Assembly (NCBI RefSeq): GCF_014195535.1
Contig: NZ_JACIBY010000002.1
Location: 62,001 to 126,000 of the forward strand
Length of the DNA: 64,000 nt
Reading direction: 5' to 3'
Source: Runella defluvii
GTDB lineage: Bacteria; Bacteroidota; Bacteroidia; Cytophagales; Spirosomataceae
In this document: positions 1 through 64,000 of the stretch, in pieces
Position numbering within the stretch: position 1 is the first letter of the stretch
Layout of the letters: every line of letters begins with the position of its first letter
Notes under the pieces: generated by a model
Databases searched by the model: none
What the model was told of the DNA's origin: nothing
Seen by the model: only the letters and a program-made list of their open reading frames with translations
Made by a program: the position numbers and the translations under genes

Positions 1-327
1 AGTAATGTTGTTTATCTTATGACCTCCGAAGAACGGCGTTTGATGCACATTGGGGCGGTTTTTGCCTGCAATTTCAGCAATCATTTGTTGGCCATCTCCA
101 AACGAATTTTGGATGCCGAGCACCTAGAGTTTGACTTGCTCAAACCCCTCATCCGCGAAACACTCCGCAAGGCCCTTCAAAGCCCCGACCCTGCGCTCGT
201 CCAGACAGGGCCAGCACGCCGTGGCGACCATCAAACCATCGAAACGCACCTCGACTACCTCGAACGCTATCCTGCTTGGCAAGGCATCTATGAAGTTTTG
301 TCTGAAAGTATTCAGCGGGTTCGATAA
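1..327 (+). CDS. DUF2520 / Rossmann-like domain protein, C-terminal part (5' end outside window)
   Basis: The frame is open from base 1, so this is the tail of a longer gene; the first ATG at 19 is internal. The residues after it (HIGAVFACNFSNHLLAIS) match the helical C-terminal DUF2520 domain that follows a ProC/6PGDH-like NAD(P)-binding Rossmann domain in a family common in Bacteroidota. The family has no firmly assigned substrate. The C-terminus ends in a Gly/Pro turn and a helix with ETHLDYLERYP, typical of the family end, so the 3' end looks intact. Confidence 0.75.
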   Translation, partial: SNVVYLMTSEERRLMHIGAVFACNFSNHLLAISKRILDAEHLEFDLLKPLIRETLRKALQSPDPALVQTGPARRGDHQTIETHLDYLERYPAWQGIYEVLSESIQRVR

Positions 328-397
328 AGGAGTGGTGAGAGATGAGTGATGAGAGATAAGTGATGAGAGATGAGTCACGAAAATCGCCATTCTCTCT

Positions 398-922
398 CTA
401 CTCTCCTCTTCCCCATTCACGAATGAGGTTGCCACCTACGGGAATCCAATCAGAGATGACACTGATAATTTTGGGAGCAATGGGAACGGTATATTCGTAT
501 AAAAAACTTTCGTTGCGGTATTTGGGCGGCATGGCTACCCCAATCGTACTAAGCAACCAAAAGAAAACACTGATACCAAACACCCACGTAAATATACCAA
601 CAGCAGCCCCTGCTAGGTTGTCGAGCGTGCCTAAGATGGTATAACGGAGCATGGAACGTAACGAATACCCAATGCGGTTGACCATGAAGATGGTCGGGAA
701 GAAAATAACTGAAAAGCCAATAAATGGCAAAAACTTACGCGTAAGCTCTACCGTCAGGTAAGGTGCGAGCAAATCGGTACCAAAACGAAGAAATTTAAAA
801 CCCACAATCATGGCTATCACAAAGGCTGCTACGCCGACAACTTCGACGAGTAGCCCCTTGCGATAGCCATTAAATGCTCCCCAAGCGAGTGGGATAATAA
901 TGAGCAAATCTAGGGTGTTCAT
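398..922 (-). CDS. CvpA family membrane protein
   Basis: 174 residues with four hydrophobic segments (about 5-25, 28-48, 65-82, 100-125), matching the CvpA (colicin V production) family of inner-membrane proteins. The opening (DLLIIIPLAWGAFNGYRKGL) carries the family's G-x-x-x-G-x-x-K/R-G turn after the first helix. CvpA proteins affect envelope homeostasis and secretion in proteobacteria; the exact role here is unknown. Its ATG overlaps the stop of the upstream yqeY-like gene (ATGA at 919-922), so the two are translationally coupled. Confidence 0.85.
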   Translation of the reverse strand: MNTLDLLIIIPLAWGAFNGYRKGLLVEVVGVAAFVIAMIVGFKFLRFGTDLLAPYLTVELTRKFLPFIGFSVIFFPTIFMVNRIGYSLRSMLRYTILGTLDNLAGAAVGIFTWVFGISVFFWLLSTIGVAMPPKYRNESFLYEYTVPIAPKIISVISDWIPVGGNLIREWGRGE

Positions 923-1371
923 CCCACGAGCAAGCTTTTCGCCAGTGTTTGTACCACTTTACCGTCGGTTTGGCCTGCCAGTTCTTTCATAGCAACGCCC
1001 ATGATTTTACCTATTTCAGCAGGCGATTTAGCCCCTACCCGCTCAATAATCTCCACGAGTTTGGCCTTTACTTCTTCCTCTGAAAGTTGTTGTGGTAAAT
1101 ATTTTTCAATGACCGCGATTTCGGCTACTTCCTTTTCCAACAAATCGGGACGATTTTGTTGTTCATAAATAGAGGCCGAATCACGACGTTGTTTGGCGGC
1201 TTTGGTCAACAGCTTCAGTTCATCGTCGGCACTCAAATCTCCACTTGCTCCTTCTTTCGTTTCTTCCAAGAGAATCAACGACTTAATGGCACGTAATGCG
1301 CGGAGTGTATCCTGATTTTTATCGCGCATGGCCTGCTTGATGTCCTCGTCTATGCGTTTCTTCAGCGTCAT
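919..1371 (-). CDS. yqeY: GatB/YqeY domain-containing protein
   Basis: 150 residues, the normal length for free-standing YqeY proteins, which resemble the C-terminal tail domain of GatB (the amidotransferase subunit that holds tRNA). Family features seen: an N-terminal basic helix (LKKRIDEDIKQAMRDKN), the central VAEIAVIEKYLPQQLSEEE segment and the closing GKIMGVAMKELAGQTDGKVV region. A tRNA-related role is inferred from the GatB similarity and has not been established. First gene of a two-gene unit with the CvpA gene; the tRNA-His gene begins about 100 bp away on the other strand. Confidence 0.85.
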   Translation of the reverse strand: MTLKKRIDEDIKQAMRDKNQDTLRALRAIKSLILLEETKEGASGDLSADDELKLLTKAAKQRRDSASIYEQQNRPDLLEKEVAEIAVIEKYLPQQLSEEEVKAKLVEIIERVGAKSPAEIGKIMGVAMKELAGQTDGKVVQTLAKSLLVG

Positions 1372-1428
1372 GATTTAAAATAGTTTACAAAATTATGTTG
1401 CAAATCTACGAAAAAAATGCGCTAAGGC

Positions 1429-1460
1429 TTGGAAAATTTAAAAAGGTGTGCTTATCTTTG
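1429..1460 (+). promoter_or_regulatory. Bacteroidota-type promoter of tRNA-His
   Basis: TTGG (1429-1432) and TATCTTTG (1453-1460) separated by 20 bp match the Bacteroidota -33/-7 pattern (TTTG / TANNTTTG). The -7 box lies 14 bp before the mature tRNA start, a suitable distance for a short 5' leader. Confidence 0.6.
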
Positions 1461-1474
1461 CACTCCCAAAACAC

Positions 1475-1550
<76 letters not shown>

Positions 1551-1552
1551 TA

Positions 1553-1585
1553 AAAAAATCCCAATGCAAAGCGTTGGGATTTTTT
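1553..1585 (+). terminator. Intrinsic terminator after tRNA-His
   Basis: Twelve-bp stem, AAAAAATCCCAA (1553-1564) with TTGGGATTTTTT (1574-1585), 9-nt loop; the right arm ends in a T run. It starts right behind the tRNA. Confidence 0.8.
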
Positions 1586-1642
1586 GTGTTTATCGATTCA
1601 AAAAACCTTTTCTCCGAGTTTTTGTTAGATAAGTACTACTAT

Positions 1643-2314
1643 ATGAAAACATTTTTCTCATCTCTGCGCGCCTCGTCCACCTTTGAATACACCTGCTGGA
1701 TTATACTACCTGCTATGAACCTTACTGGATTGGCAGGTTTGTTCCTTAGAGAATCCGAGGAGTTCTTCAAAGCACTCGTTCCTTTTCACTTGGTAACTTC
1801 ATTGTTCATCATGATGATTTTTCACCAAGACTGGAACCGTTCTTTTGTGATTTATTGCATCGTTACCTATCTCATTGGATTTGGTGTAGAAGCACTGGGC
1901 GTCCACACAGGTCTTATTTTTGGACATTATCAGTACGGCGAAACACTAGGCTGGAAAGTCATTGGCGTTCCATTGACCATTGGTCTTAACTGGCTCGCAA
2001 TTATTTATTCGGCAGGTATTCTTATGGTCGATTGGAAAGTTAGCTCCCCCATCAGAATAATTTCTATTGCTTTCTGCATCGTTTTTCTTGACTTTTTGAT
2101 TGAAAAAGTCGCTATTACGTATGACTTTTGGAGTTGGGAAAACAACACAATTCCTCTTCAAAACTACGTCGCTTGGTTCATTATTGCAGCGGGCTTACTT
2201 TGGTATTTTGAACGTGCTAATTTTCGCAAAGAAAATCCAGTGGCATTCATGTACGTCCTTGCTCAATGCTCGTTTTTTTGGGGGCTCAACATCCTACTTT
2301 ATTTATTCAGATAA
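1643..2314 (+). CDS. cruF: Carotenoid biosynthesis protein, CruF-like (DUF422)
   Basis: 223 residues, almost entirely hydrophobic, about seven membrane spans. The motif region GFGVEALGVHTGLIFGHYQYG (positions roughly 94-114) is typical of the DUF422/CruF family, membrane carotenoid 1',2'-hydratases that add water to the psi end group of carotenoids such as gamma-carotene or bisanhydrobacterioruberin. The reading frame stays open back into the tRNA, but the ATG at 1643 is the first sensible start: it lies after the tRNA terminator and opens with MKTFFSSLR before the first helix. The next gene is a CarH-like light regulator, which supports a pigment role. The symbol is by family similarity only. 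Confidence 0.8.
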   Translation: MKTFFSSLRASSTFEYTCWIILPAMNLTGLAGLFLRESEEFFKALVPFHLVTSLFIMMIFHQDWNRSFVIYCIVTYLIGFGVEALGVHTGLIFGHYQYGETLGWKVIGVPLTIGLNWLAIIYSAGILMVDWKVSSPIRIISIAFCIVFLDFLIEKVAITYDFWSWENNTIPLQNYVAWFIIAAGLLWYFERANFRKENPVAFMYVLAQCSFFWGLNILLYLFR

Positions 2315-2367
2315 AGAAAAGTCAAAACATTTTCGGAAACAAAAAGTTACCACAATAAGAGCAAATG

Positions 2368-2392
2368 TATTGACTTTTGGCAAAAGCCAATA
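2368..2392 (+). promoter_or_regulatory. 25-bp palindrome, candidate operator of the MerR/B12 regulator
   Basis: TATTGACTTTT (2368-2378), 3-nt centre, AAAAGCCAATA (2382-2392); 10 of 11 arm positions pair. It sits 42 bp before the regulator's ATG, in the stretch where the promoter should be, with no T run of a terminator. MerR/CarH proteins bind such dyads and usually control their own neighbourhood, so an operator role is a reasonable inference. Confidence 0.45.
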
Positions 2393-2434
2393 CAGTAAGA
2401 CCCAAAAGCTTGATACACTTAAAGTGAACGCCAA

Positions 2435-3307
2435 ATGAGTAACTATTCCATACGAGATTTAGAACAACTTTCTGGCATTAAGGCACATACAATTCGCATT
2501 TGGGAGCAACGCTATAACATTATTCAGCCAAAGCGTACTGACACCAATATTCGGATGTATGACGACCAAGACTTAAAATTGGTCCTCAATATTTCTTTGC
2601 TGAAAGATCACGGATACAAAATTTCGGACATTGCGAAATTTTCTTTGGACGAAATTAGCCAAGAAGTTATGGCTATTTCCGATCAAAAACTGAACTATCC
2701 AGACCAAATTCACGCCCTCACAATTGCGATGATTGACTTGGACGAAGATCGTTTTGAAAAAATTATTAGCACCAATTTTCTTCAAAATGGCTTTGAAAAT
2801 ACCATGCTCAATATCATTTATCCTTTCTTGACTCGCATCGGTACGCTGTGGCTTACAGGTTCTATTGGGCCTGCACAAGAGCACTTTATGAGCAACTTGA
2901 TTCGACAAAAAGTCATTGTTGCCATCGACGGTCAAGTAATAAAATACCATCCCAATTCTAAGAAATTTTTACTGTTTTTACCAGAAGGTGAATTGCACGA
3001 AATCAGCCTGTTGTTTACCAGCTACGTCATTCGGGCGCATCACCATCGGGTTGTTTATTTGGGACAAACACTGCCGTTTAATGAGCTCGTTTTTGCCTAT
3101 GATGTTCATCAACCTGATTATGTCTTTGCAAACATCACCTCCGTACCTGCCCACGACGAAGTTCAGACATACGTCAACAAACTTTGTCAGCAGTTCCCCA
3201 AAGCTCAAATATTACTTACTGGCTACCAAGTAGTCGGGCAAGACATTGAAGTGGGAGCCAATTGCACTATCATCAACAAATTAGAAGACCTTGTTGAATT
3301 GCTCTAA
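2435..3307 (+). CDS. CarH-like MerR regulator with cobalamin-binding domain
   Basis: 290 residues. Residues 4-70 are a MerR-type winged helix (IRDLEQLSGIKAHTIRIWEQRY). Residues about 90-160 are the four-helix cap that sits over adenosylcobalamin, with the W-x9-EH signature intact (W139, E149, H150) known from light-sensing CarH. Residues about 175-290 are a Rossmann-like B12-binding domain; its ligand motif reads ELHEIS (H188) where the classical family has DxHxxG. CarH proteins repress carotenoid genes in the dark with AdoB12 bound and release DNA on light. The cruF-like gene directly upstream, and a palindrome at 2368-2392, fit that job. Light response itself is inference. Confidence 0.85.
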   Translation: MSNYSIRDLEQLSGIKAHTIRIWEQRYNIIQPKRTDTNIRMYDDQDLKLVLNISLLKDHGYKISDIAKFSLDEISQEVMAISDQKLNYPDQIHALTIAMIDLDEDRFEKIISTNFLQNGFENTMLNIIYPFLTRIGTLWLTGSIGPAQEHFMSNLIRQKVIVAIDGQVIKYHPNSKKFLLFLPEGELHEISLLFTSYVIRAHHHRVVYLGQTLPFNELVFAYDVHQPDYVFANITSVPAHDEVQTYVNKLCQQFPKAQILLTGYQVVGQDIEVGANCTIINKLEDLVELL

Positions 3308-3351
3308 CAGCCGTTCTATCGCTTTTTTCCTCTTACAAAGCCATAAAAGAC

Positions 3352-3379
3352 AAAACCCCGACCAGTGGTCGGGGTTTTT
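3352..3379. terminator. Bidirectional terminator between convergent genes
   Basis: Near-perfect hairpin AAAACCCCGACCA (3352-3364) / TGGTCGGGGTTTT (3366-3378) with T run on the plus strand and A run on the left side, so it can serve both the regulator gene and the convergent hldD gene. Confidence 0.85.
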
Positions 3380-3412
3380 GCTTAGGCGGGAGATAAACAG
3401 CCTGCCTCAAGG

Positions 3413-4378
3413 TTAATAATATGCTTCTTTCGACAAATAGTTTTGAACATAATCCTTCACACCTTCTTCCAACGTATGGAAAGGTTTGGTGTAGCCAATC
3501 GAACGCAATTTGTTCATATTAGCTTGGGTAAAATACTGGTACTTGTCGCGAATGTCGGCTGGTGTATCCACAAAGTCGATGTTTGGCTCTAACCCCATCG
3601 ACGTAAATGTATTGATGGCCAAATCCTTAAACGTACGCGCCTTGCCACTTCCAAGATTATAGATACCTGAGTTGCGACGGTGGTGCATCAAAAACGAACA
3701 TACTTCCAGTAGGTCTTTTACATAAACAAAATCGCGCATTTGTTCGCCATCTTTAAAATCGGGATGGTGTGAGCGGAAGAGGCGCATTTTACCCGAGGCT
3801 TTTACTTGGTTGTAGGCGTGGAATATCACCGATGCCATCCGTCCTTTGTGGTATTCGTTGGGGCCATACACGTTGAAAAATTTCAAGCCTGCCCAGAAGA
3901 AAGGTTTCTTTTCTTGTTGCAACGCCCAAATGTCAAAATCGTTTTTGGATTCCCCGTAAGGGTTGAGCGGCTTCAACTGCGGGATTTGCGATTCGTTGTC
4001 GTCGTAGCCTAATTCCCCTAAACCGTAGGTGGCCGCCGAAGAGGCATACACCAACGGGATTTGATAATCGATACATTTTTGCCAAATCTGCTGTGAGTAG
4101 CGAACGTTAAGCTCTTCCAAAACATCACGGTCAAACTCCGTCGTATCTGTGCGGGCACCGATGTGGAAAATGAACTCTACTTCGTAGTAATTTTGGTCTA
4201 ACCATTCAAAAAAAGCAGAGCGCTCCACTCGTTCTTGAATTTTTTTACCTTCTAAATTTGGTGCTTTTTCAATTTTCGAGAAATCATCAACTGCGATGAT
4301 AAAATTGAAATTTTCCTCGTTTAACTTGCTGATAAGACAGCTTCCGATAAAGCCTGCAGCCCCAGTGACAATGATCAT
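3413..4378 (-). CDS. hldD: ADP-L-glycero-D-manno-heptose-6-epimerase
   Basis: 321 residues, the normal length. Short-chain extended dehydrogenase fold: NADP-binding G6-A-A-G9-F-I-G12 at the N-terminus, S113/S114 and Y141-x3-K145 (YGESK) as catalytic residues, and the HldD-typical GLKFFNVYGPNEYHKGRMASV segment for sugar-nucleotide binding. The enzyme epimerises ADP-D-glycero- to ADP-L-glycero-manno-heptose for the lipopolysaccharide inner core, in the cytoplasm. Single gene, ends at the shared terminator. Another LPS gene (lpxB) lies 2.5 kb away. Confidence 0.93.
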   Translation of the reverse strand: MIIVTGAAGFIGSCLISKLNEENFNFIIAVDDFSKIEKAPNLEGKKIQERVERSAFFEWLDQNYYEVEFIFHIGARTDTTEFDRDVLEELNVRYSQQIWQKCIDYQIPLVYASSAATYGLGELGYDDNESQIPQLKPLNPYGESKNDFDIWALQQEKKPFFWAGLKFFNVYGPNEYHKGRMASVIFHAYNQVKASGKMRLFRSHHPDFKDGEQMRDFVYVKDLLEVCSFLMHHRRNSGIYNLGSGKARTFKDLAINTFTSMGLEPNIDFVDTPADIRDKYQYFTQANMNKLRSIGYTKPFHTLEEGVKDYVQNYLSKEAYY

Positions 4379-4668
4379 AGAAATAGCTTATGATAAGGCG
4401 TTTAAATAGTGGGTAGTCAATTAGTTGGAACAGTAAAAATACTCAAAAAAAACGCTACAAAGGTAGGTATTATTTCACACAAAAAATCATTGAAAATTCC
4501 ATGAATAAATTTAACTTTTTAAAGAATTTTCAATGAAATCTAGGATGTTTTTGGATACCGTTTTTTGGTCGTAATTTTGTCGAAACTTATTAGACAGCAA
4601 AGTGACTCCGTTTCTCTTATTTTTAATACGGCACTCTCGGCGCTGTGGACTATTGACTGTCGATTAGA

Positions 4669-5091
4669 ATGATAGTTTACGTAACAAGAAAAGAACATTT
4701 TAATGCCGCCCACCGGGTATATAACCCTAGCTGGTCGGATGAAAAAAACACCGAAGTATTTGGCATTTGTGCCAATCCAAATTTTCACGGCCACAACTTT
4801 GAGCTGATTGTCACAGTAAAAGGCCCTATCAACCCAGAAACGGGTTTTGTGGTGGACATGAAACTCCTCGGCAGACTGATGAAAGACAGTGTGGTTGACA
4901 AAGTTGATCACCGAAATCTTAATCTCGATGTAGATTTTATGCAAGGTATCATTCCTAGCTGTGAAAATTTTGTCCTTGAAATCTGGGCTATCCTAGCAAA
5001 AGGACTAAACGAAGTGGCACCTCACGCCAAATTGCACTACATCAAGCTCATTGAAACCCCCAAAAACTACGTAGAGTATTACGGCGAATAA
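4669..5091 (+). CDS. queD: 6-carboxytetrahydropterin synthase (QueD/PTPS family)
   Basis: 140 residues. Zinc ligands H15, H40 and H42 (FNAAH and NFHGHNFEL), catalytic C34, the D80-H81 pair (VDHRNLN) and E129 (IKLIETP) are all present as in QueD/6-pyruvoyl-tetrahydropterin synthases. The single Cys placement before HGHN and the absence of a longer PTPS-type insert favour QueD, which converts dihydroneopterin triphosphate to 6-carboxytetrahydropterin for queuosine synthesis. The gene begins a plus-strand run with the membrane protein and lpxB. The 290 bp before it show no gene. Confidence 0.88.
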   Translation: MIVYVTRKEHFNAAHRVYNPSWSDEKNTEVFGICANPNFHGHNFELIVTVKGPINPETGFVVDMKLLGRLMKDSVVDKVDHRNLNLDVDFMQGIIPSCENFVLEIWAILAKGLNEVAPHAKLHYIKLIETPKNYVEYYGE

Positions 5092-5135
5092 GCTCGCTTT
5101 AAACGATATTCGCGTTCCAATCCCCAAAAATCATT

Positions 5136-6866
5136 GTGAATCAACCACGTATCGGGCTTTTTTTCTGGCTACTTGTATTCCTAATCATCGGAAGCTACCT
5201 GTGGTATATCAACATGTATGCTGTCAATATTCCTATTACTGACGACTATGATTTGGTTCGGGTAAAATACACGCTTTTGACGCAAGAATTCAGTTGGTGG
5301 CAGAAAATCAAACTGCTGTTAGAGCCTGAAAATGACCACCGTATTCTTATTCCGCGCTCCATTGCGCTCACAGGCTATGCCGTAGAAGGGTTTATCAATT
5401 ACCGAACGCTGATTGGGGTCGTCAATCTGAGTTTGTTGGGGATTTTGGGATTTTGGTTTTTGAGTTTTCTCAAACGTGGGCTCAATGCTTGGTTTTTCTT
5501 ACCAGTACTGCTGTGGTATCTTACACCCTTTGTGTTTGATGTGACGCTTTGGGGAATCAACGGGATGCAACATACTACCCTCAACCTACTGGTTTTCGGC
5601 ACCTTAGCACTACTTTCCTATTCCACTAACCATTGGGCTTTTGGGGCGGCTTTGGTCGTTGGGTTTGCCGCTACTTTTACCAATGGGAATGGATTTCTGG
5701 TTTTTCCTGCGGGGTTAGCGGTTTTACTTTTGACCCAAGACTGGAAAAAAAGTGCCTTCTGGACCATCGGAATGATTGCATCCTTATTGGCTTATTTTCT
5801 CAACTATCAAGTAGGACAAGCGACTAAAGTGGCCTTCTCGGGCGAATTTGTCGGAAATCTACTGGTAAGTTTTGCGGCATTGTCGGGTGGCTGGATGGCG
5901 GCTTTCAAAGGCAGTAGCCCTCAGTGGTTGTTGTGGAGTTCGTTTTTGGTAGGAATGTTGAGTTTGCTAGGCATTACGTTGTGGCTTGGCTATCAGCTAT
6001 TCATGGTACCTCAGCGCCCCCGTTCGGGTCGTCCCTATCTTTGGGTTGGGGTTTTTGTATTTTCGATTCTGACGATTGGCATCATTGCGGTATCAAGAGG
6101 AGGACGCGACGTTTATTCGGTTTTCACGAGTCGATATAGTTTATATCCCCTTCATTTATTGACACTTACGTACCTAGCGTTGCTGAGTTGGAAGTCCATT
6201 TCTCCTTCTTGGGTGTTTCGGATAGCCGTTGTTTTTGGAGGTGTTTTTATGACCATGAGTTTGTATCAATACCAAAGAGATATGGACGAACGCCGTCGAA
6301 GCCTCATTGCAGACCACTATAACTGGCGACAGCACCGCAAACTCACCACCCATTTTCGGAGCGAATTGGCCGATTTTTTCACGCTTCCTGCCTACCAAAA
6401 AGGTATATACCGTTTTGAAAATTTTCCACTCGGTGCCGCTACTGAACAATTACTCAGTTTACCCGCCGATACTACTCAGCGCGACGCATTGAAACTTACG
6501 CTTACAACCACTCAAAAAAACATTGATTTTTTTGGACATCCTCAAACAGTTGCGCAGTTTTCCTTGATTAATGCAGACGTACTTCAGCCAGAATTTGGCG
6601 AAGGTGTTGGCGTGTTTTTGGTACTAAAATCTGCAAAAAATAAAACCTATTTGCTTCCTACTTTACCCATTCAAGGTGGGAAACGCGCGTTTTTCACTTC
6701 GGCACGGGTCTATAAACCTGGTTTTGAATTGACGGTTTACAACGAAAACTTTGCCCCCGACACGTATCGCATCGGACTCCTAAGTCCGAAAGGAACAGGC
6801 TACGATTTGCGTTATTTACAACAATCGATTCAGATTGATTCGCTTTCCACCAAATTGGTCAACTAG
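5136..6866 (+). CDS. Polytopic membrane protein, GT-C glycosyltransferase-like
   Basis: 576 residues, GTG start; the next Met (residue 27) would remove the first membrane span. About ten hydrophobic helices fill residues 8-390, then a soluble C-terminal domain of about 190 residues. The first periplasmic loop holds ITDDYDLV and, 40 residues on, ENDHRILIP: an acidic pair followed by a DHR motif as in many lipid-linked GT-C glycosyltransferases and related uncharacterised proteins. The gene lies 6 bp before lpxB and 45 bp after queD, so an envelope-glycan role is plausible. No specific family was recognised; transferase activity is inference. Confidence 0.7.
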   Translation: MNQPRIGLFFWLLVFLIIGSYLWYINMYAVNIPITDDYDLVRVKYTLLTQEFSWWQKIKLLLEPENDHRILIPRSIALTGYAVEGFINYRTLIGVVNLSLLGILGFWFLSFLKRGLNAWFFLPVLLWYLTPFVFDVTLWGINGMQHTTLNLLVFGTLALLSYSTNHWAFGAALVVGFAATFTNGNGFLVFPAGLAVLLLTQDWKKSAFWTIGMIASLLAYFLNYQVGQATKVAFSGEFVGNLLVSFAALSGGWMAAFKGSSPQWLLWSSFLVGMLSLLGITLWLGYQLFMVPQRPRSGRPYLWVGVFVFSILTIGIIAVSRGGRDVYSVFTSRYSLYPLHLLTLTYLALLSWKSISPSWVFRIAVVFGGVFMTMSLYQYQRDMDERRRSLIADHYNWRQHRKLTTHFRSELADFFTLPAYQKGIYRFENFPLGAATEQLLSLPADTTQRDALKLTLTTTQKNIDFFGHPQTVAQFSLINADVLQPEFGEGVGVFLVLKSAKNKTYLLPTLPIQGGKRAFFTSARVYKPGFELTVYNENFAPDTYRIGLLSPKGTGYDLRYLQQSIQIDSLSTKLVN

Positions 6867-6872
6867 CAGCCC

Positions 6873-7985
6873 ATGAAATATTATCTTATAGCAGGAGAGC
6901 GCTCGGGCGATTTGCACGGTAGCAACCTCATTAAGGCCATTCGTCGCCACGATTCGCAAGCCGAATGTCGGGCTTGGGGTGGTGAAATGATGCAAGAAGC
7001 GGGGGCTGAGTTGGTGACGCATTATGCCGATATGGCGTTTATGGGCTTTTGGGAGGTGGCCAAAAACCTGGGTACGATTTCGGGTTTTATGAAAAAATGC
7101 AAAGCCGATATTCTCGCTTATCGACCCGATGTCGTGATTTTGATTGATTACGCAGGATTCAACATGCGAATCGCTCGTTTTGCTAAAGAAAACGGCATTA
7201 AAACCTTTTACTACATTTCGCCCAAAGTGTGGGCTTGGAATCAAAAACGTGCCCTCAAACTCAAACGCGACGTAGATCGCCTATTCGTGATTTTCCCGTT
7301 TGAAAAAGAGTTTTTTCACCGATACAACTACGACGTGGACTACGTAGGAAATCCTCTTTTTGACGCCATTGCCGATTTTACGCCCAATCCAACCTTTTTG
7401 GCCGACCATCAACTTGACCCAGCCCAACCCATTGTGGCGCTACTCCCAGGAAGTCGCAAGCAAGAAGTGGAGCAAATGTTGACGCTGATGGTACAAACCA
7501 AGCCACACTTCCCCCGTGCACAATTTGTGATTGCGGCTGTTAGTAACCTTCCCCAAACGCTCTATGCTCCTTTTGTAGCACAAGGGGTACGACTCGTCAC
7601 GGACGCTGCTTACGACTTACTTTCGGTCGCTACGGCCGCGCTTGTCACCTCAGGTACCGCCACACTCGAAACTGCACTTTTTGAAGTCCCTCAGGTAGTT
7701 TGTTACAAAACAGGGGGCGTCAGCTACGCCATTGCAAAGCGATTGATACGGGTTCCGTACATTTCGTTGGTCAATCTCATTGCGCAAAAAGAAGCCGTTA
7801 AAGAGCTAATTCAAAATGAGCTGACCCCCAAAAATCTTACGAGCGAACTAGAAGCTATTTTACCCAATGGCCTCAAACGAACGCAACAAATCAACGACTA
7901 TCGACAAGTGAAAGCCATTTTGGGTGAAAAAGGAGCGTCCGAACGCGCAGGCGAATTGATGGTGAAGTATCTTGTGGAAAAATAA
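6873..7985 (+). CDS. lpxB: Lipid-A-disaccharide synthase
   Basis: 370 residues, full length. Hallmarks of GT19/LpxB: AGERSGDLHGSNLI at the N-terminus, WGGEMMQEAG, the central YYISPKVWAWN segment, the FPFEKEFF and VGNPL motifs, the LLPGSRKQEV phosphate-binding loop and SGTATLE near the sugar-nucleotide site. It joins UDP-2,3-diacylglucosamine and lipid X into the lipid A disaccharide at the inner membrane. Close coupling (6 bp) with the preceding membrane protein suggests one transcript. Confidence 0.95.
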   Translation: MKYYLIAGERSGDLHGSNLIKAIRRHDSQAECRAWGGEMMQEAGAELVTHYADMAFMGFWEVAKNLGTISGFMKKCKADILAYRPDVVILIDYAGFNMRIARFAKENGIKTFYYISPKVWAWNQKRALKLKRDVDRLFVIFPFEKEFFHRYNYDVDYVGNPLFDAIADFTPNPTFLADHQLDPAQPIVALLPGSRKQEVEQMLTLMVQTKPHFPRAQFVIAAVSNLPQTLYAPFVAQGVRLVTDAAYDLLSVATAALVTSGTATLETALFEVPQVVCYKTGGVSYAIAKRLIRVPYISLVNLIAQKEAVKELIQNELTPKNLTSELEAILPNGLKRTQQINDYRQVKAILGEKGASERAGELMVKYLVEK

Positions 7986-7990
7986 AGAGA

Positions 7991-8533
7991 CTATTTGAGT
8001 AATTCGTTTACTGAGATTTTAAAATCATCCAACACGGGTTCGGCTGAACAAATATCATCTTCTAAGCAAATTTTGACGTTTTTTACTGACGTATAAACTT
8101 CTACCATGTCTTCTTCGGGAAGTATTACCCATACTACTCTCACACCATGCTTGAAATATTCCTTGAGTTTTTTCTTTACGTCGTTGATTTGGTCATTAGA
8201 AGAGATGATTTCAATACAAAAGGCTGGAATAGGTTCATCTTCCTCGCTTTTAATTTGTTCATCAGTAAAAAGTGCCATATCGGGGCGTCTCATTTGAATT
8301 CCCGTTAGCATTACATCTTGTTCGCAAATAAGTAGTGCTTTTTGTTTTTTTGCCTTTGTTGTATCAAACAAAAGATTCAAAGCCTGAATAATTTTTAGAT
8401 GTTTTCTTTTCATTCCCGTAAATCTAATCAGTTCACCATCATTCCATTCATATTTGTAGCCATCGTTAGACTCCCAACGCTCAAATTCTTCAAGCGTGGT
8501 AGGAAATGATGTTGTTTGTGCAGTGGGTATCAT
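7991..8533 (-). CDS. Uma2 family (DUF820) PD-(D/E)XK protein
   Basis: 180 residues. The Uma2 core is visible: RRPDMALF (conserved Asp), then AFCIEIIS (conserved Glu) followed by KKKLKEYFKHGVRVVWVI, the restriction-endonuclease-like strand order. Uma2 proteins are widespread in Bacteroidota and cyanobacteria; a nuclease role is predicted from the fold but none is firmly established. Convergent with lpxB, 5 bp between stops, no clear terminator between them. Confidence 0.8.
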   Translation of the reverse strand: MIPTAQTTSFPTTLEEFERWESNDGYKYEWNDGELIRFTGMKRKHLKIIQALNLLFDTTKAKKQKALLICEQDVMLTGIQMRRPDMALFTDEQIKSEEDEPIPAFCIEIISSNDQINDVKKKLKEYFKHGVRVVWVILPEEDMVEVYTSVKNVKICLEDDICSAEPVLDDFKISVNELLK

Positions 8534-8584
8534 AGCCGTCTATTATCTAAAATTTATCTTTAACAAAAATAACGAATTATAGTC

Positions 8585-9121
8585 TCAAAATACTAAACTC
8601 TCCAGCTCTTTCTGTTGACGCAAATGGTGGCGACTGTGCATCTCTAGGTTATGAAACCACTCGTGGGCATTGAGCCACGCAAAAACAGGATGGTAGCACT
8701 TGTACTCTCCCGCATCGTTGGCGACGGGTTCAATCAACGCTTTGGCATCGCTCAAGACTTTCTTCAATTGCTCGCGGTATTCGTCTTGGGTTTTTGGGAT
8801 AAGTTCTATTTTTCCAAGGCTCTCAGGCACTTTTACTTTGATGGGCGGAAAACCATTGTGTTTGAAAATATTATCGCCGTAAGCATTATGTTCACCCCCA
8901 AGTTGTCCTTTGCGTTGTTCCAAACACCGAACAGTATTGGCCAAAAAAGAAAAATTAGCCGTCATCAGTACGTGTTCATACATCTGTCCAAGCGACCAAA
9001 CATCTTCGGCGGGTTTGTGTAAAAATTGTTCGTTGGTATATTTATCAAGCGAAGCAATGTAACGGTTGATGGTAGTTTCTAATGACGAATAAATTTCCGA
9101 GGGCGTTTGTTGACTTGTCAT
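8585..9121 (-). CDS. DinB family protein
   Basis: 178 residues. Four-helix-bundle DinB/YfiT-like fold with the three metal-binding histidines: H in LGQMYEHVL and the pair in EWFHNLEMHSRHHL. Members are thiol- or glutathione-analogue transferases or of unknown function; no substrate can be read from the sequence. A second, only distantly similar DinB-type gene lies at 15365. It follows the membrane protein gene at 9127 by 5 bp on the same strand. Confidence 0.8.
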   Translation of the reverse strand: MTSQQTPSEIYSSLETTINRYIASLDKYTNEQFLHKPAEDVWSLGQMYEHVLMTANFSFLANTVRCLEQRKGQLGGEHNAYGDNIFKHNGFPPIKVKVPESLGKIELIPKTQDEYREQLKKVLSDAKALIEPVANDAGEYKCYHPVFAWLNAHEWFHNLEMHSRHHLRQQKELESLVF

Positions 9122-9126
9122 AATTG

Positions 9127-9672
9127 TTAAGCATTAGGAATACGTATTTTTTTGAAAAGGCCGTACAGAACTGCAAATACTACTGGAACCAGCGATAACC
9201 ACTTCAACAATTTGGCTATTTCACACAATACCGCCACTATCATCGACTGCTCAGGATAACGGTATAACAAGATGACAATAAACACATTTTCTATAAAATC
9301 GAACAGCATTGTGAGAAAAGGAAGCAAATTGACATACCGAAAAGGAGTATATGGCTTATTTCGAAACAATAGCGTGAGAATAACTGCGAATAAAAAAGTA
9401 TAAACAATCGGATAAATGACATCCATCGTCATTTCCCCTTGTGCGTAATAGGCGCGCCCCTGCTCCCCATACGCAGCCACCATTTCTAGGGTTTTGGAAG
9501 GATTTAAACCAAAAGTAAGGTCAATAGGTCCGATGGGTTTCCCTGCAAACTGATTGATGTTGGCTTCGGCGTTTTTTAAAATATACCCAGGGAATACAAC
9601 ATACGCCGCCAAAAGCACAAAAAAGGTTTTAAGATTGGCAATTCTGTTTAAAAACTGGTGAAGAGTTTCCAT
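9127..9672 (-). CDS. Unknown four-helix membrane protein
   Basis: 181 residues from the ATG at 9672; the frame is open for 12 more codons but that ATG gives the expected short cytoplasmic start (METLHQFLN). Four hydrophobic stretches at roughly 14-34, 88-108, 120-140 and 150-172. No known family recognised. It sits 5 bp upstream of the DinB gene, so the two are probably cotranscribed. Confidence 0.6.
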   Translation of the reverse strand: METLHQFLNRIANLKTFFVLLAAYVVFPGYILKNAEANINQFAGKPIGPIDLTFGLNPSKTLEMVAAYGEQGRAYYAQGEMTMDVIYPIVYTFLFAVILTLLFRNKPYTPFRYVNLLPFLTMLFDFIENVFIVILLYRYPEQSMIVAVLCEIAKLLKWLSLVPVVFAVLYGLFKKIRIPNA

Positions 9673-9868
9673 AATGATAAAGGGGTTTAGGAATAGACAT
9701 CGTATCAAAGATAATGATTATTTGTACAGAAGTAGTATCTCACAAATGCCAAAAGACGCCAAAAATTAGGCTTATTGGCCTTTTTTTACCAATTTAGCAA
9801 CGGCTGCCCACTCCCCTTTTCATCGTTGTATCGACAATAATGAAAGGAATTTCCTAAACCTAATTGAA

Positions 9869-11215
9869 ATGCAATCAACAGACACCCAATCCAAAGACAA
9901 TCAGCTGCTTAAAATTCTTGGCGTAGGCTTCGGCATTGCCGTCACCATTGGTGGAACCATCGGCACAGGAATTTTGCGAAAACCAGGCCCCATTGCCCAA
10001 GCCCTTGGCGACCCGTGGCTCATCATGGGGGTGTGGATACTGGTAAGTGTTTATGCGCTTTTGGGAGTCTTATGTACCATTGAGTTAGGAGTGACTTTCC
10101 CAAAAGCAGGGGCTTGGTACGTATATGCGCGGCGGGCTTTTGGAGGATACGCAGGATTTGTGGTGGGGTTCAACAGTTGGCTGGGCACCTCGGCGGCTAC
10201 GGCCTTTGGGGCATTTACCATGAGCGAATACATCGCTTTACTTCTCCCCTCCACGGCGGGTTATGAAAGCTACATGGCCACGGCCATTCTCATTGGGTTG
10301 GGTTTATTGCACTGGGTGGGGCTACGCACCGCCAGCCGTGCCCAAGAAATCATGAGTGTGGCCAAAGCCGTTGGGTTATTTGGCTTTGTGGTGATTTGTT
10401 TTGTGTACGGCAACGATGTTTCTACCGACCAAGTCGTCGAAACTACCACCAATGCCGTCGCCAAAGGTTCGATGATTGGGTCGTTGATTTTTGCTTTACA
10501 GGCTATTTTTTACACGTTCGACGGCTGGCACACGGCGGCCTATTTTGCCGAAGAGGACGCCGACCCTGCGCGTAACTTACCCAAGTCGATGATTGGAGGG
10601 CTGTTGCTCATTGTCGTGATTTATTTATTGGTCAACGCGGCCATTTTATACATTTTACCCATGCCTGCCCTCCAACAATCCAAACTCGCCGCTGCCGACG
10701 CCATTACGCTCATTTTTGGGGAACAATCGGGCAAAATAGTGACCTTTTTCTTGATGATTTCGATTTTGGGGATTGTCAATGCGCAAGTGATGTTTAACCC
10801 TCGCGTGTTGTATTCGATGAGTCGCGATGGGTTGTTTATTCGCCAAGGAACACGGGTCAATGCAGGAGGTACGCCCAGCATTGCCATGCCGCTGTCGGTC
10901 GCGATGGCCATTGTGTTTATTTTGAGCGGAAAAGAAGCCAGTGGCAAACTCTCCGACATTGCTACGTTTTTCTTCGTAATTGGCTATACTTCGGGCTTTG
11001 CGTCGCTGTTGTACCTTCGCAAATCCGAACCCAACGTCCCTCGTCCTTGGAAAGTCCCTGGCTTCCCCGTCGTGCCGTGGATTGTGCTCGTTGCTTCGGT
11101 GGCATTTCTAGTTGGGGCAGGTTTCCAAGACCCTGGCAGCAGTGTATATGCCGTGGTTTTCTTGGTTTTGAGCTACCCGTTGTATTTGGGAGTGAGGCGG
11201 TTGAATGAGAAGTAA
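9869..11215 (+). CDS. APC family amino-acid permease
   Basis: 448 residues with about twelve membrane spans. The N-terminal substrate-binding signature GGTIGTGILRKPG and the long Gly-rich early helices are typical of APC-superfamily (LAT-like) amino-acid exchangers or permeases. The substrate cannot be told. Stand-alone gene, 160 bp from the divergent membrane protein. The C-terminal part (RPWKVPGFPVVPWIVL) matches the conserved loop before the last helices. Confidence 0.88.
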   Translation: MQSTDTQSKDNQLLKILGVGFGIAVTIGGTIGTGILRKPGPIAQALGDPWLIMGVWILVSVYALLGVLCTIELGVTFPKAGAWYVYARRAFGGYAGFVVGFNSWLGTSAATAFGAFTMSEYIALLLPSTAGYESYMATAILIGLGLLHWVGLRTASRAQEIMSVAKAVGLFGFVVICFVYGNDVSTDQVVETTTNAVAKGSMIGSLIFALQAIFYTFDGWHTAAYFAEEDADPARNLPKSMIGGLLLIVVIYLLVNAAILYILPMPALQQSKLAAADAITLIFGEQSGKIVTFFLMISILGIVNAQVMFNPRVLYSMSRDGLFIRQGTRVNAGGTPSIAMPLSVAMAIVFILSGKEASGKLSDIATFFFVIGYTSGFASLLYLRKSEPNVPRPWKVPGFPVVPWIVLVASVAFLVGAGFQDPGSSVYAVVFLVLSYPLYLGVRRLNEK

Positions 11216-11271
11216 AAAGCCTTCAAGATTTTATCTATATTTTCAAAATCGAGTTCGAAACCATTACTTCC

Positions 11272-11745
11272 ATGACTCCGCTTAATGCTAATCGAGCCTT
11301 CATTGACGACCGAAAATTGATGGATTATTGTTTATCAGAATCGCATCCCATTGGCAAACACAAAGCTAAGGTATTTAAGTCAGCACTTGGGTTCTCAATT
11401 GAGCATTTTCAACAATTGAAAAACGCTATTTTGCAATCTATTTTAAAAAATGAAGCTAATTTCACGGAATCAAACCAGTATGGCGACTTATACGTTGTGG
11501 ATATTGAGGTAGAAAATCCACCAAAAAAAGACATGGAAACCCTTGAATTATTAGATGTGGTGGTATTGACGGAAGCATTGCCCCACACCAATCTCCGTAA
11601 AGGAGAGTTAGGAACTATTGTAGAGGTATTAGACAAAGATGTTTTTTTAGTCGAATTCGCTGATACCAAAGGCGTTACTTACGCCCTGCCTACCCTCGCC
11701 GCCCATCAACTGATGAAGGTCTATTTTGAGCCTGCGGGGGTTTAG
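11272..11745 (+). CDS. Fusion of truncated DUF6883 with DUF4926
   Basis: 157 residues. Residues about 8-85 resemble DUF6883 (KLMDYCLSESHPIGKHKAKVF, then a stop short of the usual closing strands), and residues 88-157 are a complete DUF4926 (LELLDVVVLTEALP, KGELGTIVEVL). The junction falls at an in-frame ATG (11533) where a separate DUF4926 gene would begin. From memory the two domains occur as neighbouring small genes, so a deletion that joined them is likely. Such pairs resemble toxin-antitoxin or polymorphic-toxin accessory genes, but function is unproven. GC is lower than in the neighbouring permease gene. Confidence 0.65.
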   Translation: MTPLNANRAFIDDRKLMDYCLSESHPIGKHKAKVFKSALGFSIEHFQQLKNAILQSILKNEANFTESNQYGDLYVVDIEVENPPKKDMETLELLDVVVLTEALPHTNLRKGELGTIVEVLDKDVFLVEFADTKGVTYALPTLAAHQLMKVYFEPAGV

Positions 11746-11850
11746 GGGGGCTGCTAACTACCTTTGATAGATTGACAATACCCCTTCCCACAAAATCGTT
11801 TTCGTAGATGAAGATAAGAACCGTTGTAAATTTGTAAAAACATTCTCATC

Positions 11851-11973
11851 ATGGAAACTAAAAAAAATTCAACAAAAGCCGATAAGCATGAAAAAGCTTT
11901 ACAAGTTTCACGACGATTGGCTGAGCGCTACCGAGAAACCAACAAGATTCTTGAGGCTGTTCCACCTACCTAA
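11851..11973 (+). CDS. Small hypothetical protein (40 aa)
   Basis: ATG at 11851, stop at 11971-11973. Highly charged, Lys/Glu-rich, one predicted helix (KHEKALQVSRRLAERYRETN). A coding role is suggested by the even codon pattern and the position between two accessory genes. It resembles the short helical partners found in TA loci, though no family was recognised. Followed after 37 bp by another short ORF. Confidence 0.4.
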   Translation: METKKNSTKADKHEKALQVSRRLAERYRETNKILEAVPPT

Positions 11974-12010
11974 CCATAAAAAATCTGCCTCGTAATGCTT
12001 TTTAATCATT

Positions 12011-12145
12011 ATGATTTCGCTTATTGATCCGCTTCTGGATGTAACCTACTTTAATTCTCTGATTATCAAAAAGGATAACCCTTATAAAGAAGCTATTACC
12101 ACTGCATTTCAGGATTTAATGGGAGACTTTGATGAAAATAAGTAA
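12011..12145 (+). CDS. Small hypothetical protein (44 aa)
   Basis: ATG at 12011, stop 12143-12145. Sequence opens MISLIDPLLDVTYFNSL and ends acidic (GDFDENK). Same strand and close to the 40-residue ORF, possibly a two-gene unit. Unrecognised; it could be a gene remnant. It ends 18 bp before the convergent GH20 gene. Confidence 0.35.
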   Translation: MISLIDPLLDVTYFNSLIIKKDNPYKEAITTAFQDLMGDFDENK

Positions 12146-12162
12146 AAAATCATTTTCCCCTC

Positions 12163-14733
12163 CTACGGATTCACCTCTACCGTGCGGCTTGAGCGACCAT
12201 TGGACGTAAACACCTTCATTTTAATCGTTTTGCTTACGGGTAAAGGCTGGCTATACACCGCACTGGTTGCTGTAGGCTCGGAGCCATCGGTGGTGTATCG
12301 AATCGTCAGTCCAGGGAGTTGCACGTTGGCTTTTACTTGGTTGTTTTCAACCACAGCCCCTGCCGTTGGCACCCGATACGCATACCCGCCCGCGCGAAAA
12401 TCCAAACGAGGAAGCTCGCGTTTGCCGAGTTGATTGGCAAACACTGACCACGCTTTTTGATAGGCTTTATCGTCGTTTTTCTCCGCCCACGTTGGCGACA
12501 ATGCCCACGCCCGTTCGGCCATTCCAAGTAATTTTGGCAACATCATGTACTCCATCCGTTCGGGCGAATTGACTGTCTCGCTCCACAGCAATCCTTGAAT
12601 CCCTACAATATTTTGTTTCCCGTAATCCGTCAAGCGTTCCTTCCCATTGAAAATCGAGCGGTCGAGCGGATTGCCCAAGCGGTCTTCTTTTGAATTTTTG
12701 AAATAATCGTACGGAATAAACGAAAAGGGCTTGTCAACGTCGGTGTACGCGCCCCAATAATACCCAGGCTCGTCAAACGACTTGTAATAGGCCATGTCAA
12801 AATACTGGTGCGTAACGCACGAAAGCACCACTTTGTAGCCCGCATTGGCAAGGCGATAGGCCAAGTCTTCGGCTCCCCAGCCCAACACATTATTCCACAC
12901 ATCCACTTGTACCCCTTTTCCCACAAAATCAGGATTGGGTATGACGTGATTTTTACCGTCGAGCATGGTTTTGCGCATCGCTACTTCTTCCCAACCATAG
13001 ACATAAAGACCACGTTTTTGGGCAATGTCTATTACTTTTCCGTAAAAATAATACCAAAGGTCGTCGGTTGACTGAATACTCGGATTGTCACGACGCAACT
13101 GCTGCACCGCAGGCGATTGCGTCCATACGCCTCCTGGTACCTCATCGCCGCCGTAGTGAATGGTTTCGAGAGGCGCGTTGGCATCACGATACATCGCCAC
13201 GATTTCGTCGGTTACTTTTTCCAAAAAGCGGTAGGTTGACGGCATGGCCACGTTCATCACGTTATCGTTCCACGACTGTACCGAACGATACACTGAGCGG
13301 TCGGCGGGGTCGTGCAGAAGGTATTTTTCAGCTTCTTCTTTTTGCCCTTGAGCCATTTTTTGGGAGTAGCGGGCTTTCATCGCCACCACAGCCGCCCGGG
13401 CGTGCCCAGGGGCTTCGATTTCGGGAATGACTTTGATGTGACGCGCGGTGGCATAACGCAGCAATTCCAAGAAATCTTGGCGACTGTAATAGCCCGTACC
13501 TGCGTTCTGTGAAGCATCAGGGCCTGAACCAAAAGATGGTTGAAGCAATTTGAGGGGGTCGGTTCCGTGGCCGCGCACGGCGCCAATTTGCGTCAATTCG
13601 GGTAACGATGGAATCTCCAAACGCCAACCTTCGTCGTCCGAAAAATGCAAGTGTAGCACGTTGAGTTTGTAGGAAGACATCAAGTCGAGCAACTTCATTA
13701 CTTGCGCTTTTGAGTGAAAATTCCGAGCGACGTCGAGCATAATCGCACGGTGCCCAAAACGCGGCTGGTCACTGATTTCTACGCCTGTGACCGACAACCT
13801 TGACTGCGTTTTTCCCCAAGCCGACGGTGGCAATAACGCCAACAACGACTGTATTCCGTAAAAAGCCCCCGCTCGGTCGCCCGCCGTAATTTCGATTCCA
13901 CTCGGGTTAACCATCAAACGGTACGCTTCGTTAGGCATGGTTTCTTGTTTAAGTACAATTCCAGTGGTTTGTTTTTCGGTAGAAAACGCCAAAGGCGAAC
14001 CTAGCATCGACGCAAGTTGGCTACCCAAATAACTCGCCTCATCGCGAAATGCCTCAGGCACAGACAAAACGGTTTGAGGAGTAATGACATACGACCCACC
14101 TCGTTCGCGGTATTGTTGTGGACTAGGGAGAATTTTAGGCAATTCTTTTTCGGCAATTTCCTCCGTCGCTTTGTTTTGATTAAAAATCATTTCGGGCGTA
14201 ATCAACCCCAATTTATCTCCCGCAAAACGCTGGTATTGACGCGGTTGGGTAGAAGGCTTTATGGTATAATCGGTTAGCGGATAGCCGCGTTCGGGCTGTT
14301 GTTCCCACACCCAATACAAGCCCGCGGGGGCGTCGGTAAAATTGACTACCCAAGCCGAAGAAATAAACGAAATTGTGGTGGAAGCACCCGCTTTTAGCCC
14401 CTGAAACGCCGCCGTAGGCATCAATTGAAACAAATCACCATTGACATGCCGAATGGTAAAATCGGGAGAAACCGTCGTATCTATCGTACGAACGTTATTA
14501 AAAAACAAACTCCATCCTGACTTGGGAAGCGCTTTTTTAGACGTATTTGTAAAAGTAAACGAAGTCAACGAAGCCGTTTTACCTTTGTGGTTGTTTTCCA
14601 CAATTTCCCAGCTAATTTTCAACGACGGAGCGGCCAACTGCGCTTTCAGCGAGGCCGAGCCAAACAGCAAAAGAAAACAGAATAAACGCGCAGCGCTACG
14701 GCAAAATAGAAATGAGTTGGTTGTCGGGCCCAT
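12163..14733 (-). CDS. Secreted beta-N-acetylhexosaminidase (GH20)
   Basis: 856 residues from the ATG at 14733, which starts a signal peptide ending near SLKAQ (about residue 32); a longer frame has no better start. Order of domains: CHB_HEX carbohydrate-binding domain (about 37-150), GH20b N-terminal alpha/beta domain (about 190-330), GH20 TIM barrel (about 335-740) with the catalytic D530-E531 pair in HYGGDEVPGG, and a C-terminal CHB_HEX_C-type beta domain (YTTDGSEP). It removes terminal GlcNAc/GalNAc from chitin fragments, glycans or muropeptides by substrate-assisted catalysis, in the periplasm or outside. Monocistronic. Confidence 0.93.
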   Translation of the reverse strand: MGPTTNSFLFCRSAARLFCFLLLFGSASLKAQLAAPSLKISWEIVENNHKGKTASLTSFTFTNTSKKALPKSGWSLFFNNVRTIDTTVSPDFTIRHVNGDLFQLMPTAAFQGLKAGASTTISFISSAWVVNFTDAPAGLYWVWEQQPERGYPLTDYTIKPSTQPRQYQRFAGDKLGLITPEMIFNQNKATEEIAEKELPKILPSPQQYRERGGSYVITPQTVLSVPEAFRDEASYLGSQLASMLGSPLAFSTEKQTTGIVLKQETMPNEAYRLMVNPSGIEITAGDRAGAFYGIQSLLALLPPSAWGKTQSRLSVTGVEISDQPRFGHRAIMLDVARNFHSKAQVMKLLDLMSSYKLNVLHLHFSDDEGWRLEIPSLPELTQIGAVRGHGTDPLKLLQPSFGSGPDASQNAGTGYYSRQDFLELLRYATARHIKVIPEIEAPGHARAAVVAMKARYSQKMAQGQKEEAEKYLLHDPADRSVYRSVQSWNDNVMNVAMPSTYRFLEKVTDEIVAMYRDANAPLETIHYGGDEVPGGVWTQSPAVQQLRRDNPSIQSTDDLWYYFYGKVIDIAQKRGLYVYGWEEVAMRKTMLDGKNHVIPNPDFVGKGVQVDVWNNVLGWGAEDLAYRLANAGYKVVLSCVTHQYFDMAYYKSFDEPGYYWGAYTDVDKPFSFIPYDYFKNSKEDRLGNPLDRSIFNGKERLTDYGKQNIVGIQGLLWSETVNSPERMEYMMLPKLLGMAERAWALSPTWAEKNDDKAYQKAWSVFANQLGKRELPRLDFRAGGYAYRVPTAGAVVENNQVKANVQLPGLTIRYTTDGSEPTATSAVYSQPLPVSKTIKMKVFTSNGRSSRTVEVNP

Positions 14734-14835
14734 TATAAAATAGGTTGAAGAAGTGGTTAGGAACAGAAAAATGAGTTGCAAAAATACAAGAACATTCCAA
14801 TCCATGTACTTTTATAAAAATTACGTTTGAAACCT

Positions 14836-15291
14836 ATGCCACAATTTTCTACGCCGCTCGTCATTGAAATGGCCGCAGTCACCGATTACGTCGAAATCAC
14901 CGAGTTGTGGGAAGCTTCGGTACGCGCCACCCATCATTTTTTACCCGAATCTGACATTCTCTACTTCAAACCCCTCATTCTCAACGAATACCTCAAAGCC
15001 GTCCATTTAGAATGTATTCGGAGTACCGACGGTGCTATTATGGGTTTTATGGGTGTCCACGGCGATGGACTTGAAATGCTTTTTATTCACCCCGATGCTC
15101 GCGGACAAGGATTGGGGTCGTTTTTTGTTCAACACGCCATCCATGAACTAGGCGTAACACGGGTCGATGTCAATGAGCAAAACCCCCAAGCCGTAGGTTT
15201 TTACCAGAAAATGGGTTTCCAAATCATTAACCGCTCCGAAACCGATGGCTTGGGCAAACCCTATCCAATTCTTCACCTAAAGCTATCTTGA
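14836..15291 (+). CDS. GNAT family N-acetyltransferase
   Basis: 151 residues from the ATG at 14836 (a TTG three codons earlier is less likely). The acetyl-CoA loop is HPDARGQGLGSFFV and the closing part is VGFYQKMGFQI, both standard GNAT motifs A and B. Resembles small YjaB/YafP-type acetyltransferases; acceptor unknown. It is divergent from the GH20 gene with about 100 bp shared upstream. Confidence 0.85.
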   Translation: MPQFSTPLVIEMAAVTDYVEITELWEASVRATHHFLPESDILYFKPLILNEYLKAVHLECIRSTDGAIMGFMGVHGDGLEMLFIHPDARGQGLGSFFVQHAIHELGVTRVDVNEQNPQAVGFYQKMGFQIINRSETDGLGKPYPILHLKLS

Positions 15292-15292
15292 A

Positions 15293-15400
15293 AGTGTCGA
15301 ATGTCGAGTGCAAAATGTCGAACATTTACATATTGGGGGCATTTGTTTCTGAATCATCCTATTTTTATAAATCGACATTCTGCACTTTGCCTTCGACATT
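15293..15400. repeat. Imperfect inverted repeat built from TCGACATTC motifs
   Basis: Between the convergent GNAT and DinB genes. GTGTCGAATGTCGAG and AATGTCGAA on the left (15296-15330) are answered on the right by ATCGACATTCTGCAC and TTCGACATTC (15371-15400). The right half codes for the last residues of the DinB protein. Related strings lie at 20179-20210 and 20756-20786. Confidence 0.5.
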
Positions 15401-15934
15401 CCTACCCACCACCGCCACCGTCACGAGTAGTTGGCCGACGTGCCGTTGGGTGTGCTCGGCAGCGTGAAAAAGAAGTCCCAATACCGTAGAAGGAATTTGA
15501 GCACGCCCCACGCCACGACCCTCCAACAATGTAGAAGTATCGGTAGCGCTCAGTTGGGCAAGGGCTTTGTCGATTTGCTGGCTAAAATGCTGAAACAGTT
15601 CCTCAAACGACGCTTGACCAGCCTGCGGCTTTCCTTCATTGGCCAGCCATTCGAGTTGCGATGGACTGAGCATTTCGCCTTTCGCGTACGTAAAAAGACG
15701 GTCTAATACCCCCGTAAGATGCTGTAAATGAAAGCCTACCGAGGCTACCCCAACGGGTCGTTCCCATAGTTTTTCGTTGGGAAACCCTCCAGCTATTTTT
15801 TCCACCTCTTCGCGGGCTTGTAAAAGTGCATGAGCCACGGGTTGTAATAAAGCGGGAATTTCGGGGAGTGGGCCACGTAGCCACACTTCGAGGGTGGATG
15901 CAGGTTTCATCGCAGATTGATTGAATTGAAACAT
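15365..15934 (-). CDS. DinB family protein
   Basis: 189 residues from the ATG at 15934; another ATG 8 codons in is also possible. DinB-like four-helix bundle with metal-ligand histidines in GFHLQHLTGVLDR and FHAAEHTQRHVGQL. Function of this branch unknown. Its last dozen codons (GRNVEGKVQNVDL) lie inside a dispersed intergenic repeat, so the natural C-terminus may have been replaced by repeat sequence. Confidence 0.78.
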   Translation of the reverse strand: MFQFNQSAMKPASTLEVWLRGPLPEIPALLQPVAHALLQAREEVEKIAGGFPNEKLWERPVGVASVGFHLQHLTGVLDRLFTYAKGEMLSPSQLEWLANEGKPQAGQASFEELFQHFSQQIDKALAQLSATDTSTLLEGRGVGRAQIPSTVLGLLFHAAEHTQRHVGQLLVTVAVVGRNVEGKVQNVDL

Positions 15935-15967
15935 CAAATTAAGCGCAAAGAACTTTCTGATACAACC

Positions 15968-15993
15968 TATTTGTTATATCTTCACAACAAATA
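15968..15993 (+). promoter_or_regulatory. Inverted repeat before the toxin-antitoxin operon, likely autoregulatory operator
   Basis: Perfect 8-bp arms TATTTGTT (15968-15975) and AACAAATA (15986-15993) with a 10-nt spacer, ending 9 bp before the antitoxin ATG. Half-sites one to two helical turns apart suit a dimeric Xre-type antitoxin that represses its own promoter. The role is inferred. Confidence 0.5.
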
Positions 15994-16002
15994 TGTTGCA
16001 TA

Positions 16003-16503
16003 ATGGCACACAAAATCAGTAATACTTTGCCATTTAACACTCAAAGAAGTGTAAAAAAGGCATCCGAAGCAGCAACAACTCACCAAAAATGGGTGATTGA
16101 ATCAGAAGGCAAAAAATATACTTGGAGTAACAAGATGGAACGAGTAGGAATCATCCGACGTGGGATTCCGTACGATAGCATTGAACTCATCAGCAAACGC
16201 TTAAATCGCCCCGTAAAGGCCGTGCTCTCCATTGTGGGAATGCCGCAAACCACCTACAACAAGAAAAAAAGCGAACATTCGTTGCTCGACACTCGCGACA
16301 GTGAATTAATCGTCCTCATCACTGAGCTGATTGATTTTGGACTGGAAGTATTTAACAATGAGGAAGATAAATTTCAGCGTTGGTTAAAAAAACCTAACCT
16401 ATCTCTTGGTGGACACACCCCCGAAAGTTTATTAGATACTGTTACAGGAATTGATGAAGTAACTTTTTGCCTCAACCGAATTGAGTTTGGAAATTTTGCC
16501 TAA
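16003..16503 (+). CDS. Xre/MbcA/ParS-type antitoxin
   Basis: 166 residues. N-terminal Xre-like helix-turn-helix region (about 45-95, IIRRGIPYDSIELISKRLNRPVKAVLSIVG) and a C-terminal DUF2384 toxin-binding domain (about 105-166, ending PESLLDTVTGIDEVTFCLNRIEFG). Antitoxins of this class bind the RES toxin active site and repress the operon. Its stop overlaps the toxin ATG by one base (TAATG at 16501-16505), the usual coupling for this pair. Confidence 0.87.
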   Translation: MAHKISNTLPFNTQRSVKKASEAATTHQKWVIESEGKKYTWSNKMERVGIIRRGIPYDSIELISKRLNRPVKAVLSIVGMPQTTYNKKKSEHSLLDTRDSELIVLITELIDFGLEVFNNEEDKFQRWLKKPNLSLGGHTPESLLDTVTGIDEVTFCLNRIEFGNFA

Positions 16504-16988
16504 TGAAAGTTTATAGGATTGAACGAGAAAAATACTTAAAAACCACTTTGTTAGGTATAGGTGCTTCCATGACCAAAGGCTACCGATGGAATAGTTTGCA
16601 TACCCGATTGGTATATACTGCCGAAAGTCGTGCCTTGGCGACCTTGGAAGTTTCCGTTCACCTCGATTTGAGCGAGGACTTGCCACTAGATAGATATTAC
16701 GTCGAAATTGACATTCCCGACGACCTACCTATTTTGGAAGTAATCCTCAACGACTTACCCGACGACTGGAACGCAAAGCCCCCTACCCTCACGACCCAAA
16801 CAATTGGCGACGATTTTGTATTCGACAGCGAAGCGGCAGTGCTCAAAGTTCCAAGTAGTATTGTCCCGCAAGAATTTAACTATCTCATCAACCCCCACCA
16901 CCCAGATACGCAACGAATCAGCGTAACCAACACAACTCCAATGGTTTTTGATTCGCGATTTCAGTGGAAGGGGGAGATTCAGAAATAG
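16503..16988 (+). CDS. RES-domain toxin (MbcT/ParT-like NAD+ phosphorylase or ADP-ribosyltransferase)
   Basis: 161 residues, standard length of RES toxins. Conserved residues visible: R28-W29-N30 and H33 at the start of the pocket, Y38-T-A-E41-S42, E49 (LATLEV), and the later V-P-S-S-I-V-P segment (about 115-121) followed by YLINPHHPD. The family depletes NAD+ by phosphorolysis (MbcT) or modifies PRPP synthetase (ParT); which applies here cannot be told. Paired with the upstream antitoxin; looks intact and functional. Confidence 0.87.
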   Translation: MKVYRIEREKYLKTTLLGIGASMTKGYRWNSLHTRLVYTAESRALATLEVSVHLDLSEDLPLDRYYVEIDIPDDLPILEVILNDLPDDWNAKPPTLTTQTIGDDFVFDSEAAVLKVPSSIVPQEFNYLINPHHPDTQRISVTNTTPMVFDSRFQWKGEIQK

Positions 16989-17012
16989 GGCAAAAATTTA
17001 AAAACCAAAACA

Positions 17013-17870
17013 ATGAACAACCGAAATTTAATACGATTTGATTGGGCTATAAAGCGATTGTTGAGGAACAAAGCTGATTACTCTGTACTGGAAGGCTTTC
17101 TTTCAGAATTGTTCAAAGAAGATATTGTGATTCAGACTATTCTGGAGAGCGAAAGCAATCAACGCATTGATTCTGATAAGTTTAATCGAGTCGATATACT
17201 TATTAAAAATGCCAAAGAAGAGCTAGTGATTGTAGAAATCCAGAACCAAAATGAATACGATTATTTTCATCGAATGGCTTACGGCACCTCCAAAGTGATT
17301 ACTGATTATATTTCTGTCGGGGAACCTTACAAAAACATCAAAAAAGTTTATTCCATCAATATCGTCTATTTTGATCTAGGCCAAGGTAACGACTACGTCT
17401 ATCATGGGAAAACCGACTTTCTAGGCATTCATACTTCTGACAGATTAAGGCTTTCGGACAAACAAATTGAAATTCTTGGAAAAATAGAACCATACCAAAT
17501 TTTTCCCGAGTATTACGTTTTAAAAGTAAATCAGTTCAATAACGTGGCCAAAGATTCACTAGATGAATGGATTTATTACTTTAAAAACAACGAAATCAAA
17601 GACGAATTTAAAGCCAAAGGAATCTCGAAAGCCAAAGAACTCTGGAGAGTTGATAACCTTAATGAAGAAGAACGCCTCAACTACCATAAACACATCGAAA
17701 ATCTAAGGTATGAAGCTAGTATGTTGTGGACGATGCAAATAGACGAAGAAGAAAGGGTTCGCAAAGACGAGAAAAAAGCAATTGCCCGCGAATTAAAACA
17801 TAATGGCCTCCCCATTGAAATCATTCTAAAATCAACAGGGCTGACCCAAGAGGAGATAGAAAGGCTCTGA
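17013..17870 (+). CDS. Rpn family PD-(D/E)XK nuclease / putative transposase
   Basis: 285 residues. The nuclease core shows D61 in NRVDILI and E75-x-Q77 in VIVEIQNQNEYDY, the D...ExQ variant of the PD-(D/E)XK site typical of Rpn/PDDEXK_2 proteins. The C-terminal tail (about 245-285) is a charged helix ending in a helix-turn-helix-like GLPIEIILKSTGLTQEEIERL, often present in this family. Rpn proteins promote RecA-independent recombination in E. coli, and recent work links them to phage defence. 24 bp downstream of the TA pair, so possibly part of the same accessory unit. Confidence 0.82.
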   Translation: MNNRNLIRFDWAIKRLLRNKADYSVLEGFLSELFKEDIVIQTILESESNQRIDSDKFNRVDILIKNAKEELVIVEIQNQNEYDYFHRMAYGTSKVITDYISVGEPYKNIKKVYSINIVYFDLGQGNDYVYHGKTDFLGIHTSDRLRLSDKQIEILGKIEPYQIFPEYYVLKVNQFNNVAKDSLDEWIYYFKNNEIKDEFKAKGISKAKELWRVDNLNEEERLNYHKHIENLRYEASMLWTMQIDEEERVRKDEKKAIARELKHNGLPIEIILKSTGLTQEEIERL

Positions 17871-17928
17871 AAAGTCTGAATCAATTTCACTACTTTTGGC
17901 ATAGTATTCACCCTTTCCACTCTAGCCC

Positions 17929-19104
17929 ATGCGTTTCACTATCCTGTGTTTATGGTGTATTGTTGCGTTGCTGTCGAGCGTGCAAGCTCAGAGGACTGCC
18001 GTTTATCGTTTTGAAAACTCGTTTGAAGAAGAATCGGGCAAGCTCCCGAAACTCAAGGTGTTGGGTCAAGAAGGCACATTTCAAAACGAAAAACTTCCCG
18101 AACTCAAAAACCTCCAACGTACCGTTTATGTATTCGACCGAAACTGTGGTTTACAGTTTGACAACCGTGCCGCCAATGGTTTCCTGAGCGGTTCATATAC
18201 CATTGAGATTTACTTCCGATTTACCTCCTTAGACAGCTGGAAACGAGTCATTGATTTTAAAAATCGTAAATCTGACAATGGCTGCTATATTTTCTACGGC
18301 AAACTCAATTTTTACAATTTCGCGACCGGAACCAAAGCCCCCGTCAACCCCAACGAATATACCCACTACGTGGTAGCGCGGGATGCCAGAACGAACCAGC
18401 TTAAAATGTACGTGGACGGGGAGTCGAAAGTTGAATTTACTGACCGTTTTTCCCAAGGCATCATCGACGAAGACGGTATGCTCAACTTTTTCTTTGATGA
18501 CCTTATCGTCAAAGACGAAGCCAGTGACGGAGCTGTAGCAATGATTAAATTGTACGACTACGTGGTTGACCCTGCTAGCATCAAGCGTGATTTTCAACTA
18601 CTTGAAGAAAAAATCAGCCAGCCTTTGGTGGTAAATACCCCTACTCCCGTTGCCCCCCAGCCCGTGGTTTCTCCGCCTCTACCCAAGGAAGTCCCCAAAG
18701 AAAATACGCCTGAACCTCCCAAAAACTATACTTCATTAGACAACAAAAACGTTTCTGTTGGGAAAGCGATTGTATTGCAGAACCTGCGTTTTGCCCAAAG
18801 CAAGCCCGAATTACTGCCTGAGTCGAATGCGGAATTGGAGAATTTGTTCAAATTTATGCAAGAACACCCAACGGCCAATATCGAGCTCCAAGGCCATACC
18901 GACAACCGAGGGGATTTTGATTTAAACCTAGCCCTTTCTCGTCAGCGGGTGGAAGTAGTGAAGGCTTTTTTGGTTAAAAAAGGCATTTCCCCCAGTCGAA
19001 TTACGGGCAAAGGCTTTGGTTCCAGTAGGCCAATTGCCAATAACAACCGCGAAGAAACTCGTCAGCTCAACCGCCGCGTGGAGCTGATTATTACAAAACT
19101 TTGA
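17929..19104 (+). CDS. OmpA family protein with N-terminal LamG-like domain
   Basis: 391 residues. Signal peptide 1-20 (cleaved after VQAQ region), a concanavalin/LamG-like beta domain (about 22-225), a Pro-rich linker (about 228-265) and a C-terminal OmpA peptidoglycan-binding domain (about 275-391) with the NIELQGHTDNRGD and LSRQRVEVVKAFLVKKGI motifs and the closing NRRVEL. It likely tethers the outer membrane or a surface domain to peptidoglycan. A TACTTTTG -7 box lies at 17891-17898, giving a leader of about 25 nt. Probably cotranscribed with the next gene. Confidence 0.87.
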   Translation: MRFTILCLWCIVALLSSVQAQRTAVYRFENSFEEESGKLPKLKVLGQEGTFQNEKLPELKNLQRTVYVFDRNCGLQFDNRAANGFLSGSYTIEIYFRFTSLDSWKRVIDFKNRKSDNGCYIFYGKLNFYNFATGTKAPVNPNEYTHYVVARDARTNQLKMYVDGESKVEFTDRFSQGIIDEDGMLNFFFDDLIVKDEASDGAVAMIKLYDYVVDPASIKRDFQLLEEKISQPLVVNTPTPVAPQPVVSPPLPKEVPKENTPEPPKNYTSLDNKNVSVGKAIVLQNLRFAQSKPELLPESNAELENLFKFMQEHPTANIELQGHTDNRGDFDLNLALSRQRVEVVKAFLVKKGISPSRITGKGFGSSRPIANNNREETRQLNRRVELIITKL

Positions 19105-19115
19105 AAACAATTGCC

Positions 19116-20009
19116 GTGAATAAACTTTGTTATTTGGTAAGTATCTGCGCCTTTTTAGTAGTATCGTGTGAAAAACCGACCCCAACTCCTGGTGAACCTA
19201 CGGAGTTGTCTGAGAATTTTTCAGGAACCCCGACCGCTCATGCTGTTTCTCCCGCCGATGAACTTGACGAGGCTTCAGGCTTGGCCGACAGTAAAAAACA
19301 AGCTGGTTTTCTCTGGACGCACGAAGATGCTGGCTCGCCTGACCGCATTTATCTACTTGACCGTCAAGGTAAAATTGTGGCAAATTATACCACTCCTTTT
19401 ATCAATTATGACTGGGAAGACATGGCCGTTGGCCCAGGCCCCGATGCCAATGAGTCGTACATTTATCTGGCTGATATTGGAGATAACTCCAACGTTCGGG
19501 ACATCAAACAAATCTACCGTTTTCCAGAGCCTAGCACGTTAACCTCTAAAATTACCAATTTTGATTGGATTCGTTTTCGCTTTCCCGACGGGGCTTATGA
19601 CTCCGAAACGCTGTTGCTTGACCCTTTGACAAAAGACATTTACGTCGTCACCAAATGGCTCACCAACGCCCGTGTGTATCGCTTGGCTTACCCTCAATCT
19701 ACGACGGAAGTTATCACTGCCGAAAAAGTGGGAGAAATGACCGTCGGAGCTGATTTGACAGGCGGTGCAATTTCAACGATTGGTACTGAAGTTATCGTTC
19801 GAGGCTATACTGCCATTTATTATTGGAAACGCAAAGCCACCGAAACTGTAGGCGAAGTGCTGCTTCGCGCCCCTACCAAAAGCTTGCCGTATATCTTTGA
19901 GCCTCAAGGCGAAGCAGTTTGTTTTGACTTAAACAACAAAGGTTATTTTACCCTCAGCGAGCGACGAAATGTTCCGTCAGTTAACTTGTATTTTTATGCG
20001 AGGAAGTAA
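19116..20009 (+). CDS. Predicted lipoprotein with beta-propeller-like repeats
   Basis: 297 residues from the GTG at 19116, which gives a short lipoprotein signal ending in FLVVSC (lipobox Cys at residue 18) followed by charged EKP; a TTG at 19101 overlapping the ompA stop is an alternative. The mature part repeats strand motifs such as IYLLDRQGKIVANY, YIYLADIGDNSN and DIYVVTKW, resembling propeller proteins of the phytase-like/NHL type found in environmental bacteria. No enzyme motif recognised. Adjacent to and in the same direction as ompA. Confidence 0.7.
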   Translation: MNKLCYLVSICAFLVVSCEKPTPTPGEPTELSENFSGTPTAHAVSPADELDEASGLADSKKQAGFLWTHEDAGSPDRIYLLDRQGKIVANYTTPFINYDWEDMAVGPGPDANESYIYLADIGDNSNVRDIKQIYRFPEPSTLTSKITNFDWIRFRFPDGAYDSETLLLDPLTKDIYVVTKWLTNARVYRLAYPQSTTEVITAEKVGEMTVGADLTGGAISTIGTEVIVRGYTAIYYWKRKATETVGEVLLRAPTKSLPYIFEPQGEAVCFDLNNKGYFTLSERRNVPSVNLYFYARK

Positions 20010-20023
20010 CAGATAAACTTAAA

Positions 20024-20045
20024 CGCAGGTTGCTCACAACCTGCG
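20024..20045. repeat. GGTTG-CTYA-CAACC hairpin, copy 1
   Basis: Perfect stem CGCAGGTTG (20024-20032), loop CTCA, CAACCTGCG (20037-20045). Member of a family of short palindromes in this window that share the loop CTCA or CTTA on one strand. Confidence 0.65.
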
Positions 20046-20074
20046 GCACATTATGCGAGGAAATAAGCTGTAAC

Positions 20075-20146
20075 GTGCTTCATATTTCGTTGAATTTGTT
20101 TCAGGTTTCTCAAAACCTGAAACAAATTCAACGAAATATGAAGCAC
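20075..20146. repeat. Perfect 34-bp inverted repeat, 4-nt loop
   Basis: Left arm 20075-20108 and right arm 20113-20146 are exact reverse complements, loop CTCA. The core next to the loop (CAGGTTT / AAACCTG) belongs to the same family as the smaller hairpins at 20024 and 20162. No T run follows, so terminator function is not evident. Confidence 0.9.
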
Positions 20147-20161
20147 ACTTGGCGCTCAATC

Positions 20162-20177
20162 GGGTTGTAAGCAACCC
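20162..20177. repeat. GGTTG-type hairpin, copy 3
   Basis: GGGTTG (20162-20167), loop TAAG, CAACCC (20172-20177). The loop is CTTA on the other strand. Confidence 0.55.
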
Positions 20178-20208
20178 TCTGCACTCGATATTCTACCTTC
20201 GACACTCG

Positions 20209-20643
20209 TTAAGGTTTCCACTCGTTGAGTTCGACCAAATACCCATCGGGATCAGGAACGTAGATTTGAATGACTCCGTCAAAACGTGTTTGTTTGTGAA
20301 AAGGGAGTTTTAGGCGAGTTAGGTACGCTTCTGCTTTTTCCATGGAAGCCACAAAAATCGCAAAATGACTACCATTTCGGTCGTTGACTACGGGCTGTGT
20401 ACGTCCAGCCAACAGGTGAATTTGTTGGTCAGTGCCAATTTTAAACCACGCCCGAATCGCCTTTAAATTGTCAGGCACTTCAATGCGTTCCAATTGCAAC
20501 ACTTCCCCATAAAACTTCGCACTCGCCTGCAAATCGGCCACTTGAAGTGCGATGTGGTTGTGTTTGACAATCCCTATTTTATCTTGAGAAAACCCTGAGA
20601 AAGATGCCGACAACAACAGCAAAACAAAAAAGAAAGACTTCAT
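20209..20643 (-). CDS. Secreted VOC (glyoxalase-like) family protein
   Basis: 144 residues from the ATG at 20643, which begins a signal peptide (MKSFFFVLLLLSASFSGFSQ). The rest is one VOC module: HNHIALQVADLQASAKFYGEVLQLERIEV, then HFAIFVASMEKAEAYL and YVPDPDGYLVELNEW, with the metal-binding His in the first and Glu in the last motif. VOC enzymes include glyoxalases, dioxygenases and fosfomycin-type resistance proteins; the substrate is unknown. Export is unusual for a VOC protein but known in Bacteroidota. Confidence 0.8.
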   Translation of the reverse strand: MKSFFFVLLLLSASFSGFSQDKIGIVKHNHIALQVADLQASAKFYGEVLQLERIEVPDNLKAIRAWFKIGTDQQIHLLAGRTQPVVNDRNGSHFAIFVASMEKAEAYLTRLKLPFHKQTRFDGVIQIYVPDPDGYLVELNEWKP

Positions 20644-20728
20644 AGGAAAAAGAATAGTAAAAAGTGGGTCAATAGATTCTGTTCTCCAAAAGTATTTTTT
20701 TACTTGCATTTACCTACAACGTCGCGTC

Positions 20729-20750
20729 TTCTGGTTGTGAGCAACCAGAA
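20729..20750. repeat. GGTTG-type hairpin, copy 4
   Basis: TTCTGGTTG (20729-20737), loop TGAG, CAACCAGAA (20742-20750); perfect 9-bp stem. The loop is CTCA on the minus strand. It is followed by a TCGACACTC/TCGACATTC repeat up to 20786. Confidence 0.6.
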
Positions 20751-20790
20751 ACACATTCGACACTCTCCCTTCTACCCTCGACATTCAAAA

Positions 20791-21078
20791 TCACAGCCAC
20801 ATTTTTACCAATTCTTCCCATTCTTGTTCCAACGAATACGAAGGCATTTCGGCACGGGCACGGCGGTACCAGTAGCCTGCGTTCCATTGGTCGCCTTCTT
20901 TGCGGTGCAAATACGCGTGCAAGCGGTCGTAGTCGCGCGTGCCTTCACGCGACTGAGCTATATCGTGTGCTTCATCCCACTGCCCTTTGGCGTCGTACCA
21001 TAGAGCTTTTACTAAAATAGGACAATCCGACGATGGCCCTGAGAGCGAGAGACTTTGTTTAAAATCGTTAAATGTCAT
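20791..21078 (-). CDS. Conserved small hypothetical protein (95 aa)
   Basis: 95 residues, Trp/Tyr/Glu-rich: LWYDAKGQWDEAHDIAQ, DYDRLHAYLHRKEGDQWNAGYWYRRA. The pattern suggests a compact helical hairpin repeat like a TPR (two helices with W-x-A-H and Y-x-Y-R-R). Small proteins of this type are known in Bacteroidota and Proteobacteria, function unknown. Confidence 0.65.
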   Translation of the reverse strand: MTFNDFKQSLSLSGPSSDCPILVKALWYDAKGQWDEAHDIAQSREGTRDYDRLHAYLHRKEGDQWNAGYWYRRARAEMPSYSLEQEWEELVKMWL

Positions 21079-21185
21079 TTTCTATGATGTTTTAAAAAAC
21101 AAAGAAACCTGATTTTTCTCATCTTTTCTTCCAAACCCGACCGATACTTTTGTGGTAGTATAGTCACAATTCATTTTCTCCGTTT

Positions 21186-21938
21186 ATGTATATTCTTGTT
21201 TTTTTTGTAGCCCACTGGTATTTGTCTCTTTTGATGCAAACCTTCTTCTTGCACCGTTATGCCGCCCATAAAATGTTCACAATGAGCCCGTTTTGGGAAA
21301 AATTCTTTTACACACTTACCTTTATTTTTCAAGGTTCTTCGTTTTTGAGTCCGTACGCGTATGGGGTAATGCACCGCCTTCACCACGCCTATGCCGACAC
21401 CGAAGAAGACCCTCATTCGCCGAGTTTTTCGTCGAGTCTTTTTGATATGATGTGGAAAACCAAGAATTATTACAACAACATTTTACACCGCGAGGACCAA
21501 ATTCCTGCCAAGTTTAAAAAGGATGTTCCTCACTGGCAGTTTATGGAGCGCCTCGGGGATTATTGGATTATTCGTATTGGTTGGGGAGTCTTGTACACGC
21601 TATTTTACATCAAATTTGCGACGGCTTGGTGGATGTTTTTGCTGTTGCCCATTCACTTTTTGATGGGGCCTGTGCACGGAGTTATCATCAACTGGTACGC
21701 GCACAAGTACGGTTATACCAATTTCAAAGTAAACGATACGGCCAAAAACCTGCTTCCATTCGACTTTTTGATGATGGGAGAATCGTATCACAACAACCAC
21801 CACAAATTGGGTGGAAGGGCCAATTTTGGCGTAAAATGGCATGAGTTTGACCCTACCTATCCGTTCATTTTATTCCTGAACGCAACGGGTATCATCAAAC
21901 TCAAGCGTAATAACGATTTGAATTATATGCCTAGCTAG
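21186..21938 (+). CDS. Acyl-CoA/fatty-acid desaturase (Delta9-type)
   Basis: 250 residues, shorter than animal SCD but normal for bacteria. All three histidine boxes that bind the di-iron centre are present: H23RYAAH28, H63RLHH67 and the YHNNHH box near residue 200. Hydrophobic helices flank the boxes. It introduces a cis double bond in acyl chains at the membrane and so adjusts fluidity. A TACTTTTG -7 box lies at 21145-21152. Confidence 0.88.
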   Translation: MYILVFFVAHWYLSLLMQTFFLHRYAAHKMFTMSPFWEKFFYTLTFIFQGSSFLSPYAYGVMHRLHHAYADTEEDPHSPSFSSSLFDMMWKTKNYYNNILHREDQIPAKFKKDVPHWQFMERLGDYWIIRIGWGVLYTLFYIKFATAWWMFLLLPIHFLMGPVHGVIINWYAHKYGYTNFKVNDTAKNLLPFDFLMMGESYHNNHHKLGGRANFGVKWHEFDPTYPFILFLNATGIIKLKRNNDLNYMPS

Positions 21939-21944
21939 GTAAAG

Positions 21945-22008
21945 TTATTGGTTATCTGTTAACCGTTATTCGTATTGATGGCAAATAATAGTTAACGGAT
22001 AACCAAAT
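21945..22008. repeat. GTTATCnGTTAAC-type inverted repeat, copy 1
   Basis: GGTTATCTGTTAACCGTTATT (21950-21970) faces AATAATAGTTAACGGATAACC (21986-22006); all but three positions pair. Lies between the convergent desaturase and folD genes. Related to elements at 25051-25120 and 45521-45655. Confidence 0.6.
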
Positions 22009-22011
22009 CCC

Positions 22012-22893
22012 CTATTTAAAAATAGCCTTCTTCGAGGCTAAAAGCGTGTTCGTCATCAAGCCACAGATGGTCATGAGTCCTACTCCTCCTGGGACAGGGG
22101 TAATGTAGCTTGATTTGGGCGCTACTTCGTCAAACTTAACGTCACCTTTAATGGCAAACCCGCTTTTTTTGGATTCGTCCACCACGCGGGTGATACCCAC
22201 GTCAATCACAACCGCGCCTTCTTTTACGTAGTCAGCGGTGATAAACTCGGGGCGTCCTAAGGCCGCAATCAAGATGTCGGCACTCTGGCAAACCTCTTTT
22301 AAGTTGTGCGTACGGCTGTGACAAATCGTCACGGTAGCGTTGCCTGGGGCGGTATTTCGTTGCATCAAAATACTCATCGGAAGCCCCACAATCTGGCTAC
22401 GTCCTACTACTACGCAATGCTTGCCAGCGGTGTCGATGTTGTAGCGTTTTAGCATTTCCAAAATCCCAAACGGGGTAGCCGAAATGTACGCAGGCAAGCC
22501 TTTGCACATACGACCCACGTTGATGGGGTGAAAGCCGTCCACGTCTTTTTCAGGGGCTACTGCTTCCATCACGGTGTTTTCAGAAATGTGAGAAGGAAGC
22601 GGCAACTGTACGATAAAACCGTCGATGTCTGCGTCGTTGTTGAGAGCTTCGATGTGTGATAGAACCTCCGCTTCTGAAGTAGTGTCGGGCAAACGCACAA
22701 GCGTTGACTTAAACCCAACTTCTTCGCAGCTTTTGATTTTTGACGCTACGTAGGTTTCGCTTGCGCCGTTGTTTCCTACCAAAATCGCCGCCAAATGAGG
22801 CGTTTTTCCGCCTTCCGCTTTGATTTTATCCACTTCTACTTTGATTTCGGCTTTTACCTGCGCCGACAGGGCCTTACCGTCTAAAAGTTGCAT
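22012..22893 (-). CDS. folD: Bifunctional methylenetetrahydrofolate dehydrogenase / cyclohydrolase
   Basis: 293 residues, normal length. Family signatures are complete: [18 protein letters not shown] (with the catalytic Lys), [19 protein letters not shown], the NADP loop [13 protein letters not shown] and the closing [10 protein letters not shown]. It interconverts 5,10-methylene-, methenyl- and 10-formyl-tetrahydrofolate in the cytoplasm. Monocistronic. Confidence 0.95.
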
Positions 22894-22996
22894 TTTGTAT
22901 AATTGATAATTCTTTTGCAGATTTTATACCTCCGATTTATTTGAGGTAAGAGCGTAAAAATCGAAAATCTGATTCAAAACGCTCTAATAAAGGATT

Positions 22997-23209
22997 TTAT
23001 AGAGATGTAATGGAGAAAGGTTTGACAAATTTGATTCCATCTTCGCTAGCAGCCCTTTCCATGCCTTTGGCTTGAATTATCTTCTTGTCAGTCAAAATTT
23101 TTCGGGCAGTACTTTTTAATGTCTTTCGTTCGGCTTTCATTCTCTGTTCAGTTATCACAAATTTCTCCAGTTTTGTAACATCTGCATAATACAAAACATT
23201 CATTCGCAT
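22997..23209 (-). CDS. Small hypothetical protein (70 aa)
   Basis: 70 residues, basic (about 14 Lys/Arg), opening MRMNVLYYADVTKLEKFVI. No family recognised. It may be a real small protein or the remnant of a larger gene; the codon pattern is acceptable and no competing ORF exists in the interval. The 160 bp after it in plus-strand order (23210-23370) hold direct and inverted CTATGTG strings (around 23271-23332) and no gene. Confidence 0.35.
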   Translation of the reverse strand: MRMNVLYYADVTKLEKFVITEQRMKAERKTLKSTARKILTDKKIIQAKGMERAASEDGIKFVKPFSITSL

Positions 23210-23370
23210 TGCTTTTGCTCATTCCCAAAGGGTGTACGAATAAATGCAGGATTGGGTAGTATTTCTTTTAAAACACATAGTAAACAATAGATTTGTGTGC
23301 TATGTGAAAATTCTATGTGGCCTATGTGTTTAACTTTGCATAGTCACCTGCAAAGTTTCATACCCCCTTC

Positions 23371-24081
23371 CTAAACGTACTCCCTCAACAACGTCTCTTT
23401 CAACAGCTCCATACCCACCGTTGCTTTTTCGGGAATAAACGTGACGTACTTGGTACTCCCAGCCAACTCTGGCGTTTTGGGGTCAACCACAAAAATCGGC
23501 ACACGGGGACGAACGTAGTACACCAAGCCCGCCGCAGGATATACCACCAACGACGTACCAACCACCACAAAAATATCTGCTTGCTCAGTCAGTTCAACGG
23601 CGGGTTCCATCATAGGCACTTCTTCATGAAACCACACGATATTGGGTCGTAGTTGGCTTCCAAGCTCGCATTTATCGCCCAAGTTCAGCTCCCACCCTTT
23701 CATATCATACACCAAACGGGGGTTTTTCGTACTGCGCGATTGAAACAACTCTCCGTGTAAGTGGAGCACTTTGGTTGAACCTGCTTTTTCGTGCAAATTA
23801 TCGACGTTTTGGGTAATAATCTGAACGTCAAAATGTTGCTCTAATTCAGCCAAAATCAAATGAGCCGCATTTGGCTCGACGGAAAGCGCCTGTTTGCGGC
23901 GTTCGTTGTAAAAATCAAGTACTAACTGCGGGTTTTTGCGCCAGCCCTCGGGCGTGGCCACGTCCTCAATGCTATAGCCCTCCCACAATCCATCCGAATC
24001 GCGAAAGGTTTTAATACCGCTTTCGGCGCTGATACCCGCGCCTGACAGGACGACTAACTTTTTTTTGGGCGACGATGACAT
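23371..24081 (-). CDS. Sir2-family NAD-dependent deacylase lacking zinc cysteines
   Basis: 236 residues. NAD-binding GAGISAESGIKTFR, TQNVDNLHE (Q91, N92, D94) and catalytic H109 are intact. Y58 and R61 (FYNERR) match the Tyr-x-x-Arg that selects succinyl/malonyl-lysine in class III sirtuins such as E. coli CobB. The Cys4 zinc site is nearly gone: SRST replaces the first CxxC and only one Cys (DKCELGS) is left of the second, as in a known Bacteroidota subgroup. The start codon lies 71 bp inside the upstream hydrolase gene; no later ATG would keep the NAD loop. Confidence 0.88.
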   Translation of the reverse strand: MSSSPKKKLVVLSGAGISAESGIKTFRDSDGLWEGYSIEDVATPEGWRKNPQLVLDFYNERRKQALSVEPNAAHLILAELEQHFDVQIITQNVDNLHEKAGSTKVLHLHGELFQSRSTKNPRLVYDMKGWELNLGDKCELGSQLRPNIVWFHEEVPMMEPAVELTEQADIFVVVGTSLVVYPAAGLVYYVRPRVPIFVVDPKTPELAGSTKYVTFIPEKATVGMELLKETLLREYV

Positions 24082-25033
24082 TCGTTTCGGGGATAAATGA
24101 TTGTAAGAACGTATTTACTTTTGCGTAAAACACCGCAGGATTGTCCAACCAAGGAAAGTGATGCGCTCGGTCAATCACCGCAATAGAGGCCGCAGGCAGC
24201 GCTTTTTTCCAATAATTCACCAATCCACTGAGATTAAAGCGTTGTCGCGACAATACCACCATGACGGGGATTCCGCGCTGACGAATGCTGGTAACACAAT
24301 CAAACGGATTAGGAACAAATTTACTACTTACCCTGCTCTTTACGTCGATATTCTGAATTTTTTCGTACAAAAACCCTGCCGCTATGGGCTCGTGAAGGGT
24401 ATCGTGTACGTAAGTGGCGGCCTGAAAACCCATGATGGCTTTGGCGCGTGCCACCGAATCGGGCGAAATTGTCTGAAGATGCTGTTGTAGTTTTTCAAAT
24501 CGCCGATTGATGACTTCTTGCGACAGCATTCCCGAAAAACCGTAGTCCTCGTGCGTGTCAAAATACACATCTGAGCTATTGGGTAAGGTTGTCATCGACA
24601 CGGGATTCACAAGAATAAGCTGCCCCAAATGCGAACCCGCTTGCGACGCGTACGCACAGGCAATTTTAGCCCCAAAACCGTGCGCCATCACCGACCATTT
24701 CGGGATACGCAATACCATTCGGAGGGCTTCAATGTCGGCCACGGCTTTGTTGAAATTGACCGTAGAATCACTAATGTATGGAAAACGGCTTTTGCCCGTT
24801 GCGCGCGGGTCGTAGAAGACAACACGGTTGGTTTCCGATAGCTTTTGGACGAGTTCTTTTAAGTAGCTCGAAGAATTTCCCACGTCACTAACGACGAGAA
24901 CGGGATTGCCACTTCCTACTATTTTGAAGTACAAATTAGCACCGCTGTTACAGATAGCCCACCCTTCGTTTTGGGCCCTACTCTCCAACACCACCAACAA
25001 AAACGCGATTATAAAGGGTAAAGCTTTTCTCAT
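24011..25033 (-). CDS. Secreted alpha/beta-hydrolase fold protein, nucleophile Ser missing
   Basis: 340 residues with a signal peptide (1-20, ending ESRAQ). An alpha/beta-hydrolase core is clear (strand VLVVSD, RVVFYDPRATGKS, then the elbow region), resembling proline iminopeptidase-like peptidases. At the nucleophile elbow the sequence is A117-H-G119-F-G121 where the family has G-x-S-x-G, so the catalytic Ser is Gly. The His near the end (DRAHHFPWL) is kept. The C-terminal 24 codons overlap the sirtuin gene in another frame and code a basic tail. Possibly a binding protein or pseudoenzyme. Confidence 0.75.
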   Translation of the reverse strand: MRKALPFIIAFLLVVLESRAQNEGWAICNSGANLYFKIVGSGNPVLVVSDVGNSSSYLKELVQKLSETNRVVFYDPRATGKSRFPYISDSTVNFNKAVADIEALRMVLRIPKWSVMAHGFGAKIACAYASQAGSHLGQLILVNPVSMTTLPNSSDVYFDTHEDYGFSGMLSQEVINRRFEKLQQHLQTISPDSVARAKAIMGFQAATYVHDTLHEPIAAGFLYEKIQNIDVKSRVSSKFVPNPFDCVTSIRQRGIPVMVVLSRQRFNLSGLVNYWKKALPAASIAVIDRAHHFPWLDNPAVFYAKVNTFLQSFIPETNVIVAQKKVSRPVRRGYQRRKRY

Positions 25034-25050
25034 GCGGCCCTTGAGATTTT

Positions 25051-25120
25051 CGTTATCCGTTAATTGTTATCTGTTATTAGTTGTTCACTACTGATAACAG
25101 ATAACAATTAACAGACAACG
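25051..25120. repeat. Near-perfect 31-bp inverted repeat (GTTATCnGTTAA family), copy 2
   Basis: Left arm 25051-25081 pairs with right arm 25090-25120 at 28 of 31 positions, 8-nt loop. It fills the gap between argG and the hydrolase gene; the arms carry TTAATTGTTATCTGTTA. No T run, so not a standard terminator. Confidence 0.75.
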
Positions 25121-25122
25121 AA

Positions 25123-26322
25123 TTACTGATTCAACTCACTAATTTTCTGATAAATCATCACTTGGTTTGACGCTACTTTGGCAAAACCACGAACGTCATC
25201 GCCAGTCCAAGCGTTGTTCATTTCGCCATAGCTACCAAACACCGACGACATCAAATCGTATGTTGATTCAATGCCTTCAACGTGGAAACGGTACGGTGCC
25301 AAATGAATGTGTACCAATCCCGAAACGTGCGCTTGAGTATCGGCCAAGAATGTCTCGATGTTGCGCATCACAGGCTCCATAAACTGGCCTTTGTGCAACA
25401 GACTTCCGTACCAGTTGGCCAATTGTTCTTTCCAATACAATTGTTGCTCGCTCAATACGTGTTTTTCCAACGTATGGTGCGCTTTGATAATCACCAACGG
25501 CGCGGCTGCTTCAAAACCAACGCGTCCTTTGATACCAATGATGGTGTCACCCACGTGGATGTCGCGTCCGATACCGAAAGGTGCGGCGATTTCGGTCAAT
25601 TTTTGAATCACTTCTACCGCACTCATCGCTTCGCCATTAAGTGAGCAAAGTTCACCTTTTTCAAAGCCCAACGTAACACGTTCGGCCTCGGTTTTGCTTA
25701 CTTGCGTTGGGAAGGCGCTTTCTGGCAAGTAGTTATTTGACGTCAAGGTTTCTTTTCCACCTACCGATGTTCCCCACAAACCTTTATTGATAGAATACGC
25801 TGCTTTATGCCATTCTTGATCAACTCCTTTTGACTTTAAGTATTCGATTTCGGCTTCGCGTGAAAGGCGCATATCGCGAATCGGAGTGATGATTTCGGCT
25901 TCAGGCATGATGATGCGGAACGCCATGTCGAAACGTACTTGGTCGTTTCCTGCGCCTGTACTTCCGTGGGCAATGGCTGCTGCGCCAATTTCTTTGGCAA
26001 ACTCAGCCGCTGCAATCGCCTGAAAAATACGCTCGGCACTCACCGAAAGTGGGTACGTGTTATTTTTCAGAATATTTCCAAAAATCAAGTATTTGATACA
26101 CTCGTCGTAGTAAGCCGCTGTTTTTGAGATAGTCGCGTGCGACTTTACACCCAACGAATACGCACGAGCTTCGATGGCCTTCAGTTCTTCGTCCGAAAAA
26201 CCTCCAGTATCGACCAATACCGAATGAACTTCGTAGCCTTTGTCTTCTGACAAATATTTGACACAAAACGAGGTATCAAGACCTCCACTAAATGCTAAAA
26301 CAACTTTCTTTTTTTCTGACAT
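25123..26322 (-). CDS. argG: Argininosuccinate synthase
   Basis: 399 residues from the ATG at 26322 (MSEKKKVVLAFSGGLDTS); an ATG 5 codons upstream is less likely. The PP-loop LAFSGGLDTSFC binds ATP; GSTGAGNDQVRF and the GVHVG-like citrulline/aspartate region are present. It condenses citrulline with aspartate in arginine synthesis. The gene follows a terminator behind the GNAT gene, so it probably has its own promoter. The other arginine genes are not in the window. Confidence 0.95.
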   Translation of the reverse strand: MSEKKKVVLAFSGGLDTSFCVKYLSEDKGYEVHSVLVDTGGFSDEELKAIEARAYSLGVKSHATISKTAAYYDECIKYLIFGNILKNNTYPLSVSAERIFQAIAAAEFAKEIGAAAIAHGSTGAGNDQVRFDMAFRIIMPEAEIITPIRDMRLSREAEIEYLKSKGVDQEWHKAAYSINKGLWGTSVGGKETLTSNNYLPESAFPTQVSKTEAERVTLGFEKGELCSLNGEAMSAVEVIQKLTEIAAPFGIGRDIHVGDTIIGIKGRVGFEAAAPLVIIKAHHTLEKHVLSEQQLYWKEQLANWYGSLLHKGQFMEPVMRNIETFLADTQAHVSGLVHIHLAPYRFHVEGIESTYDLMSSVFGSYGEMNNAWTGDDVRGFAKVASNQVMIYQKISELNQ

Positions 26323-26386
26323 CGGTGGTAAATACAATTAGTTGCCGCAAAGTTAAGATAATCTAAGGAAGGTTACTAAAAAAATA

Positions 26387-26414
26387 AACCCGCTGACCTT
26401 AACGCCAGCGGGTT
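26387..26414 (-). terminator. Terminator of the GNAT gene (minus strand)
   Basis: Stem AACCCGCTG / CAGCGGGTT (26387-26395 and 26406-26414). Read on the minus strand it is followed at once by TTTATTTTTTT. It lies 21 bp after the GNAT stop and ahead of argG. Confidence 0.8.
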
Positions 26415-26435
26415 AGTATGCAAGGTAGGCTTTTC

Positions 26436-27143
26436 CTACGCTACTTCTAATTCTTGTTGACGATGACGTGCTTTTGCTTCTCTGATTTCGCGTTGTAGCA
26501 ACACGCGTTGTTTGAGACGCATCCAACGTTCGTATAACTTCGACTCTTTCAAGAAATCCCAAGGTGCTTTTTTCCCACTTTTATGGGCTACATGCGGGTC
26601 GTACATCATTCCCGTACACAAACAGTTTTTACGGTTGGTACGCGTCAGTACGTCATAGTTTACGCAGCTAGAACAGCCTTTCCAGAAAGCATCATCCGCT
26701 GGTAACTCACTAAAAGTGACTGGCTCGTAGCCCAAATCCGAGTTGATTTTCATCACGGCTAGGCTCGTAGTGATACCAATGATTTTTGCTTCAGGATATT
26801 TCACGCGCGACAACTCAAATGCTTTGCGCTTGATGGCCTTTGCGATGCCACTCTTACGGTGATCAGGGTGAACGATAAGCCCCGAGTTAGCCACAAATTT
26901 GCCATGTTCCCAGGTTTCGATGTAGCAAAAACCAACCCACTCGCCCAAAAGCGTAGTGGCGATGATTGCCTTACCTTCGGCCATTTTTTCGCGGATGTAA
27001 ACAGGAGAGCGTTTGGCAATCCCTGTTCCGCGTTGTTTGGCGCTTTCTTCCATCTCTTTGCAGATGGTTTCGGCGAGGTCAAAATGTTTTTCTTCGGCTG
27101 TTTCTACAATGTATTGGTCAGATACGATTTCGATGTTTGACAT
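26436..27143 (-). CDS. GNAT acetyltransferase of the Bacteroidota arginine cluster
   Basis: 235 residues. GNAT fold in the middle (GEWVGFCYIETWEHGKF, then acetyl-CoA loop HPDHRKSGIAKAIKR and the MKINSDLGYEPV end). The C-terminal part has a cysteine cluster (CSSC and CLC, about residues 170-190) and a basic helix. In many Bacteroidota this gene stands directly before argG and supplies the missing N-acetyl/succinyl-glutamate synthase step; that assignment is from gene context. Placed here immediately upstream of argG, which agrees. Confidence 0.85.
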   Translation of the reverse strand: MSNIEIVSDQYIVETAEEKHFDLAETICKEMEESAKQRGTGIAKRSPVYIREKMAEGKAIIATTLLGEWVGFCYIETWEHGKFVANSGLIVHPDHRKSGIAKAIKRKAFELSRVKYPEAKIIGITTSLAVMKINSDLGYEPVTFSELPADDAFWKGCSSCVNYDVLTRTNRKNCLCTGMMYDPHVAHKSGKKAPWDFLKESKLYERWMRLKQRVLLQREIREAKARHRQQELEVA

Positions 27144-27558
27144 TGTCGTTTAGTCAGGATTAAATCCTCTGCGGAGACAAATAATCCGCTTTGGTGTTGA
27201 AAATTGATGATTTTTGGGGAAAGTGCGAAGTATGTTTACCACATAGGCAAACGGGTATCATTGTGTCCTTTCGGACCTACAAATAAATGGCGTAGTATGT
27301 GCGCAGCGAGTATGTGAGAGCGTTTTGGCCACTTTTGTGATTTTGTTTTTGAAAAAAAACGTGACAAATATCGGTTAAATTGTATGAACCGTGCAAGAAA
27401 AGAACGAATTATTTTTTTCGATAGTTCATTTTACTTCCTACATCGTACTATATACAATTTCTTATTAATTCATAAAACTTGTAAGTCAGCAAATTAGTTT
27501 ATTCGATAGCCGTACTTTATAAGGTAACACAATACAAATTTTCATTTTAAACTACATT
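27144..27558. other. 415-bp intergenic region, no gene seen
   Basis: Between the divergent GNAT and quinoprotein genes. Contains a short hairpin GTCC-TTTC-GGAC near 27267-27278 and an AT-rich run before 27559, likely the upstream region of both genes. No ORF, repeat copy or structured RNA could be supported. Confidence 0.5.
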
Positions 27559-30258
27559 ATGAAGCCATTTTTTGGGTCTAAGTCATCATTGGCACTGGCT
27601 GCTTGCTTGCTCCTAACAGCGATGTCGCCCTCAGTGATGGGGCAAACCTCCACTCCCCCTGAGGAAAACCGCTTTACCAAAAACATTCTACTTGAAAAGC
27701 TCGACGAACCCACTGAGCTTGTAGTACTGGAAGACCAGCGCGTGCTCTTAACCGAGCGCAAAGGGAAAGTAAAATTGTTCAACCCCAAAAAACCGAATTC
27801 GTACAAAGTAGTAGCCAACCTACCTGTGTACATTCTGCAAGAATACGGCTTGATGGGTATCAACCTAGACCCCAATTTTAAAGAGAACAAATGGGTCTAT
27901 CTGTACTATTCGCCCGTATCGACCGAAGCAGATACTTCGCAGCGATTGGTTCGTATGAAGTACGATACCGAAAAAGATACGCTCCTGCCTAGCACCGAAC
28001 AGGTCTTGTTGCGCGTGCCCGTCAAACGTACCGACTGCTGCCACACGGGTGGGTCGATTGCGTGGGACAAACAAGGAAATTTGTACCTTTCAACGGGAGA
28101 TGACATCAATCCGTTTGGCAACGAAGGCTACGGCGCTCTCGATGGTCGCCCTGGTCGCGCCAATTGGGACGGCCGCTCAACGTCTTCTAACACCAACGAC
28201 TTGCGCGGTAAAGTACTTCGTATCAAGCCTCGTCCTGAAGGTGGGTATGACATTCCAGCGGGTAACTTATTCCCCGTAGGTACAGCCAAAACTCGTCCAG
28301 AGATTTATACCATGGGAACACGTAACCCGTACCGTATTTCGGTGGACCAACGCACCAATTATTTGTACTGGGGTGACGTAGGCCCTGACGCAGGCAACGA
28401 CAGCCCAACACGTGGGTCGCGAGGCTATGATGAAGTAAACCAAGCCCGTAAAGCAGGGTATTTTGGCTATCCTCTTTTTATTGGCGACAACCGTCCTTAT
28501 AATCGCTATGACATGGGCACCAAAGTATCGGGTGAACGTTTTGACCCGCTCAAGCCCATCAACGATTCTCCCCACAACACAGGTATCACCGAATTGCCTC
28601 CTGCACAAAAAGCGTTCATTTTTTACCCCTACGCCGACTCACCTGAGTTTGGCCCAATCGTAGGAAAAGGAGGTCGTAATGCCATGGCAGGGCCTGTTTA
28701 CTACTACGACGATTATCCAGAAACCAACGTAAAATTCCCTCGTCACTACGACGGCAAGCTGTTTGCTTACGAATGGATTCGCGACTGGATTCACCCCGTG
28801 ACCATGACCAAAGACGGCGACTTTGTGCAAATGGAAGAGTTTATGCCTAACACCAAGTTTAGCCACCCTATCGACATGCAGTTTGCGGTGGACGGCTCGT
28901 TGTACGTACTCGAATACGGTAACACTTGGTTTGCCCAAAACGACGACTCGCGCTTGTCGCGCATCACCTACAACGCGGGCAATCGTAAGCCGTTGGCCGT
29001 GGCAAGTGTGCAGAAAAAAGCGGGTGCAGCGCCCATGAAAGCCGAGTTTTCGTCGAAAGGAACGGTGGATTACGACGGTGATGCCCTCAAATACGAGTGG
29101 ACGTTTGGAAAAGGTTTGCCCAAAAGTACCGTGGCTAACCCAACATTTACCTACACAAAACCAGGCATTTACACCGCTACTCTCAAAGTAACCGATAGCA
29201 AAGGCAACGCACGTAGCAGCAGCGTAGAGGTAAAAGTAGGAAACGAACCTCCTAAAGTAGAAGTGGCATTGGCAGGAAACAAATCGTTTTACTGGGAAAA
29301 CAAACCCGTTGCTTACGAAGTGAAAGTTTCGGACAAAGAAGACGGCAGTTTGGCCAATCAAAAAATCAATCCAGAGGATGTCACCGTAACGGTGGATTAC
29401 TTGGAAGGCTTTGACAAAACGATTTTGGCACAAGGCCACCAAGCCAATTTGGGCGTAGCGACGGGCAAACGCTTGATGGATTTGTCGGATTGTAAAGCCT
29501 GCCACGACGTAGTGAAGAAGTCGATTGGCCCTGCTTACCGCGACGTAGCCAAAAAATACAAAGGTGCGCGCGATATTGAAAGCCGTTTAGCCGATAAAAT
29601 CATCAACGGTGGTGGTGGCGTATGGGGCGAACAAGCCATGAGCGCCCACCCTCAAATCAAGAAAGAAGAAGCCAAAGAAATCGTGAAGTACATCATGTCG
29701 TTGGGCAACGAAAAAGGCCCCGACAAAAAACCTGTGAAAGGCGAGTACGTAACAGCGGCTAAACAAAAAGAAGGTTCGTATATTTTCAGGGCCAGCTACA
29801 CCGACAAAGGAAATCCTGTCGTTGGTCCTCAGACTTCTACAAGCACGGTGGCCTTGCGTCCTGCCAAATTGAAAGCAACTTGGAACGACGAAGCCAAAGA
29901 CGCGACGACGGTTGAGCTTCCGACAAAATCGGAAGTATTGGCTCCAGTGAAAAATGGTAGCTACGCACTTTACAAAGACGTGGATTTGACCGATGTCAGC
30001 AGTTTATCGTGCATGGTGTATGCCACTCCTGACCGCACCGTAGGCGGCACCATCGAAGTACGTTTGGATAGTCCAACGGGGGCGTTGATTGGTCAGACCG
30101 AAGTATCGAACAGTCAAATGGGGGCTGTAACGTTATCGCTCCGCAAGCCTGACAACAAAGTACACAATTTATATTTGGTTTTCACGACCACCAAATCGGT
30201 GCCCGAAGGCAATGGTTTGTTTGGCGTAGAATGGCTCCAGTTTAACTCGGGGCAATAG
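27559..30258 (+). CDS. Secreted PQQ-dependent sugar dehydrogenase-PKD-cytochrome c-CBM fusion
   Basis: 899 residues with a signal peptide (1-28). Domains in order: a six-bladed glucose/sorbosone dehydrogenase propeller (about 35-480; motif HTGGSIAWDKQGNLYLSTGD), a PKD domain (about 488-570), a class I cytochrome c (about 630-725) with heme site C645-K-A-C648-H649 and probable axial M694, then a beta-sandwich of the CBM6 type (about 775-899). Electrons would pass from the sugar site to the heme inside one protein. Exported; substrate unknown. Followed by a strong terminator at 30288. Confidence 0.88.
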   Translation: MKPFFGSKSSLALAACLLLTAMSPSVMGQTSTPPEENRFTKNILLEKLDEPTELVVLEDQRVLLTERKGKVKLFNPKKPNSYKVVANLPVYILQEYGLMGINLDPNFKENKWVYLYYSPVSTEADTSQRLVRMKYDTEKDTLLPSTEQVLLRVPVKRTDCCHTGGSIAWDKQGNLYLSTGDDINPFGNEGYGALDGRPGRANWDGRSTSSNTNDLRGKVLRIKPRPEGGYDIPAGNLFPVGTAKTRPEIYTMGTRNPYRISVDQRTNYLYWGDVGPDAGNDSPTRGSRGYDEVNQARKAGYFGYPLFIGDNRPYNRYDMGTKVSGERFDPLKPINDSPHNTGITELPPAQKAFIFYPYADSPEFGPIVGKGGRNAMAGPVYYYDDYPETNVKFPRHYDGKLFAYEWIRDWIHPVTMTKDGDFVQMEEFMPNTKFSHPIDMQFAVDGSLYVLEYGNTWFAQNDDSRLSRITYNAGNRKPLAVASVQKKAGAAPMKAEFSSKGTVDYDGDALKYEWTFGKGLPKSTVANPTFTYTKPGIYTATLKVTDSKGNARSSSVEVKVGNEPPKVEVALAGNKSFYWENKPVAYEVKVSDKEDGSLANQKINPEDVTVTVDYLEGFDKTILAQGHQANLGVATGKRLMDLSDCKACHDVVKKSIGPAYRDVAKKYKGARDIESRLADKIINGGGGVWGEQAMSAHPQIKKEEAKEIVKYIMSLGNEKGPDKKPVKGEYVTAAKQKEGSYIFRASYTDKGNPVVGPQTSTSTVALRPAKLKATWNDEAKDATTVELPTKSEVLAPVKNGSYALYKDVDLTDVSSLSCMVYATPDRTVGGTIEVRLDSPTGALIGQTEVSNSQMGAVTLSLRKPDNKVHNLYLVFTTTKSVPEGNGLFGVEWLQFNSGQ

Positions 30259-30287
30259 TTTTTTTCATTATTAACCGTTTTTGCCGT

Positions 30288-30323
30288 GGGGCTGGTTGCT
30301 TACAACCAGTCCCATTTTTTTTT
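30288..30323 (+). terminator. Terminator after the quinoprotein gene
   Basis: GGGGCTGGTTG / CAACCAGTCCC (30288-30298 and 30303-30313), loop CTTA, one G-T pair, followed by nine T. The loop and core also match the GGTTG-CTYA-CAACC palindrome family seen at 20024-20177 and 20729. Confidence 0.85.
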
Positions 30324-30381
30324 ATCCTTCTCATTCAGCCGAAGATTGTTACATTCCTAAAAACTGTGGCAAATCTGAGCT

Positions 30382-30522
30382 ATCCCTGGGCTAAAATCGT
30401 CGTTGATGGCACGCGAATGAGACGGATTGAACGGATAACTTGTGCTTTAGCACTTAAAGTATTCGTAGTTAAAACCTACGTTTTTCTACATTTGTAAGTA
30501 TTCTCTCGAAAAAAGTCATTTT
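30382..30522 (+). promoter_or_regulatory. Conserved promoter module of BspA-like gene 1
   Basis: About 140 bp nearly identical before all four BspA-like genes. It carries a -7 box TACATTTG (30487-30494), two small palindromes (GTGC-TTTA-GCAC at 30442-30453 and CGTAG / CTACG at 30464-30480) and direct ACGGAT strings (near 30422-30436). The -7 box lies 29 bp before the ATG. The palindromes sit where a repressor or activator could act. Confidence 0.75.
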
Positions 30523-32820
30523 ATGCCTAAAACTTTCCTCCAACTTATCGTTATTTCTTTCCTTGCTTGGGGAACCATGTGGCACCCTGCCCAAGCCCAA
30601 AACAGCCCCTTCATTACCCGTTGGGATTTATCAAAAACAGGCGGCACTGCCACGACCTTGACATTTGGCGTAGCCACCGCTGGCACCGTAAGTTATACTT
30701 GGCAGCAGGTGGGTGGCGCAGCCTCAGGAAGCGGGACGTTTAGCGGAAGTGCGCTCACCATCACAAACTTACCTGCCAATGCCATCATCGACCTAAGCAT
30801 TAATCCCATTAATTTTCAAAGGATTAATATCAATTACGGAACAGACCGCCAACGCCTCATGGAAATAAAGCAATGGGGTACAGTGGCTTGGACTAGTATG
30901 CAGAGGGCTTTTTACGGCTGCTCAAACATGACACTCACGGCTACTGACACCCCCAACTTTGCTGCTGTTACGGACATGAGTTATATGTTTGCTGTTTGTT
31001 GTGCTTTTAACCAATCAGTGAGTAATTTTAATACCGTAGCAGTTACTGATATGAGTGGGATGTTTGCTTTTTGTAATTCATTTAACCAATCCGTGAGCAA
31101 TTTTAATACCTCTGCCGTTACCAATATGAGTGCTATGTTTTTAGGTTGCAGTGCCTTTAACCAATCCGTGAGCAATTTTAATACCTCTGCCGTTACCAAT
31201 ATGAATAGTATGTTTTCAGATTGTAGTTTATTTAACCAGTCCGTGAGCAATTTTAATACTGAAAAGGTGACCAATATGAGCTTTATGTTTGCTGTTTGTC
31301 GTGCCTTCAACCAATCAGTACGTAACTTTAATACTGAAAAGGTGACCAATATGAGTGGTATGTTTGAAGGTTGTAGCTCTTTTAATCAATCGGTGAGCAG
31401 TTTTAACACTGAAAAGGTTACTCATATGAATAATATGTTTTGGGGGTGTAATGTCTTTAACCAATCGGTGAGCAATTTTAATACCGCTGCCGTCACCGAT
31501 ATGCGTGGTATGTTTTATAATTGTCATGCCTTTAACCAATCAGTGAGCAATTTTAATACTGAAAAGGTTACTCTTATGAATAATATGTTTTGGGGGTGTA
31601 ATACCTTTAACCAATCAGTGAGCAATTTTAATACTGAAAAGGTGACTGATATGAACTATATGTTTTTGGGGTGTATAACCTTTAACCAATCAGTAAGCAA
31701 TTTTAATACTGCTGCTGTCACAGATATGAGTGGGATGTTTATGGGTTGTAGTTTATTTAACCGATCAGTGAGTAATTTTAATACTGAAATGGTTACTAAT
31801 ATGAGTTATATGTTTTTCGGTTGTAGTAACTTTAACCAATCATTAAGTAATTTTAATACTACCGCGGTTACTAATATGAGTTATATGTTTTATCGTTGTC
31901 CTGCCTTTAACCAATCCGTGAGCAATTTTAACACTGAAAAGGTTACTGATATGAGCTATATGTTTGCTGATTGTAGTGCCTTTAACCAATCAGTAAGCAA
32001 TTTTAATACCTTAGCTGTTACCAATATTAGATTTATGTTTTCTGAATGTAGTGCCTTTAACCAATCAGTAAGCAATTTTAATACTGAAAAGGTGACTGAT
32101 ATGAGCTATATGTTTTCTGGTTGTAGTGCCTTTAACCAAAGTTTAGCTTCTTGGGGTAGTCAACTCAATGCGAATGTGGACCTCGGTGGCTTTTTGAATA
32201 ACTGCGGCATGAGTGGGGCCAACTACGATGCTACGCTCAAAGCTTTTGCGGCTGGCTCGGTAACAGATAGAAATATGGGCGCTTCAGATCTTAAGTACTG
32301 CGATGCAGAAACGGCCCGTAAGCTCCTTACTACCCCCGTCGCCTCGGGGGGCAAGGGCTGGAGCATCTGGGGAGATTCTAAAAACTGCACTGTCCCAGCG
32401 GTCATTGCTATTTCACCCGAGCGGCCCGCTATTTGTCCAGGAACGTCCATCACCCTGGCAGCGAGTGGATGCGCGGGTACGGTAACTTGGTTGGGTGGCG
32501 CAAGTCCACAAACGGGGGCGTCAATCACCGTAAGTCCTGCGCTTACTACTTCTTATTCAGCCAATTGCAGCACGGGAGGTACAGAAACCGTTACGGTAAA
32601 GGTAGCCACCAATACCCTAGCAGTAGGTTACAACGTGGTCACCGAAAAGGAGCGATTCAAGGCATCCACGACCCTTACTTCCAATAAAAAAGTGGGCAAT
32701 GTCAGTTTTACGCCCAATGCCAACGTCGTCTATGAAGCAGGCAACTCCATCACCTTACTCCCTGGCTTTTCTGCCGAAAAAGCGAGTACGTTTCTGGCCG
32801 AAATAAAAGGCTGTCAATAG
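30523..32820 (+). CDS. Secreted DUF285/BspA-like repeat protein, paralogue 1
   Basis: 765 residues. Signal peptide 1-25 (ending PAQAQ), a unique N-terminal region to about 145, then 15 complete tandem repeats of 25 residues with consensus FNQSVSNFNT-xxVT-xMS-x-MF-xx-C-x-x. The DUF285 (BspA-like leucine-rich-type) family forms curved beta solenoids that bind host or extracellular ligands. Each repeat has a Cys at position 23. After the solenoid come a cap (to about 620) and two beta domains, the last resembling a three-coathanger stack (GNVSFTPNANVVYEAG to the end), used for surface anchoring. No T9SS CHU_C end. First of four tandem paralogues. Confidence 0.92.
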   Translation: MPKTFLQLIVISFLAWGTMWHPAQAQNSPFITRWDLSKTGGTATTLTFGVATAGTVSYTWQQVGGAASGSGTFSGSALTITNLPANAIIDLSINPINFQRININYGTDRQRLMEIKQWGTVAWTSMQRAFYGCSNMTLTATDTPNFAAVTDMSYMFAVCCAFNQSVSNFNTVAVTDMSGMFAFCNSFNQSVSNFNTSAVTNMSAMFLGCSAFNQSVSNFNTSAVTNMNSMFSDCSLFNQSVSNFNTEKVTNMSFMFAVCRAFNQSVRNFNTEKVTNMSGMFEGCSSFNQSVSSFNTEKVTHMNNMFWGCNVFNQSVSNFNTAAVTDMRGMFYNCHAFNQSVSNFNTEKVTLMNNMFWGCNTFNQSVSNFNTEKVTDMNYMFLGCITFNQSVSNFNTAAVTDMSGMFMGCSLFNRSVSNFNTEMVTNMSYMFFGCSNFNQSLSNFNTTAVTNMSYMFYRCPAFNQSVSNFNTEKVTDMSYMFADCSAFNQSVSNFNTLAVTNIRFMFSECSAFNQSVSNFNTEKVTDMSYMFSGCSAFNQSLASWGSQLNANVDLGGFLNNCGMSGANYDATLKAFAAGSVTDRNMGASDLKYCDAETARKLLTTPVASGGKGWSIWGDSKNCTVPAVIAISPERPAICPGTSITLAASGCAGTVTWLGGASPQTGASITVSPALTTSYSANCSTGGTETVTVKVATNTLAVGYNVVTEKERFKASTTLTSNKKVGNVSFTPNANVVYEAGNSITLLPGFSAEKASTFLAEIKGCQ

Positions 32821-32885
32821 AGCAGTTATTTCTCCTCCTATTTTTCATTTAACTTCTCTGGCGCCCTAATTACTGTATCCGAGTC

Positions 32886-33026
32886 ATCCGTAGGCTAAAA
32901 TCGTCGTTGATGGCACGCGGATGAGACGGATTGAACGGATAACTTGTGCTTTAGCACTTAAAGTATTCGTAGTTAAAACCTACGTTTTTCTACATTTGTA
33001 AGTATTCTCTCGAAAAAAGTCATTTT
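32886..33026 (+). promoter_or_regulatory. Conserved promoter module of BspA-like gene 2
   Basis: Second copy of the module, including TACATTTG (32991-32998) and both palindromes. The preceding 65 bp after gene 1 are also shared with the spacer behind gene 2, so gene plus spacer form the duplicated unit. Confidence 0.75.
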
Positions 33027-35174
33027 ATGCCTAAAACTTTCCTCCAACTTATTGTTATTTCCCTACTTGCTTGGGGAACCATGTGGCACCCTGCCCAAGC
33101 CCAAAGCAGCCCCTTTATCACCCGTTGGGATTTATCAAAAACAGGCTGGACAGCTACGGAATTAAGTTTTGCCGTAGAAACAGCTGGTACGGTAAGCTAT
33201 ACTTGGCAGCAAGTGGGTGGCGCAGACTCTGGCAGTGGTACGTTTAGCGGAAAGACGCTCACCATCAAAAACTTACCTGCCAATGCCATCATCGACCTAA
33301 GCATTGACCCCGTTAATTTTCAAAGAATTATTATCAATTACGGAACAGACCGCCAACGCCTCATGGAAGTAAAGCAATGGGGGACAGTGGCTTGGATCAG
33401 TATGCAGAATGCTTTTTGGGGCTGCTCGAACATGACACTCACGGCTACTGATACCCCCAACTTTGCTGCTGTTACGGACATGAGTTATATGTTTGCTGAT
33501 TGTAGATCTTTTAACCAATCAGTGAGCAATTTTAACACCGCCACTGTGACTAATATGAGTGGAATGTTTGGGGAGTGCAGTGCCTTTAACCAATCAGTGA
33601 GCAGTTTTAATACTGAGAAAGTTACCAATATGAGCTATATGTTTTCTGGTTGTCGTGCCTTTAACCAATCAATCAGCAATTTTAATACCGCCGCTGTAAC
33701 TAATATGAGTTCGATGTTTTCTGGTTGTCGTGCCTTTAACCAATCAGTGAGCAATTTTAATACCGTTACTGTGACTACTATGAGCGGAATGTTCAGTAAT
33801 TGTAGCTCATTTAACCAATCGGTCAGCAATTTTAATACCGCCGCTGTGACTACTATGAGCGGAATGTTCAGTAATTGTAGCTCATTTAACCAATCGGTCA
33901 GCAATTTTAATACTCAAAAGGTTACTGATTTTTGGTCGATGTTTTCTGGTTGTAGCTCATTTAACCAATCGGTCAGCAATTTTAATACTCAAAAGGCTAC
34001 GCGTATGAGCAGTATGTTTTGGGAGTGTAGGAACTTCAATCAACCAGTAAGTAATTTTAATACCACCGCTGTGACTACTATGAGCGGGATGTTTCTTGGT
34101 TGTAGCACTTTTAACCAATCGGTCAGTAATTTTGATACCGAAAAAGTTACTGATATGTGGGGGATGTTTGATGGTTGTTATGCCTTTAACCAATCGGTCA
34201 GCAATTTTAATACCGCTGCTGTGACTAATATGAGTTCGATGTTCTCTGATTGTAGCTCATTTAACCAATCAGTGAGCAATTTTAACACTAAAAAGGCTAC
34301 TGATATGAGTTATATGTTTTTTGATTGTACTGTTTTTAACCAATCAGTAAGCAATTTTAATACTGAAAAAGTTACTGATATGAATTATATGTTTTTTGGT
34401 TGTAGCACTTTTAATCAACCAATTAGCAATTTTAATACCGCTTCCATCAAGAGTATGAATTATATATTTGCTTATTGCCGTTCTTTCAACCAAAGTTTAG
34501 CTTCTTGGGGTAGTCAACTTAATGCTAATGTGAACCTCATTGGCTTTTTGGATAACTGCGGCATGAGTGTGGCCAACTACGATGCTACGCTCACCGCTTT
34601 TGCCGCAGGCTCGGTAACGGGTAGAAATATGGGTGCTTCAAATATTAACTACTGCGGTGCTGAAACGGCCCGTAAGCTCCTTACTACCCCCGTCGCCTCG
34701 GGGGGCAAGGGCTGGAGCATCTGGGGAGATTCTAAAAACTGCACTGTCCCAGCGGTGATTGCCATTTCACCCGAGCGGCCCGCTATTTGTCCAGGAACGT
34801 CCATCACCCTGGCAGCGAGTGGATGCGCGGGCACGGTAACTTGGATGGGTGGCCCAAGTCCACAAACGGGGGCGTCAATCACCGTAAGCCCTGCACTTAC
34901 TACTTCCTACTCAGCTAATTGCAGCACGGGAGGTACAAAAACCGTTACGGTGAAAGTAGCCACCAATACCCTAGCAGTAGGTTACAACGTGGTCACTGAA
35001 AAGGAGCGATTCAAGGCATCCACCACCCTTACTTCCAATAAAAAGGTGGGCAATGTCAGTTTTACGCCCAATGCCAACGTGGCCTATGAAGCAGGCAACT
35101 CCATCACCTTGCTCCCTGGCTTTTCTGCCGAAAAAACAAGTACGTTTCTGGCCGAAATAAAAGGCTGTCAATAG
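33027..35174 (+). CDS. Secreted DUF285/BspA-like repeat protein, paralogue 2
   Basis: 715 residues. Same plan as paralogue 1 with 13 complete 25-residue repeats. Signal peptide and C-terminal domains (from PAVIAISPERPAICPGTSI on) are almost identical to paralogues 1 and 4, while the repeats differ in number and in the variable VT-xMS positions. Some repeats are near-perfect tandem copies at DNA level (33765-33914), a sign of recent repeat gain. Complete gene with its own promoter module. Confidence 0.92.
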   Translation: MPKTFLQLIVISLLAWGTMWHPAQAQSSPFITRWDLSKTGWTATELSFAVETAGTVSYTWQQVGGADSGSGTFSGKTLTIKNLPANAIIDLSIDPVNFQRIIINYGTDRQRLMEVKQWGTVAWISMQNAFWGCSNMTLTATDTPNFAAVTDMSYMFADCRSFNQSVSNFNTATVTNMSGMFGECSAFNQSVSSFNTEKVTNMSYMFSGCRAFNQSISNFNTAAVTNMSSMFSGCRAFNQSVSNFNTVTVTTMSGMFSNCSSFNQSVSNFNTAAVTTMSGMFSNCSSFNQSVSNFNTQKVTDFWSMFSGCSSFNQSVSNFNTQKATRMSSMFWECRNFNQPVSNFNTTAVTTMSGMFLGCSTFNQSVSNFDTEKVTDMWGMFDGCYAFNQSVSNFNTAAVTNMSSMFSDCSSFNQSVSNFNTKKATDMSYMFFDCTVFNQSVSNFNTEKVTDMNYMFFGCSTFNQPISNFNTASIKSMNYIFAYCRSFNQSLASWGSQLNANVNLIGFLDNCGMSVANYDATLTAFAAGSVTGRNMGASNINYCGAETARKLLTTPVASGGKGWSIWGDSKNCTVPAVIAISPERPAICPGTSITLAASGCAGTVTWMGGPSPQTGASITVSPALTTSYSANCSTGGTKTVTVKVATNTLAVGYNVVTEKERFKASTTLTSNKKVGNVSFTPNANVAYEAGNSITLLPGFSAEKTSTFLAEIKGCQ

Positions 35175-35239
35175 AGCAGTTATTTCTCCTCCTATTTTTC
35201 ATTTAACTTCTCTGGCGCCCTAATTACTGTATCCGAGTC

Positions 35240-35380
35240 ATCCGTAGGCTAAAATCGTCGTTGATGGCACGCGGATGAGACGGATTGAACGGATAACTTG
35301 TGCTTTAGCACTTAAAGCATTCGTAGTTAAAACCTACGTTTTTCTACATTTGTAAGTATTCTCTCGAAAAAAGCCGTTTT
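35240..35380 (+). promoter_or_regulatory. Conserved promoter module of BspA-like gene 3
   Basis: Third copy, with TACATTTG at 35345-35352. Nearly identical to module 2 including the flanking sequence. Confidence 0.75.
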
Positions 35381-36880
35381 ATGCCTAAAACTTTCCTCCA
35401 ACTTCTCGTTATTTCTTTCCTTGCTTGGGGAACCATACTACACCCTGCCCAAGCCCAAAACAGCCCCTTCATTACCCGTTGGGATTTATCAAAAACAGGC
35501 GGCACTGCCACGACCTTAACATTTGGCGTAGCCACCGCTGGTACCGTAAGTTATACTTGGCAGCAGGTGGGTGGAGCAGCTTCTGGCAGTGGTACATTTA
35601 GCGGGAGTACGCTCACCATCATAAACTTACCTGCCAATGCCATCATCGACCTAAGCATTGATCCCGTTAATTTCCAAAGGATTATCATCAATAACAGAAC
35701 AGACCGCCAACGCCTCATGGAAGTAAAACAATGGGGCACGGTGGCTTGGACTAGTATGCAGAGCGCCTTTCAGGGCTGCTATAACATGAAACTCACAACT
35801 ACTGATGTACCCAACTTTACAGCCGTTACCAATATGGGTTATATGTTTAGCGATTGTTATGTCTTTAACCAATCGGTAAGTCATTTCAATACCGCAGCCG
35901 TTACTAATATGGAGGGAATGTTTTCTGGCTGTCGTGCCTTTAATCAATCGGTCAGCAATTTTAATACCGCAGCCGTTACTAATATGTACGGTATGTTTTC
36001 TGGTTGTACAGTTTTTAACCAATCGGTAAGCAGTTTTAATACTGCCGCTGTTACTAAGATGAGTTTTATGTTTGTTGGTTGCAGCTCCTTTAATCAATCA
36101 GTAAGCAATTTTAACACCTCAGCCGTTACTGATATGTACGGTATGTTTAGCGGTTGTAGTAAATTTAACCAATCTGTGAGTAATTTTAATACCTCAGCCG
36201 TTACCAGTATACGCTCTATGTTTTCTGGCTGTAGTGCCTTTAACCAATCGGTAAGTAGTTTTAACACCGCCTCTGTTACCAATATGAGTTATATGTTCTT
36301 TGGTTGTAGTACCTTTAACCAATCGGTTAGTAATTTTAATACTACAGCCGTTACTGAAATGAGTGATATGTTTGCTAATTGTAGTACCTTTAACCAATCG
36401 GTTAGTAATTTTAACACCTCAGCCGTTACTAATATGCATGGTATGTTTAGCGGTTGTAGTAAATTTAACCAATCTGTGAGTAATTTTAATACTGCCGCTG
36501 TTACTTTCATGAAGTCAATGTTTTTTGGTTGTAGTGCTTTTAATCAATCGGTAAGTAATTTTAATGTCGCCGCCGTTACCGATATGGGTGGAATGTTTAA
36601 TGGTTGCAGTGCCTTTAATCAAAGCTTGGCTACTTGGAGCAGCAAACTCAATGCCTATGTTGACTTAACTAATTTTTTAGACAATTGCGGCATGAGCGTG
36701 GCCAACTACGATGCCACTCTCAAGGCTTTTGCGGCAGCCTCGGCAAAAGGTATAAGTATGGGGGCTACAAATCTTAAATATTGTGATGCAGAAGCCGCCC
36801 GCACACTCCTTACCAAACCTACCGCTTCTGGTGGTAAGGGTTGGACTATTTTGGGAGATACAAAAAATTGCTCTCGTTAA
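35381..36880 (+). CDS. Secreted DUF285/BspA-like repeat protein, paralogue 3, C-terminally truncated
   Basis: 499 residues. Signal peptide, N-terminal region and 10 complete repeats are like the others, but the frame stops at KNCSR just where the two C-terminal beta domains should begin. About 315 bp are deleted relative to paralogue 1, and the remaining end of the anchoring domain is left out of frame downstream (36894-37014). The repeats of this copy are mainly of the AAVT/SAVT type and lack EKVT, unlike its neighbours. It may be released instead of anchored, or be decaying. Confidence 0.88.
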   Translation: MPKTFLQLLVISFLAWGTILHPAQAQNSPFITRWDLSKTGGTATTLTFGVATAGTVSYTWQQVGGAASGSGTFSGSTLTIINLPANAIIDLSIDPVNFQRIIINNRTDRQRLMEVKQWGTVAWTSMQSAFQGCYNMKLTTTDVPNFTAVTNMGYMFSDCYVFNQSVSHFNTAAVTNMEGMFSGCRAFNQSVSNFNTAAVTNMYGMFSGCTVFNQSVSSFNTAAVTKMSFMFVGCSSFNQSVSNFNTSAVTDMYGMFSGCSKFNQSVSNFNTSAVTSIRSMFSGCSAFNQSVSSFNTASVTNMSYMFFGCSTFNQSVSNFNTTAVTEMSDMFANCSTFNQSVSNFNTSAVTNMHGMFSGCSKFNQSVSNFNTAAVTFMKSMFFGCSAFNQSVSNFNVAAVTDMGGMFNGCSAFNQSLATWSSKLNAYVDLTNFLDNCGMSVANYDATLKAFAAASAKGISMGATNLKYCDAEAARTLLTKPTASGGKGWTILGDTKNCSR

Positions 36881-36893
36881 AGTTTCATTATAC

Positions 36894-37014
36894 CTTCAAT
36901 TTTACGCCCAATGCCAACGTGGTCTATGAAGCAGGTAGCTCCATCCCCTTGCTCCCTGGCTTTTCTGCCGAAAAAGCGAGTACGTTTCTAGCGGAGATAA
37001 AAGGCTGTCAATAA
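36894..37014 (+). pseudogene. Out-of-frame remnant of the three-coathanger-like domain
   Basis: Matches the last 40 codons of paralogues 1, 2 and 4 (FTPNANVVYEAG-S-SI-LLPGFSAEKASTFLAEIKGCQ and the stop at 37012-37014) in frame 1, while gene 3 runs in frame 2. It marks the deletion that truncated gene 3. Confidence 0.8.
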
Positions 37015-37046
37015 AGTAGTTACCCCTCCTCATATTTTTCATTTAA

Positions 37047-37279
37047 GTAATAAAGCAAAAGTTTTAGAGTAATTCAAAGTAGCCTCGGTAGAGGCGCAAC
37101 ATTTGTAGTAACAGCAGGTGATTTTTTAATTTTTGCTTCGGAGAAGCATAACTTGGTGCTTTGTTATGCTTCTCCGAAGCAAAAGGGTTTTATATATGGC
37201 TCTCTTTACTACTACTACAAAGGTTACGCTTCTACGAAGCAGTGTAAACTCTAATACTCTAAAATTTATGCTCAACTAC
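37047..37279. mobile_element. MITE-like element, 233 bp, flanked by TTAA
   Basis: Terminal inverted repeats of about 28 bp (37047-37074 and 37252-37279) agree at 21 of 28 positions, including TTTTAGAGTA / TACTCTAAAA. TTAA occurs immediately outside both ends (37043-37046 and 37280-37283). The spacers behind genes 1 and 2 keep the uninterrupted site TTTTTCATTTAACTTCTCTG (TTAA at 32849-32852 and 35203-35206). Inside is a perfect 22-bp inverted repeat (37131-37152 / 37163-37184). No gene, so it is non-autonomous. Confidence 0.8.
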
Positions 37280-37315
37280 TTAACTTCTCTGACGCCTATT
37301 ACTGCATCCGATTCA

Positions 37316-37454
37316 TCCCTGGGCTAAAATCGTCGTTGATGACACGCGGATGAGACGGATTGAACGGATAACTTGTGCTTTAGCACTTAAAGTATTCGTA
37401 TTTAAAACCTACGTTTTTCTACATTTGTAAATATTCTCTCGAAAAAAACGTTTT
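37316..37454 (+). promoter_or_regulatory. Conserved promoter module of BspA-like gene 4
   Basis: Fourth copy, with TACATTTG (37419-37426). Its upstream edge (CCCTGGGCTAAAATCGTCG) resembles module 1, whereas modules 2 and 3 share CCGTAGGCTAAAATCGTCG. Confidence 0.75.
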
Positions 37455-39752
37455 ATGCCCAAAATCGTACTCCATTTTTTGACTATTTTTTTACTTGCTT
37501 GGGGAACTATGTGGCACTCTGCCCAAGCCCAAAGCAGCCCCTTTATTACCCGTTGGGATTTATCGAAAACAGGCGGCGCTGCCACGACCTTGACATTTGG
37601 CGTAGCCACCGCTGGTACCGTAAGTTATATTTGGCAGCAGGTAGGTGGAGCAGCCTCTGGCAGTGGAACGTTTAGCGGAAGTACGCTCATCATCACAAAC
37701 TTACCTGCCAATGCCATCATCGACCTAAGCATTGACCCCGTTAATTTTCAAAGGATTATCATCAACAATGGAACAGACCGCCAACGACTCATGGAAATAA
37801 AGCAATGGGGTACAGTGGCTTGGACCAGTATGCAGAACGCTTTTTACGGCTGCTCAAACATGACACTCACGGCCACTGATACCCCCAACTTTTCTGCTGT
37901 TACGGACATGAGTTATATGTTTGCTGATTGTAGATCTTTTAACCAATCAGTGAGCAGTTTTAATACTGAAAAGGTTACCAATATGAGCTATATGTTTTTC
38001 GGGTGTAGTTCCTTTAACCAATCGATGGGCAATTTTAATACCGCTACCGTTACCAATATGAGTTATATGTTTGCTGGTTGTTATATATTTAACCAATCGA
38101 TAAGCAATTTTAATACTGCTGCCGTTACCAATATGAGTGCTATGTTTTATGATTGCCGTAATTTTAACCAATCGATAAGCTATTTTAATACCGCCGCCGT
38201 TACCAATATGAGTATTATGTTTGCTTTTTGTCGCTCCTTTAACCAGCCAATAAGCAATTTTAATACTACTGCCGTTACTGATATGAGCGGTATGTTTTAT
38301 GATTGTCGTGCCTTTAACCAATCGGTGGACAATTTTAATACTGCTACCGTTACTGATATGAGTTCAATGTTTGGGCGCTGCCTTGCCTTTAACCAATCGG
38401 TGAGCAACTTTAATACCGCTGCCGTTACCGATATGTATGGAATGTTTACATTGTGTCATGCCTTTAATCAATCGGTTAGCAATTTTAATACAGCCGCCGT
38501 TACTGATATGAGTTATATGTTTAATGAATGTTATGTCTTTAACCAGTCAGTGACCAATTTTAATACAGCTGCCGTTACTGATATGAGTTATATGTTTGGG
38601 GAGTGCCTTGTCTTTAACCAATCTGTGAGCAATTTCAATACCGCTGCCGTTACTAATATGGATGGAATGTTTACTTTGTGTCATAGCTTTAACCAACCAG
38701 TTAGCAATTTTAATACCGAAAAGGTTACCAGTATGAATAGCATGTTTAATGAGTGTTATGTCTTTAACCAATCAGTGAGCAATTTCAATACCGCTGCCGT
38801 TACAAATATGCGTTCTATGTTTGCTAATTGTCGTGCATTTAATCAATCGGTAAGTAATTTTAATACCGAAAAGGTTATCACTATGTGGGAAATGTTTTCT
38901 AGTTGTATTGTCTTTAACCAATCAGTGAGCAATTTTAATACCGCTGCCGTTACAAGTATGCGTTCTATGTTCTACAATTGCCGTGATTTTAACCAATCAG
39001 TGAACAATTTTAACACTGCTTCCGCGACAAATTTAATTAGTATGTTTTATGCTTGTAGTTCCTTTAACCAAAATTTAGCTTCTTGGGGTAACCATCTTAA
39101 CCCCAATGTGGATCTCGTTAATTTTTTGGGTAACTGCGGCATGAGTGTGGCCAACTACGATGCGACGCTCACCGCTTTTGCGGCTGGCTCGGTAACGGGT
39201 AGAAATATGGGTGCTTCAAATCTTACGTACTGCAATGCAGAAACGGCCCGCACGCTCCTTACTACGCCCGTCGCCTCGGGAGGTAAGGGCTGGAGCATCT
39301 CGGGAGATTCTAAAAACTGCACTGTCCCAGCGGTGATTGCCATTTCACCCGAGCGGCCTGCTATTTGTCCAGGAACGTCCATTACCCTGGCAGCGAGTGG
39401 ATGCGCGGGCACGATAACTTGGCGGGGTGGAGCAAGTCCACAAACGGGGGCTTCAATCACCGTAAGTCCTACGCTTACTACTTCTTATTCCGCCAATTGC
39501 AGCACAGGCGGCACGGAAACTGTCACGGTGAAAGTAGCCACCAATACCCTAGCAGTAGGTTACAACGTGGTCACCGAAAAGGAGCGATTCAAAGCATCCA
39601 CGACCCTTACTTCCAATAAAAAAGTGGGCAACGTCAATTTTACGCCCAACGCCAACGTCGTCTATGAAGCAGGTAACTCCATCACCTTGCTTCCTGGCTT
39701 TTCTGCCGAAAAAACAAGTACGTTTCTGGCCGAAATAAAAGGCTGTCAATAG
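37455..39752 (+). CDS. Secreted DUF285/BspA-like repeat protein, paralogue 4
   Basis: 765 residues. Signal peptide, about 15 complete 25-residue repeats, the helical/solenoid cap and the full pair of C-terminal beta domains, almost identical to those of paralogues 1 and 2. Repeats are mostly the AAVT type with a few EKVT units. The gene ends 23 bp before the ferredoxin gene on the opposite strand. The same-length ORF as paralogue 1 is coincidental: repeat order differs. Confidence 0.92.
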   Translation: MPKIVLHFLTIFLLAWGTMWHSAQAQSSPFITRWDLSKTGGAATTLTFGVATAGTVSYIWQQVGGAASGSGTFSGSTLIITNLPANAIIDLSIDPVNFQRIIINNGTDRQRLMEIKQWGTVAWTSMQNAFYGCSNMTLTATDTPNFSAVTDMSYMFADCRSFNQSVSSFNTEKVTNMSYMFFGCSSFNQSMGNFNTATVTNMSYMFAGCYIFNQSISNFNTAAVTNMSAMFYDCRNFNQSISYFNTAAVTNMSIMFAFCRSFNQPISNFNTTAVTDMSGMFYDCRAFNQSVDNFNTATVTDMSSMFGRCLAFNQSVSNFNTAAVTDMYGMFTLCHAFNQSVSNFNTAAVTDMSYMFNECYVFNQSVTNFNTAAVTDMSYMFGECLVFNQSVSNFNTAAVTNMDGMFTLCHSFNQPVSNFNTEKVTSMNSMFNECYVFNQSVSNFNTAAVTNMRSMFANCRAFNQSVSNFNTEKVITMWEMFSSCIVFNQSVSNFNTAAVTSMRSMFYNCRDFNQSVNNFNTASATNLISMFYACSSFNQNLASWGNHLNPNVDLVNFLGNCGMSVANYDATLTAFAAGSVTGRNMGASNLTYCNAETARTLLTTPVASGGKGWSISGDSKNCTVPAVIAISPERPAICPGTSITLAASGCAGTITWRGGASPQTGASITVSPTLTTSYSANCSTGGTETVTVKVATNTLAVGYNVVTEKERFKASTTLTSNKKVGNVNFTPNANVVYEAGNSITLLPGFSAEKTSTFLAEIKGCQ

Positions 39753-39775
39753 AGTAGTTATAGATTGGGGAGGCG

Positions 39776-40096
39776 TTATTCCTCCTCCCCCAGTAGTTGA
39801 AACGTCGTTCCTTGCAGGGTTTCGTCCACCCGTAGTTGGCAGGCGAGTCGACTGCACGAGGTAGCAGAGGGCAAAGTGTCCAAAATATCCAGTTCGGCGT
39901 CGCTTACCGATGGCAAGTTTTCTCCCCCGTCCAAGACACCCACGTGGCAAGTGGCACAGAGCGCCATTCCTCCGCAAGTGGCCAAAATCAAATACTCGGA
40001 AGCTTTCAAAACCTCCATTAAATTGAGTCCTATTCCTTCGGGAATTTCTAGCGTTTGGCGCTCACCCGTGCGGTCTTCTATTGTGAATTGTATCAT
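39776..40096 (-). CDS. 2Fe-2S ferredoxin (adrenodoxin type)
   Basis: 106 residues from the ATG at 40096 (MIQFTIED). The cluster ligands are C-x5-C-x2-C (CGGMALCATC) and a fourth Cys in SCSRLACQL, the plant/adrenodoxin-type 2Fe-2S spacing. The ILATCGG start and the C-terminal RLACQLRVD fit ISC/biosynthetic ferredoxins. It starts 16 bp after the stop of the ferredoxin reductase gene, so the two form a redox pair. Confidence 0.85.
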   Translation of the reverse strand: MIQFTIEDRTGERQTLEIPEGIGLNLMEVLKASEYLILATCGGMALCATCHVGVLDGGENLPSVSDAELDILDTLPSATSCSRLACQLRVDETLQGTTFQLLGEEE

Positions 40097-40112
40097 GTCG
40101 TTTGCAGCGTTA

Positions 40113-41117
40113 TTAAAAAGCATTTACTCCGTTTACCGTCGTGTATTTAAAACTGAGGTGCTGATTGGGATACACGTATTTGAAGGCGCTTTGGCACATC
40201 ATGGCGGCCTCGTGGAAACCCGTTAAAATCAGTTTGAGTTTGCCAGGATAGGTGTTAATGTCTCCGATGGCATAAATGCGCTCGACGTTGGTCGAATAAT
40301 CGAGCGTATTTACTTCAATGGCTGATTTACTGATGTTTAGCCCCCAATCGGCGATGGGGCCGAGTTTCGGACTTAAACCAAACAGCGGAATAAAAAAGTC
40401 GGACGACAGTTGGGTGGTACTTTTGTCTTTGGCCGCCACAACTACCTCTTTCAAATGACCATTGCCGTTTAAGCCAACTACATTTGACTGCAACAACAGG
40501 TTAATACGACCGTGTTGCGCCAACTCAAACACTTTCTCTGCCGAATCGGGTGCGCCACGAAACGAATCGCTGCGGTGAATCAAGGTAACGTTTTTGGCCA
40601 CGTCGGCCAAGTAGGCCGTCCAGTCGAGGGCAGAGTCGCCACCGCCTGCAATCACCACGTTTTTGTCCCTAAATTTCTCTGGGTTTTTGACCATGTAAGC
40701 CACTCCTTTTCCTTCAAACCGTTCCAAATCAGGAATTTCTGGTTTACGTGGCTCAAAGCATCCTAACCCACCCGCAATGACCATCACTTGGCAATGCACC
40801 TCGGTGTCGTCAGACGTACGTACGATCAACGAACCGTCGGGTTGGCGTTCTACTTTTTCCACGCGCTCGCCCAGCGTAAACGTTGGTTTGAAGGGAGCAA
40901 TTTGCGCCATGAGGTTATCCACCAACTCTTGCGCCTTGATGGTGGGGTAGCCTGGAATATCGTAAATAGGTTTTTGGGGATAAATTTCTGACAACTGCCC
41001 CCCTACCTGCGGCAAGGCATCAATCAAATGGCAACGCATTTTGAGAAGTCCTGCTTCAAAAACGCTAAACAGCCCCACGGGCCCTGCTCCTACAATACAA
41101 ATATCTGTTGTTATCAT
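40113..41117 (-). CDS. Ferredoxin-NADP+ reductase (thioredoxin reductase-like)
   Basis: 334 residues from the ATG at 41117. FAD site GAGPVGLFSVFEAGLL, second nucleotide site VVIAGGGDSALDW and the closing IYAIGDINTYPGKLKLILTGFHEA belong to the YumC/TrxR-like FNR subfamily. The redox-active CxxC of thioredoxin reductase is absent, so it is an FNR. It reduces the ferredoxin encoded immediately downstream. The longer frame to 41189 has no better start. Confidence 0.87.
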   Translation of the reverse strand: MITTDICIVGAGPVGLFSVFEAGLLKMRCHLIDALPQVGGQLSEIYPQKPIYDIPGYPTIKAQELVDNLMAQIAPFKPTFTLGERVEKVERQPDGSLIVRTSDDTEVHCQVMVIAGGLGCFEPRKPEIPDLERFEGKGVAYMVKNPEKFRDKNVVIAGGGDSALDWTAYLADVAKNVTLIHRSDSFRGAPDSAEKVFELAQHGRINLLLQSNVVGLNGNGHLKEVVVAAKDKSTTQLSSDFFIPLFGLSPKLGPIADWGLNISKSAIEVNTLDYSTNVERIYAIGDINTYPGKLKLILTGFHEAAMMCQSAFKYVYPNQHLSFKYTTVNGVNAF

Positions 41118-41414
41118 AACTATTAGTAATTTTATCGGTGCACGGTATTGGGACACGGATTGAACGGATGTTCCAACACGGGTTATCACGGATTTTAACA
41201 GAAAAGATTTATTTTTTGAAAAATTTATTACTTTTTTCAGTTTTATCCGCTGCTTAACCAGTCAGATTTACGACAGCAAAAGTAGAACGTTTTGCAATAA
41301 CACGCCAATCATAAAAACGCATCAATTATTACTAAAAGTTATAGATAGCTATTTCCACGTTTTTTCCTGTAGTTTTGTTCCAACAACCAAAACCACTCTC
41401 TTTTCTACATTTCT

Positions 41415-42734
41415 ATGCGTCAATTTTGCCGTTTTAATTTGCTCCTTTGGGCTATCTTTAGCTGCTTGTCGGCTTGTACTGCCACCTCTCAAGTTCCTGC
41501 TCCGTTTCACGAAACCCCTTCTCAAATCGTACCCGTGGGAGGCAACGCGTGGTTGCTGAATTCGACCGATAAAAATGAAAAAATCACCAACGATGGACTG
41601 GTTCAATGGAATCAACTTTCGACAATTTGCCGCACCTACGTTCGGGTAAGTCAAGCAGGAAAGCTCAAACTTTCGGCTACCCTCAAAGGCGGAGCGAGCG
41701 AAAGTGAGGTTCAATTTACGGTTTTGGGAAAACCTTTTCAGGTGAAAATCGTCCCTACTACAACGCAAGAATACGCCATCGGTGAATGGGAAATTTCGCA
41801 AGCGGGCTACGTTGCCATCGACGCGCAAGGTATGCGCCGAAGCGGCAACAACTTTGGTGATTTACAGCAATTTACCCTCAGCGGAAGCGCGCTTGGGGGC
41901 GGTACTATTTTTGTCAAAAACAATACTGACAACTACTTTTACTGGGGACGTCGAGGCCCTTCGGTACACCTTCGCTATACGCTTCCTGCCAACCAAAACA
42001 TCGAGTGGTTTTACAGCGAACTGACTGTTCCTGAGAAAGAAGACGTGATAGGCTCGTATTACATGGCCAACGGCTTTGGCGAAGGATATTTTGGAATGCA
42101 GGTCAACTCCCCGACGGAGCGTAGGGTGCTGTTTTCGGTTTGGAGTCCGTTTTCTACCGACAACCCTAACGCCATTCCCGACGACCAGAAAATTGTGATG
42201 CTCAAGAAAGGGGCGGATGTTTATACAGGTGAATTTGGCAACGAAGGCTCAGGTGGCCAAAGCTACCTCAAGTACCCGTGGAAGGCAGGCAACACGTACC
42301 GTTTTTTGTTGCAGGGCAAACCAACCACCGACAATTACACCAGTTACACGGCCTATTTCTTTGCCCCTGAAGAAAATCAATGGCGGTTGATTGCCAGTTT
42401 TAAGCGTCCCAAAACCAATACTTACCTCAAATCACTTTATTCGTTTTTGGAAAATTTCACCCCTGACACGGGCAACCAATCCCGCATGGCTTTGTACGGA
42501 AACCAATGGGTATGGACGTCTCAGAATCAATGGATAGAGCTAACCGAAGCCAAGTTTACGGGTGACGCCACGGCCCGCAAAAACTACCGAAAAGACTACG
42601 CGGGAGGACTTTCCAAGGGCGCATTTTTCTTGAAAAATTGTGGTTTTTTCAACGATTTTGTCCCACTCGACGGCACATTCCAAAGAAATGCCGCAAAGTC
42701 GCCGCCTGCCATCAACTTTTCGTCGTTGCCATAA
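41415..42734 (+). CDS. DUF3472 domain lipoprotein
   Basis: 439 residues. Lipoprotein signal (LLLWAIFSCLSAC, lipobox Cys about residue 21). Residues 30-160 resemble the DUF5077-like beta domain (VRVSQAGKLKLSATLKG); residues about 170-420 are DUF3472, with YYMANGFGEGYFGMQVNSPTERRVLFSVWSPF as the core motif. Members are predicted glycan-binding or surface-exposed proteins in Bacteroidota. It precedes an M28 peptidase by 24 bp, so they are one operon. Confidence 0.8.
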   Translation: MRQFCRFNLLLWAIFSCLSACTATSQVPAPFHETPSQIVPVGGNAWLLNSTDKNEKITNDGLVQWNQLSTICRTYVRVSQAGKLKLSATLKGGASESEVQFTVLGKPFQVKIVPTTTQEYAIGEWEISQAGYVAIDAQGMRRSGNNFGDLQQFTLSGSALGGGTIFVKNNTDNYFYWGRRGPSVHLRYTLPANQNIEWFYSELTVPEKEDVIGSYYMANGFGEGYFGMQVNSPTERRVLFSVWSPFSTDNPNAIPDDQKIVMLKKGADVYTGEFGNEGSGGQSYLKYPWKAGNTYRFLLQGKPTTDNYTSYTAYFFAPEENQWRLIASFKRPKTNTYLKSLYSFLENFTPDTGNQSRMALYGNQWVWTSQNQWIELTEAKFTGDATARKNYRKDYAGGLSKGAFFLKNCGFFNDFVPLDGTFQRNAAKSPPAINFSSLP

Positions 42735-42757
42735 GTTATCTGTCAAAACCTACACGC

Positions 42758-44113
42758 ATGAGAAAAACCACTACTTTACTTATTGGATCCCTCTTAGTTT
42801 CGAGCTTTGTCCGTGCGCAACAGGTCGTTTTGCGCGACCCGCAAATTTCGTCGCTCGTTGCCGAAGTTTCGCCCGACAGCCTCCGCAGTCACGTTGACAA
42901 ATTGGTCAGTTTTGGCACACGGCACACCCTCAGCACCGTTACCGACCCCAAAAGGGGCATTGGCGCGGCTCGCCGTTGGGTTTTGAGCAAGTTTAATGAC
43001 TACGCCAAGCAGTCGGGCGGACGCATGACGGCTGTCATTGACACCTGGATGCTGGAACCCGACGGGCGGCGCGTGGACAAAGCCCACGAAATCGGGAATG
43101 TGATGGCGACCCTCAAAGGCACCGACCCCAACGACGACCGCATCTTTATGGTCAGTGGGCACATCGACAGCCGCGTGACCGACGTCAACAACCGCGAAGC
43201 CGACGCTCCAGGTGCCAATGACGACGGTAGCGGAACGGCAGCGGTGATTGAGTTGGCTCGGGTGATGAGCAAAGCCTCGTTTCCTGCCACCATTATTTTT
43301 GTGGTAGTCAGCGGTGAAGAGCAGGGCTTGTACGGTGCGAACCATTTGGCCGAAAAAGCCACCAACGAAAAATGGAACTTGGAAGCGCTCCTCAACAACG
43401 ACATTATGGGCTCGAACCACAGCCCCGACACCCGCCTGATTGACAACACCAAACTGCGGGTATTCAGCGAAGGATTACCTGCGTTTGACACCGACAAACG
43501 CGCCAACGGCATTCGCCAATACGGCACTGAAAACGACGGAAAAGCGCGTACGTTGGCCCGTTACGTCAAGGAAATAGGCGAGCGTTACGTGGACAACCTC
43601 GAAATCAAGCTCATTTACCGCAACGACCGCTACCTCCGTGGCGGCGACCACACTCCGTTTGTCAACCGCGATTTTGCCGCCGTGCGTTTGACGGAGATGA
43701 ACGAAAATTTCAACAACCAACACCAAGACCTGCGCACCGAAAAAGGCGTGGAATACGGCGATTATGCCAAAAACATGGATTTTGAGTATTTGCGCAAAAA
43801 CACGGCGGTTAACCTTGCTACGCTGTCGAACTTGGCCAAAGCGCCGTCGATGCCCCAAAACGTCACGCTCGAAGCCCGTAACCTCACCAACAGCACTTCG
43901 CTGTTTTGGCAAGCGCCCAAGGCTGGCAAGGTCAAAGGGTACTACGTGTTGATGCGCGAAACGAACTGGCCTTTTTGGCAAAAGAAGTTTTTTACGGATA
44001 AAAACGGCCTCACGTTGCCTTATTCCAAAGACAATTATTTCTTTGCCGTCCAAGCCGTTGGCGAAGATGGCCACGAGAGCCTCCCCGTTTTACCCCGTCC
44101 TAGTATGAGGTAG
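42758..44113 (+). CDS. Secreted M28 family metallopeptidase
   Basis: 451 residues from ATG 42758, which begins a signal peptide (1-20, ending VRAQQ). Zinc ligands and base visible: H135 (SGHIDS), D155 (GANDDGSG), E187-E188 (VSGEEQG), D215 (NNDIMG) and the His of GGDHTPF. The M28 aminopeptidase/carboxypeptidase core runs to about residue 360; a fibronectin III-type beta domain (KAPSMPQNVTLEARN) fills the end. Acts outside the cell or in the periplasm. Next base after its stop region is the IS3 insertion at 44126. Confidence 0.9.
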   Translation: MRKTTTLLIGSLLVSSFVRAQQVVLRDPQISSLVAEVSPDSLRSHVDKLVSFGTRHTLSTVTDPKRGIGAARRWVLSKFNDYAKQSGGRMTAVIDTWMLEPDGRRVDKAHEIGNVMATLKGTDPNDDRIFMVSGHIDSRVTDVNNREADAPGANDDGSGTAAVIELARVMSKASFPATIIFVVVSGEEQGLYGANHLAEKATNEKWNLEALLNNDIMGSNHSPDTRLIDNTKLRVFSEGLPAFDTDKRANGIRQYGTENDGKARTLARYVKEIGERYVDNLEIKLIYRNDRYLRGGDHTPFVNRDFAAVRLTEMNENFNNQHQDLRTEKGVEYGDYAKNMDFEYLRKNTAVNLATLSNLAKAPSMPQNVTLEARNLTNSTSLFWQAPKAGKVKGYYVLMRETNWPFWQKKFFTDKNGLTLPYSKDNYFFAVQAVGEDGHESLPVLPRPSMR

Positions 44114-44169
44114 GGGGACGTCGTCTGTCTTGTCCTGAAATAGGTTGACTTATTTTATAAATTGTAAAC

Positions 44170-45069
44170 TTAGAAAAGTACAAGTTGGTTTGCAAATTTT
44201 TGGTTACAAACTGTATTACTGTCTACGTAAATAGACATTTTTGTTCTTTGACATTTTGGTGTTTTTGAGAGAGACTCTTCGTACTCAATGGGTGACATCA
44301 TGTTTAGCTCCCAGTGGGGTCTATCCTGGTTATAAAGTTTAACATCTCTATCTAAGTGCTTGATGAGTTGTTGTAAAGTTTGAATATTTCGATGCGATAA
44401 ATATTCATTTTTTATAATTCCATTCAGGCGTTCACTATGGGAGTTTTCATAAACTGTATTAGCCATACTAATTTGAATGTTATTATCTTGGAGTAATTGC
44501 ACATATTCACTGAAAACATACTGAGTACCTTTGTCCGAATGGTGAATAAGCTGATTTAGCATTTGCCCTTTTCGAGTTTTAAGGGCCAGTTTTAATGCTC
44601 CTACATTTGCCAATGCAACCAATAAGGCTGAGGCATAATGGCCAATGATTTTTCTGGAATAAACATCCATAATTAGTACGATGTAAAAGAACCTGTCTAC
44701 TACCCAAAAGTAAGTAATGTCACTTACCCATAGTTGGTTAATATCATCGATTAAAAGCCCTTCTAACAAGTTTCTATACCGATTGCTTTTGGTTGAATAG
44801 GTCGTTCTACGATAGTTTTTAGCTTTTTCTATGCCTAAATTAGCCGACATAGCCAGAGTAATAAATCGGTCTCGACCCATGTTAACGGGCTTAACTTTGT
44901 GGTAGAGCTTTTTCAACCCTAACACAGGGTGTTTAATTCGCAATTGAGCAATTTGATTCAAAATTTCTTGTTCGTTGATAGTTGCCATCAACTCCTTAGT
45001 TTGATGTTGGGCATGTGCTTGTTTACTTGCTTTCTCTAACTCGTAGAGAGTTTTCATCGTTACTTTCAA
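44170..45069 (-). CDS. IS3-family transposase OrfB (DDE catalytic domain)
   Basis: 299 residues (TTG at 45069, in-frame ATG at 45057). N-terminal HTH_21-like region (IAQLRIKHPVLGLKKLYHKV), then the rve integrase core with D in WVSDITYFWV, D in IHHSDKGTQY and E in NSHSERLNGIIKNEY, the DDE triad. Normally made as a fusion with OrfA by -1 frameshifting in the upstream A8 run. Frame is intact. Confidence 0.92.
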   Translation of the reverse strand: MKVTMKTLYELEKASKQAHAQHQTKELMATINEQEILNQIAQLRIKHPVLGLKKLYHKVKPVNMGRDRFITLAMSANLGIEKAKNYRRTTYSTKSNRYRNLLEGLLIDDINQLWVSDITYFWVVDRFFYIVLIMDVYSRKIIGHYASALLVALANVGALKLALKTRKGQMLNQLIHHSDKGTQYVFSEYVQLLQDNNIQISMANTVYENSHSERLNGIIKNEYLSHRNIQTLQQLIKHLDRDVKLYNQDRPHWELNMMSPIEYEESLSKTPKCQRTKMSIYVDSNTVCNQKFANQLVLF

Positions 45070-45473
45070 GTCTTTTCTATGAGATTTGAAGTAATCGAAA
45101 GTGGGGTATTTGTACTTTTTTTTAGGTCAATTTTTAAGTCCGAAGAAGCTATTTCTATTAGCTTCTCTAAGTAGTCGATTTTTAATTGTTTTTGCCCAAT
45201 AATGCGCTCTAACTCCGCATTTCGTTCTAATAAAGCCTTCGTTTTTAGTGCTTCTGATTCCATTTCGATGACTAATCTTGTCGGTTTTTGGTAATGTTTA
45301 GAATACTGTTGTCGCCATCGGCATACACTTACAGCAGATACTTCGTATTGTCTGACAATATCAGCAATAGTAAGTAGGTTTGCATCTAATTGAGCAATGA
45401 TTTGTTTCTTAAAGTCAACACTGAAATGTCGAACAACCTTTGATAAATTCTTAGAATTGTGCAATTTGTCCAT
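45066..45473 (-). CDS. IS3-family transposase OrfA (DNA-binding)
   Basis: 135 residues: a helix-turn-helix of the HTH_8/InsE type (QLDANLLTIADIVRQYEVSAVSVCRWRQQY) then a coiled-coil-like helix with a leucine spacing (LLERNAELERIIGQKQLKIDYLEKLIE) for dimerisation. Overlaps OrfB by 4 bp in another frame. Recognises the element's terminal repeats. Confidence 0.9.
   Translation of the reverse strand: MDKLHNSKNLSKVVRHFSVDFKKQIIAQLDANLLTIADIVRQYEVSAVSVCRWRQQYSKHYQKPTRLVIEMESEALKTKALLERNAELERIIGQKQLKIDYLEKLIEIASSDLKIDLKKSTNTPLSITSNLIEKT
45116..45123 (-). promoter_or_regulatory. Programmed -1 frameshift site of the IS3 element
   Basis: Eight A in a row on the coding (minus) strand. The 0 frame reads CTA AAA AAA AGT; a -1 slip on the Lys codons enters the OrfB frame (AAG TAC AAA TAC ...), which stays open into OrfB. 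IS150-type elements use such A-runs to make the OrfAB transposase. Confidence 0.75.
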
Positions 45474-45567
45474 AGTTAATAGTTGATTTTGTGGTCAACC
45501 TATGCTAGGACAAGACAGTCCGTTAACTGTTATCCGTTAATTGTTATTCGCTGACATCAACCTCGTT

Positions 45568-45655
45568 AACAGATAACCAGTACACGGATAACAGATAACC
45601 AGTACACGGATAACAGATAACCAGTACACGGATAACGGATAACCAATACACAGAT
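45568..45655. repeat. Four tandem 22-bp repeats before the DUF2911 gene
   Basis: Units at 45568-45589, 45590-45611 and 45612-45633 are identical; the fourth (45634-45655) differs at 3 positions. Unit core: GATAACCAGTACACGG. The array ends 15 bp before the DUF2911 ATG and is part of the GTTATCnGTTAA palindrome family (related strings at 45521-45570). Confidence 0.85.
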
Positions 45656-45670
45656 AACCAATTCACAATT

Positions 45671-46219
45671 ATGAAAAATAGCTTAGTAATCATCGCTTTC
45701 GTACTTTTTGCTTGGGTGGGAGCGTCGGCCCAAGGGTTTCGCAACGTGGACAAAAGTCCGATGGATGCGGCTTACTTCCCTGACAACTTTGCCCATGACC
45801 GCAAAGGAGATGAAAAAGCCTTGGTGCGCATTTTGTACAGTCGCCCTGCGAAAAATGGCCGTGAAATTTTTGGGAAGCTCATTCCTTACGGTCAAGTTTG
45901 GCGGACGGGTGCCAATGAAAACACCGAAATTACGTTTTACCAAGATGCGACCCTCCAAGGCAAAAAAATCAAGGCGGGTACGTATTCCCTTTTTACCATT
46001 CCCAATGAAAACGAATGGGTAGTAATTTTGAACAAAGACCTCAACTATTGGGGGGCGTATCAGTACAAAGAAGCCAACGACGTGGCGCGTTTTACGGTGA
46101 GCCCGAAAAAATCAGACACGGTCATCGAAAATTTCTCTATTCAGTTTCCGAAAGGAACCAATGCCCTACTACGCATGGGCTGGGACACCACCGTGATTGA
46201 GTTACCCATTCAGTTTTAG
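45671..46219 (+). CDS. Secreted DUF2911 domain protein
   Basis: 182 residues with a signal peptide (1-20, ending GASAQG). The DUF2911 core is clear: RILYSRPAKNGREIFGKLIPYGQVWRTGANENTEITFYQDATLQGKKIKAGTYSLFTIP, ending in DTTVIELPIQF. Found mostly in Bacteroidota; a beta-sandwich of unknown function, probably periplasmic. Directly downstream of the 22-bp repeat array. Confidence 0.88.
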   Translation: MKNSLVIIAFVLFAWVGASAQGFRNVDKSPMDAAYFPDNFAHDRKGDEKALVRILYSRPAKNGREIFGKLIPYGQVWRTGANENTEITFYQDATLQGKKIKAGTYSLFTIPNENEWVVILNKDLNYWGAYQYKEANDVARFTVSPKKSDTVIENFSIQFPKGTNALLRMGWDTTVIELPIQF

Positions 46220-46258
46220 TTTTTCCTGCCAAGGCGTCGGAGACGCTAAACCTTTTTC

Positions 46259-46289
46259 GCCCCGACGGGATGTTGTCGGGGCTTTTTTT
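46259..46289 (+). terminator. Terminator after DUF2911
   Basis: GCCCCGAC (46259-46266) / GTCGGGGC (46275-46282), 8-nt loop, seven T. A GCGTC-GGA-GACGC hairpin precedes it (near 46233-46245). The same pair of hairpins recurs at 51487-51540. Confidence 0.85.
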
Positions 46290-46358
46290 GTAAATTTGTA
46301 GTAGGGTGATTGGTGGGCGTAACGTTATAAAAAGTACGGCGAAACTTTTGTAAATTTC

Positions 46359-46454
46359 GATGGTGCGAGCGTCCCCGCTCGTACCCCTTATTTGCAGGCT
46401 TCCAGCCTTCTATTACCAAACTAGGCCCGAAGCATTGAAATGGTTCGCGCTGTC
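46359..46454. repeat. 115-bp palindromic element, copy 1 (degraded)
   Basis: Starts GATGGTGCGAGCGTCCCCGC and contains CAGGCTTCCAGCCTTC, ends TTCGCGCTGTC. It lacks part of the central hairpin and the AGTCAGCACAAGCGAAACGC section of copies 2-4. The rest of the 46290-46588 gap holds no gene. Confidence 0.7.
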
Positions 46455-46588
46455 GGCGGTAGCAATGGCCAGACGATTCTTTCCCAAAATCTGAACACCG
46501 TCATTTTGGCTACAACCTAACTCAATACAGCTACACACAAAAGATAAAACCTATTGAAATTTGTGCCATCAAATTAAAACAAAAAAAT

Positions 46589-47044
46589 ATGAGCACAATT
46601 ATCAACGTTCCTACACGGAACACCGACAGCAAACTCAGCAGCATCAAAGGAGCACATGTTGCACTACGAGTTCCAGACTTTGAAGCCAGTAAAAGATGGT
46701 ACACCGAAAAGTTAGACTTCAGGGTAGTCCATGAATGGCCTTTTGGAGACTTACAACTGGCTTATCTGGCCCCCGCTAACGATGATAATTTTTGGATTGA
46801 ATTATTAGCTGGTGCCAATCCTGCTCCTCAACAAAAATTCACAGACCTTAATGAAAGCCTGCATCCTGAAGGTTATCATCATTTTTGCCTAAATGTAGAT
46901 AGCGTTGATGAAACGCTTGCTGAACTTACATCCCGTGGCGTAACGATCGTAGGCGAACCTTTCAACCTGCCTGCCATCGGCAAGCGGCTGGCGTTCTTCT
47001 CAGACCTTGACGGCAATTTAATCGAATTGGCAGAAACGTTATAA
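46589..47044 (+). CDS. VOC family protein (glyoxalase/bleomycin resistance type)
   Basis: 151 residues. One VOC module: GAHVALRVPDFEASKRWYTEKLDFRVV, then HHFCLNVDSVDETLAELTSRGV and FFSDLDGNLIELAE, with the usual first His and final Glu metal ligands. No signal peptide, so cytoplasmic. Substrate unknown. First gene of the accessory zone. Confidence 0.85.
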   Translation: MSTIINVPTRNTDSKLSSIKGAHVALRVPDFEASKRWYTEKLDFRVVHEWPFGDLQLAYLAPANDDNFWIELLAGANPAPQQKFTDLNESLHPEGYHHFCLNVDSVDETLAELTSRGVTIVGEPFNLPAIGKRLAFFSDLDGNLIELAETL

Positions 47045-47286
47045 AGTCAAAGAAAAAAGTCGCACAGGCCATACTGCAATTGGCAGAGACAGAAAACCCA
47101 CCATAGGGTTTTAAACCTTATAAAATGACATAAAAATTAATCATGTTCGTGCTGCGAATGGGTATTTGCCCGTTGGCAGTACGAGCACAAAGCCAGAAAA
47201 GTATGAGCAACAAACAACGTTTTTTTGTTACACTTTATTTTGAGAATATTTTCAATTCCGCTAAGCCTTATTTTTAAATTTGCAAG

Positions 47287-48204
47287 ATGAAATCGAAACA
47301 AAAAACACCACTAAGTTTCAGCTCTATATCAGCATTACAAACGGCTTTAGGACTGCCCAAACCGTTGCACCCATTGGTTAGTTTAGTAAACTATTCCGAC
47401 ATAAAACTACCCGATGAAGAAATCCCCAAATTGCTGGTGTTGGATTTTTATAAAATCTCTTTCAAGTTCAATTTCGCGGGAAAAATTAAATACGGGCAAG
47501 GTTATTATGACTTCGCCGAAGGCGGGCTTTGTTTTTATTCGCCCCACCAGGTCATTTCAAGTGCTGAAGATGGTATTGATTACTCGGGATATACATTGCT
47601 TTTTCACCCTGATTTTATCCGTCACTCGCCCATAGGGGGAAAAATAAAAAATTACGGTTTCTTTAATTATGATGCCAATGAAGGTTTATACGTTTCTGAT
47701 AAAGAAAAACGAACTTTAATATCTGTCTTCGAAAACATAAAAGATGAATTAAGCAATTCAATTGACGAGTTTAGCCAAGAGGTTTTAGTTTCTCACATTG
47801 AAGTATTACTCAACCTGAGCAGCCGCTTCTATAAACGACAGTTTATAACAAGAAGAACGGTAAACAATGATTTGCTGATAAAAATGGAAAAGTTACTGAA
47901 TAACTACTTTGACAATGCGGACGCCCTTCAAAACGGTTTACCTACTGTTGAATACATTGCTAGTCAGCTACATGTTTCCCCACGATATTTAAGTGATATG
48001 TTACGTTCCTTCACAGGACAGAATGCACAACAACATATTCATGAAAAGTTGATTGAAAAAGCCAAAACATATCTTACTGCTACACAATTATCAGTCTCCG
48101 AAATTGCCTATCAATTAGGTTTTGAACATTCACAAAGTTTTAACAAATTATTTAAGAAAAAAACAAATGTGACGCCAATTGAGTATAAAAAGTCGCTGAA
48201 TTGA
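47287..48204 (+). CDS. AraC family transcriptional regulator
   Basis: 305 residues. N-terminal cupin-like sensor (about 20-190) and a C-terminal AraC double HTH (about 205-305; VEYIASQLHVSPRYLSDMLRSFTGQNAQQHIHEKLIEKAKTYL then LSVSEIAYQLGFEHSQSFNKLFKKKTNVTP). The gene stands alone behind VOC and ahead of an SDR; regulators of this class often control a neighbouring SDR or aldo-keto reductase, so the SDR at 48538 is a candidate target. Confidence 0.87.
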   Translation: MKSKQKTPLSFSSISALQTALGLPKPLHPLVSLVNYSDIKLPDEEIPKLLVLDFYKISFKFNFAGKIKYGQGYYDFAEGGLCFYSPHQVISSAEDGIDYSGYTLLFHPDFIRHSPIGGKIKNYGFFNYDANEGLYVSDKEKRTLISVFENIKDELSNSIDEFSQEVLVSHIEVLLNLSSRFYKRQFITRRTVNNDLLIKMEKLLNNYFDNADALQNGLPTVEYIASQLHVSPRYLSDMLRSFTGQNAQQHIHEKLIEKAKTYLTATQLSVSEIAYQLGFEHSQSFNKLFKKKTNVTPIEYKKSLN

Positions 48205-48354
48205 TATTAAGAACATCAAACAGTTTATAACCGAATAGCTTAAAACGGCCAATTATTTTGATACAGAAAACACCTGTTATATTATTTGGATGCTACTTTT
48301 ATTGAAGCCTTTATCGAGTATAAAATACAAACAAAATTGGTTAAACTTATTTTC

Positions 48355-48379
48355 GATGGTGCAGAACGCTCGCACTATC
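48355..48379. repeat. Solo end pair of the 115-bp palindromic element
   Basis: GATGGTGC joined directly to GAACGCTCGCACTATC: both terminal repeats with the whole centre missing. This is a deletion derivative of the same family. The surrounding 48205-48354 gap holds no supported gene. Confidence 0.65.
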
Positions 48380-48398
48380 GGCTGATTAATACAATTTC

Positions 48399-48430
48399 AA
48401 AAAAGTAAATCATGATTGGTTTACTTTTTT
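48399..48430 (+). terminator. Terminator, AAAAAAGTAAA hairpin
   Basis: AAAAAAGTAAA (48399-48409) / TTTACTTTTTT (48420-48430), perfect 11-bp arms, 10-nt loop, ending in T. It isolates the SDR gene from upstream transcription. Confidence 0.75.
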
Positions 48431-48537
48431 TGCTCCCCACCCCTTGAGCTTCTCACCAAACAAATTTGGACTTTTCGGAAAACCTCTCCCCCACTGCACT
48501 TGCCTACTTTTGTGTCATCATTTAAAAACAAAAAATC

Positions 48538-49347
48538 ATGACAAAGACAGTATTGGTAACAGGAGCTTCGGCAGGAATTGGTAAAGCAACCGCAATCTAT
48601 TTAGCACAAAATGGCTACAATGTGTATGGTGCTGCCCGCAGAACAGAAAAAATGCAAGACTTAAAAAGTTACGGAATTAAGCCAATTTCGTTGGATGTTA
48701 CAAAAGATGAAAGCATCTTAGCCTGTGTTGAGCAAATTTCCAAAGAAGCAGGAAGTATCGACATTTTGATAAACAATGCAGGTTTTGGTTCGTCAGGTGC
48801 AATTGAAGACGTATCAATGGAAGATGCACGTTACCAATTAGAGGTAAATGTCTTTGGCGCAATGCGTTTAACGCAATTGGTGCTCCCCAAAATGCGACAA
48901 AACAAGTACGGAAAAGTAATCAATATTTCTTCCATTGGTGGAAAAATCGCCTTTCCGATGGCAGGATGGTATCACGCAAGCAAGTTTGCAATTGAAGCAT
49001 TGAGCGATAGCTTACGATTGGAAGTAAAGTCATTCGGAATTGATGTAATTGTGATTGAACCAGGCGGAATAAAGTCGGAATGGGCAGATGTTGCCAACCA
49101 AACATTGAAACGTACTTCATCCAACACGATTTACAAAGAAATGGCCGATAGTTTAGAAAAATTAAATGCAAGCGATAATTTTCCAGAACCTATTGTCATT
49201 GCCAAACTGATAAAAGAAAGCATTGAAGCTAAAAGTCCGAAAACACGGTATTCGGGGGGCTTTAATGCAAAACAAATTTTAACTGCTCGAAAAATCGTTT
49301 CTGATAAGGTATTGGATAAAATAATTATGAATCAATTTAAAGGCTAG
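48538..49347 (+). CDS. SDR family oxidoreductase
   Basis: 269 residues. Classical short-chain dehydrogenase: TGASAGIGKATA nucleotide loop, NNAGFGSSGAIEDV, catalytic Ser (NISSIGGKIAF) and Y-x3-K in WYHASKFAIEAL. Reduces or oxidises small carbonyls; substrate unknown. A TACTTTTG -7 box at 48505-48512 lies 25 bp before the ATG. Cotranscribed with the AraC gene 5 bp downstream. Confidence 0.9.
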   Translation: MTKTVLVTGASAGIGKATAIYLAQNGYNVYGAARRTEKMQDLKSYGIKPISLDVTKDESILACVEQISKEAGSIDILINNAGFGSSGAIEDVSMEDARYQLEVNVFGAMRLTQLVLPKMRQNKYGKVINISSIGGKIAFPMAGWYHASKFAIEALSDSLRLEVKSFGIDVIVIEPGGIKSEWADVANQTLKRTSSNTIYKEMADSLEKLNASDNFPEPIVIAKLIKESIEAKSPKTRYSGGFNAKQILTARKIVSDKVLDKIIMNQFKG

Positions 49348-49351
49348 TACA

Positions 49352-50158
49352 ATGAGAGATTTAGTAAAACATAATATCGTATTATTCTCCTCACTCACAG
49401 GAGAATTTTCGCATGACCCTTTCGTATCCGAGCATTGGCTGGTCTTTATTGTATCGGGCTTTTCAGAAGTATTTTCACCCGAAGGAGTCATTTCTCACCC
49501 TCCAGGGACATTGGGTTTGGTACGAAAAAATCAATTGGTAAAAACTGTAAAAAAAGCCGATGGAGAAAAACCGTTTAAATCCATCAGCATTTGTATTGAT
49601 TACCAAACATTAAAAAGATTTAGTGATCAATATGACGTAAAAGCAGACGGAGTCTATTTGGGTGAGCCAAATATCGCAATAGAAAATGATGCGTTTATGA
49701 AAGCCTATTTCAATTCGCTTATGCCGTATTTTTCTCAACCCGAAAAACTGACGCCAATTTTAGCCCAAATAAAAACGACCGAAATAATTGAAATACTGCT
49801 TCAAAAACCAGCCATGAAAAACTTTTTGTTTGATTTTAGCGAACCCCATAAAATTGATTTAGAAGCGTATATGAACAGGTATTTTTCATACAATGTTCCT
49901 ATTACGCAATTCGCTCAGCTCACAGGTCGCAGCATTTCATCGTTTAAAAGGGATTTTACGAAGATATTCAACGCAACTCCCGAAAAATGGCTACAAAAAC
50001 GTCGGTTGGAGATGGCCTATTTTCTTATCGCACAAAAGGACAGAAAGCCATCTGATGTGTATTTGGAGGTTGGTTTTGAAAATTTATCGCATTTTTCAAC
50101 AGCTTTCAAAAGAGAGTTTGGGGTAAATGCTTCTTCAATTTATGCGATATATCAGTAA
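49352..50158 (+). CDS. AraC family transcriptional regulator (short)
   Basis: 268 residues. N-terminal sensor (HDPFVSEHWLVFIVSGFSEVFSP, cupin-like) to about 150 and an AraC DNA-binding domain at about 165-268 (VPITQFAQLTGRSISSFKRDFTKIFNATPEKWLQKRRLEMA and DVYLEVGFENLSHFSTAFKREFG). It starts 4 bp after the SDR stop, so it probably regulates its own operon. Confidence 0.87.
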   Translation: MRDLVKHNIVLFSSLTGEFSHDPFVSEHWLVFIVSGFSEVFSPEGVISHPPGTLGLVRKNQLVKTVKKADGEKPFKSISICIDYQTLKRFSDQYDVKADGVYLGEPNIAIENDAFMKAYFNSLMPYFSQPEKLTPILAQIKTTEIIEILLQKPAMKNFLFDFSEPHKIDLEAYMNRYFSYNVPITQFAQLTGRSISSFKRDFTKIFNATPEKWLQKRRLEMAYFLIAQKDRKPSDVYLEVGFENLSHFSTAFKREFGVNASSIYAIYQ

Positions 50159-50245
50159 AAATGATGTTGATACCCTAAACTACGGCATCAATAACCTACT
50201 TCAAACCCATTCTTCCTCTATTCATTACATCATTTTGAACATTTC

Positions 50246-50360
50246 GACAGTGCGAGCGTCCCCGCTCGTACCCCTTTATTTACAGGCTTCTAGCCTTGCC
50301 ATTACCGAAATAGGCTAGAAGCCTGTAAATAGTCAGCACAAGCGAAACGCTCGCGCTATC
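50246..50360. repeat. 115-bp palindromic element, copy 2
   Basis: Terminal repeats GACAGTGCGAGCG and CGCTCGCGCTATC. Centre: a perfect 19-bp inverted repeat, 50278-50296 against 50312-50330 (core TTTACAGGCTTCTAGCCT). Placed between the AraC gene and the leader of the transporter gene. Confidence 0.8.
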
Positions 50361-50458
50361 AGCTTTATTACTTCCCCAAAAATCGTTACCTTCGCCTCAT
50401 TCAATTTTTTGTTTATGTATCCTTCTACATTTTCAAGCTTACTTCCTCCGCCAGTAGC

Positions 50459-50557
50459 CTGCTAAACTAAGCAGTCTGTTTGGGTTTTGAGTCCATTCTT
50501 CTTCGGAAGAAGCGTGTTTGTATTGCCTATTGGCAAGCCCGCTCGGTTGTTTAGTTT
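50459..50557 (+). promoter_or_regulatory. Candidate structured 5' leader of the EamA transporter gene
   Basis: Three small stable hairpins in a row: CTGCT/AGCAG (50459-50474), TTCTTC-TTCG-GAAGAA (50496-50511, a UUCG tetraloop) and TTGCC-TATT-GGCAA (50523-50536). A later TTAGTTT (50551-50557) can pair with AAACTAA (50464-50470), competing with the first hairpin. No match to a known riboswitch class was recognised. The gap to the ATG is 50 bp. Confidence 0.35.
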
Positions 50558-50607
50558 CTGCCCATACACGCAGTTTTTATTGTATTCATCGCTAGACAAT
50601 CTTTTTT

Positions 50608-51477
50608 ATGACTAAATACATTTTGATGGTACTAACGGGCGCTGTTAGTTACGGAATTCTGTCTTCTTTTGTTAAGTTGGCCTACGGCTACGGGTATCAT
50701 TCGGCCGAAATCGCGTTTTTACAAGCCCTGCTCGGGGCGTTACTTTTGCTAGGCGTATGGGGGGCATCGGGCAAACCTAATGCTTCCCGTTCCCAAATTC
50801 CGTTGTTGCTCGTGGCGGGGGCGGCTATTGGAGCGGCTACTTTTTTGTACTACCTATCGGTCAAGTACATTCCCGCCTCCGTCGCTATCGTGTTGTTGAT
50901 GCAGTTTACGTGGTTTAGTTTATTGCTCGAATGGCTATTCTTCCGCAAACGACCTTTACTTTCCGAAGGCATCATTACGGTTGTTATTTTAGGGGGCAGC
51001 GTATTGGCGAGTGGGTTACTCGCGCAAGGGCCGTTTTTGTTGTCGTTGCGCGGAGTTGTTATTGTGCTCTGCGCCTCGGTGGTATATGCCCTTTACATTG
51101 TCATCAACAGTCGAGCCGACAAAGCAACTTCGTGGCAAGCCAAAAGCGCCTGGATGATGATTGGCTCGGCGGTCGCGATATTTTTGATGAACTTCCACAG
51201 CCTTGTGTTTGAAAACCACTTCGGCCTAGGTCTGCTCAAATGGGGGGTATTTTTAGCATTTTTCGGTACGGTATTACCCCCTATTCTCTTTGCCATCGGT
51301 ATGCCCAAAATTGGTGCTTCGACGAGCGGTTTGGTACTTACTGCCGAGCTGCCCGTAGCGGTATTGACGGCACATTTTTTGCTCAAAGAACCCATCAGTT
51401 TCTCGCAACTAATGGGCATCGCTCTCATGCTAGGCTCCCTGATTGCCTTGAATCGGGTAACTCGTCAAAAGCAGTGA
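50608..51477 (+). CDS. EamA/DMT-family transporter
   Basis: 289 residues with ten hydrophobic helices in two halves of five (EamA duplication; TKYILMVLTGAVSYGILSSF and WGVFLAFFGTVLPPILFAIG). Typical DMT drug/metabolite exporter or amino-acid exporter; substrate unknown. The preceding 250 bp contain a palindromic element copy and a possible structured leader. Confidence 0.87.
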   Translation: MTKYILMVLTGAVSYGILSSFVKLAYGYGYHSAEIAFLQALLGALLLLGVWGASGKPNASRSQIPLLLVAGAAIGAATFLYYLSVKYIPASVAIVLLMQFTWFSLLLEWLFFRKRPLLSEGIITVVILGGSVLASGLLAQGPFLLSLRGVVIVLCASVVYALYIVINSRADKATSWQAKSAWMMIGSAVAIFLMNFHSLVFENHFGLGLLKWGVFLAFFGTVLPPILFAIGMPKIGASTSGLVLTAELPVAVLTAHFLLKEPISFSQLMGIALMLGSLIALNRVTRQKQ

Positions 51478-51513
51478 ATTCGTTTCCATGGCGTCAAAGA
51501 CGCTAGGTTGTTT

Positions 51514-51535
51514 CGCCCCGACGGATGTCGGGGCG
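51514..51535 (+). terminator. Possible terminator after the EamA gene
   Basis: CGCCCCGAC (51514-51522) / GTCGGGGCG (51527-51535), 4-nt loop, without a T run. Same composite of hairpins as at 46226-46289, so it may also be a dispersed repeat. Confidence 0.5.
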
Positions 51536-51545
51536 AGTGACGTTT

Positions 51546-51659
51546 GATGGTGCGAGCGTCCCCGCTCGTATCCCTTATTTACAGGCATCTAGCCTTGCTA
51601 TTGACAAAATAGGCTAGAAGCCTTGGAATAGTCAGCACAAGCGAAACGCTCGCGCTATC
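51546..51659. repeat. 115-bp palindromic element, copy 3
   Basis: GATGGTGCGAGCG at the left and CGCTCGCGCTATC at the right end; centre CATCTAGCCT / AGGCTAGAAG. Almost identical, in the same orientation, to copy 4 at 52867; the pair brackets two unknown genes. Confidence 0.8.
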
Positions 51660-51757
51660 GGCAGTTTCGCGAATACCCCTATATTTGTCTAGTTGTACGA
51701 AACGGCTGTATAGTTGGGGTTTCGTATATTTTTGAGTGCATATTAAGTGACAACTGT

Positions 51758-52183
51758 ATGACAATAGAAGGTTTTGGAAATATTGAATTTAATAAGAGAG
51801 ACAAAGAGTGGTTTGGACTTATAGATAATATTTGCCCAGGCAACAAAGTCGAACTAAGTATTTCTGTTGAGAATATTGACCAAGACCTAAATAAAAAAAT
51901 TGAATTAGTCAAAAAATTTGCCGCTGACTATGAGGCTATTGCAGCCAATTTTTACGACTTCGCTTACAAAAAATACAAGAATACAGAATTTGAAGTGACA
52001 AGAAACGAAATAGAGAAAATGTATTTTTTGGCTGCTATAAATTTGAAAGATGACAACGAAACATGGTGGTTGACACTAGCCCCCTCTTTTAATGTGACTT
52101 CGATTTACAATCATTTTTTGCGTTTTACGACGCAAAACAGAAAAATTATTTGGGCAAATTTTGATTTAACAACGGACTCATAA
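51758..52183 (+). CDS. Unknown AT-rich gene (141 aa)
   Basis: 141 residues, AT-rich compared with its flanks. Sequence starts MTIEGFGNIEFNKRDKEWFGLIDNICPGNKVELSISVENIDQ and has a strand-rich character with helix near KKIELVKKFAADYEAI. It resembles small immunity-like or DUF2262-type proteins in architecture only; no family is claimed. The gene lies between two direct copies of the palindromic element. Confidence 0.6.
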   Translation: MTIEGFGNIEFNKRDKEWFGLIDNICPGNKVELSISVENIDQDLNKKIELVKKFAADYEAIAANFYDFAYKKYKNTEFEVTRNEIEKMYFLAAINLKDDNETWWLTLAPSFNVTSIYNHFLRFTTQNRKIIWANFDLTTDS

Positions 52184-52347
52184 CACGGGTTTTACGTTAG
52201 GCAGGGTGGCGTGCAAACTTAGAGCTTTGTGTTTCTATTCAAGTTCAGTGCTGGTTAATACCGAAAGATTTCTGGATGCTCCGAAACCCGCCCAATCACA
52301 AAGCCCGAAATCATTATGCTGCACTATTGGACGACCGAACAGATAAG

Positions 52348-52842
52348 ATGAAACCAGTAAAAGCTACATCTGAAATTTTAGCCTTTAAAGCACTCAACCG
52401 AGACATTGACAAGACTTGGGTTGATTGGGCAGTTGATATGCTTATGGTTGGTTTCGACACCGAAAATTTGACAATTCTTGCGGGCGAAAGTGAGCCTTTT
52501 AATCAATTCCAAATGCAAGAGCTTACAGACAAAGTTTTGGCGGAGTTGCAACTTGACTCTTCGGACAAAGACCAAACTATAAAAAACTATACGAGTTATT
52601 TAATTGACAAGTCCTTTGAAGGACAACTCGACAATTTCAACGTACTTGGTATACTGAAAGACATATGTATTGAACTTGGCTATAAAAAATATTTGTATGA
52701 TTTCTATTCCCTTTATTTCGCTAAAGACGACTTATCCTATTCAGAAAATCAATGGTATTGGGAAGGAGCGACAAGAGAGAATATTGACAAGGTAATATCG
52801 GACTATTTTAGAAATTGGAAAACTAATTGCATGGCAGATTAA
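52348..52842 (+). CDS. Unknown AT-rich gene (164 aa)
   Basis: 164 residues from the ATG at 52348; the frame runs back to 52276, but its first 24 codons lie in a palindromic intergenic stretch. All-helical, with acidic/aromatic C-terminus (YWEGATRENIDKVISDYFRNW). Looks like an immunity- or TA-type accessory protein, unrecognised. Flanked upstream by a palindromic region with GCTTTGTG (52224-52231) and CACAAAGC (52297-52304). Confidence 0.6.
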   Translation: MKPVKATSEILAFKALNRDIDKTWVDWAVDMLMVGFDTENLTILAGESEPFNQFQMQELTDKVLAELQLDSSDKDQTIKNYTSYLIDKSFEGQLDNFNVLGILKDICIELGYKKYLYDFYSLYFAKDDLSYSENQWYWEGATRENIDKVISDYFRNWKTNCMAD

Positions 52843-52866
52843 ATAACAACGACCACATCACCGTTC

Positions 52867-52980
52867 GATGGTACAAGCGTCCCCGCTCGTATCCCTTATT
52901 TACAGGCTTCTAGCCTTGCTATTACCAAACTAGGCTAGAAGCCTTGGAATAGTCAGCACAAGCGAAACGCTCGCGCTATC
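52867..52980. repeat. 115-bp palindromic element, copy 4
   Basis: GATGGTACAAGCG (left) and CGCTCGCGCTATC (right), centre TTACAGGCTTCTAGCCT / AGGCTAGAAGCCT. Direct orientation to copy 3, 1.2 kb apart. Confidence 0.8.
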
Positions 52981-53252
52981 GACAGTTTACTCATTGAATC
53001 ACAAATTTAAAAGTTGAATCCTAGTTCAAGTCCAACTTTTTAGCGGGCTAGATTTTTACCGTATAGCACTTCGCCAATCAAACCCAAACCGCAATTTAAG
53101 TTCGGCAAAATCTTTCGTTCATACATAAGACGAGCGTAAATCAATGTTCCAAATTATGCAATAGGGGAAAAATTAACCCCTATCTGAATCGCAATTCCGT
53201 ACTTGTGAGGAGCGTACATAAGTCTCAAATTTGCATAAAATAATTTCAGCAA
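52981..53252. other. Intergenic region upstream of SDR, with two hairpins
   Basis: AAAAGTTG (53009-53016) / CAACTTTT (53033-53040) ends in T and may be a terminator. ATAGGGG (53161-53167) / CCCCTAT (53177-53183) is a perfect 7-bp inverted repeat, 70 bp before the SDR start, possibly an operator. No gene seen. Confidence 0.45.
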
Positions 53253-54047
53253 ATGGAACAACAATTTGATTTCAACAATGAGTTATCGGGCAAGATTGCC
53301 TTAGTAACAGGTGGTACAAAAGGAGCAGGTAGAGCGATTGCAGAAAGGCTTTTGCAAGCTGGGGCAACAGTTATCATTACTGCACGAAACGCACCAGAAA
53401 AAGAAAACAGCAATCTGCATTTCATTCCTTCCGATTTAAGCAAGGCAGAAGATGCACAAAAAGTTGTCAGTGAGGTCTTATCGACTTATGGTAGGCTCGA
53501 TATTCTTGTAAACAACCTTGGCTCTTCAGTAACTCCTGCTGGTGGTTATGCTGTATTAACTGATAAAGATTGGGAATCAACCCTACAAGCTAATTTGCTT
53601 GCTCCTGTTCGACTGGATAGAGGATTTTTACCACAAATGATACATCAGAAAAGTGGCGTTATTATTCACATAGCTTCCATTCAAGGTAAACTACCGCTAT
53701 ATGATTCCACATTGCCGTATGCAGCTGCAAAAGCAGGCTTGATAAATTATAGCAAAAGTTTATCAAATGAAGTTACCCCCAAAGGAGTTCGTGTCCTAAC
53801 TGTTTCGCCAGGATGGATAAATACAACAGCATCGAAAGCTTGGTTGGGCGAAATCGCAAGAAATGCAAATAGTACTGTAGAAGAAGCTCAGCAAAATGTC
53901 ATGGACGCATTGGGTGGAATACCTTTTGGAAGGCCTGCCGAACCGAACGAAGTAGCAGAATTCGTTGGCTTTTTGGTTTCACCAAGGGCTAATTATTTAA
54001 CAGGGACAAATTTTGTAATAGATGGTGGCACAGTGCCAACAATTTAA
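53253..54047 (+). CDS. SDR family oxidoreductase
   Basis: 264 residues. TGGTKGAGRAIAERL nucleotide loop, NNLGSSVTPAGG (here L replaces the usual A of NNAG), catalytic Ser in IHIASIQGKLPL and Y-x3-K in YAAAKAGLINY. FabG-like family without a defined substrate. The next gene begins 19 bp after its stop, suggesting one transcript. Confidence 0.88.
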   Translation: MEQQFDFNNELSGKIALVTGGTKGAGRAIAERLLQAGATVIITARNAPEKENSNLHFIPSDLSKAEDAQKVVSEVLSTYGRLDILVNNLGSSVTPAGGYAVLTDKDWESTLQANLLAPVRLDRGFLPQMIHQKSGVIIHIASIQGKLPLYDSTLPYAAAKAGLINYSKSLSNEVTPKGVRVLTVSPGWINTTASKAWLGEIARNANSTVEEAQQNVMDALGGIPFGRPAEPNEVAEFVGFLVSPRANYLTGTNFVIDGGTVPTI

Positions 54048-54066
54048 TAATCTTAAAACATTAAAC

Positions 54067-54381
54067 ATGAACTTACCGAAAGTAGTAGCAGAATTAGTAA
54101 AAACACAAAACAACTTTGATAGCGCTGCTTATGCAAAGTGTTTTACAGAAACAGCCGTAGTTTTTGATGAGGGCAAAACGCACAACGGAAGAAAAGAAAT
54201 AGAAAATTGGATAGAAAAAGCCAATAAACACTACCAAGCAACGATGAAACCTCTTGAATATTCAGAAATCGAACATACATTGAAAACAGAAGTATCAGGA
54301 ACTTTTCCTGGCAGTCCGATTACAATGACGTATCATTATGAATTTGAGGATGGATTAATTCAATCGTTGAAAATCGTGTAA
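54067..54381 (+). CDS. SnoaL-like / NTF2-fold protein
   Basis: 104 residues from the ATG at 54067. Cone-shaped NTF2/SnoaL pattern: LVKTQNNFDSAAYAKCFTETAVVFDEGKTHNGRKEIENWIEKA and a closing strand set (SGTFPGSPITMTYHYEFEDGLIQSLKIV). SnoaL-like proteins bind or isomerise small hydrophobic molecules. Paired with the SDR gene; the pair often sits together in Bacteroidota. Confidence 0.8.
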   Translation: MNLPKVVAELVKTQNNFDSAAYAKCFTETAVVFDEGKTHNGRKEIENWIEKANKHYQATMKPLEYSEIEHTLKTEVSGTFPGSPITMTYHYEFEDGLIQSLKIV

Positions 54382-54449
54382 ACCATTGTGGCAGCCGCTA
54401 ACACACATTTTCGCCCCGACGGCACATCAGGGCGATGAGCTAAAACAAA

Positions 54450-54477
54450 AATCGGTACTAGGCTTCTAGTACCGATT
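54450..54477 (-). terminator. Terminator of the secreted-protein gene series
   Basis: AATCGGTACTAG (54450-54461) / CTAGTACCGATT (54466-54477), perfect 12-bp stem, loop GCTT. On the minus strand it is followed by TTTTGTTTTA. Located 26 bp after the stop of the last gene of the minus-strand series. Confidence 0.8.
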
Positions 54478-54503
54478 CGCATTATTTACAACAAATTTAA
54501 AAG

Positions 54504-55493
54504 TTATCGTACAATCGTAAACGCTTTGCGGTACAGCTGCCCGTCGGCCAACTTAATGATGTAAAAGTAGGTACCATCGGGGACTTCTTTGCCCGTATCA
54601 GTACTTTTCCCTTGCCAATCGTTGCGGTAATCGGCGTTGCTATATACCACTCCTCCGTAACGATTATATACTTCCAAACTTAGCTTAATACCACGTTTGT
54701 TGGTAATCACAAACTTGTCGTTGATGCCGTCGGAGTTGGGTGAAAACCCTTCGGGAATCACCAAATCAGGCTCGTCGGTAGGCGTCACAACGCGGTCGGG
54801 TACGTTGGCTGTGGGGTCGGTTGTTGAGGAGTTGGGAGGCGTTGTTGTTGTCGTGCCACCTCCTGCGATGTTATTGTTGTTTGGCGGCGTAGTCGTTGTC
54901 ACGTTTGGGCACGCTTCTGACAAGGCTGCCAACGAGCCGTTGGAGAACTGCCCTGCACTTACTTCCTTCAAGTCATAGCCACTGGTTGTCGTCAACACCT
55001 GCGACAAACCTGATTTGGGAAAGGTTTGAGGCGTGTACCACGTCAATTGTGAAGTAGAAGCGGTGGTGGTGTTAACAATATCAAACTGAATGGTGGCAAT
55101 CGTGGTCCAATCCGTCGTCAAGCGTTGGGGACTTTTTCCCGTACCTGTGTAAAACAAATTCAACGAAACCAAGCCTTTGCTCTGGCCTTCGGTCGAGCCG
55201 TTGAGGTTTTGGGGGCCGTATTCTTGGCCATTGTCGGCTTCGCTACTGAATCGGTATTGTTTTTTTAGCACGGGGTTTTTGAGGATACGGTTATCGTAGC
55301 TAAAACGAAAGTTGGCATCTCCCATGTTAAAATTATCGTTCATTGACACCGCGCGAACATCAACATCCACTTGGGCAATTTTGGCGTTACAGTCGATTTT
55401 ACTTACTCTAAGGCGGGCATTGAACATGGTTTGGGCGTTTCCTTGACTCCACAGCCCGACGAAGAGAAGGAATAATAAGGTTATTTTTTTCAT
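54504..55493 (-). CDS. Secreted protein with gliding-motility-associated C-terminal domain (T9SS type B)
   Basis: 329 residues from ATG 55493; signal peptide 1-20 (ending GNAQT). A cohesin-like or Ig-like N-terminal region (25-190) has VRAVSMNDNFNMGDANFRFSYDNRIL, then a Thr/Asn-rich linker (TTTTPPNN, about 195-235), and at the end the CHU_C/type B sorting domain (VIPEGFSPNSDGINDKFVI to the C-terminus KAFTIVR). That domain directs export through the type IX secretion system and surface attachment via SprF/PorP-type partners. Last gene of the minus-strand operon. Confidence 0.92.
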   Translation of the reverse strand: MKKITLLFLLFVGLWSQGNAQTMFNARLRVSKIDCNAKIAQVDVDVRAVSMNDNFNMGDANFRFSYDNRILKNPVLKKQYRFSSEADNGQEYGPQNLNGSTEGQSKGLVSLNLFYTGTGKSPQRLTTDWTTIATIQFDIVNTTTASTSQLTWYTPQTFPKSGLSQVLTTTSGYDLKEVSAGQFSNGSLAALSEACPNVTTTTPPNNNNIAGGGTTTTTPPNSSTTDPTANVPDRVVTPTDEPDLVIPEGFSPNSDGINDKFVITNKRGIKLSLEVYNRYGGVVYSNADYRNDWQGKSTDTGKEVPDGTYFYIIKLADGQLYRKAFTIVR

Positions 55494-55562
55494 GATTCCA
55501 GTCGTTTTACGGAGAAACAACACGTTCGCCCCACCAAAGCAGGGCGAACGCATTTTTCTGAA

Positions 55563-58500
55563 TTAGTGAGGAGTACGAGAATAACGTCCGTTGTTTTTCT
55601 TCCAAAGTACACTGTCAGAGAAGTTCACATCGGCATCCATGTTGTAGTCTCCTTTTTTGTACTGGTCAAAAATACCACTTTCGAGTTTCCACCTGTTCGA
55701 GTCGTTGAAGTTGATGTCAAAGTTTTCAAAGAAATCATCTTTGTTGCCATCAGCCGCGTACATCAGCCACTTGTTGGTGGTGGCGTCTTTGATTTGTCCA
55801 AACGACGGCGGGTCGGTTGTCACGTAGCTATCTTGTTGGGTAAAATCAAAAGAAATTTTACCCGCTACAATAGGCACTTTTGTGGGAGACATTACCCCGA
55901 GGTGATTACGGTGTTCGACCACCACAAACAAGGCCGACGCTGTCGTGTTTATTGTATAACATGGTTGAATAAAGGTAATCGTACCGTCGTCATGCAACAG
56001 CCCCGCTCCTTTCCAAACATTACTTACACTCACAGAATCAGTCCGTAACGACACCAATACCCAGTCAACTACTGTATTTGGATAAATAAACCCACTGGCG
56101 TGTCCTTCGGTTCCTGTATAGTTCCAAGGCACATCGTTATACGGTTGTCCTTTTGGCGTTGCCACCGCAAAATCGCCGATTGGCGTTTGGCCAGGTAGCA
56201 ATCCACGTTGGTTGAGCGTCGTTTCCATCTTACTTGTACTTGGGTTAAAAGGGCCTTCAAGAAGTACCTTCAACTCCATTGTCAAACAAGCTGGGGGGAA
56301 GTTGGACGGAATAATCGTCACGGGAACTTCTACCGTTACGCACAAATTACCCTGGTCGCAAATCGTTAAACAAACCTTGTCATTTCCCGTTTGGCCTGCC
56401 TGAGGCGTGTATGTCAAACATACCTCGTGGCTACTGTTGTTGACCGACAAACCTGACACGCTACCTTTCAAAGGTACATTACACTGCGTTACGGTGTGCG
56501 TGTCGCCGCCGTTAGGGTCACTAATCGGCCCACATATCGACACAGGGACGCCCTCCTTCGTCACGATTGGCGGTAAAGACACAATCGGTGCCTGAGGAAT
56601 AGTAGGTACCTGAACCCGTGGATACACCGTAATTGGAATACTCACCGTGTCACACAAGGACGGACTGCCATTGTCGCACACAATCACACAAACTGAATCC
56701 CGTCCAAAATAACCCGATGAAGGCGTATAAGTGATGCACAACTGCCCACCGACGGTGGTTATTGGATTCGCCGTACCGTGTTTGGGTGCACCGCAGACGA
56801 TGAAGCTATTGGTTCCCAATCCATTCGGGTCCAATATCGGCATACACGTCGTTGTTGTACTGTCCTGTACCGTGATAATGGGCGTCACTACCACCACTGG
56901 AGGCTGGTTCGTTGGTGAAGTCGGTATCTCGGGCACAATCGTGATAGGAACTCGGACGGTATCACACAAGCCGCCCTGATCACACACAACCAAACATACA
57001 TTATCCACTCCCGTTTGGCCTACATTAGGCGTGTAAGTAATACAGAGTTTCCCCGTCTGATTGTTTACCGTCTGAACCGTCGTCCCTTTGCTGGCTGCGC
57101 CACATACCGTTACTGTATGTGTGTCTCCAACGTTCGGGTCGTTGATTTCCCCGCACACCGTCTTGGCTACCCCTGGCTTCGTTACAATAGGCGGAACTAC
57201 AACAACGGGTGGGTAGTTAGCTGGTGGGAAGTTTGACGGAATAATCGTCACGGGGACTTCTACGGTCACGCACAAATTACCTTGGTCGCAAATCGTTAAA
57301 CAAACCTTGTCATTCCCAGTTTGGCCTGCCTGAGGCGTGTATGTCAAACATACCTCGTGGCTACTGTTGTTGACCGACAAACCTGATACGCTGCCTTTCA
57401 AGGGTACATTACACTGCGTTACGGTGTGCGTGTCGCCGCCGTTAGGGTCGCTAATCGGCCCACATATCGACACAGGTACACCTTCCTTCGTCACGATTGG
57501 CGGTAAGGACACAATCGGTGCTTGGGGGATGGTGGGTACCTGAACCCGTGGATACACCGTAATTGGAATACTCACCGTGTCACACAGAGACGGACTGCCA
57601 TTGTCGCACACAATCACACAAATAGAATCACGTCCAAAATAACCCGATGAAGGCGTATAAGTGATACACAACTGCCCACCGACGGTGGTTATTGGGTTCG
57701 CCGTACCGTGTTTGGGTGCACCGCAAACGATGAAGCTATTGGTTCCCAATCCATTCGGGTCCAATATCGGCATACACGTCGTCGTTGTGCTGTCTTGTAC
57801 CGTGATAATGGGCGTCACTACCACCACAGGAGGCTGATTCGTTGGTGAAGTCGGTATCTCGGGCACAATCGTGATGGGAACTCGGACGGTATCACACAAG
57901 CCGCCCTGATCACACACAACCAAACATACATTATCCACTCCCGTTTGGCCTACATTAGGCGTGTAAGTAATACAGAGTTTCCCCGTCTGATTGTTCACCG
58001 TCTGAACAGTCGTCCCTTTGCTGGCTGCGCCACATACAGTTACCGTATGCGTGTCTCCAACATTCGGGTCGTTGATTTCCCCGCAGACCGTCTTGGGTAC
58101 CCCTGGCTTCGTTACAATGGGCGGAACTACAACAACAGGTGGGTAGTTTATCACGCAACTGGTGCTCGCCACCACAATCACACTTGCACTACTAAAACAT
58201 AAAGCCACGGGATCATAAAAAGCTACGTAAAACGTACCTGCCCCTGCAGTAGTTACGGCGCTAGCCGTCAACCTATTGACACTACTTGCTGGAAGCGCGC
58301 TGTGGAAGGTAACAATCGTTCCAAATGGCTTGGCCGTCGAATCTACAAATGCCCGTAAATCAACCGTTGTGATAGGGCAAGAATTTGTAGCCACCCGAAG
58401 CGGCGACGCTTGACTGTAACACGTTCCAAAATTATACACACCATAATACACCCCTGGGACTGCTACTGCCGTCTGGGTATTGGTCATTAGGTTGGCTGCT

Positions 58501-58667
58501 GAAACAGGGAAGCCATTGTGCCATTCAAAAGTAGCCCCTGCTGGCGGTGCCGCCGTGGGCTGATGGGTAGTAAGATCCACTGTTGGCGTTTGGGCATATC
58601 CTATAGATATACCCAAAAACCAAACAATGCTCATTACCCAACCTATAAAGATTCTATTGGTTCTCAT
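55563..58667 (-). CDS. Large secreted Ig-like repeat protein with dockerin-like end
   Basis: 1034 residues from the ATG at 58667 (a TTG two codons earlier is unlikely); signal peptide 1-26. N-terminal region (30-175) has repeats of strands found in other Bacteroidota adhesins, then the 310-residue block of three Ig-like/cadherin-like modules (VVVPPIVTKPGV, TVCGEINDPNVGDTHTVTVC, VTIIPSNFPP) occurs twice, a tail region, and two EF-hand-like motifs (NFDINFNDSNRW and GDYNMDADVNFSDSVLW), dockerin-like. No CHU_C. Follows the giant gene by 32 bp and precedes the CHU_C gene. Confidence 0.87.
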   Translation of the reverse strand: MRTNRIFIGWVMSIVWFLGISIGYAQTPTVDLTTHQPTAAPPAGATFEWHNGFPVSAANLMTNTQTAVAVPGVYYGVYNFGTCYSQASPLRVATNSCPITTVDLRAFVDSTAKPFGTIVTFHSALPASSVNRLTASAVTTAGAGTFYVAFYDPVALCFSSASVIVVASTSCVINYPPVVVVPPIVTKPGVPKTVCGEINDPNVGDTHTVTVCGAASKGTTVQTVNNQTGKLCITYTPNVGQTGVDNVCLVVCDQGGLCDTVRVPITIVPEIPTSPTNQPPVVVVTPIITVQDSTTTTCMPILDPNGLGTNSFIVCGAPKHGTANPITTVGGQLCITYTPSSGYFGRDSICVIVCDNGSPSLCDTVSIPITVYPRVQVPTIPQAPIVSLPPIVTKEGVPVSICGPISDPNGGDTHTVTQCNVPLKGSVSGLSVNNSSHEVCLTYTPQAGQTGNDKVCLTICDQGNLCVTVEVPVTIIPSNFPPANYPPVVVVPPIVTKPGVAKTVCGEINDPNVGDTHTVTVCGAASKGTTVQTVNNQTGKLCITYTPNVGQTGVDNVCLVVCDQGGLCDTVRVPITIVPEIPTSPTNQPPVVVVTPIITVQDSTTTTCMPILDPNGLGTNSFIVCGAPKHGTANPITTVGGQLCITYTPSSGYFGRDSVCVIVCDNGSPSLCDTVSIPITVYPRVQVPTIPQAPIVSLPPIVTKEGVPVSICGPISDPNGGDTHTVTQCNVPLKGSVSGLSVNNSSHEVCLTYTPQAGQTGNDKVCLTICDQGNLCVTVEVPVTIIPSNFPPACLTMELKVLLEGPFNPSTSKMETTLNQRGLLPGQTPIGDFAVATPKGQPYNDVPWNYTGTEGHASGFIYPNTVVDWVLVSLRTDSVSVSNVWKGAGLLHDDGTITFIQPCYTINTTASALFVVVEHRNHLGVMSPTKVPIVAGKISFDFTQQDSYVTTDPPSFGQIKDATTNKWLMYAADGNKDDFFENFDINFNDSNRWKLESGIFDQYKKGDYNMDADVNFSDSVLWKKNNGRYSRTPH
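56281..57210 (-). repeat. 930-bp internal duplication, downstream copy
   Basis: Second (protein order) copy of a 310-residue block. Aligning GTTACAATAGGCGGAACTAC at 57181 with GTTACAATGGGCGGAACTAC at 58111 gives a 930-bp period; differences are scattered single bases. Confidence 0.85.
57211..58140 (-). repeat. 930-bp internal duplication, upstream copy
   Basis: First (protein order) copy of the 310-residue block; over 95 percent identical by eye to 56281-57210. Keeps the frame, so the protein grew by one block. Confidence 0.85.
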
Positions 58668-58699
58668 ATCCAAAGTTCGTTATGTTGAGTAATGATGAT

Positions 58700-61600
58700 T
58701 TATTTCAATTGTGGTCCTACTGGCACTGCCGAACAGTTGTCAAGTGTCCAGACATCCGCAATGATCTTTTTAGGAGTAATCGTCAATAAATCAGCAGTAC
58801 ATGTTGTCAAAGAGCCAATGGTGAAGTTCAACGTACCAAGCGCTGTTCCGTCATAGCGAATAGGAATGTGCAATGTCTGAACTCCCGTATTCGTGGCACA
58901 TGCTTGTGTAACACCGTTTGCGAGTGTTATGCCCGAACCACTCACTGTCAATGGCGTAAAACATCCCGCAGTGGTCACATTGACCGTCACCACCAACGTA
59001 TGCTGACTTGGCGTACCTGCAACTGGGGCTGGATAAATAAGGGTTTTTGGGCAATCTATCGTACCTGCAGGCCCTGCGGAAGTCACTATTACGGTGTAAG
59101 TGACAGTTGTGCAAAACCCAATCGGGCTAGTACTATCACATACTTTGACACAGAAATAGTACGTACCTGGCGTAGCTGGCGCGGTGTATGAGTATGCACC
59201 TGTCGTGCTATTAATGGTCAAATTACTAGCTAGAGGTAGCGGGTTTGCTCCTACTGGTGCGGTGCAGCCAGGGTCGGAAGCGCCATTTGAATAGGTATAT
59301 GGCGGAAGTCCTCCTTGTGGTTGCAACTCAGTAGCTGCATTTCCAGTCTTGACTTCTCCCGTCACGGCCGTTTGTACTGCTGGTAAAGTCACACATGGCA
59401 ACGAAAGGGTGACCGTGACCCCAACCGCTGGCGCAGGGCTATAACAATTGTTGATGGCATCATAGCAAACAGGATAATACACGCCACCTACACCCACCGT
59501 TCCTGGCAAAAGTACTTTTGTGGAGGCCGATAAGCCCGTGTTTGTGGTATGCCATTCCAAAAGTGAACCTATTGGACATGTGCTTGTTACCAAACCTGTC
59601 AAACTTACGGTTGGCAGTGGACATATATTGGTAATTGCCGTTGCTGATAACGTAGGAGCTACCGAACCTGCCGCACAAACACAAGCGTTTATTGACACGG
59701 TCACTGAGTCGGCCCTGAAGCTAAAACAGCCCGTGTTTTTGTCGAAATACAAAGCGTAATATTTACCCGCAGTAGTTACCGCCGTTGCATTTGTCAGTGT
59801 ATCACCTGCTGAAGTTGGAATTTTTGAAGTACTCCAAACCAAATGCGTACCACTTGGTACAGTACCTGTATTTGTCAATGCATTCAAATTGACCGTTACA
59901 TTAGGACAGGTATTGGCTGCCGTTGTCGCTGTGATTACAGGAGGCAAAGAACCTGCGGCAGTAGCACCCCTCATGATTAACTTGAATACTTTGGTATTAC
60001 CAATATCTAACGAAGCCAAGTTACCTACAGTAATTCGCACTTCGTCAAAGGTTTGTGTGGTGGTAAATCCAACAATTTGACGTGATGCGCTTAATAGTTC
60101 AAGTGAAATTAAGTTTCCTCCGCTCGTTTCTCTAAGAACACCATTCAAGTAGGTCGAAACAGTCGCGGCATTTACGAGGTTTACCCCAATCAACGACGCA
60201 TTTTCAATATCAAAACCTACAAACTCACCTGCGGCATGGACTGTAGCACCATCTTTAATCGAAATCGAGCCGTTGGCTAAAACTCCTGCCGTCAGAATAA
60301 TTTCAGCAAAGTTTGCACTCGAATTATCGACCACATTCGTTGCATCATTTACAGCACAAAGCAAACAGGCGACTCCTGAAATACCCGTGCGACTCCCACT
60401 AATCACCGCAGGATACGTTGGTTGTACAAAGTCCGTTATTGTCGTACAGGTCAATGCAGGTCCAGCGCAAAACTTCTGGAATACCGCACCATAGACTCTT
60501 GTTACGCTCAAAACACCCAATAAATTGCTAATCTCAATCTTCACCTCATCAAAGGCCGCTGTTGTAACAATACCTACCAACTGCTCACCTGTGCCTGTCA
60601 ACAACGCCGAATTTAACGATAACAACGTCCCTGTGCTCGACGTCTCTTGCAACGTCCCGTTCAAGTATGTCTTTATCGTAATGCCTGACAATAAATTCGC
60701 CCCAATCAAACCTGGGTTTGAAATGTTAAACCCTGCAAATGTTCCTGCTGGATAATCTGTCAATTGGTCTTTAACGGCCAATGAACCTACACTACCCGCC
60801 GACACCGCCATCGTGATGGTCGCATAATCCGTCGTGCTTGCGCTTATCGCATTCGCAGCGTCAGTCACCGAACAACCTAGACATGCAATACCTGAGATAC
60901 CTGTATTAGCTCCACTTATTGAGGTCGGATAAACAGGGTTGTTCATCGAAGTTTGAGTATTACAAACCAATGCAGGTCCAGCGCAATAACTTTGGAACAC
61001 TGCACCATAGACTCTTGTTACACTCAAAACACCTAGCAAGTTACTAATCTCAATCTTCACCTCATCAAAGGCTGCTGTTGTAACAATACCTACCAACTGC
61101 TCACCTGTGCCTGTCAACAACGCCGAATTTAACGACAACAACGTCCCTGTGCTCGACGTCTCTTGCAACGTCCCACCCAAGTATGTCTTTATCGTAATGC
61201 CTGACAATAAATTCGCTCCAATCAAACCTGGGTTTGAAATGTTAAACCCAGCAAATGTTCCTGCTGGATAATCTGTCAATTGGTCTTTAACGGCCAATGA
61301 ACCTACACTACCCGCTGACACTGCCATCGTGATGGTCGCATAATCCGTCGTGCTTGAGCTTATCGCATTAGCCGCGTCAGTCACCGAACAACCTAGACAC
61401 GCAATACCTGAGATGCCTGTATTAGCTCCACTTATTGAAGTCGGATAAACGGGATTGTTCATCGAAGTTTGAGTGTTACAAACCAATGCAGGTCCAGCGC
61501 AATAACGCTGGAATACCGCACCATACACCCTTGTTACACTCAAAACACCTAGCAAGTTACTAATCTCAATCTTCACCTCATCAAAGGCCGCTGTTGTAAC

Positions 61601-64000
61601 AATACCTACCAACTGCTCACCTGTACCTGTCAACAACGCCGAATTTAACGACAACAACGTCCCTGTGCTCGATGTCTCTTGCAACGTCCCGTTCAAGTAT
61701 GTCTTTATCGTGATGCCTGACAACAAATTCGCCCCAATCAAACCTGGGTTTGAGATATTAAACCCTGCAAATGTTCCTGCTGGATAATCTGTCAACTGCT
61801 CTTTAACCGCCAATGAACCTACACTACCCGCCGACACCGCCATTGTGATGGTCGCATAATCCGCCGTGCTTGCGCTTATCGCATTAGCCGCATCAGTCAC
61901 CGAACAACCTAGACAGGCCACACCTGAGATGCCTGTATTAGCTCCACTTATTGAGGTCGGATAAACGGGATTGTTCATCGAAGTTTGAGTGTTACAAACC
62001 AATGCAGGTCCAGCGCAATAACTTTGGAACACAGCACCATAGACTCTTGTTACGCTCAAAACACCTAGTAAGTTACTAATCTCAATCTTCACCTCATCAA
62101 AGGCTGCAGTTGTAACAATACCTACCAACTGTTCACCTGTGCCTGTCAACAACGCCGAATTTAACGACAACAACGTCCCTGTGCTCGATGTCTCTTGCAA
62201 CGCCCCATCTAAATACGTCTTTATCGTAATCCCTGACAACAAATTCGCCCCAATCAAACCTGGGTTTGAGATATTAAACCCTGCAAATGTTCCTGCTGGA
62301 TAATCTGTCAATTGGTCTTTAACCGCCAATGAACCTACACTACCCGCCGACACTGCCATTGTGATAGTCGCATAATCCGCCGTGCTTGCGCTTATCGCAT
62401 TGGCCGCATCAGTCACCGAACAACCTAGACAGGCAATACCTGAGATGCCTGTATTAGCTCCACTTATTGAAGTCGGATAAACGGGATTGTTCATCGAAGT
62501 TTGAGTATTACAAACCAATGCAGGTCCAGCGCAATAACTTTGGAATACCGCACCATAGACCCTTGTTACGCTCAAAACACCTAGCAAGTTACTAATCTCA
62601 ATCTTCACCTCATCAAAGGCTGCTGTTGTAACCATACCTACCAACTGCTCACCTGTGCCTGTCAACAACGCTGAATTTAACGACAACAACGTCCCTGTGC
62701 TCGACGTCTCTTGCAATGTCCCACCCAAGTACGTCTTTATCGTAATGCCTGACAACAAATTCGCCCCAATCAAACCTGGGTTTGAGATATTAAACCCTGC
62801 AAATGTTCCTGCTGGATAATCTGTCAATTGGTCTTTAACCGCCAATGAACCTACACTACCCGCCGACACCGCCATTGTGATGGTCGCATAATCCGCCGTG
62901 CTTGCGCTTATCGCATTGGCAGCATCAGTCACCGAACAACCTAGACACGCCACACCTGAGATACCTGTATTAGCTCCACTTACTGAGGTCGGGAAAACGG
63001 GATTATTCATCGAAGTTTGAGTGTTACAAACCAATGCAGGTCCAGCGCAATAACTTTGGAATACCGCACCATAGACTCTTGTTACGCTCAAAACACCCAA
63101 TAAGTTACTGATTTCAATCTTCACCTCATCAAAGGCTGCTGTTGTAACAATACCTACCAACTGCTCACCTGTGCCTGTCAACAACGCCGAATTTAACGAC
63201 AACAACGTCCCTGTGCTCGACGTCTCTTGCAACGCCCCACCCAAGTACGTCTTTATCGTAATGCCTGATAACAAATTCGCCCCAATCAAACCTGGGTTTG
63301 AAATGTTGAACCCTGCAAATGTTCCTGCTGGATAATCTGTCAACTGGTCTTTAACCGACAATGAACCTACACTACCCGCCGACACCGCCATCGTGATGGT
63401 CGCATAATCCGCCGTGCTTGCGCTTATCGCATTCGAAGCATCCGTTACCGAACAACCTAGACACGCCACACCTGAGATACCCGTATTGGCTCCACTTACT
63501 GAGGTCGGGAAAACGGGATTATTCATCGGGGTTTGAGTGTTACAAACCAATGCAGGACCAGCACAATAACGCTGGAATACCGCACCATAGACTCTTGTTA
63601 CGCTCAAAACACCTAGCAAGTTACTAATCTCAATCTTCACCTCATCAAAGGCTGCAGTTGTAACAATACCTACCAACTGCTCACCTGTGCCTGTCAACAA
63701 CGCCGAATTTAACGACAACAACGTCCCTGTGCTCGACGTCTCTTGCAACGCCCCACCCAAGTACGTCTTTATCGTAATGCCTGACAATAAATTCGCCCCA
63801 ATCAAACCTGGGTTTGAAATGTTGAACCCTGCAAATGTTCCTGCTGGATAATCTGTCAACTGGTCTTTAACCGACAATGAACCCACACTACCCGCTGATA
63901 CCGCCATTGTGATAGTCGCATAATCCGTCGTGCTTGAGCTCACTGCATTGGCAGCGTCAGTTACCGAACAACCTAGACACGCCACACCTGAAATACCTGT
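58700..64000 (-). CDS. Giant secreted repeat protein, 5' end beyond window
   Basis: At least 1766 residues; the frame is open to the right edge, so the start lies outside. Seven 172-residue repeats occupy most of the length (consensus LVCNTQT...NPVYPTSISGANTGI, GIACLGCSVTDAANAI, TITMAVSAGSVGSLAVKD, AFDEVKIEISNLLGVLS), then one diverged unit (59960-60455) and several Ig-like domains towards the C-terminus (TVNLNALTNTGTVPSGTHL..., PYTYSNGASDPGC). The end lacks CHU_C or other known sorting signal. Probably a very large surface adhesin, related to gliding-bacteria adhesins in style only. First of the minus-strand series visible here. Confidence 0.87.
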   Translation of the reverse strand, partial: TGISGVACLGCSVTDAANAVSSSTTDYATITMAVSAGSVGSLSVKDQLTDYPAGTFAGFNISNPGLIGANLLSGITIKTYLGGALQETSSTGTLLSLNSALLTGTGEQLVGIVTTAAFDEVKIEISNLLGVLSVTRVYGAVFQRYCAGPALVCNTQTPMNNPVFPTSVSGANTGISGVACLGCSVTDASNAISASTADYATITMAVSAGSVGSLSVKDQLTDYPAGTFAGFNISNPGLIGANLLSGITIKTYLGGALQETSSTGTLLSLNSALLTGTGEQLVGIVTTAAFDEVKIEISNLLGVLSVTRVYGAVFQSYCAGPALVCNTQTSMNNPVFPTSVSGANTGISGVACLGCSVTDAANAISASTADYATITMAVSAGSVGSLAVKDQLTDYPAGTFAGFNISNPGLIGANLLSGITIKTYLGGTLQETSSTGTLLSLNSALLTGTGEQLVGMVTTAAFDEVKIEISNLLGVLSVTRVYGAVFQSYCAGPALVCNTQTSMNNPVYPTSISGANTGISGIACLGCSVTDAANAISASTADYATITMAVSAGSVGSLAVKDQLTDYPAGTFAGFNISNPGLIGANLLSGITIKTYLDGALQETSSTGTLLSLNSALLTGTGEQLVGIVTTAAFDEVKIEISNLLGVLSVTRVYGAVFQSYCAGPALVCNTQTSMNNPVYPTSISGANTGISGVACLGCSVTDAANAISASTADYATITMAVSAGSVGSLAVKEQLTDYPAGTFAGFNISNPGLIGANLLSGITIKTYLNGTLQETSSTGTLLSLNSALLTGTGEQLVGIVTTAAFDEVKIEISNLLGVLSVTRVYGAVFQRYCAGPALVCNTQTSMNNPVYPTSISGANTGISGIACLGCSVTDAANAISSSTTDYATITMAVSAGSVGSLAVKDQLTDYPAGTFAGFNISNPGLIGANLLSGITIKTYLGGTLQETSSTGTLLSLNSALLTGTGEQLVGIVTTAAFDEVKIEISNLLGVLSVTRVYGAVFQSYCAGPALVCNTQTSMNNPVYPTSISGANTGISGIACLGCSVTDAANAISASTTDYATITMAVSAGSVGSLAVKDQLTDYPAGTFAGFNISNPGLIGANLLSGITIKTYLNGTLQETSSTGTLLSLNSALLTGTGEQLVGIVTTAAFDEVKIEISNLLGVLSVTRVYGAVFQKFCAGPALTCTTITDFVQPTYPAVISGSRTGISGVACLLCAVNDATNVVDNSSANFAEIILTAGVLANGSISIKDGATVHAAGEFVGFDIENASLIGVNLVNAATVSTYLNGVLRETSGGNLISLELLSASRQIVGFTTTQTFDEVRITVGNLASLDIGNTKVFKLIMRGATAAGSLPPVITATTAANTCPNVTVNLNALTNTGTVPSGTHLVWSTSKIPTSAGDTLTNATAVTTAGKYYALYFDKNTGCFSFRADSVTVSINACVCAAGSVAPTLSATAITNICPLPTVSLTGLVTSTCPIGSLLEWHTTNTGLSASTKVLLPGTVGVGGVYYPVCYDAINNCYSPAPAVGVTVTLSLPCVTLPAVQTAVTGEVKTGNAATELQPQGGLPPYTYSNGASDPGCTAPVGANPLPLASNLTINSTTGAYSYTAPATPGTYYFCVKVCDSTSPIGFCTTVTYTVIVTSAGPAGTIDCPKTLIYPAPVAGTPSQHTLVVTVNVTTAGCFTPLTVSGSGITLANGVTQACATNTGVQTLHIPIRYDGTALGTLNFTIGSLTTCTADLLTITPKKIIADVWTLDNCSAVPVGPQLK
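60461..64000 (-). repeat. 516-bp tandem repeat array, at least 7 units
   Basis: The string TCCAGCGCAA (or near variant) recurs at 60461, 60977, 61493, 62009, 62525, 63041 and 63557, exactly 516 bp apart (172 codons). Units differ by few bases; the array continues past the window edge. Confidence 0.95.

Follow-up and report, generated by a model that had tools for sequence, protein, structure and literature searches.

Within the window, the 64,000-nucleotide stretch of the Runella defluvii genome analyzed here, an array of four same-strand genes is flanked by a GSDH/PKD/cytochrome-c/CBM6 gene (27559-30258) and a 2Fe-2S ferredoxin gene on the minus strand (39776-40123), the latter followed by a pyridine-nucleotide-disulphide oxidoreductase gene (Table 1). 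We refer to array genes 1-4 as A1-A4, to the copies of a related Runella genome (G010) as B1-B3, and to the copy of Runella sp. CRIBMP (G011) as F1. The genome is a 50-contig draft, and the assembly of the array may therefore contain errors. All four encoded proteins match DUF285 (PF03382) in a Pfam scan at 375-710 bits against a cut-off of 25, which excludes a chance match, and all four also match the NCBIfam PARCEL repeat TIGR02167. These matches agree with a preliminary description of the locus, made from the sequence, which had likened the repeats to the palindromic amphipathic repeat elements of DUF285 proteins; its count of four DUF285 genes with 15, 13, 10 and 15 repeats of 25 residues also holds, as four plus-strand open reading frames (ORFs) with 53 canonical units (pattern VTxMxxMFxxCxxFNQSVSNFNTxx); each gene has one further unit, which is fused to the region that follows it. 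The same description called the proteins BspA-like, and this is indeed the name that public annotation gives to proteins of this sort; however, the Pfam scan at E 0.001 gave DUF285 alone, with no match in any of the four proteins to LRR_5 (PF13306), the family of BspA.

Table 1. Features of the four-gene DUF285 array and its spacers, in window positions
Position	Strand	Feature
30383..30522	+	Upstream, promoter-like block of gene 1, common to the array; TACATTTG at 30487-30494
30523..32820	+	Gene 1: signal-like peptide, N-domain, 15 repeats (30967-32091), post-repeat region, GCX_COOH tail (GCQ end)
32887..33026	+	Upstream, promoter-like block of gene 2, common to the array; TACATTTG at 32991-32998
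33027..35174	+	Gene 2: 13 repeats (33471-34445), GCX_COOH tail; repeats collinear with B2 of G010
35241..35380	+	Upstream, promoter-like block of gene 3, common to the array; TACATTTG at 35345-35352
35381..36880	+	Gene 3: no tail, 10 repeats (35825-36574), stop after NCSR
36904..37014	+	GCX_COOH tail remnant downstream of the gene 3 stop, in another frame; identical junction behind B1 (G010)
37043..37283		MITE-like dispersed element between genes 3 and 4; perfect 22-bp hairpin arms 37131-37184
37316..37454	+	Upstream, promoter-like block of gene 4, common to the array; TACATTTG at 37420-37427
37455..39752	+	Gene 4: divergent signal-like peptide, 15 repeats (37899-39023), GCX_COOH tail

Each protein comprises, in order, a signal-like peptide, a domain of ~122 residues and the repeats, to which genes 1, 2 and 4 add a post-repeat region and a tail. 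Read by eye, the signal-like peptide has an N-terminal hydrophobic stretch and a cleavage-like site, AQA, then Gln; a Bacteroidetes "Q-rule" for Gln after signal peptide cleavage is set out in the available text of PMC5837995. A profile scan matched the GCX_COOH tail in genes 1, 2 and 4, and in the genome as a whole it gave 23 matches above cut-off, the remnant behind gene 3 counted among them. At the C-termini of the four proteins, no known type IX secretion (T9SS) CTD family was found, GCX_COOH in genes 1, 2 and 4 being the only match. Our search of the genome for the type IX translocon covered SprA, which is part of that translocon and is encoded (SprA_N positions 1-510 of 510, 461.7 bits). 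The four proteins are probably secreted and surface attached, with the GCX_COOH tail as a putative sorting or attachment domain.

Gene 3 is a tail-less form: it ends without the C-terminal GCX_COOH domain, and the out-of-frame piece behind its stop matches the last 36-41 residues of the tail. Because B1 shares the junction of stop and remnant, this form is probably older than the divergence of the two species. F1 stops at a similar CSH with no remnant behind it. The tail-less form could have arisen either by deletion or by crossover with a long-form gene. The MITE-like element downstream of it has eight other near-full-length matches in the genome, at 75-93% identity. Beyond the array, 4.4 kb downstream, lies a transposase-like pair (44170-45473), presumably IS3-like, with rve domains in a 299-aa ORF, and a tandem repeat of a 22-bp unit in 4.2 copies occupies 45567-45658.

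The DNA of the repeats is AT-rich, with a GC content of 0.356 compared with 0.407 expected from their own amino acids and the codon usage of 13 ORFs of the window; this does not apply to the two ends of gene 1, which have 0.503 and 0.523. Asn codons in the Runella units examined are column specific, mostly AAC at column 15 and mostly AAT at columns 3, 20 and 22, unlike in the 13 window ORFs, which use AAC and AAT about equally. For DNA palindromes in the repeats the signal was weak: complementarity of the best 10-nt arms is 53%, compared with 49% (sd 0.9) for 12 synonymous shuffles, and no inverted repeat of at least 16 bp lies inside the repeats. This test set arm complementarity against synonymous shuffles, where the PARCEL study used MEME, according to the text available of PMC2996958.

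Other DUF285 matches of the genome (C1:9160-12735, C16, C30 and C27) lie mostly in very long frames of 2401-4711 aa, from which the compact array genes differ; exceptions are one C30 match in a 326-aa frame and the C11 match in 802 aa. When three of these loci were compared with the array (those on C11 and C27 being left out), the repeat pattern was present in three units of L001, one of L013 and none of L003. Used as a query, gene 1 matches 114 phage and 81 plasmid records at E 1e-5; in the record of Sphingomonas phage PAU (JQ362498, 79929-81002), the repeats of gp103 are 51% identical to those of gene 1, with matches at ten places.

Comparison of the four genes separates similar ends from divergent centers. 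A 140-bp block precedes all four at 96-100% identity (gene 4: 132/140 bases), as the near-identical promoters of the preliminary description would have it; over the whole upstream segment, paralogs are 93-98% identical. Outside the array, matches to the block in this genome are confined to pieces of 23-45 bp. The TACATTTG motif within each block fits the Bacteroidetes -7 box, TAnnTTTG. The spacers between genes 1 and 2 and between genes 2 and 3 are identical at 203/206 bp. Signal peptides and C-terminal domains had likewise been called near-identical, which is accurate only in part: a signal-like peptide is present in all four genes, but at the DNA level paralog identity is 76-95%, with gene 4 at only 76-81% to the others, and the C-terminal parts of genes 1, 2 and 4 are alike (91-94%) rather than near-identical, whereas gene 3 (77-78%) lacks the domain. 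N-domains are 85-92% identical among paralogs. In 75-nt steps, paralog identity is 0.75-0.99 across the signal peptide and N-domain (N-domain 0.76-0.99), 0.68-0.91 in unit 1, and 0.63-0.84 in the units after it; downstream of the repeats in genes 1, 2 and 4 it is 0.80-0.99. Values of 0.33 upstream of gene 4 result from a one-base register shift.

The centers had been described as shuffled, and here the data point the other way. Mean repeat-unit identity is 0.754 (125 units, ten genes), and among 1655 between-gene unit pairs within a genome the fraction reaching 0.92 is 0.0006. Left aside in this comparison were the fused final units, a normal final unit in B1, and two broken units, one interrupted (B2) and one with a frame break (F1). 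No unit is at least 93% identical between different array genes of this genome, and because the four genes have no near-identical unit in common, we reject cassette shuffling among them. Unit 1 of genes 2 and 4, which adjoins the common N-domain, is 0.91 identical. Within genes, local duplications are found (A2 units 5/6, B1 units 9/10, B3 units 2/8/11), and the gain and loss of repeats agrees with the variable repeat number noted at the outset.

Relatives of the N-domain at E <= 0.001 are encoded in 27/99 genomes, our own included. Among the 13 Runella genomes, all of which have the GSDH neighbor gene, relatives at least 86% identical to the query were found in G002, G003, G010, G011 and our own; of eight regions obtained together, three (L099, L100 and L101) were examined. 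We compared the chromosomal site in G003, G006, G007, G008, G010 and our own genome. In G006 and G008 it is not comparable because another gene follows the GSDH neighbor. Between the GSDH/PKD and ferredoxin genes there is no copy in G007, where 64 bp separate the flanking genes, one copy in G003, three in G010 and four here. B2 is split inside repeat unit 8 by an IS-like insert with two overlapping ORFs (L075, between 9204 and 10622). G002 and G011 each have a single copy that is not beside the GSDH gene; the G002 copy has a different N-terminal frame ahead of the common domain, and F1 has a frame break within its repeats. At this one chromosomal site, copy number differs between related species, which fits birth and death.

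Several tests bear on recombination in the ends. Against a null of recombination-free simulations (GTR+G on the maximum-likelihood tree), site incompatibility is in excess in the C-terminal part, where the observed level was reached by 0/200 simulations for the A/B rows and 4/200 for all rows, and in the SP+N segment (6/200); it is weaker in the N-domain (10/200 for all rows, 12/200 for A/B rows). PHI is significant in SP+N (p=0.001) and not in the N-domain (0.57; A/B rows 0.59) or the C-terminal part (0.14; A/B rows 0.10). Segment trees have mostly low support, with A1 and A2 grouping at 88% in the C-terminal part. Synonymous divergence (dS) of the tail sorts neither by genome nor by ortholog: it is 0.16 for A1-A2, 0.15 for B2-B3, 0.17 for A1-B2 and 0.165 for A4-B2, and 0.22 for A2-B2, 0.25 for A1-A4 and 0.27 for A2-A4. 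Our reading is that the ends carry old, overlapping conversion that has left little ortholog signal, which is not proof of single events. The proposal that shared ends let the genes recombine therefore stands over evolutionary time, on the copy numbers of 4, 3, 1 and 0, the site incompatibility and the identity profiles, with PHI significant in one of three segments.

Gene 2 offers the closest view of a center. The repeat order of A2 and B2 is collinear (z=10), with one extra unit on each side; collinearity of A3 and B1 is weaker (z=5.7, negligible score 0.09). The flanking genes of the two species differ at a dS of 0.31, similar to the A2-B2 N-domain (0.32), and the C-terminal parts at 0.22-0.24, compared with 0.10 for all 12 aligned repeat units and 0.038 for eight aligned units from 6 to 14, where synonymous change is about tenfold below that of the gene ends. 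For codon counts we used eight of the 12 aligned units (2, 6, 7 and 9-13), setting aside units 3 and 4, in which duplication blurs the pairing, unit 1, which is less alike and adjoins the N-domain, and the fused unit 14. These eight units hold 3 synonymous differences in 200 codons, against 50 in the 347 codons of the N-domain and C-terminal part (p=1e-7). We infer that the center of gene 2 passed between two Runella species after their split.

Amino-acid changes in this center are concentrated. All ten in the eight units sit at variable positions. Of the 12 changes in the 72 codons at those positions, 10 are nonsynonymous and 2 synonymous; the 128 codons at conserved positions contain a single change, which is synonymous, and the 347 codons of the N-domain and C-terminal part contain 26 nonsynonymous and 50 synonymous changes (Fisher p=0.0018 in a test that comprises 12 changes from one ortholog pair, with positions and units picked after the changes were known). 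With 11 units counted, the variable positions have 18 nonsynonymous and 4 synonymous changes in 99 codons and the conserved positions 2 and 7 in 176. The nine variable positions are the nine highest-entropy columns of the 53 units (at least 1.62; others at most 0.71).

A plainer account of these figures is that old tandem duplications are drifting apart under ordinary purifying selection, having undergone neither conversion nor exchange nor diversifying selection, and that the low dS of the A2-B2 repeats reflects synonymous constraint. Age alone could explain the divergent centers, PHI is not significant in two of the three segments, and because some columns hold near-fixed codons (for example, AAC at Asn15 and AAT at Asn20/22), constraint could lower repeat dS. 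Constraint alone is nevertheless hard to square with five freely varying columns that barely changed between A2 and B2, at 1/40 codons, although 55% of paralog comparisons differ there (p=0.007 to 0.015). Together with the site incompatibility in excess of simulation and the ratio of nonsynonymous to synonymous change at variable positions, this makes plain drift unlikely in our judgment. The restriction of changes in the eight units to variable positions would also suit a diversity-generating retroelement or another targeted mutator. We disfavor such a source as highly improbable: the changes are not adenine-specific, the genome's sole RVT_1 match lies on a different contig (C18), and the two other DUF285 loci where units were found hold no close donor unit.

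The preliminary description saw in the array a possible surface-variation locus, in which the four genes recombine within a population and the displayed repeats change fast. The layout has much that such antigenic or phase variation would use, with tandem copies on the same strand, common ends and nearly identical first spacers to supply homology for crossing-over, and a copy number that varies between species. Its contents fit poorly: the four genes have no near-identical units in common, and the repeat order of gene 2 is also that of its ortholog in another species, at a flanking dS of ~0.31. An identical repeat order in all isolates over many generations, with no sign of gene conversion, had been named as the outcome that would speak against the proposal, and between species gene 2 (A2-B2) comes close to it. 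All four genes keep the promoter-like motif, start and signal-like peptide, leaving no obvious silent donors, and since each carries the motif, an expression-site switch is not supported. The sole inverted repeat of at least 16 bp sits within the MITE-like element, on which ground we rejected an invertible promoter, and the four flanking genes scanned (GSDH, GNAT, ferredoxin and oxidoreductase; opposite-strand ORFs within the array were left out) do not encode recombinases. With one genome compared per species, we consider an active variation locus quite unlikely, more so than plain drift.

A four-sequence model of gene 2 was poor (pLDDT 63.6), and a fold search with it was uninformative; a PDB sequence search with gene 2 returned nothing at E 0.01. 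A model of seven repeats was good (pLDDT 89.5) and consists mostly of loops, to which each unit adds a short strand at or within VSNFNT. Its best 50 PDB matches listed are mostly leucine-rich repeat (LRR) proteins, including Bacteroides LRR proteins and variable lymphocyte receptors, with no significant fold match among the matches listed (best E-value 0.74). Predicted viral proteins, with "BspA family" and similar names, match the model better, three of them at E <= 0.001.

By its sequence, the locus is of the already known DUF285/PARCEL kind. The available text of PMC2996958 describes PARCELs with variable hydrophilic positions and a patchy distribution, and proposes that untargeted copies are recombination reservoirs. 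Like the proteins in that account, those of the array have a 25-residue unit in which hydrophobic positions are conserved and hydrophilic ones vary; most units are unique, and occurrence among close relatives is patchy. The signal-like peptides, as read by eye, may correspond to the membrane-targeting signals of PARCEL proteins. The array differs from what PMC2996958 describes in having only weak DNA dyad symmetry by our test, in forming four tandem genes with near-identical upstream blocks and three GCX_COOH tails, and in a site that, depending on the species, is empty or holds one, three or four copies. Mycoplasma agalactiae and M. feriruminatoris have multi-copy bspA/DUF285 families whose copy number varies between strains, by the accounts of PMC12103780 and PMC10634449; as here, there are pseudogene copies, and some are on mobile elements. 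The mycoplasma proteins of these accounts are mostly lipoproteins of wall-less animal parasites, whereas ours, from the Cytophagales, have a Sec-type signal-like peptide and a C-terminal tail. For Prevotella intermedia, likewise of the Bacteroidota, PMC11969387 describes DUF285 proteins with a predicted curved repeat fold and lists them as predicted cargo of type IX secretion, for which they have a C-terminal sorting domain; the tail here is GCX_COOH, matching no known T9SS CTD family, and the P. intermedia model is given without strands, unlike our seven-repeat model. In how they work, variable lymphocyte receptors offer a comparison, with constant ends and variable LRR modules, although the fold matches are not significant; the array has no sequence relationship to them, and the comparison does not extend to somatic assembly.

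Weighing this evidence, we think it probable that the array is a tandem family that varies between species and evolves by birth and death, and that its LRR-like repeat proteins are secreted and attached to the surface. The upstream block, N-domain and tail would be kept alike by gene conversion or unequal crossing-over while the centers diverge, with single units gained and lost. The variable positions may form a putative binding face for outside ligands, such as glycans, phage, or the surfaces of prey or neighbors. Because such a face is what we envisage, the family would represent several co-expressed binding specificities and not a switch. A bolder version, possible but doubtful, is a modular receptor family in free-living bacteria, in which homogenized ends move whole LRR-like centers between paralogs, and even between species, followed by positive selection at exposed positions; if true, it would be a slow, population-level analogue of variable lymphocyte receptors.

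In a limited literature search, we found no account of DUF285 arrays in Runella, and we do not claim their absence from print. New here are the empty-site comparison, the similar ends around an orthologous center, and the concentrated amino-acid changes. DUF285 proteins are widespread, and the literature cited here assigns them no function. With an empty site and one, three and four copies in close relatives, the locus is a clean comparative system for this family, and the center of gene 2 between differing ends, together with a short list of fast-changing positions, provides the basis for a binding test.
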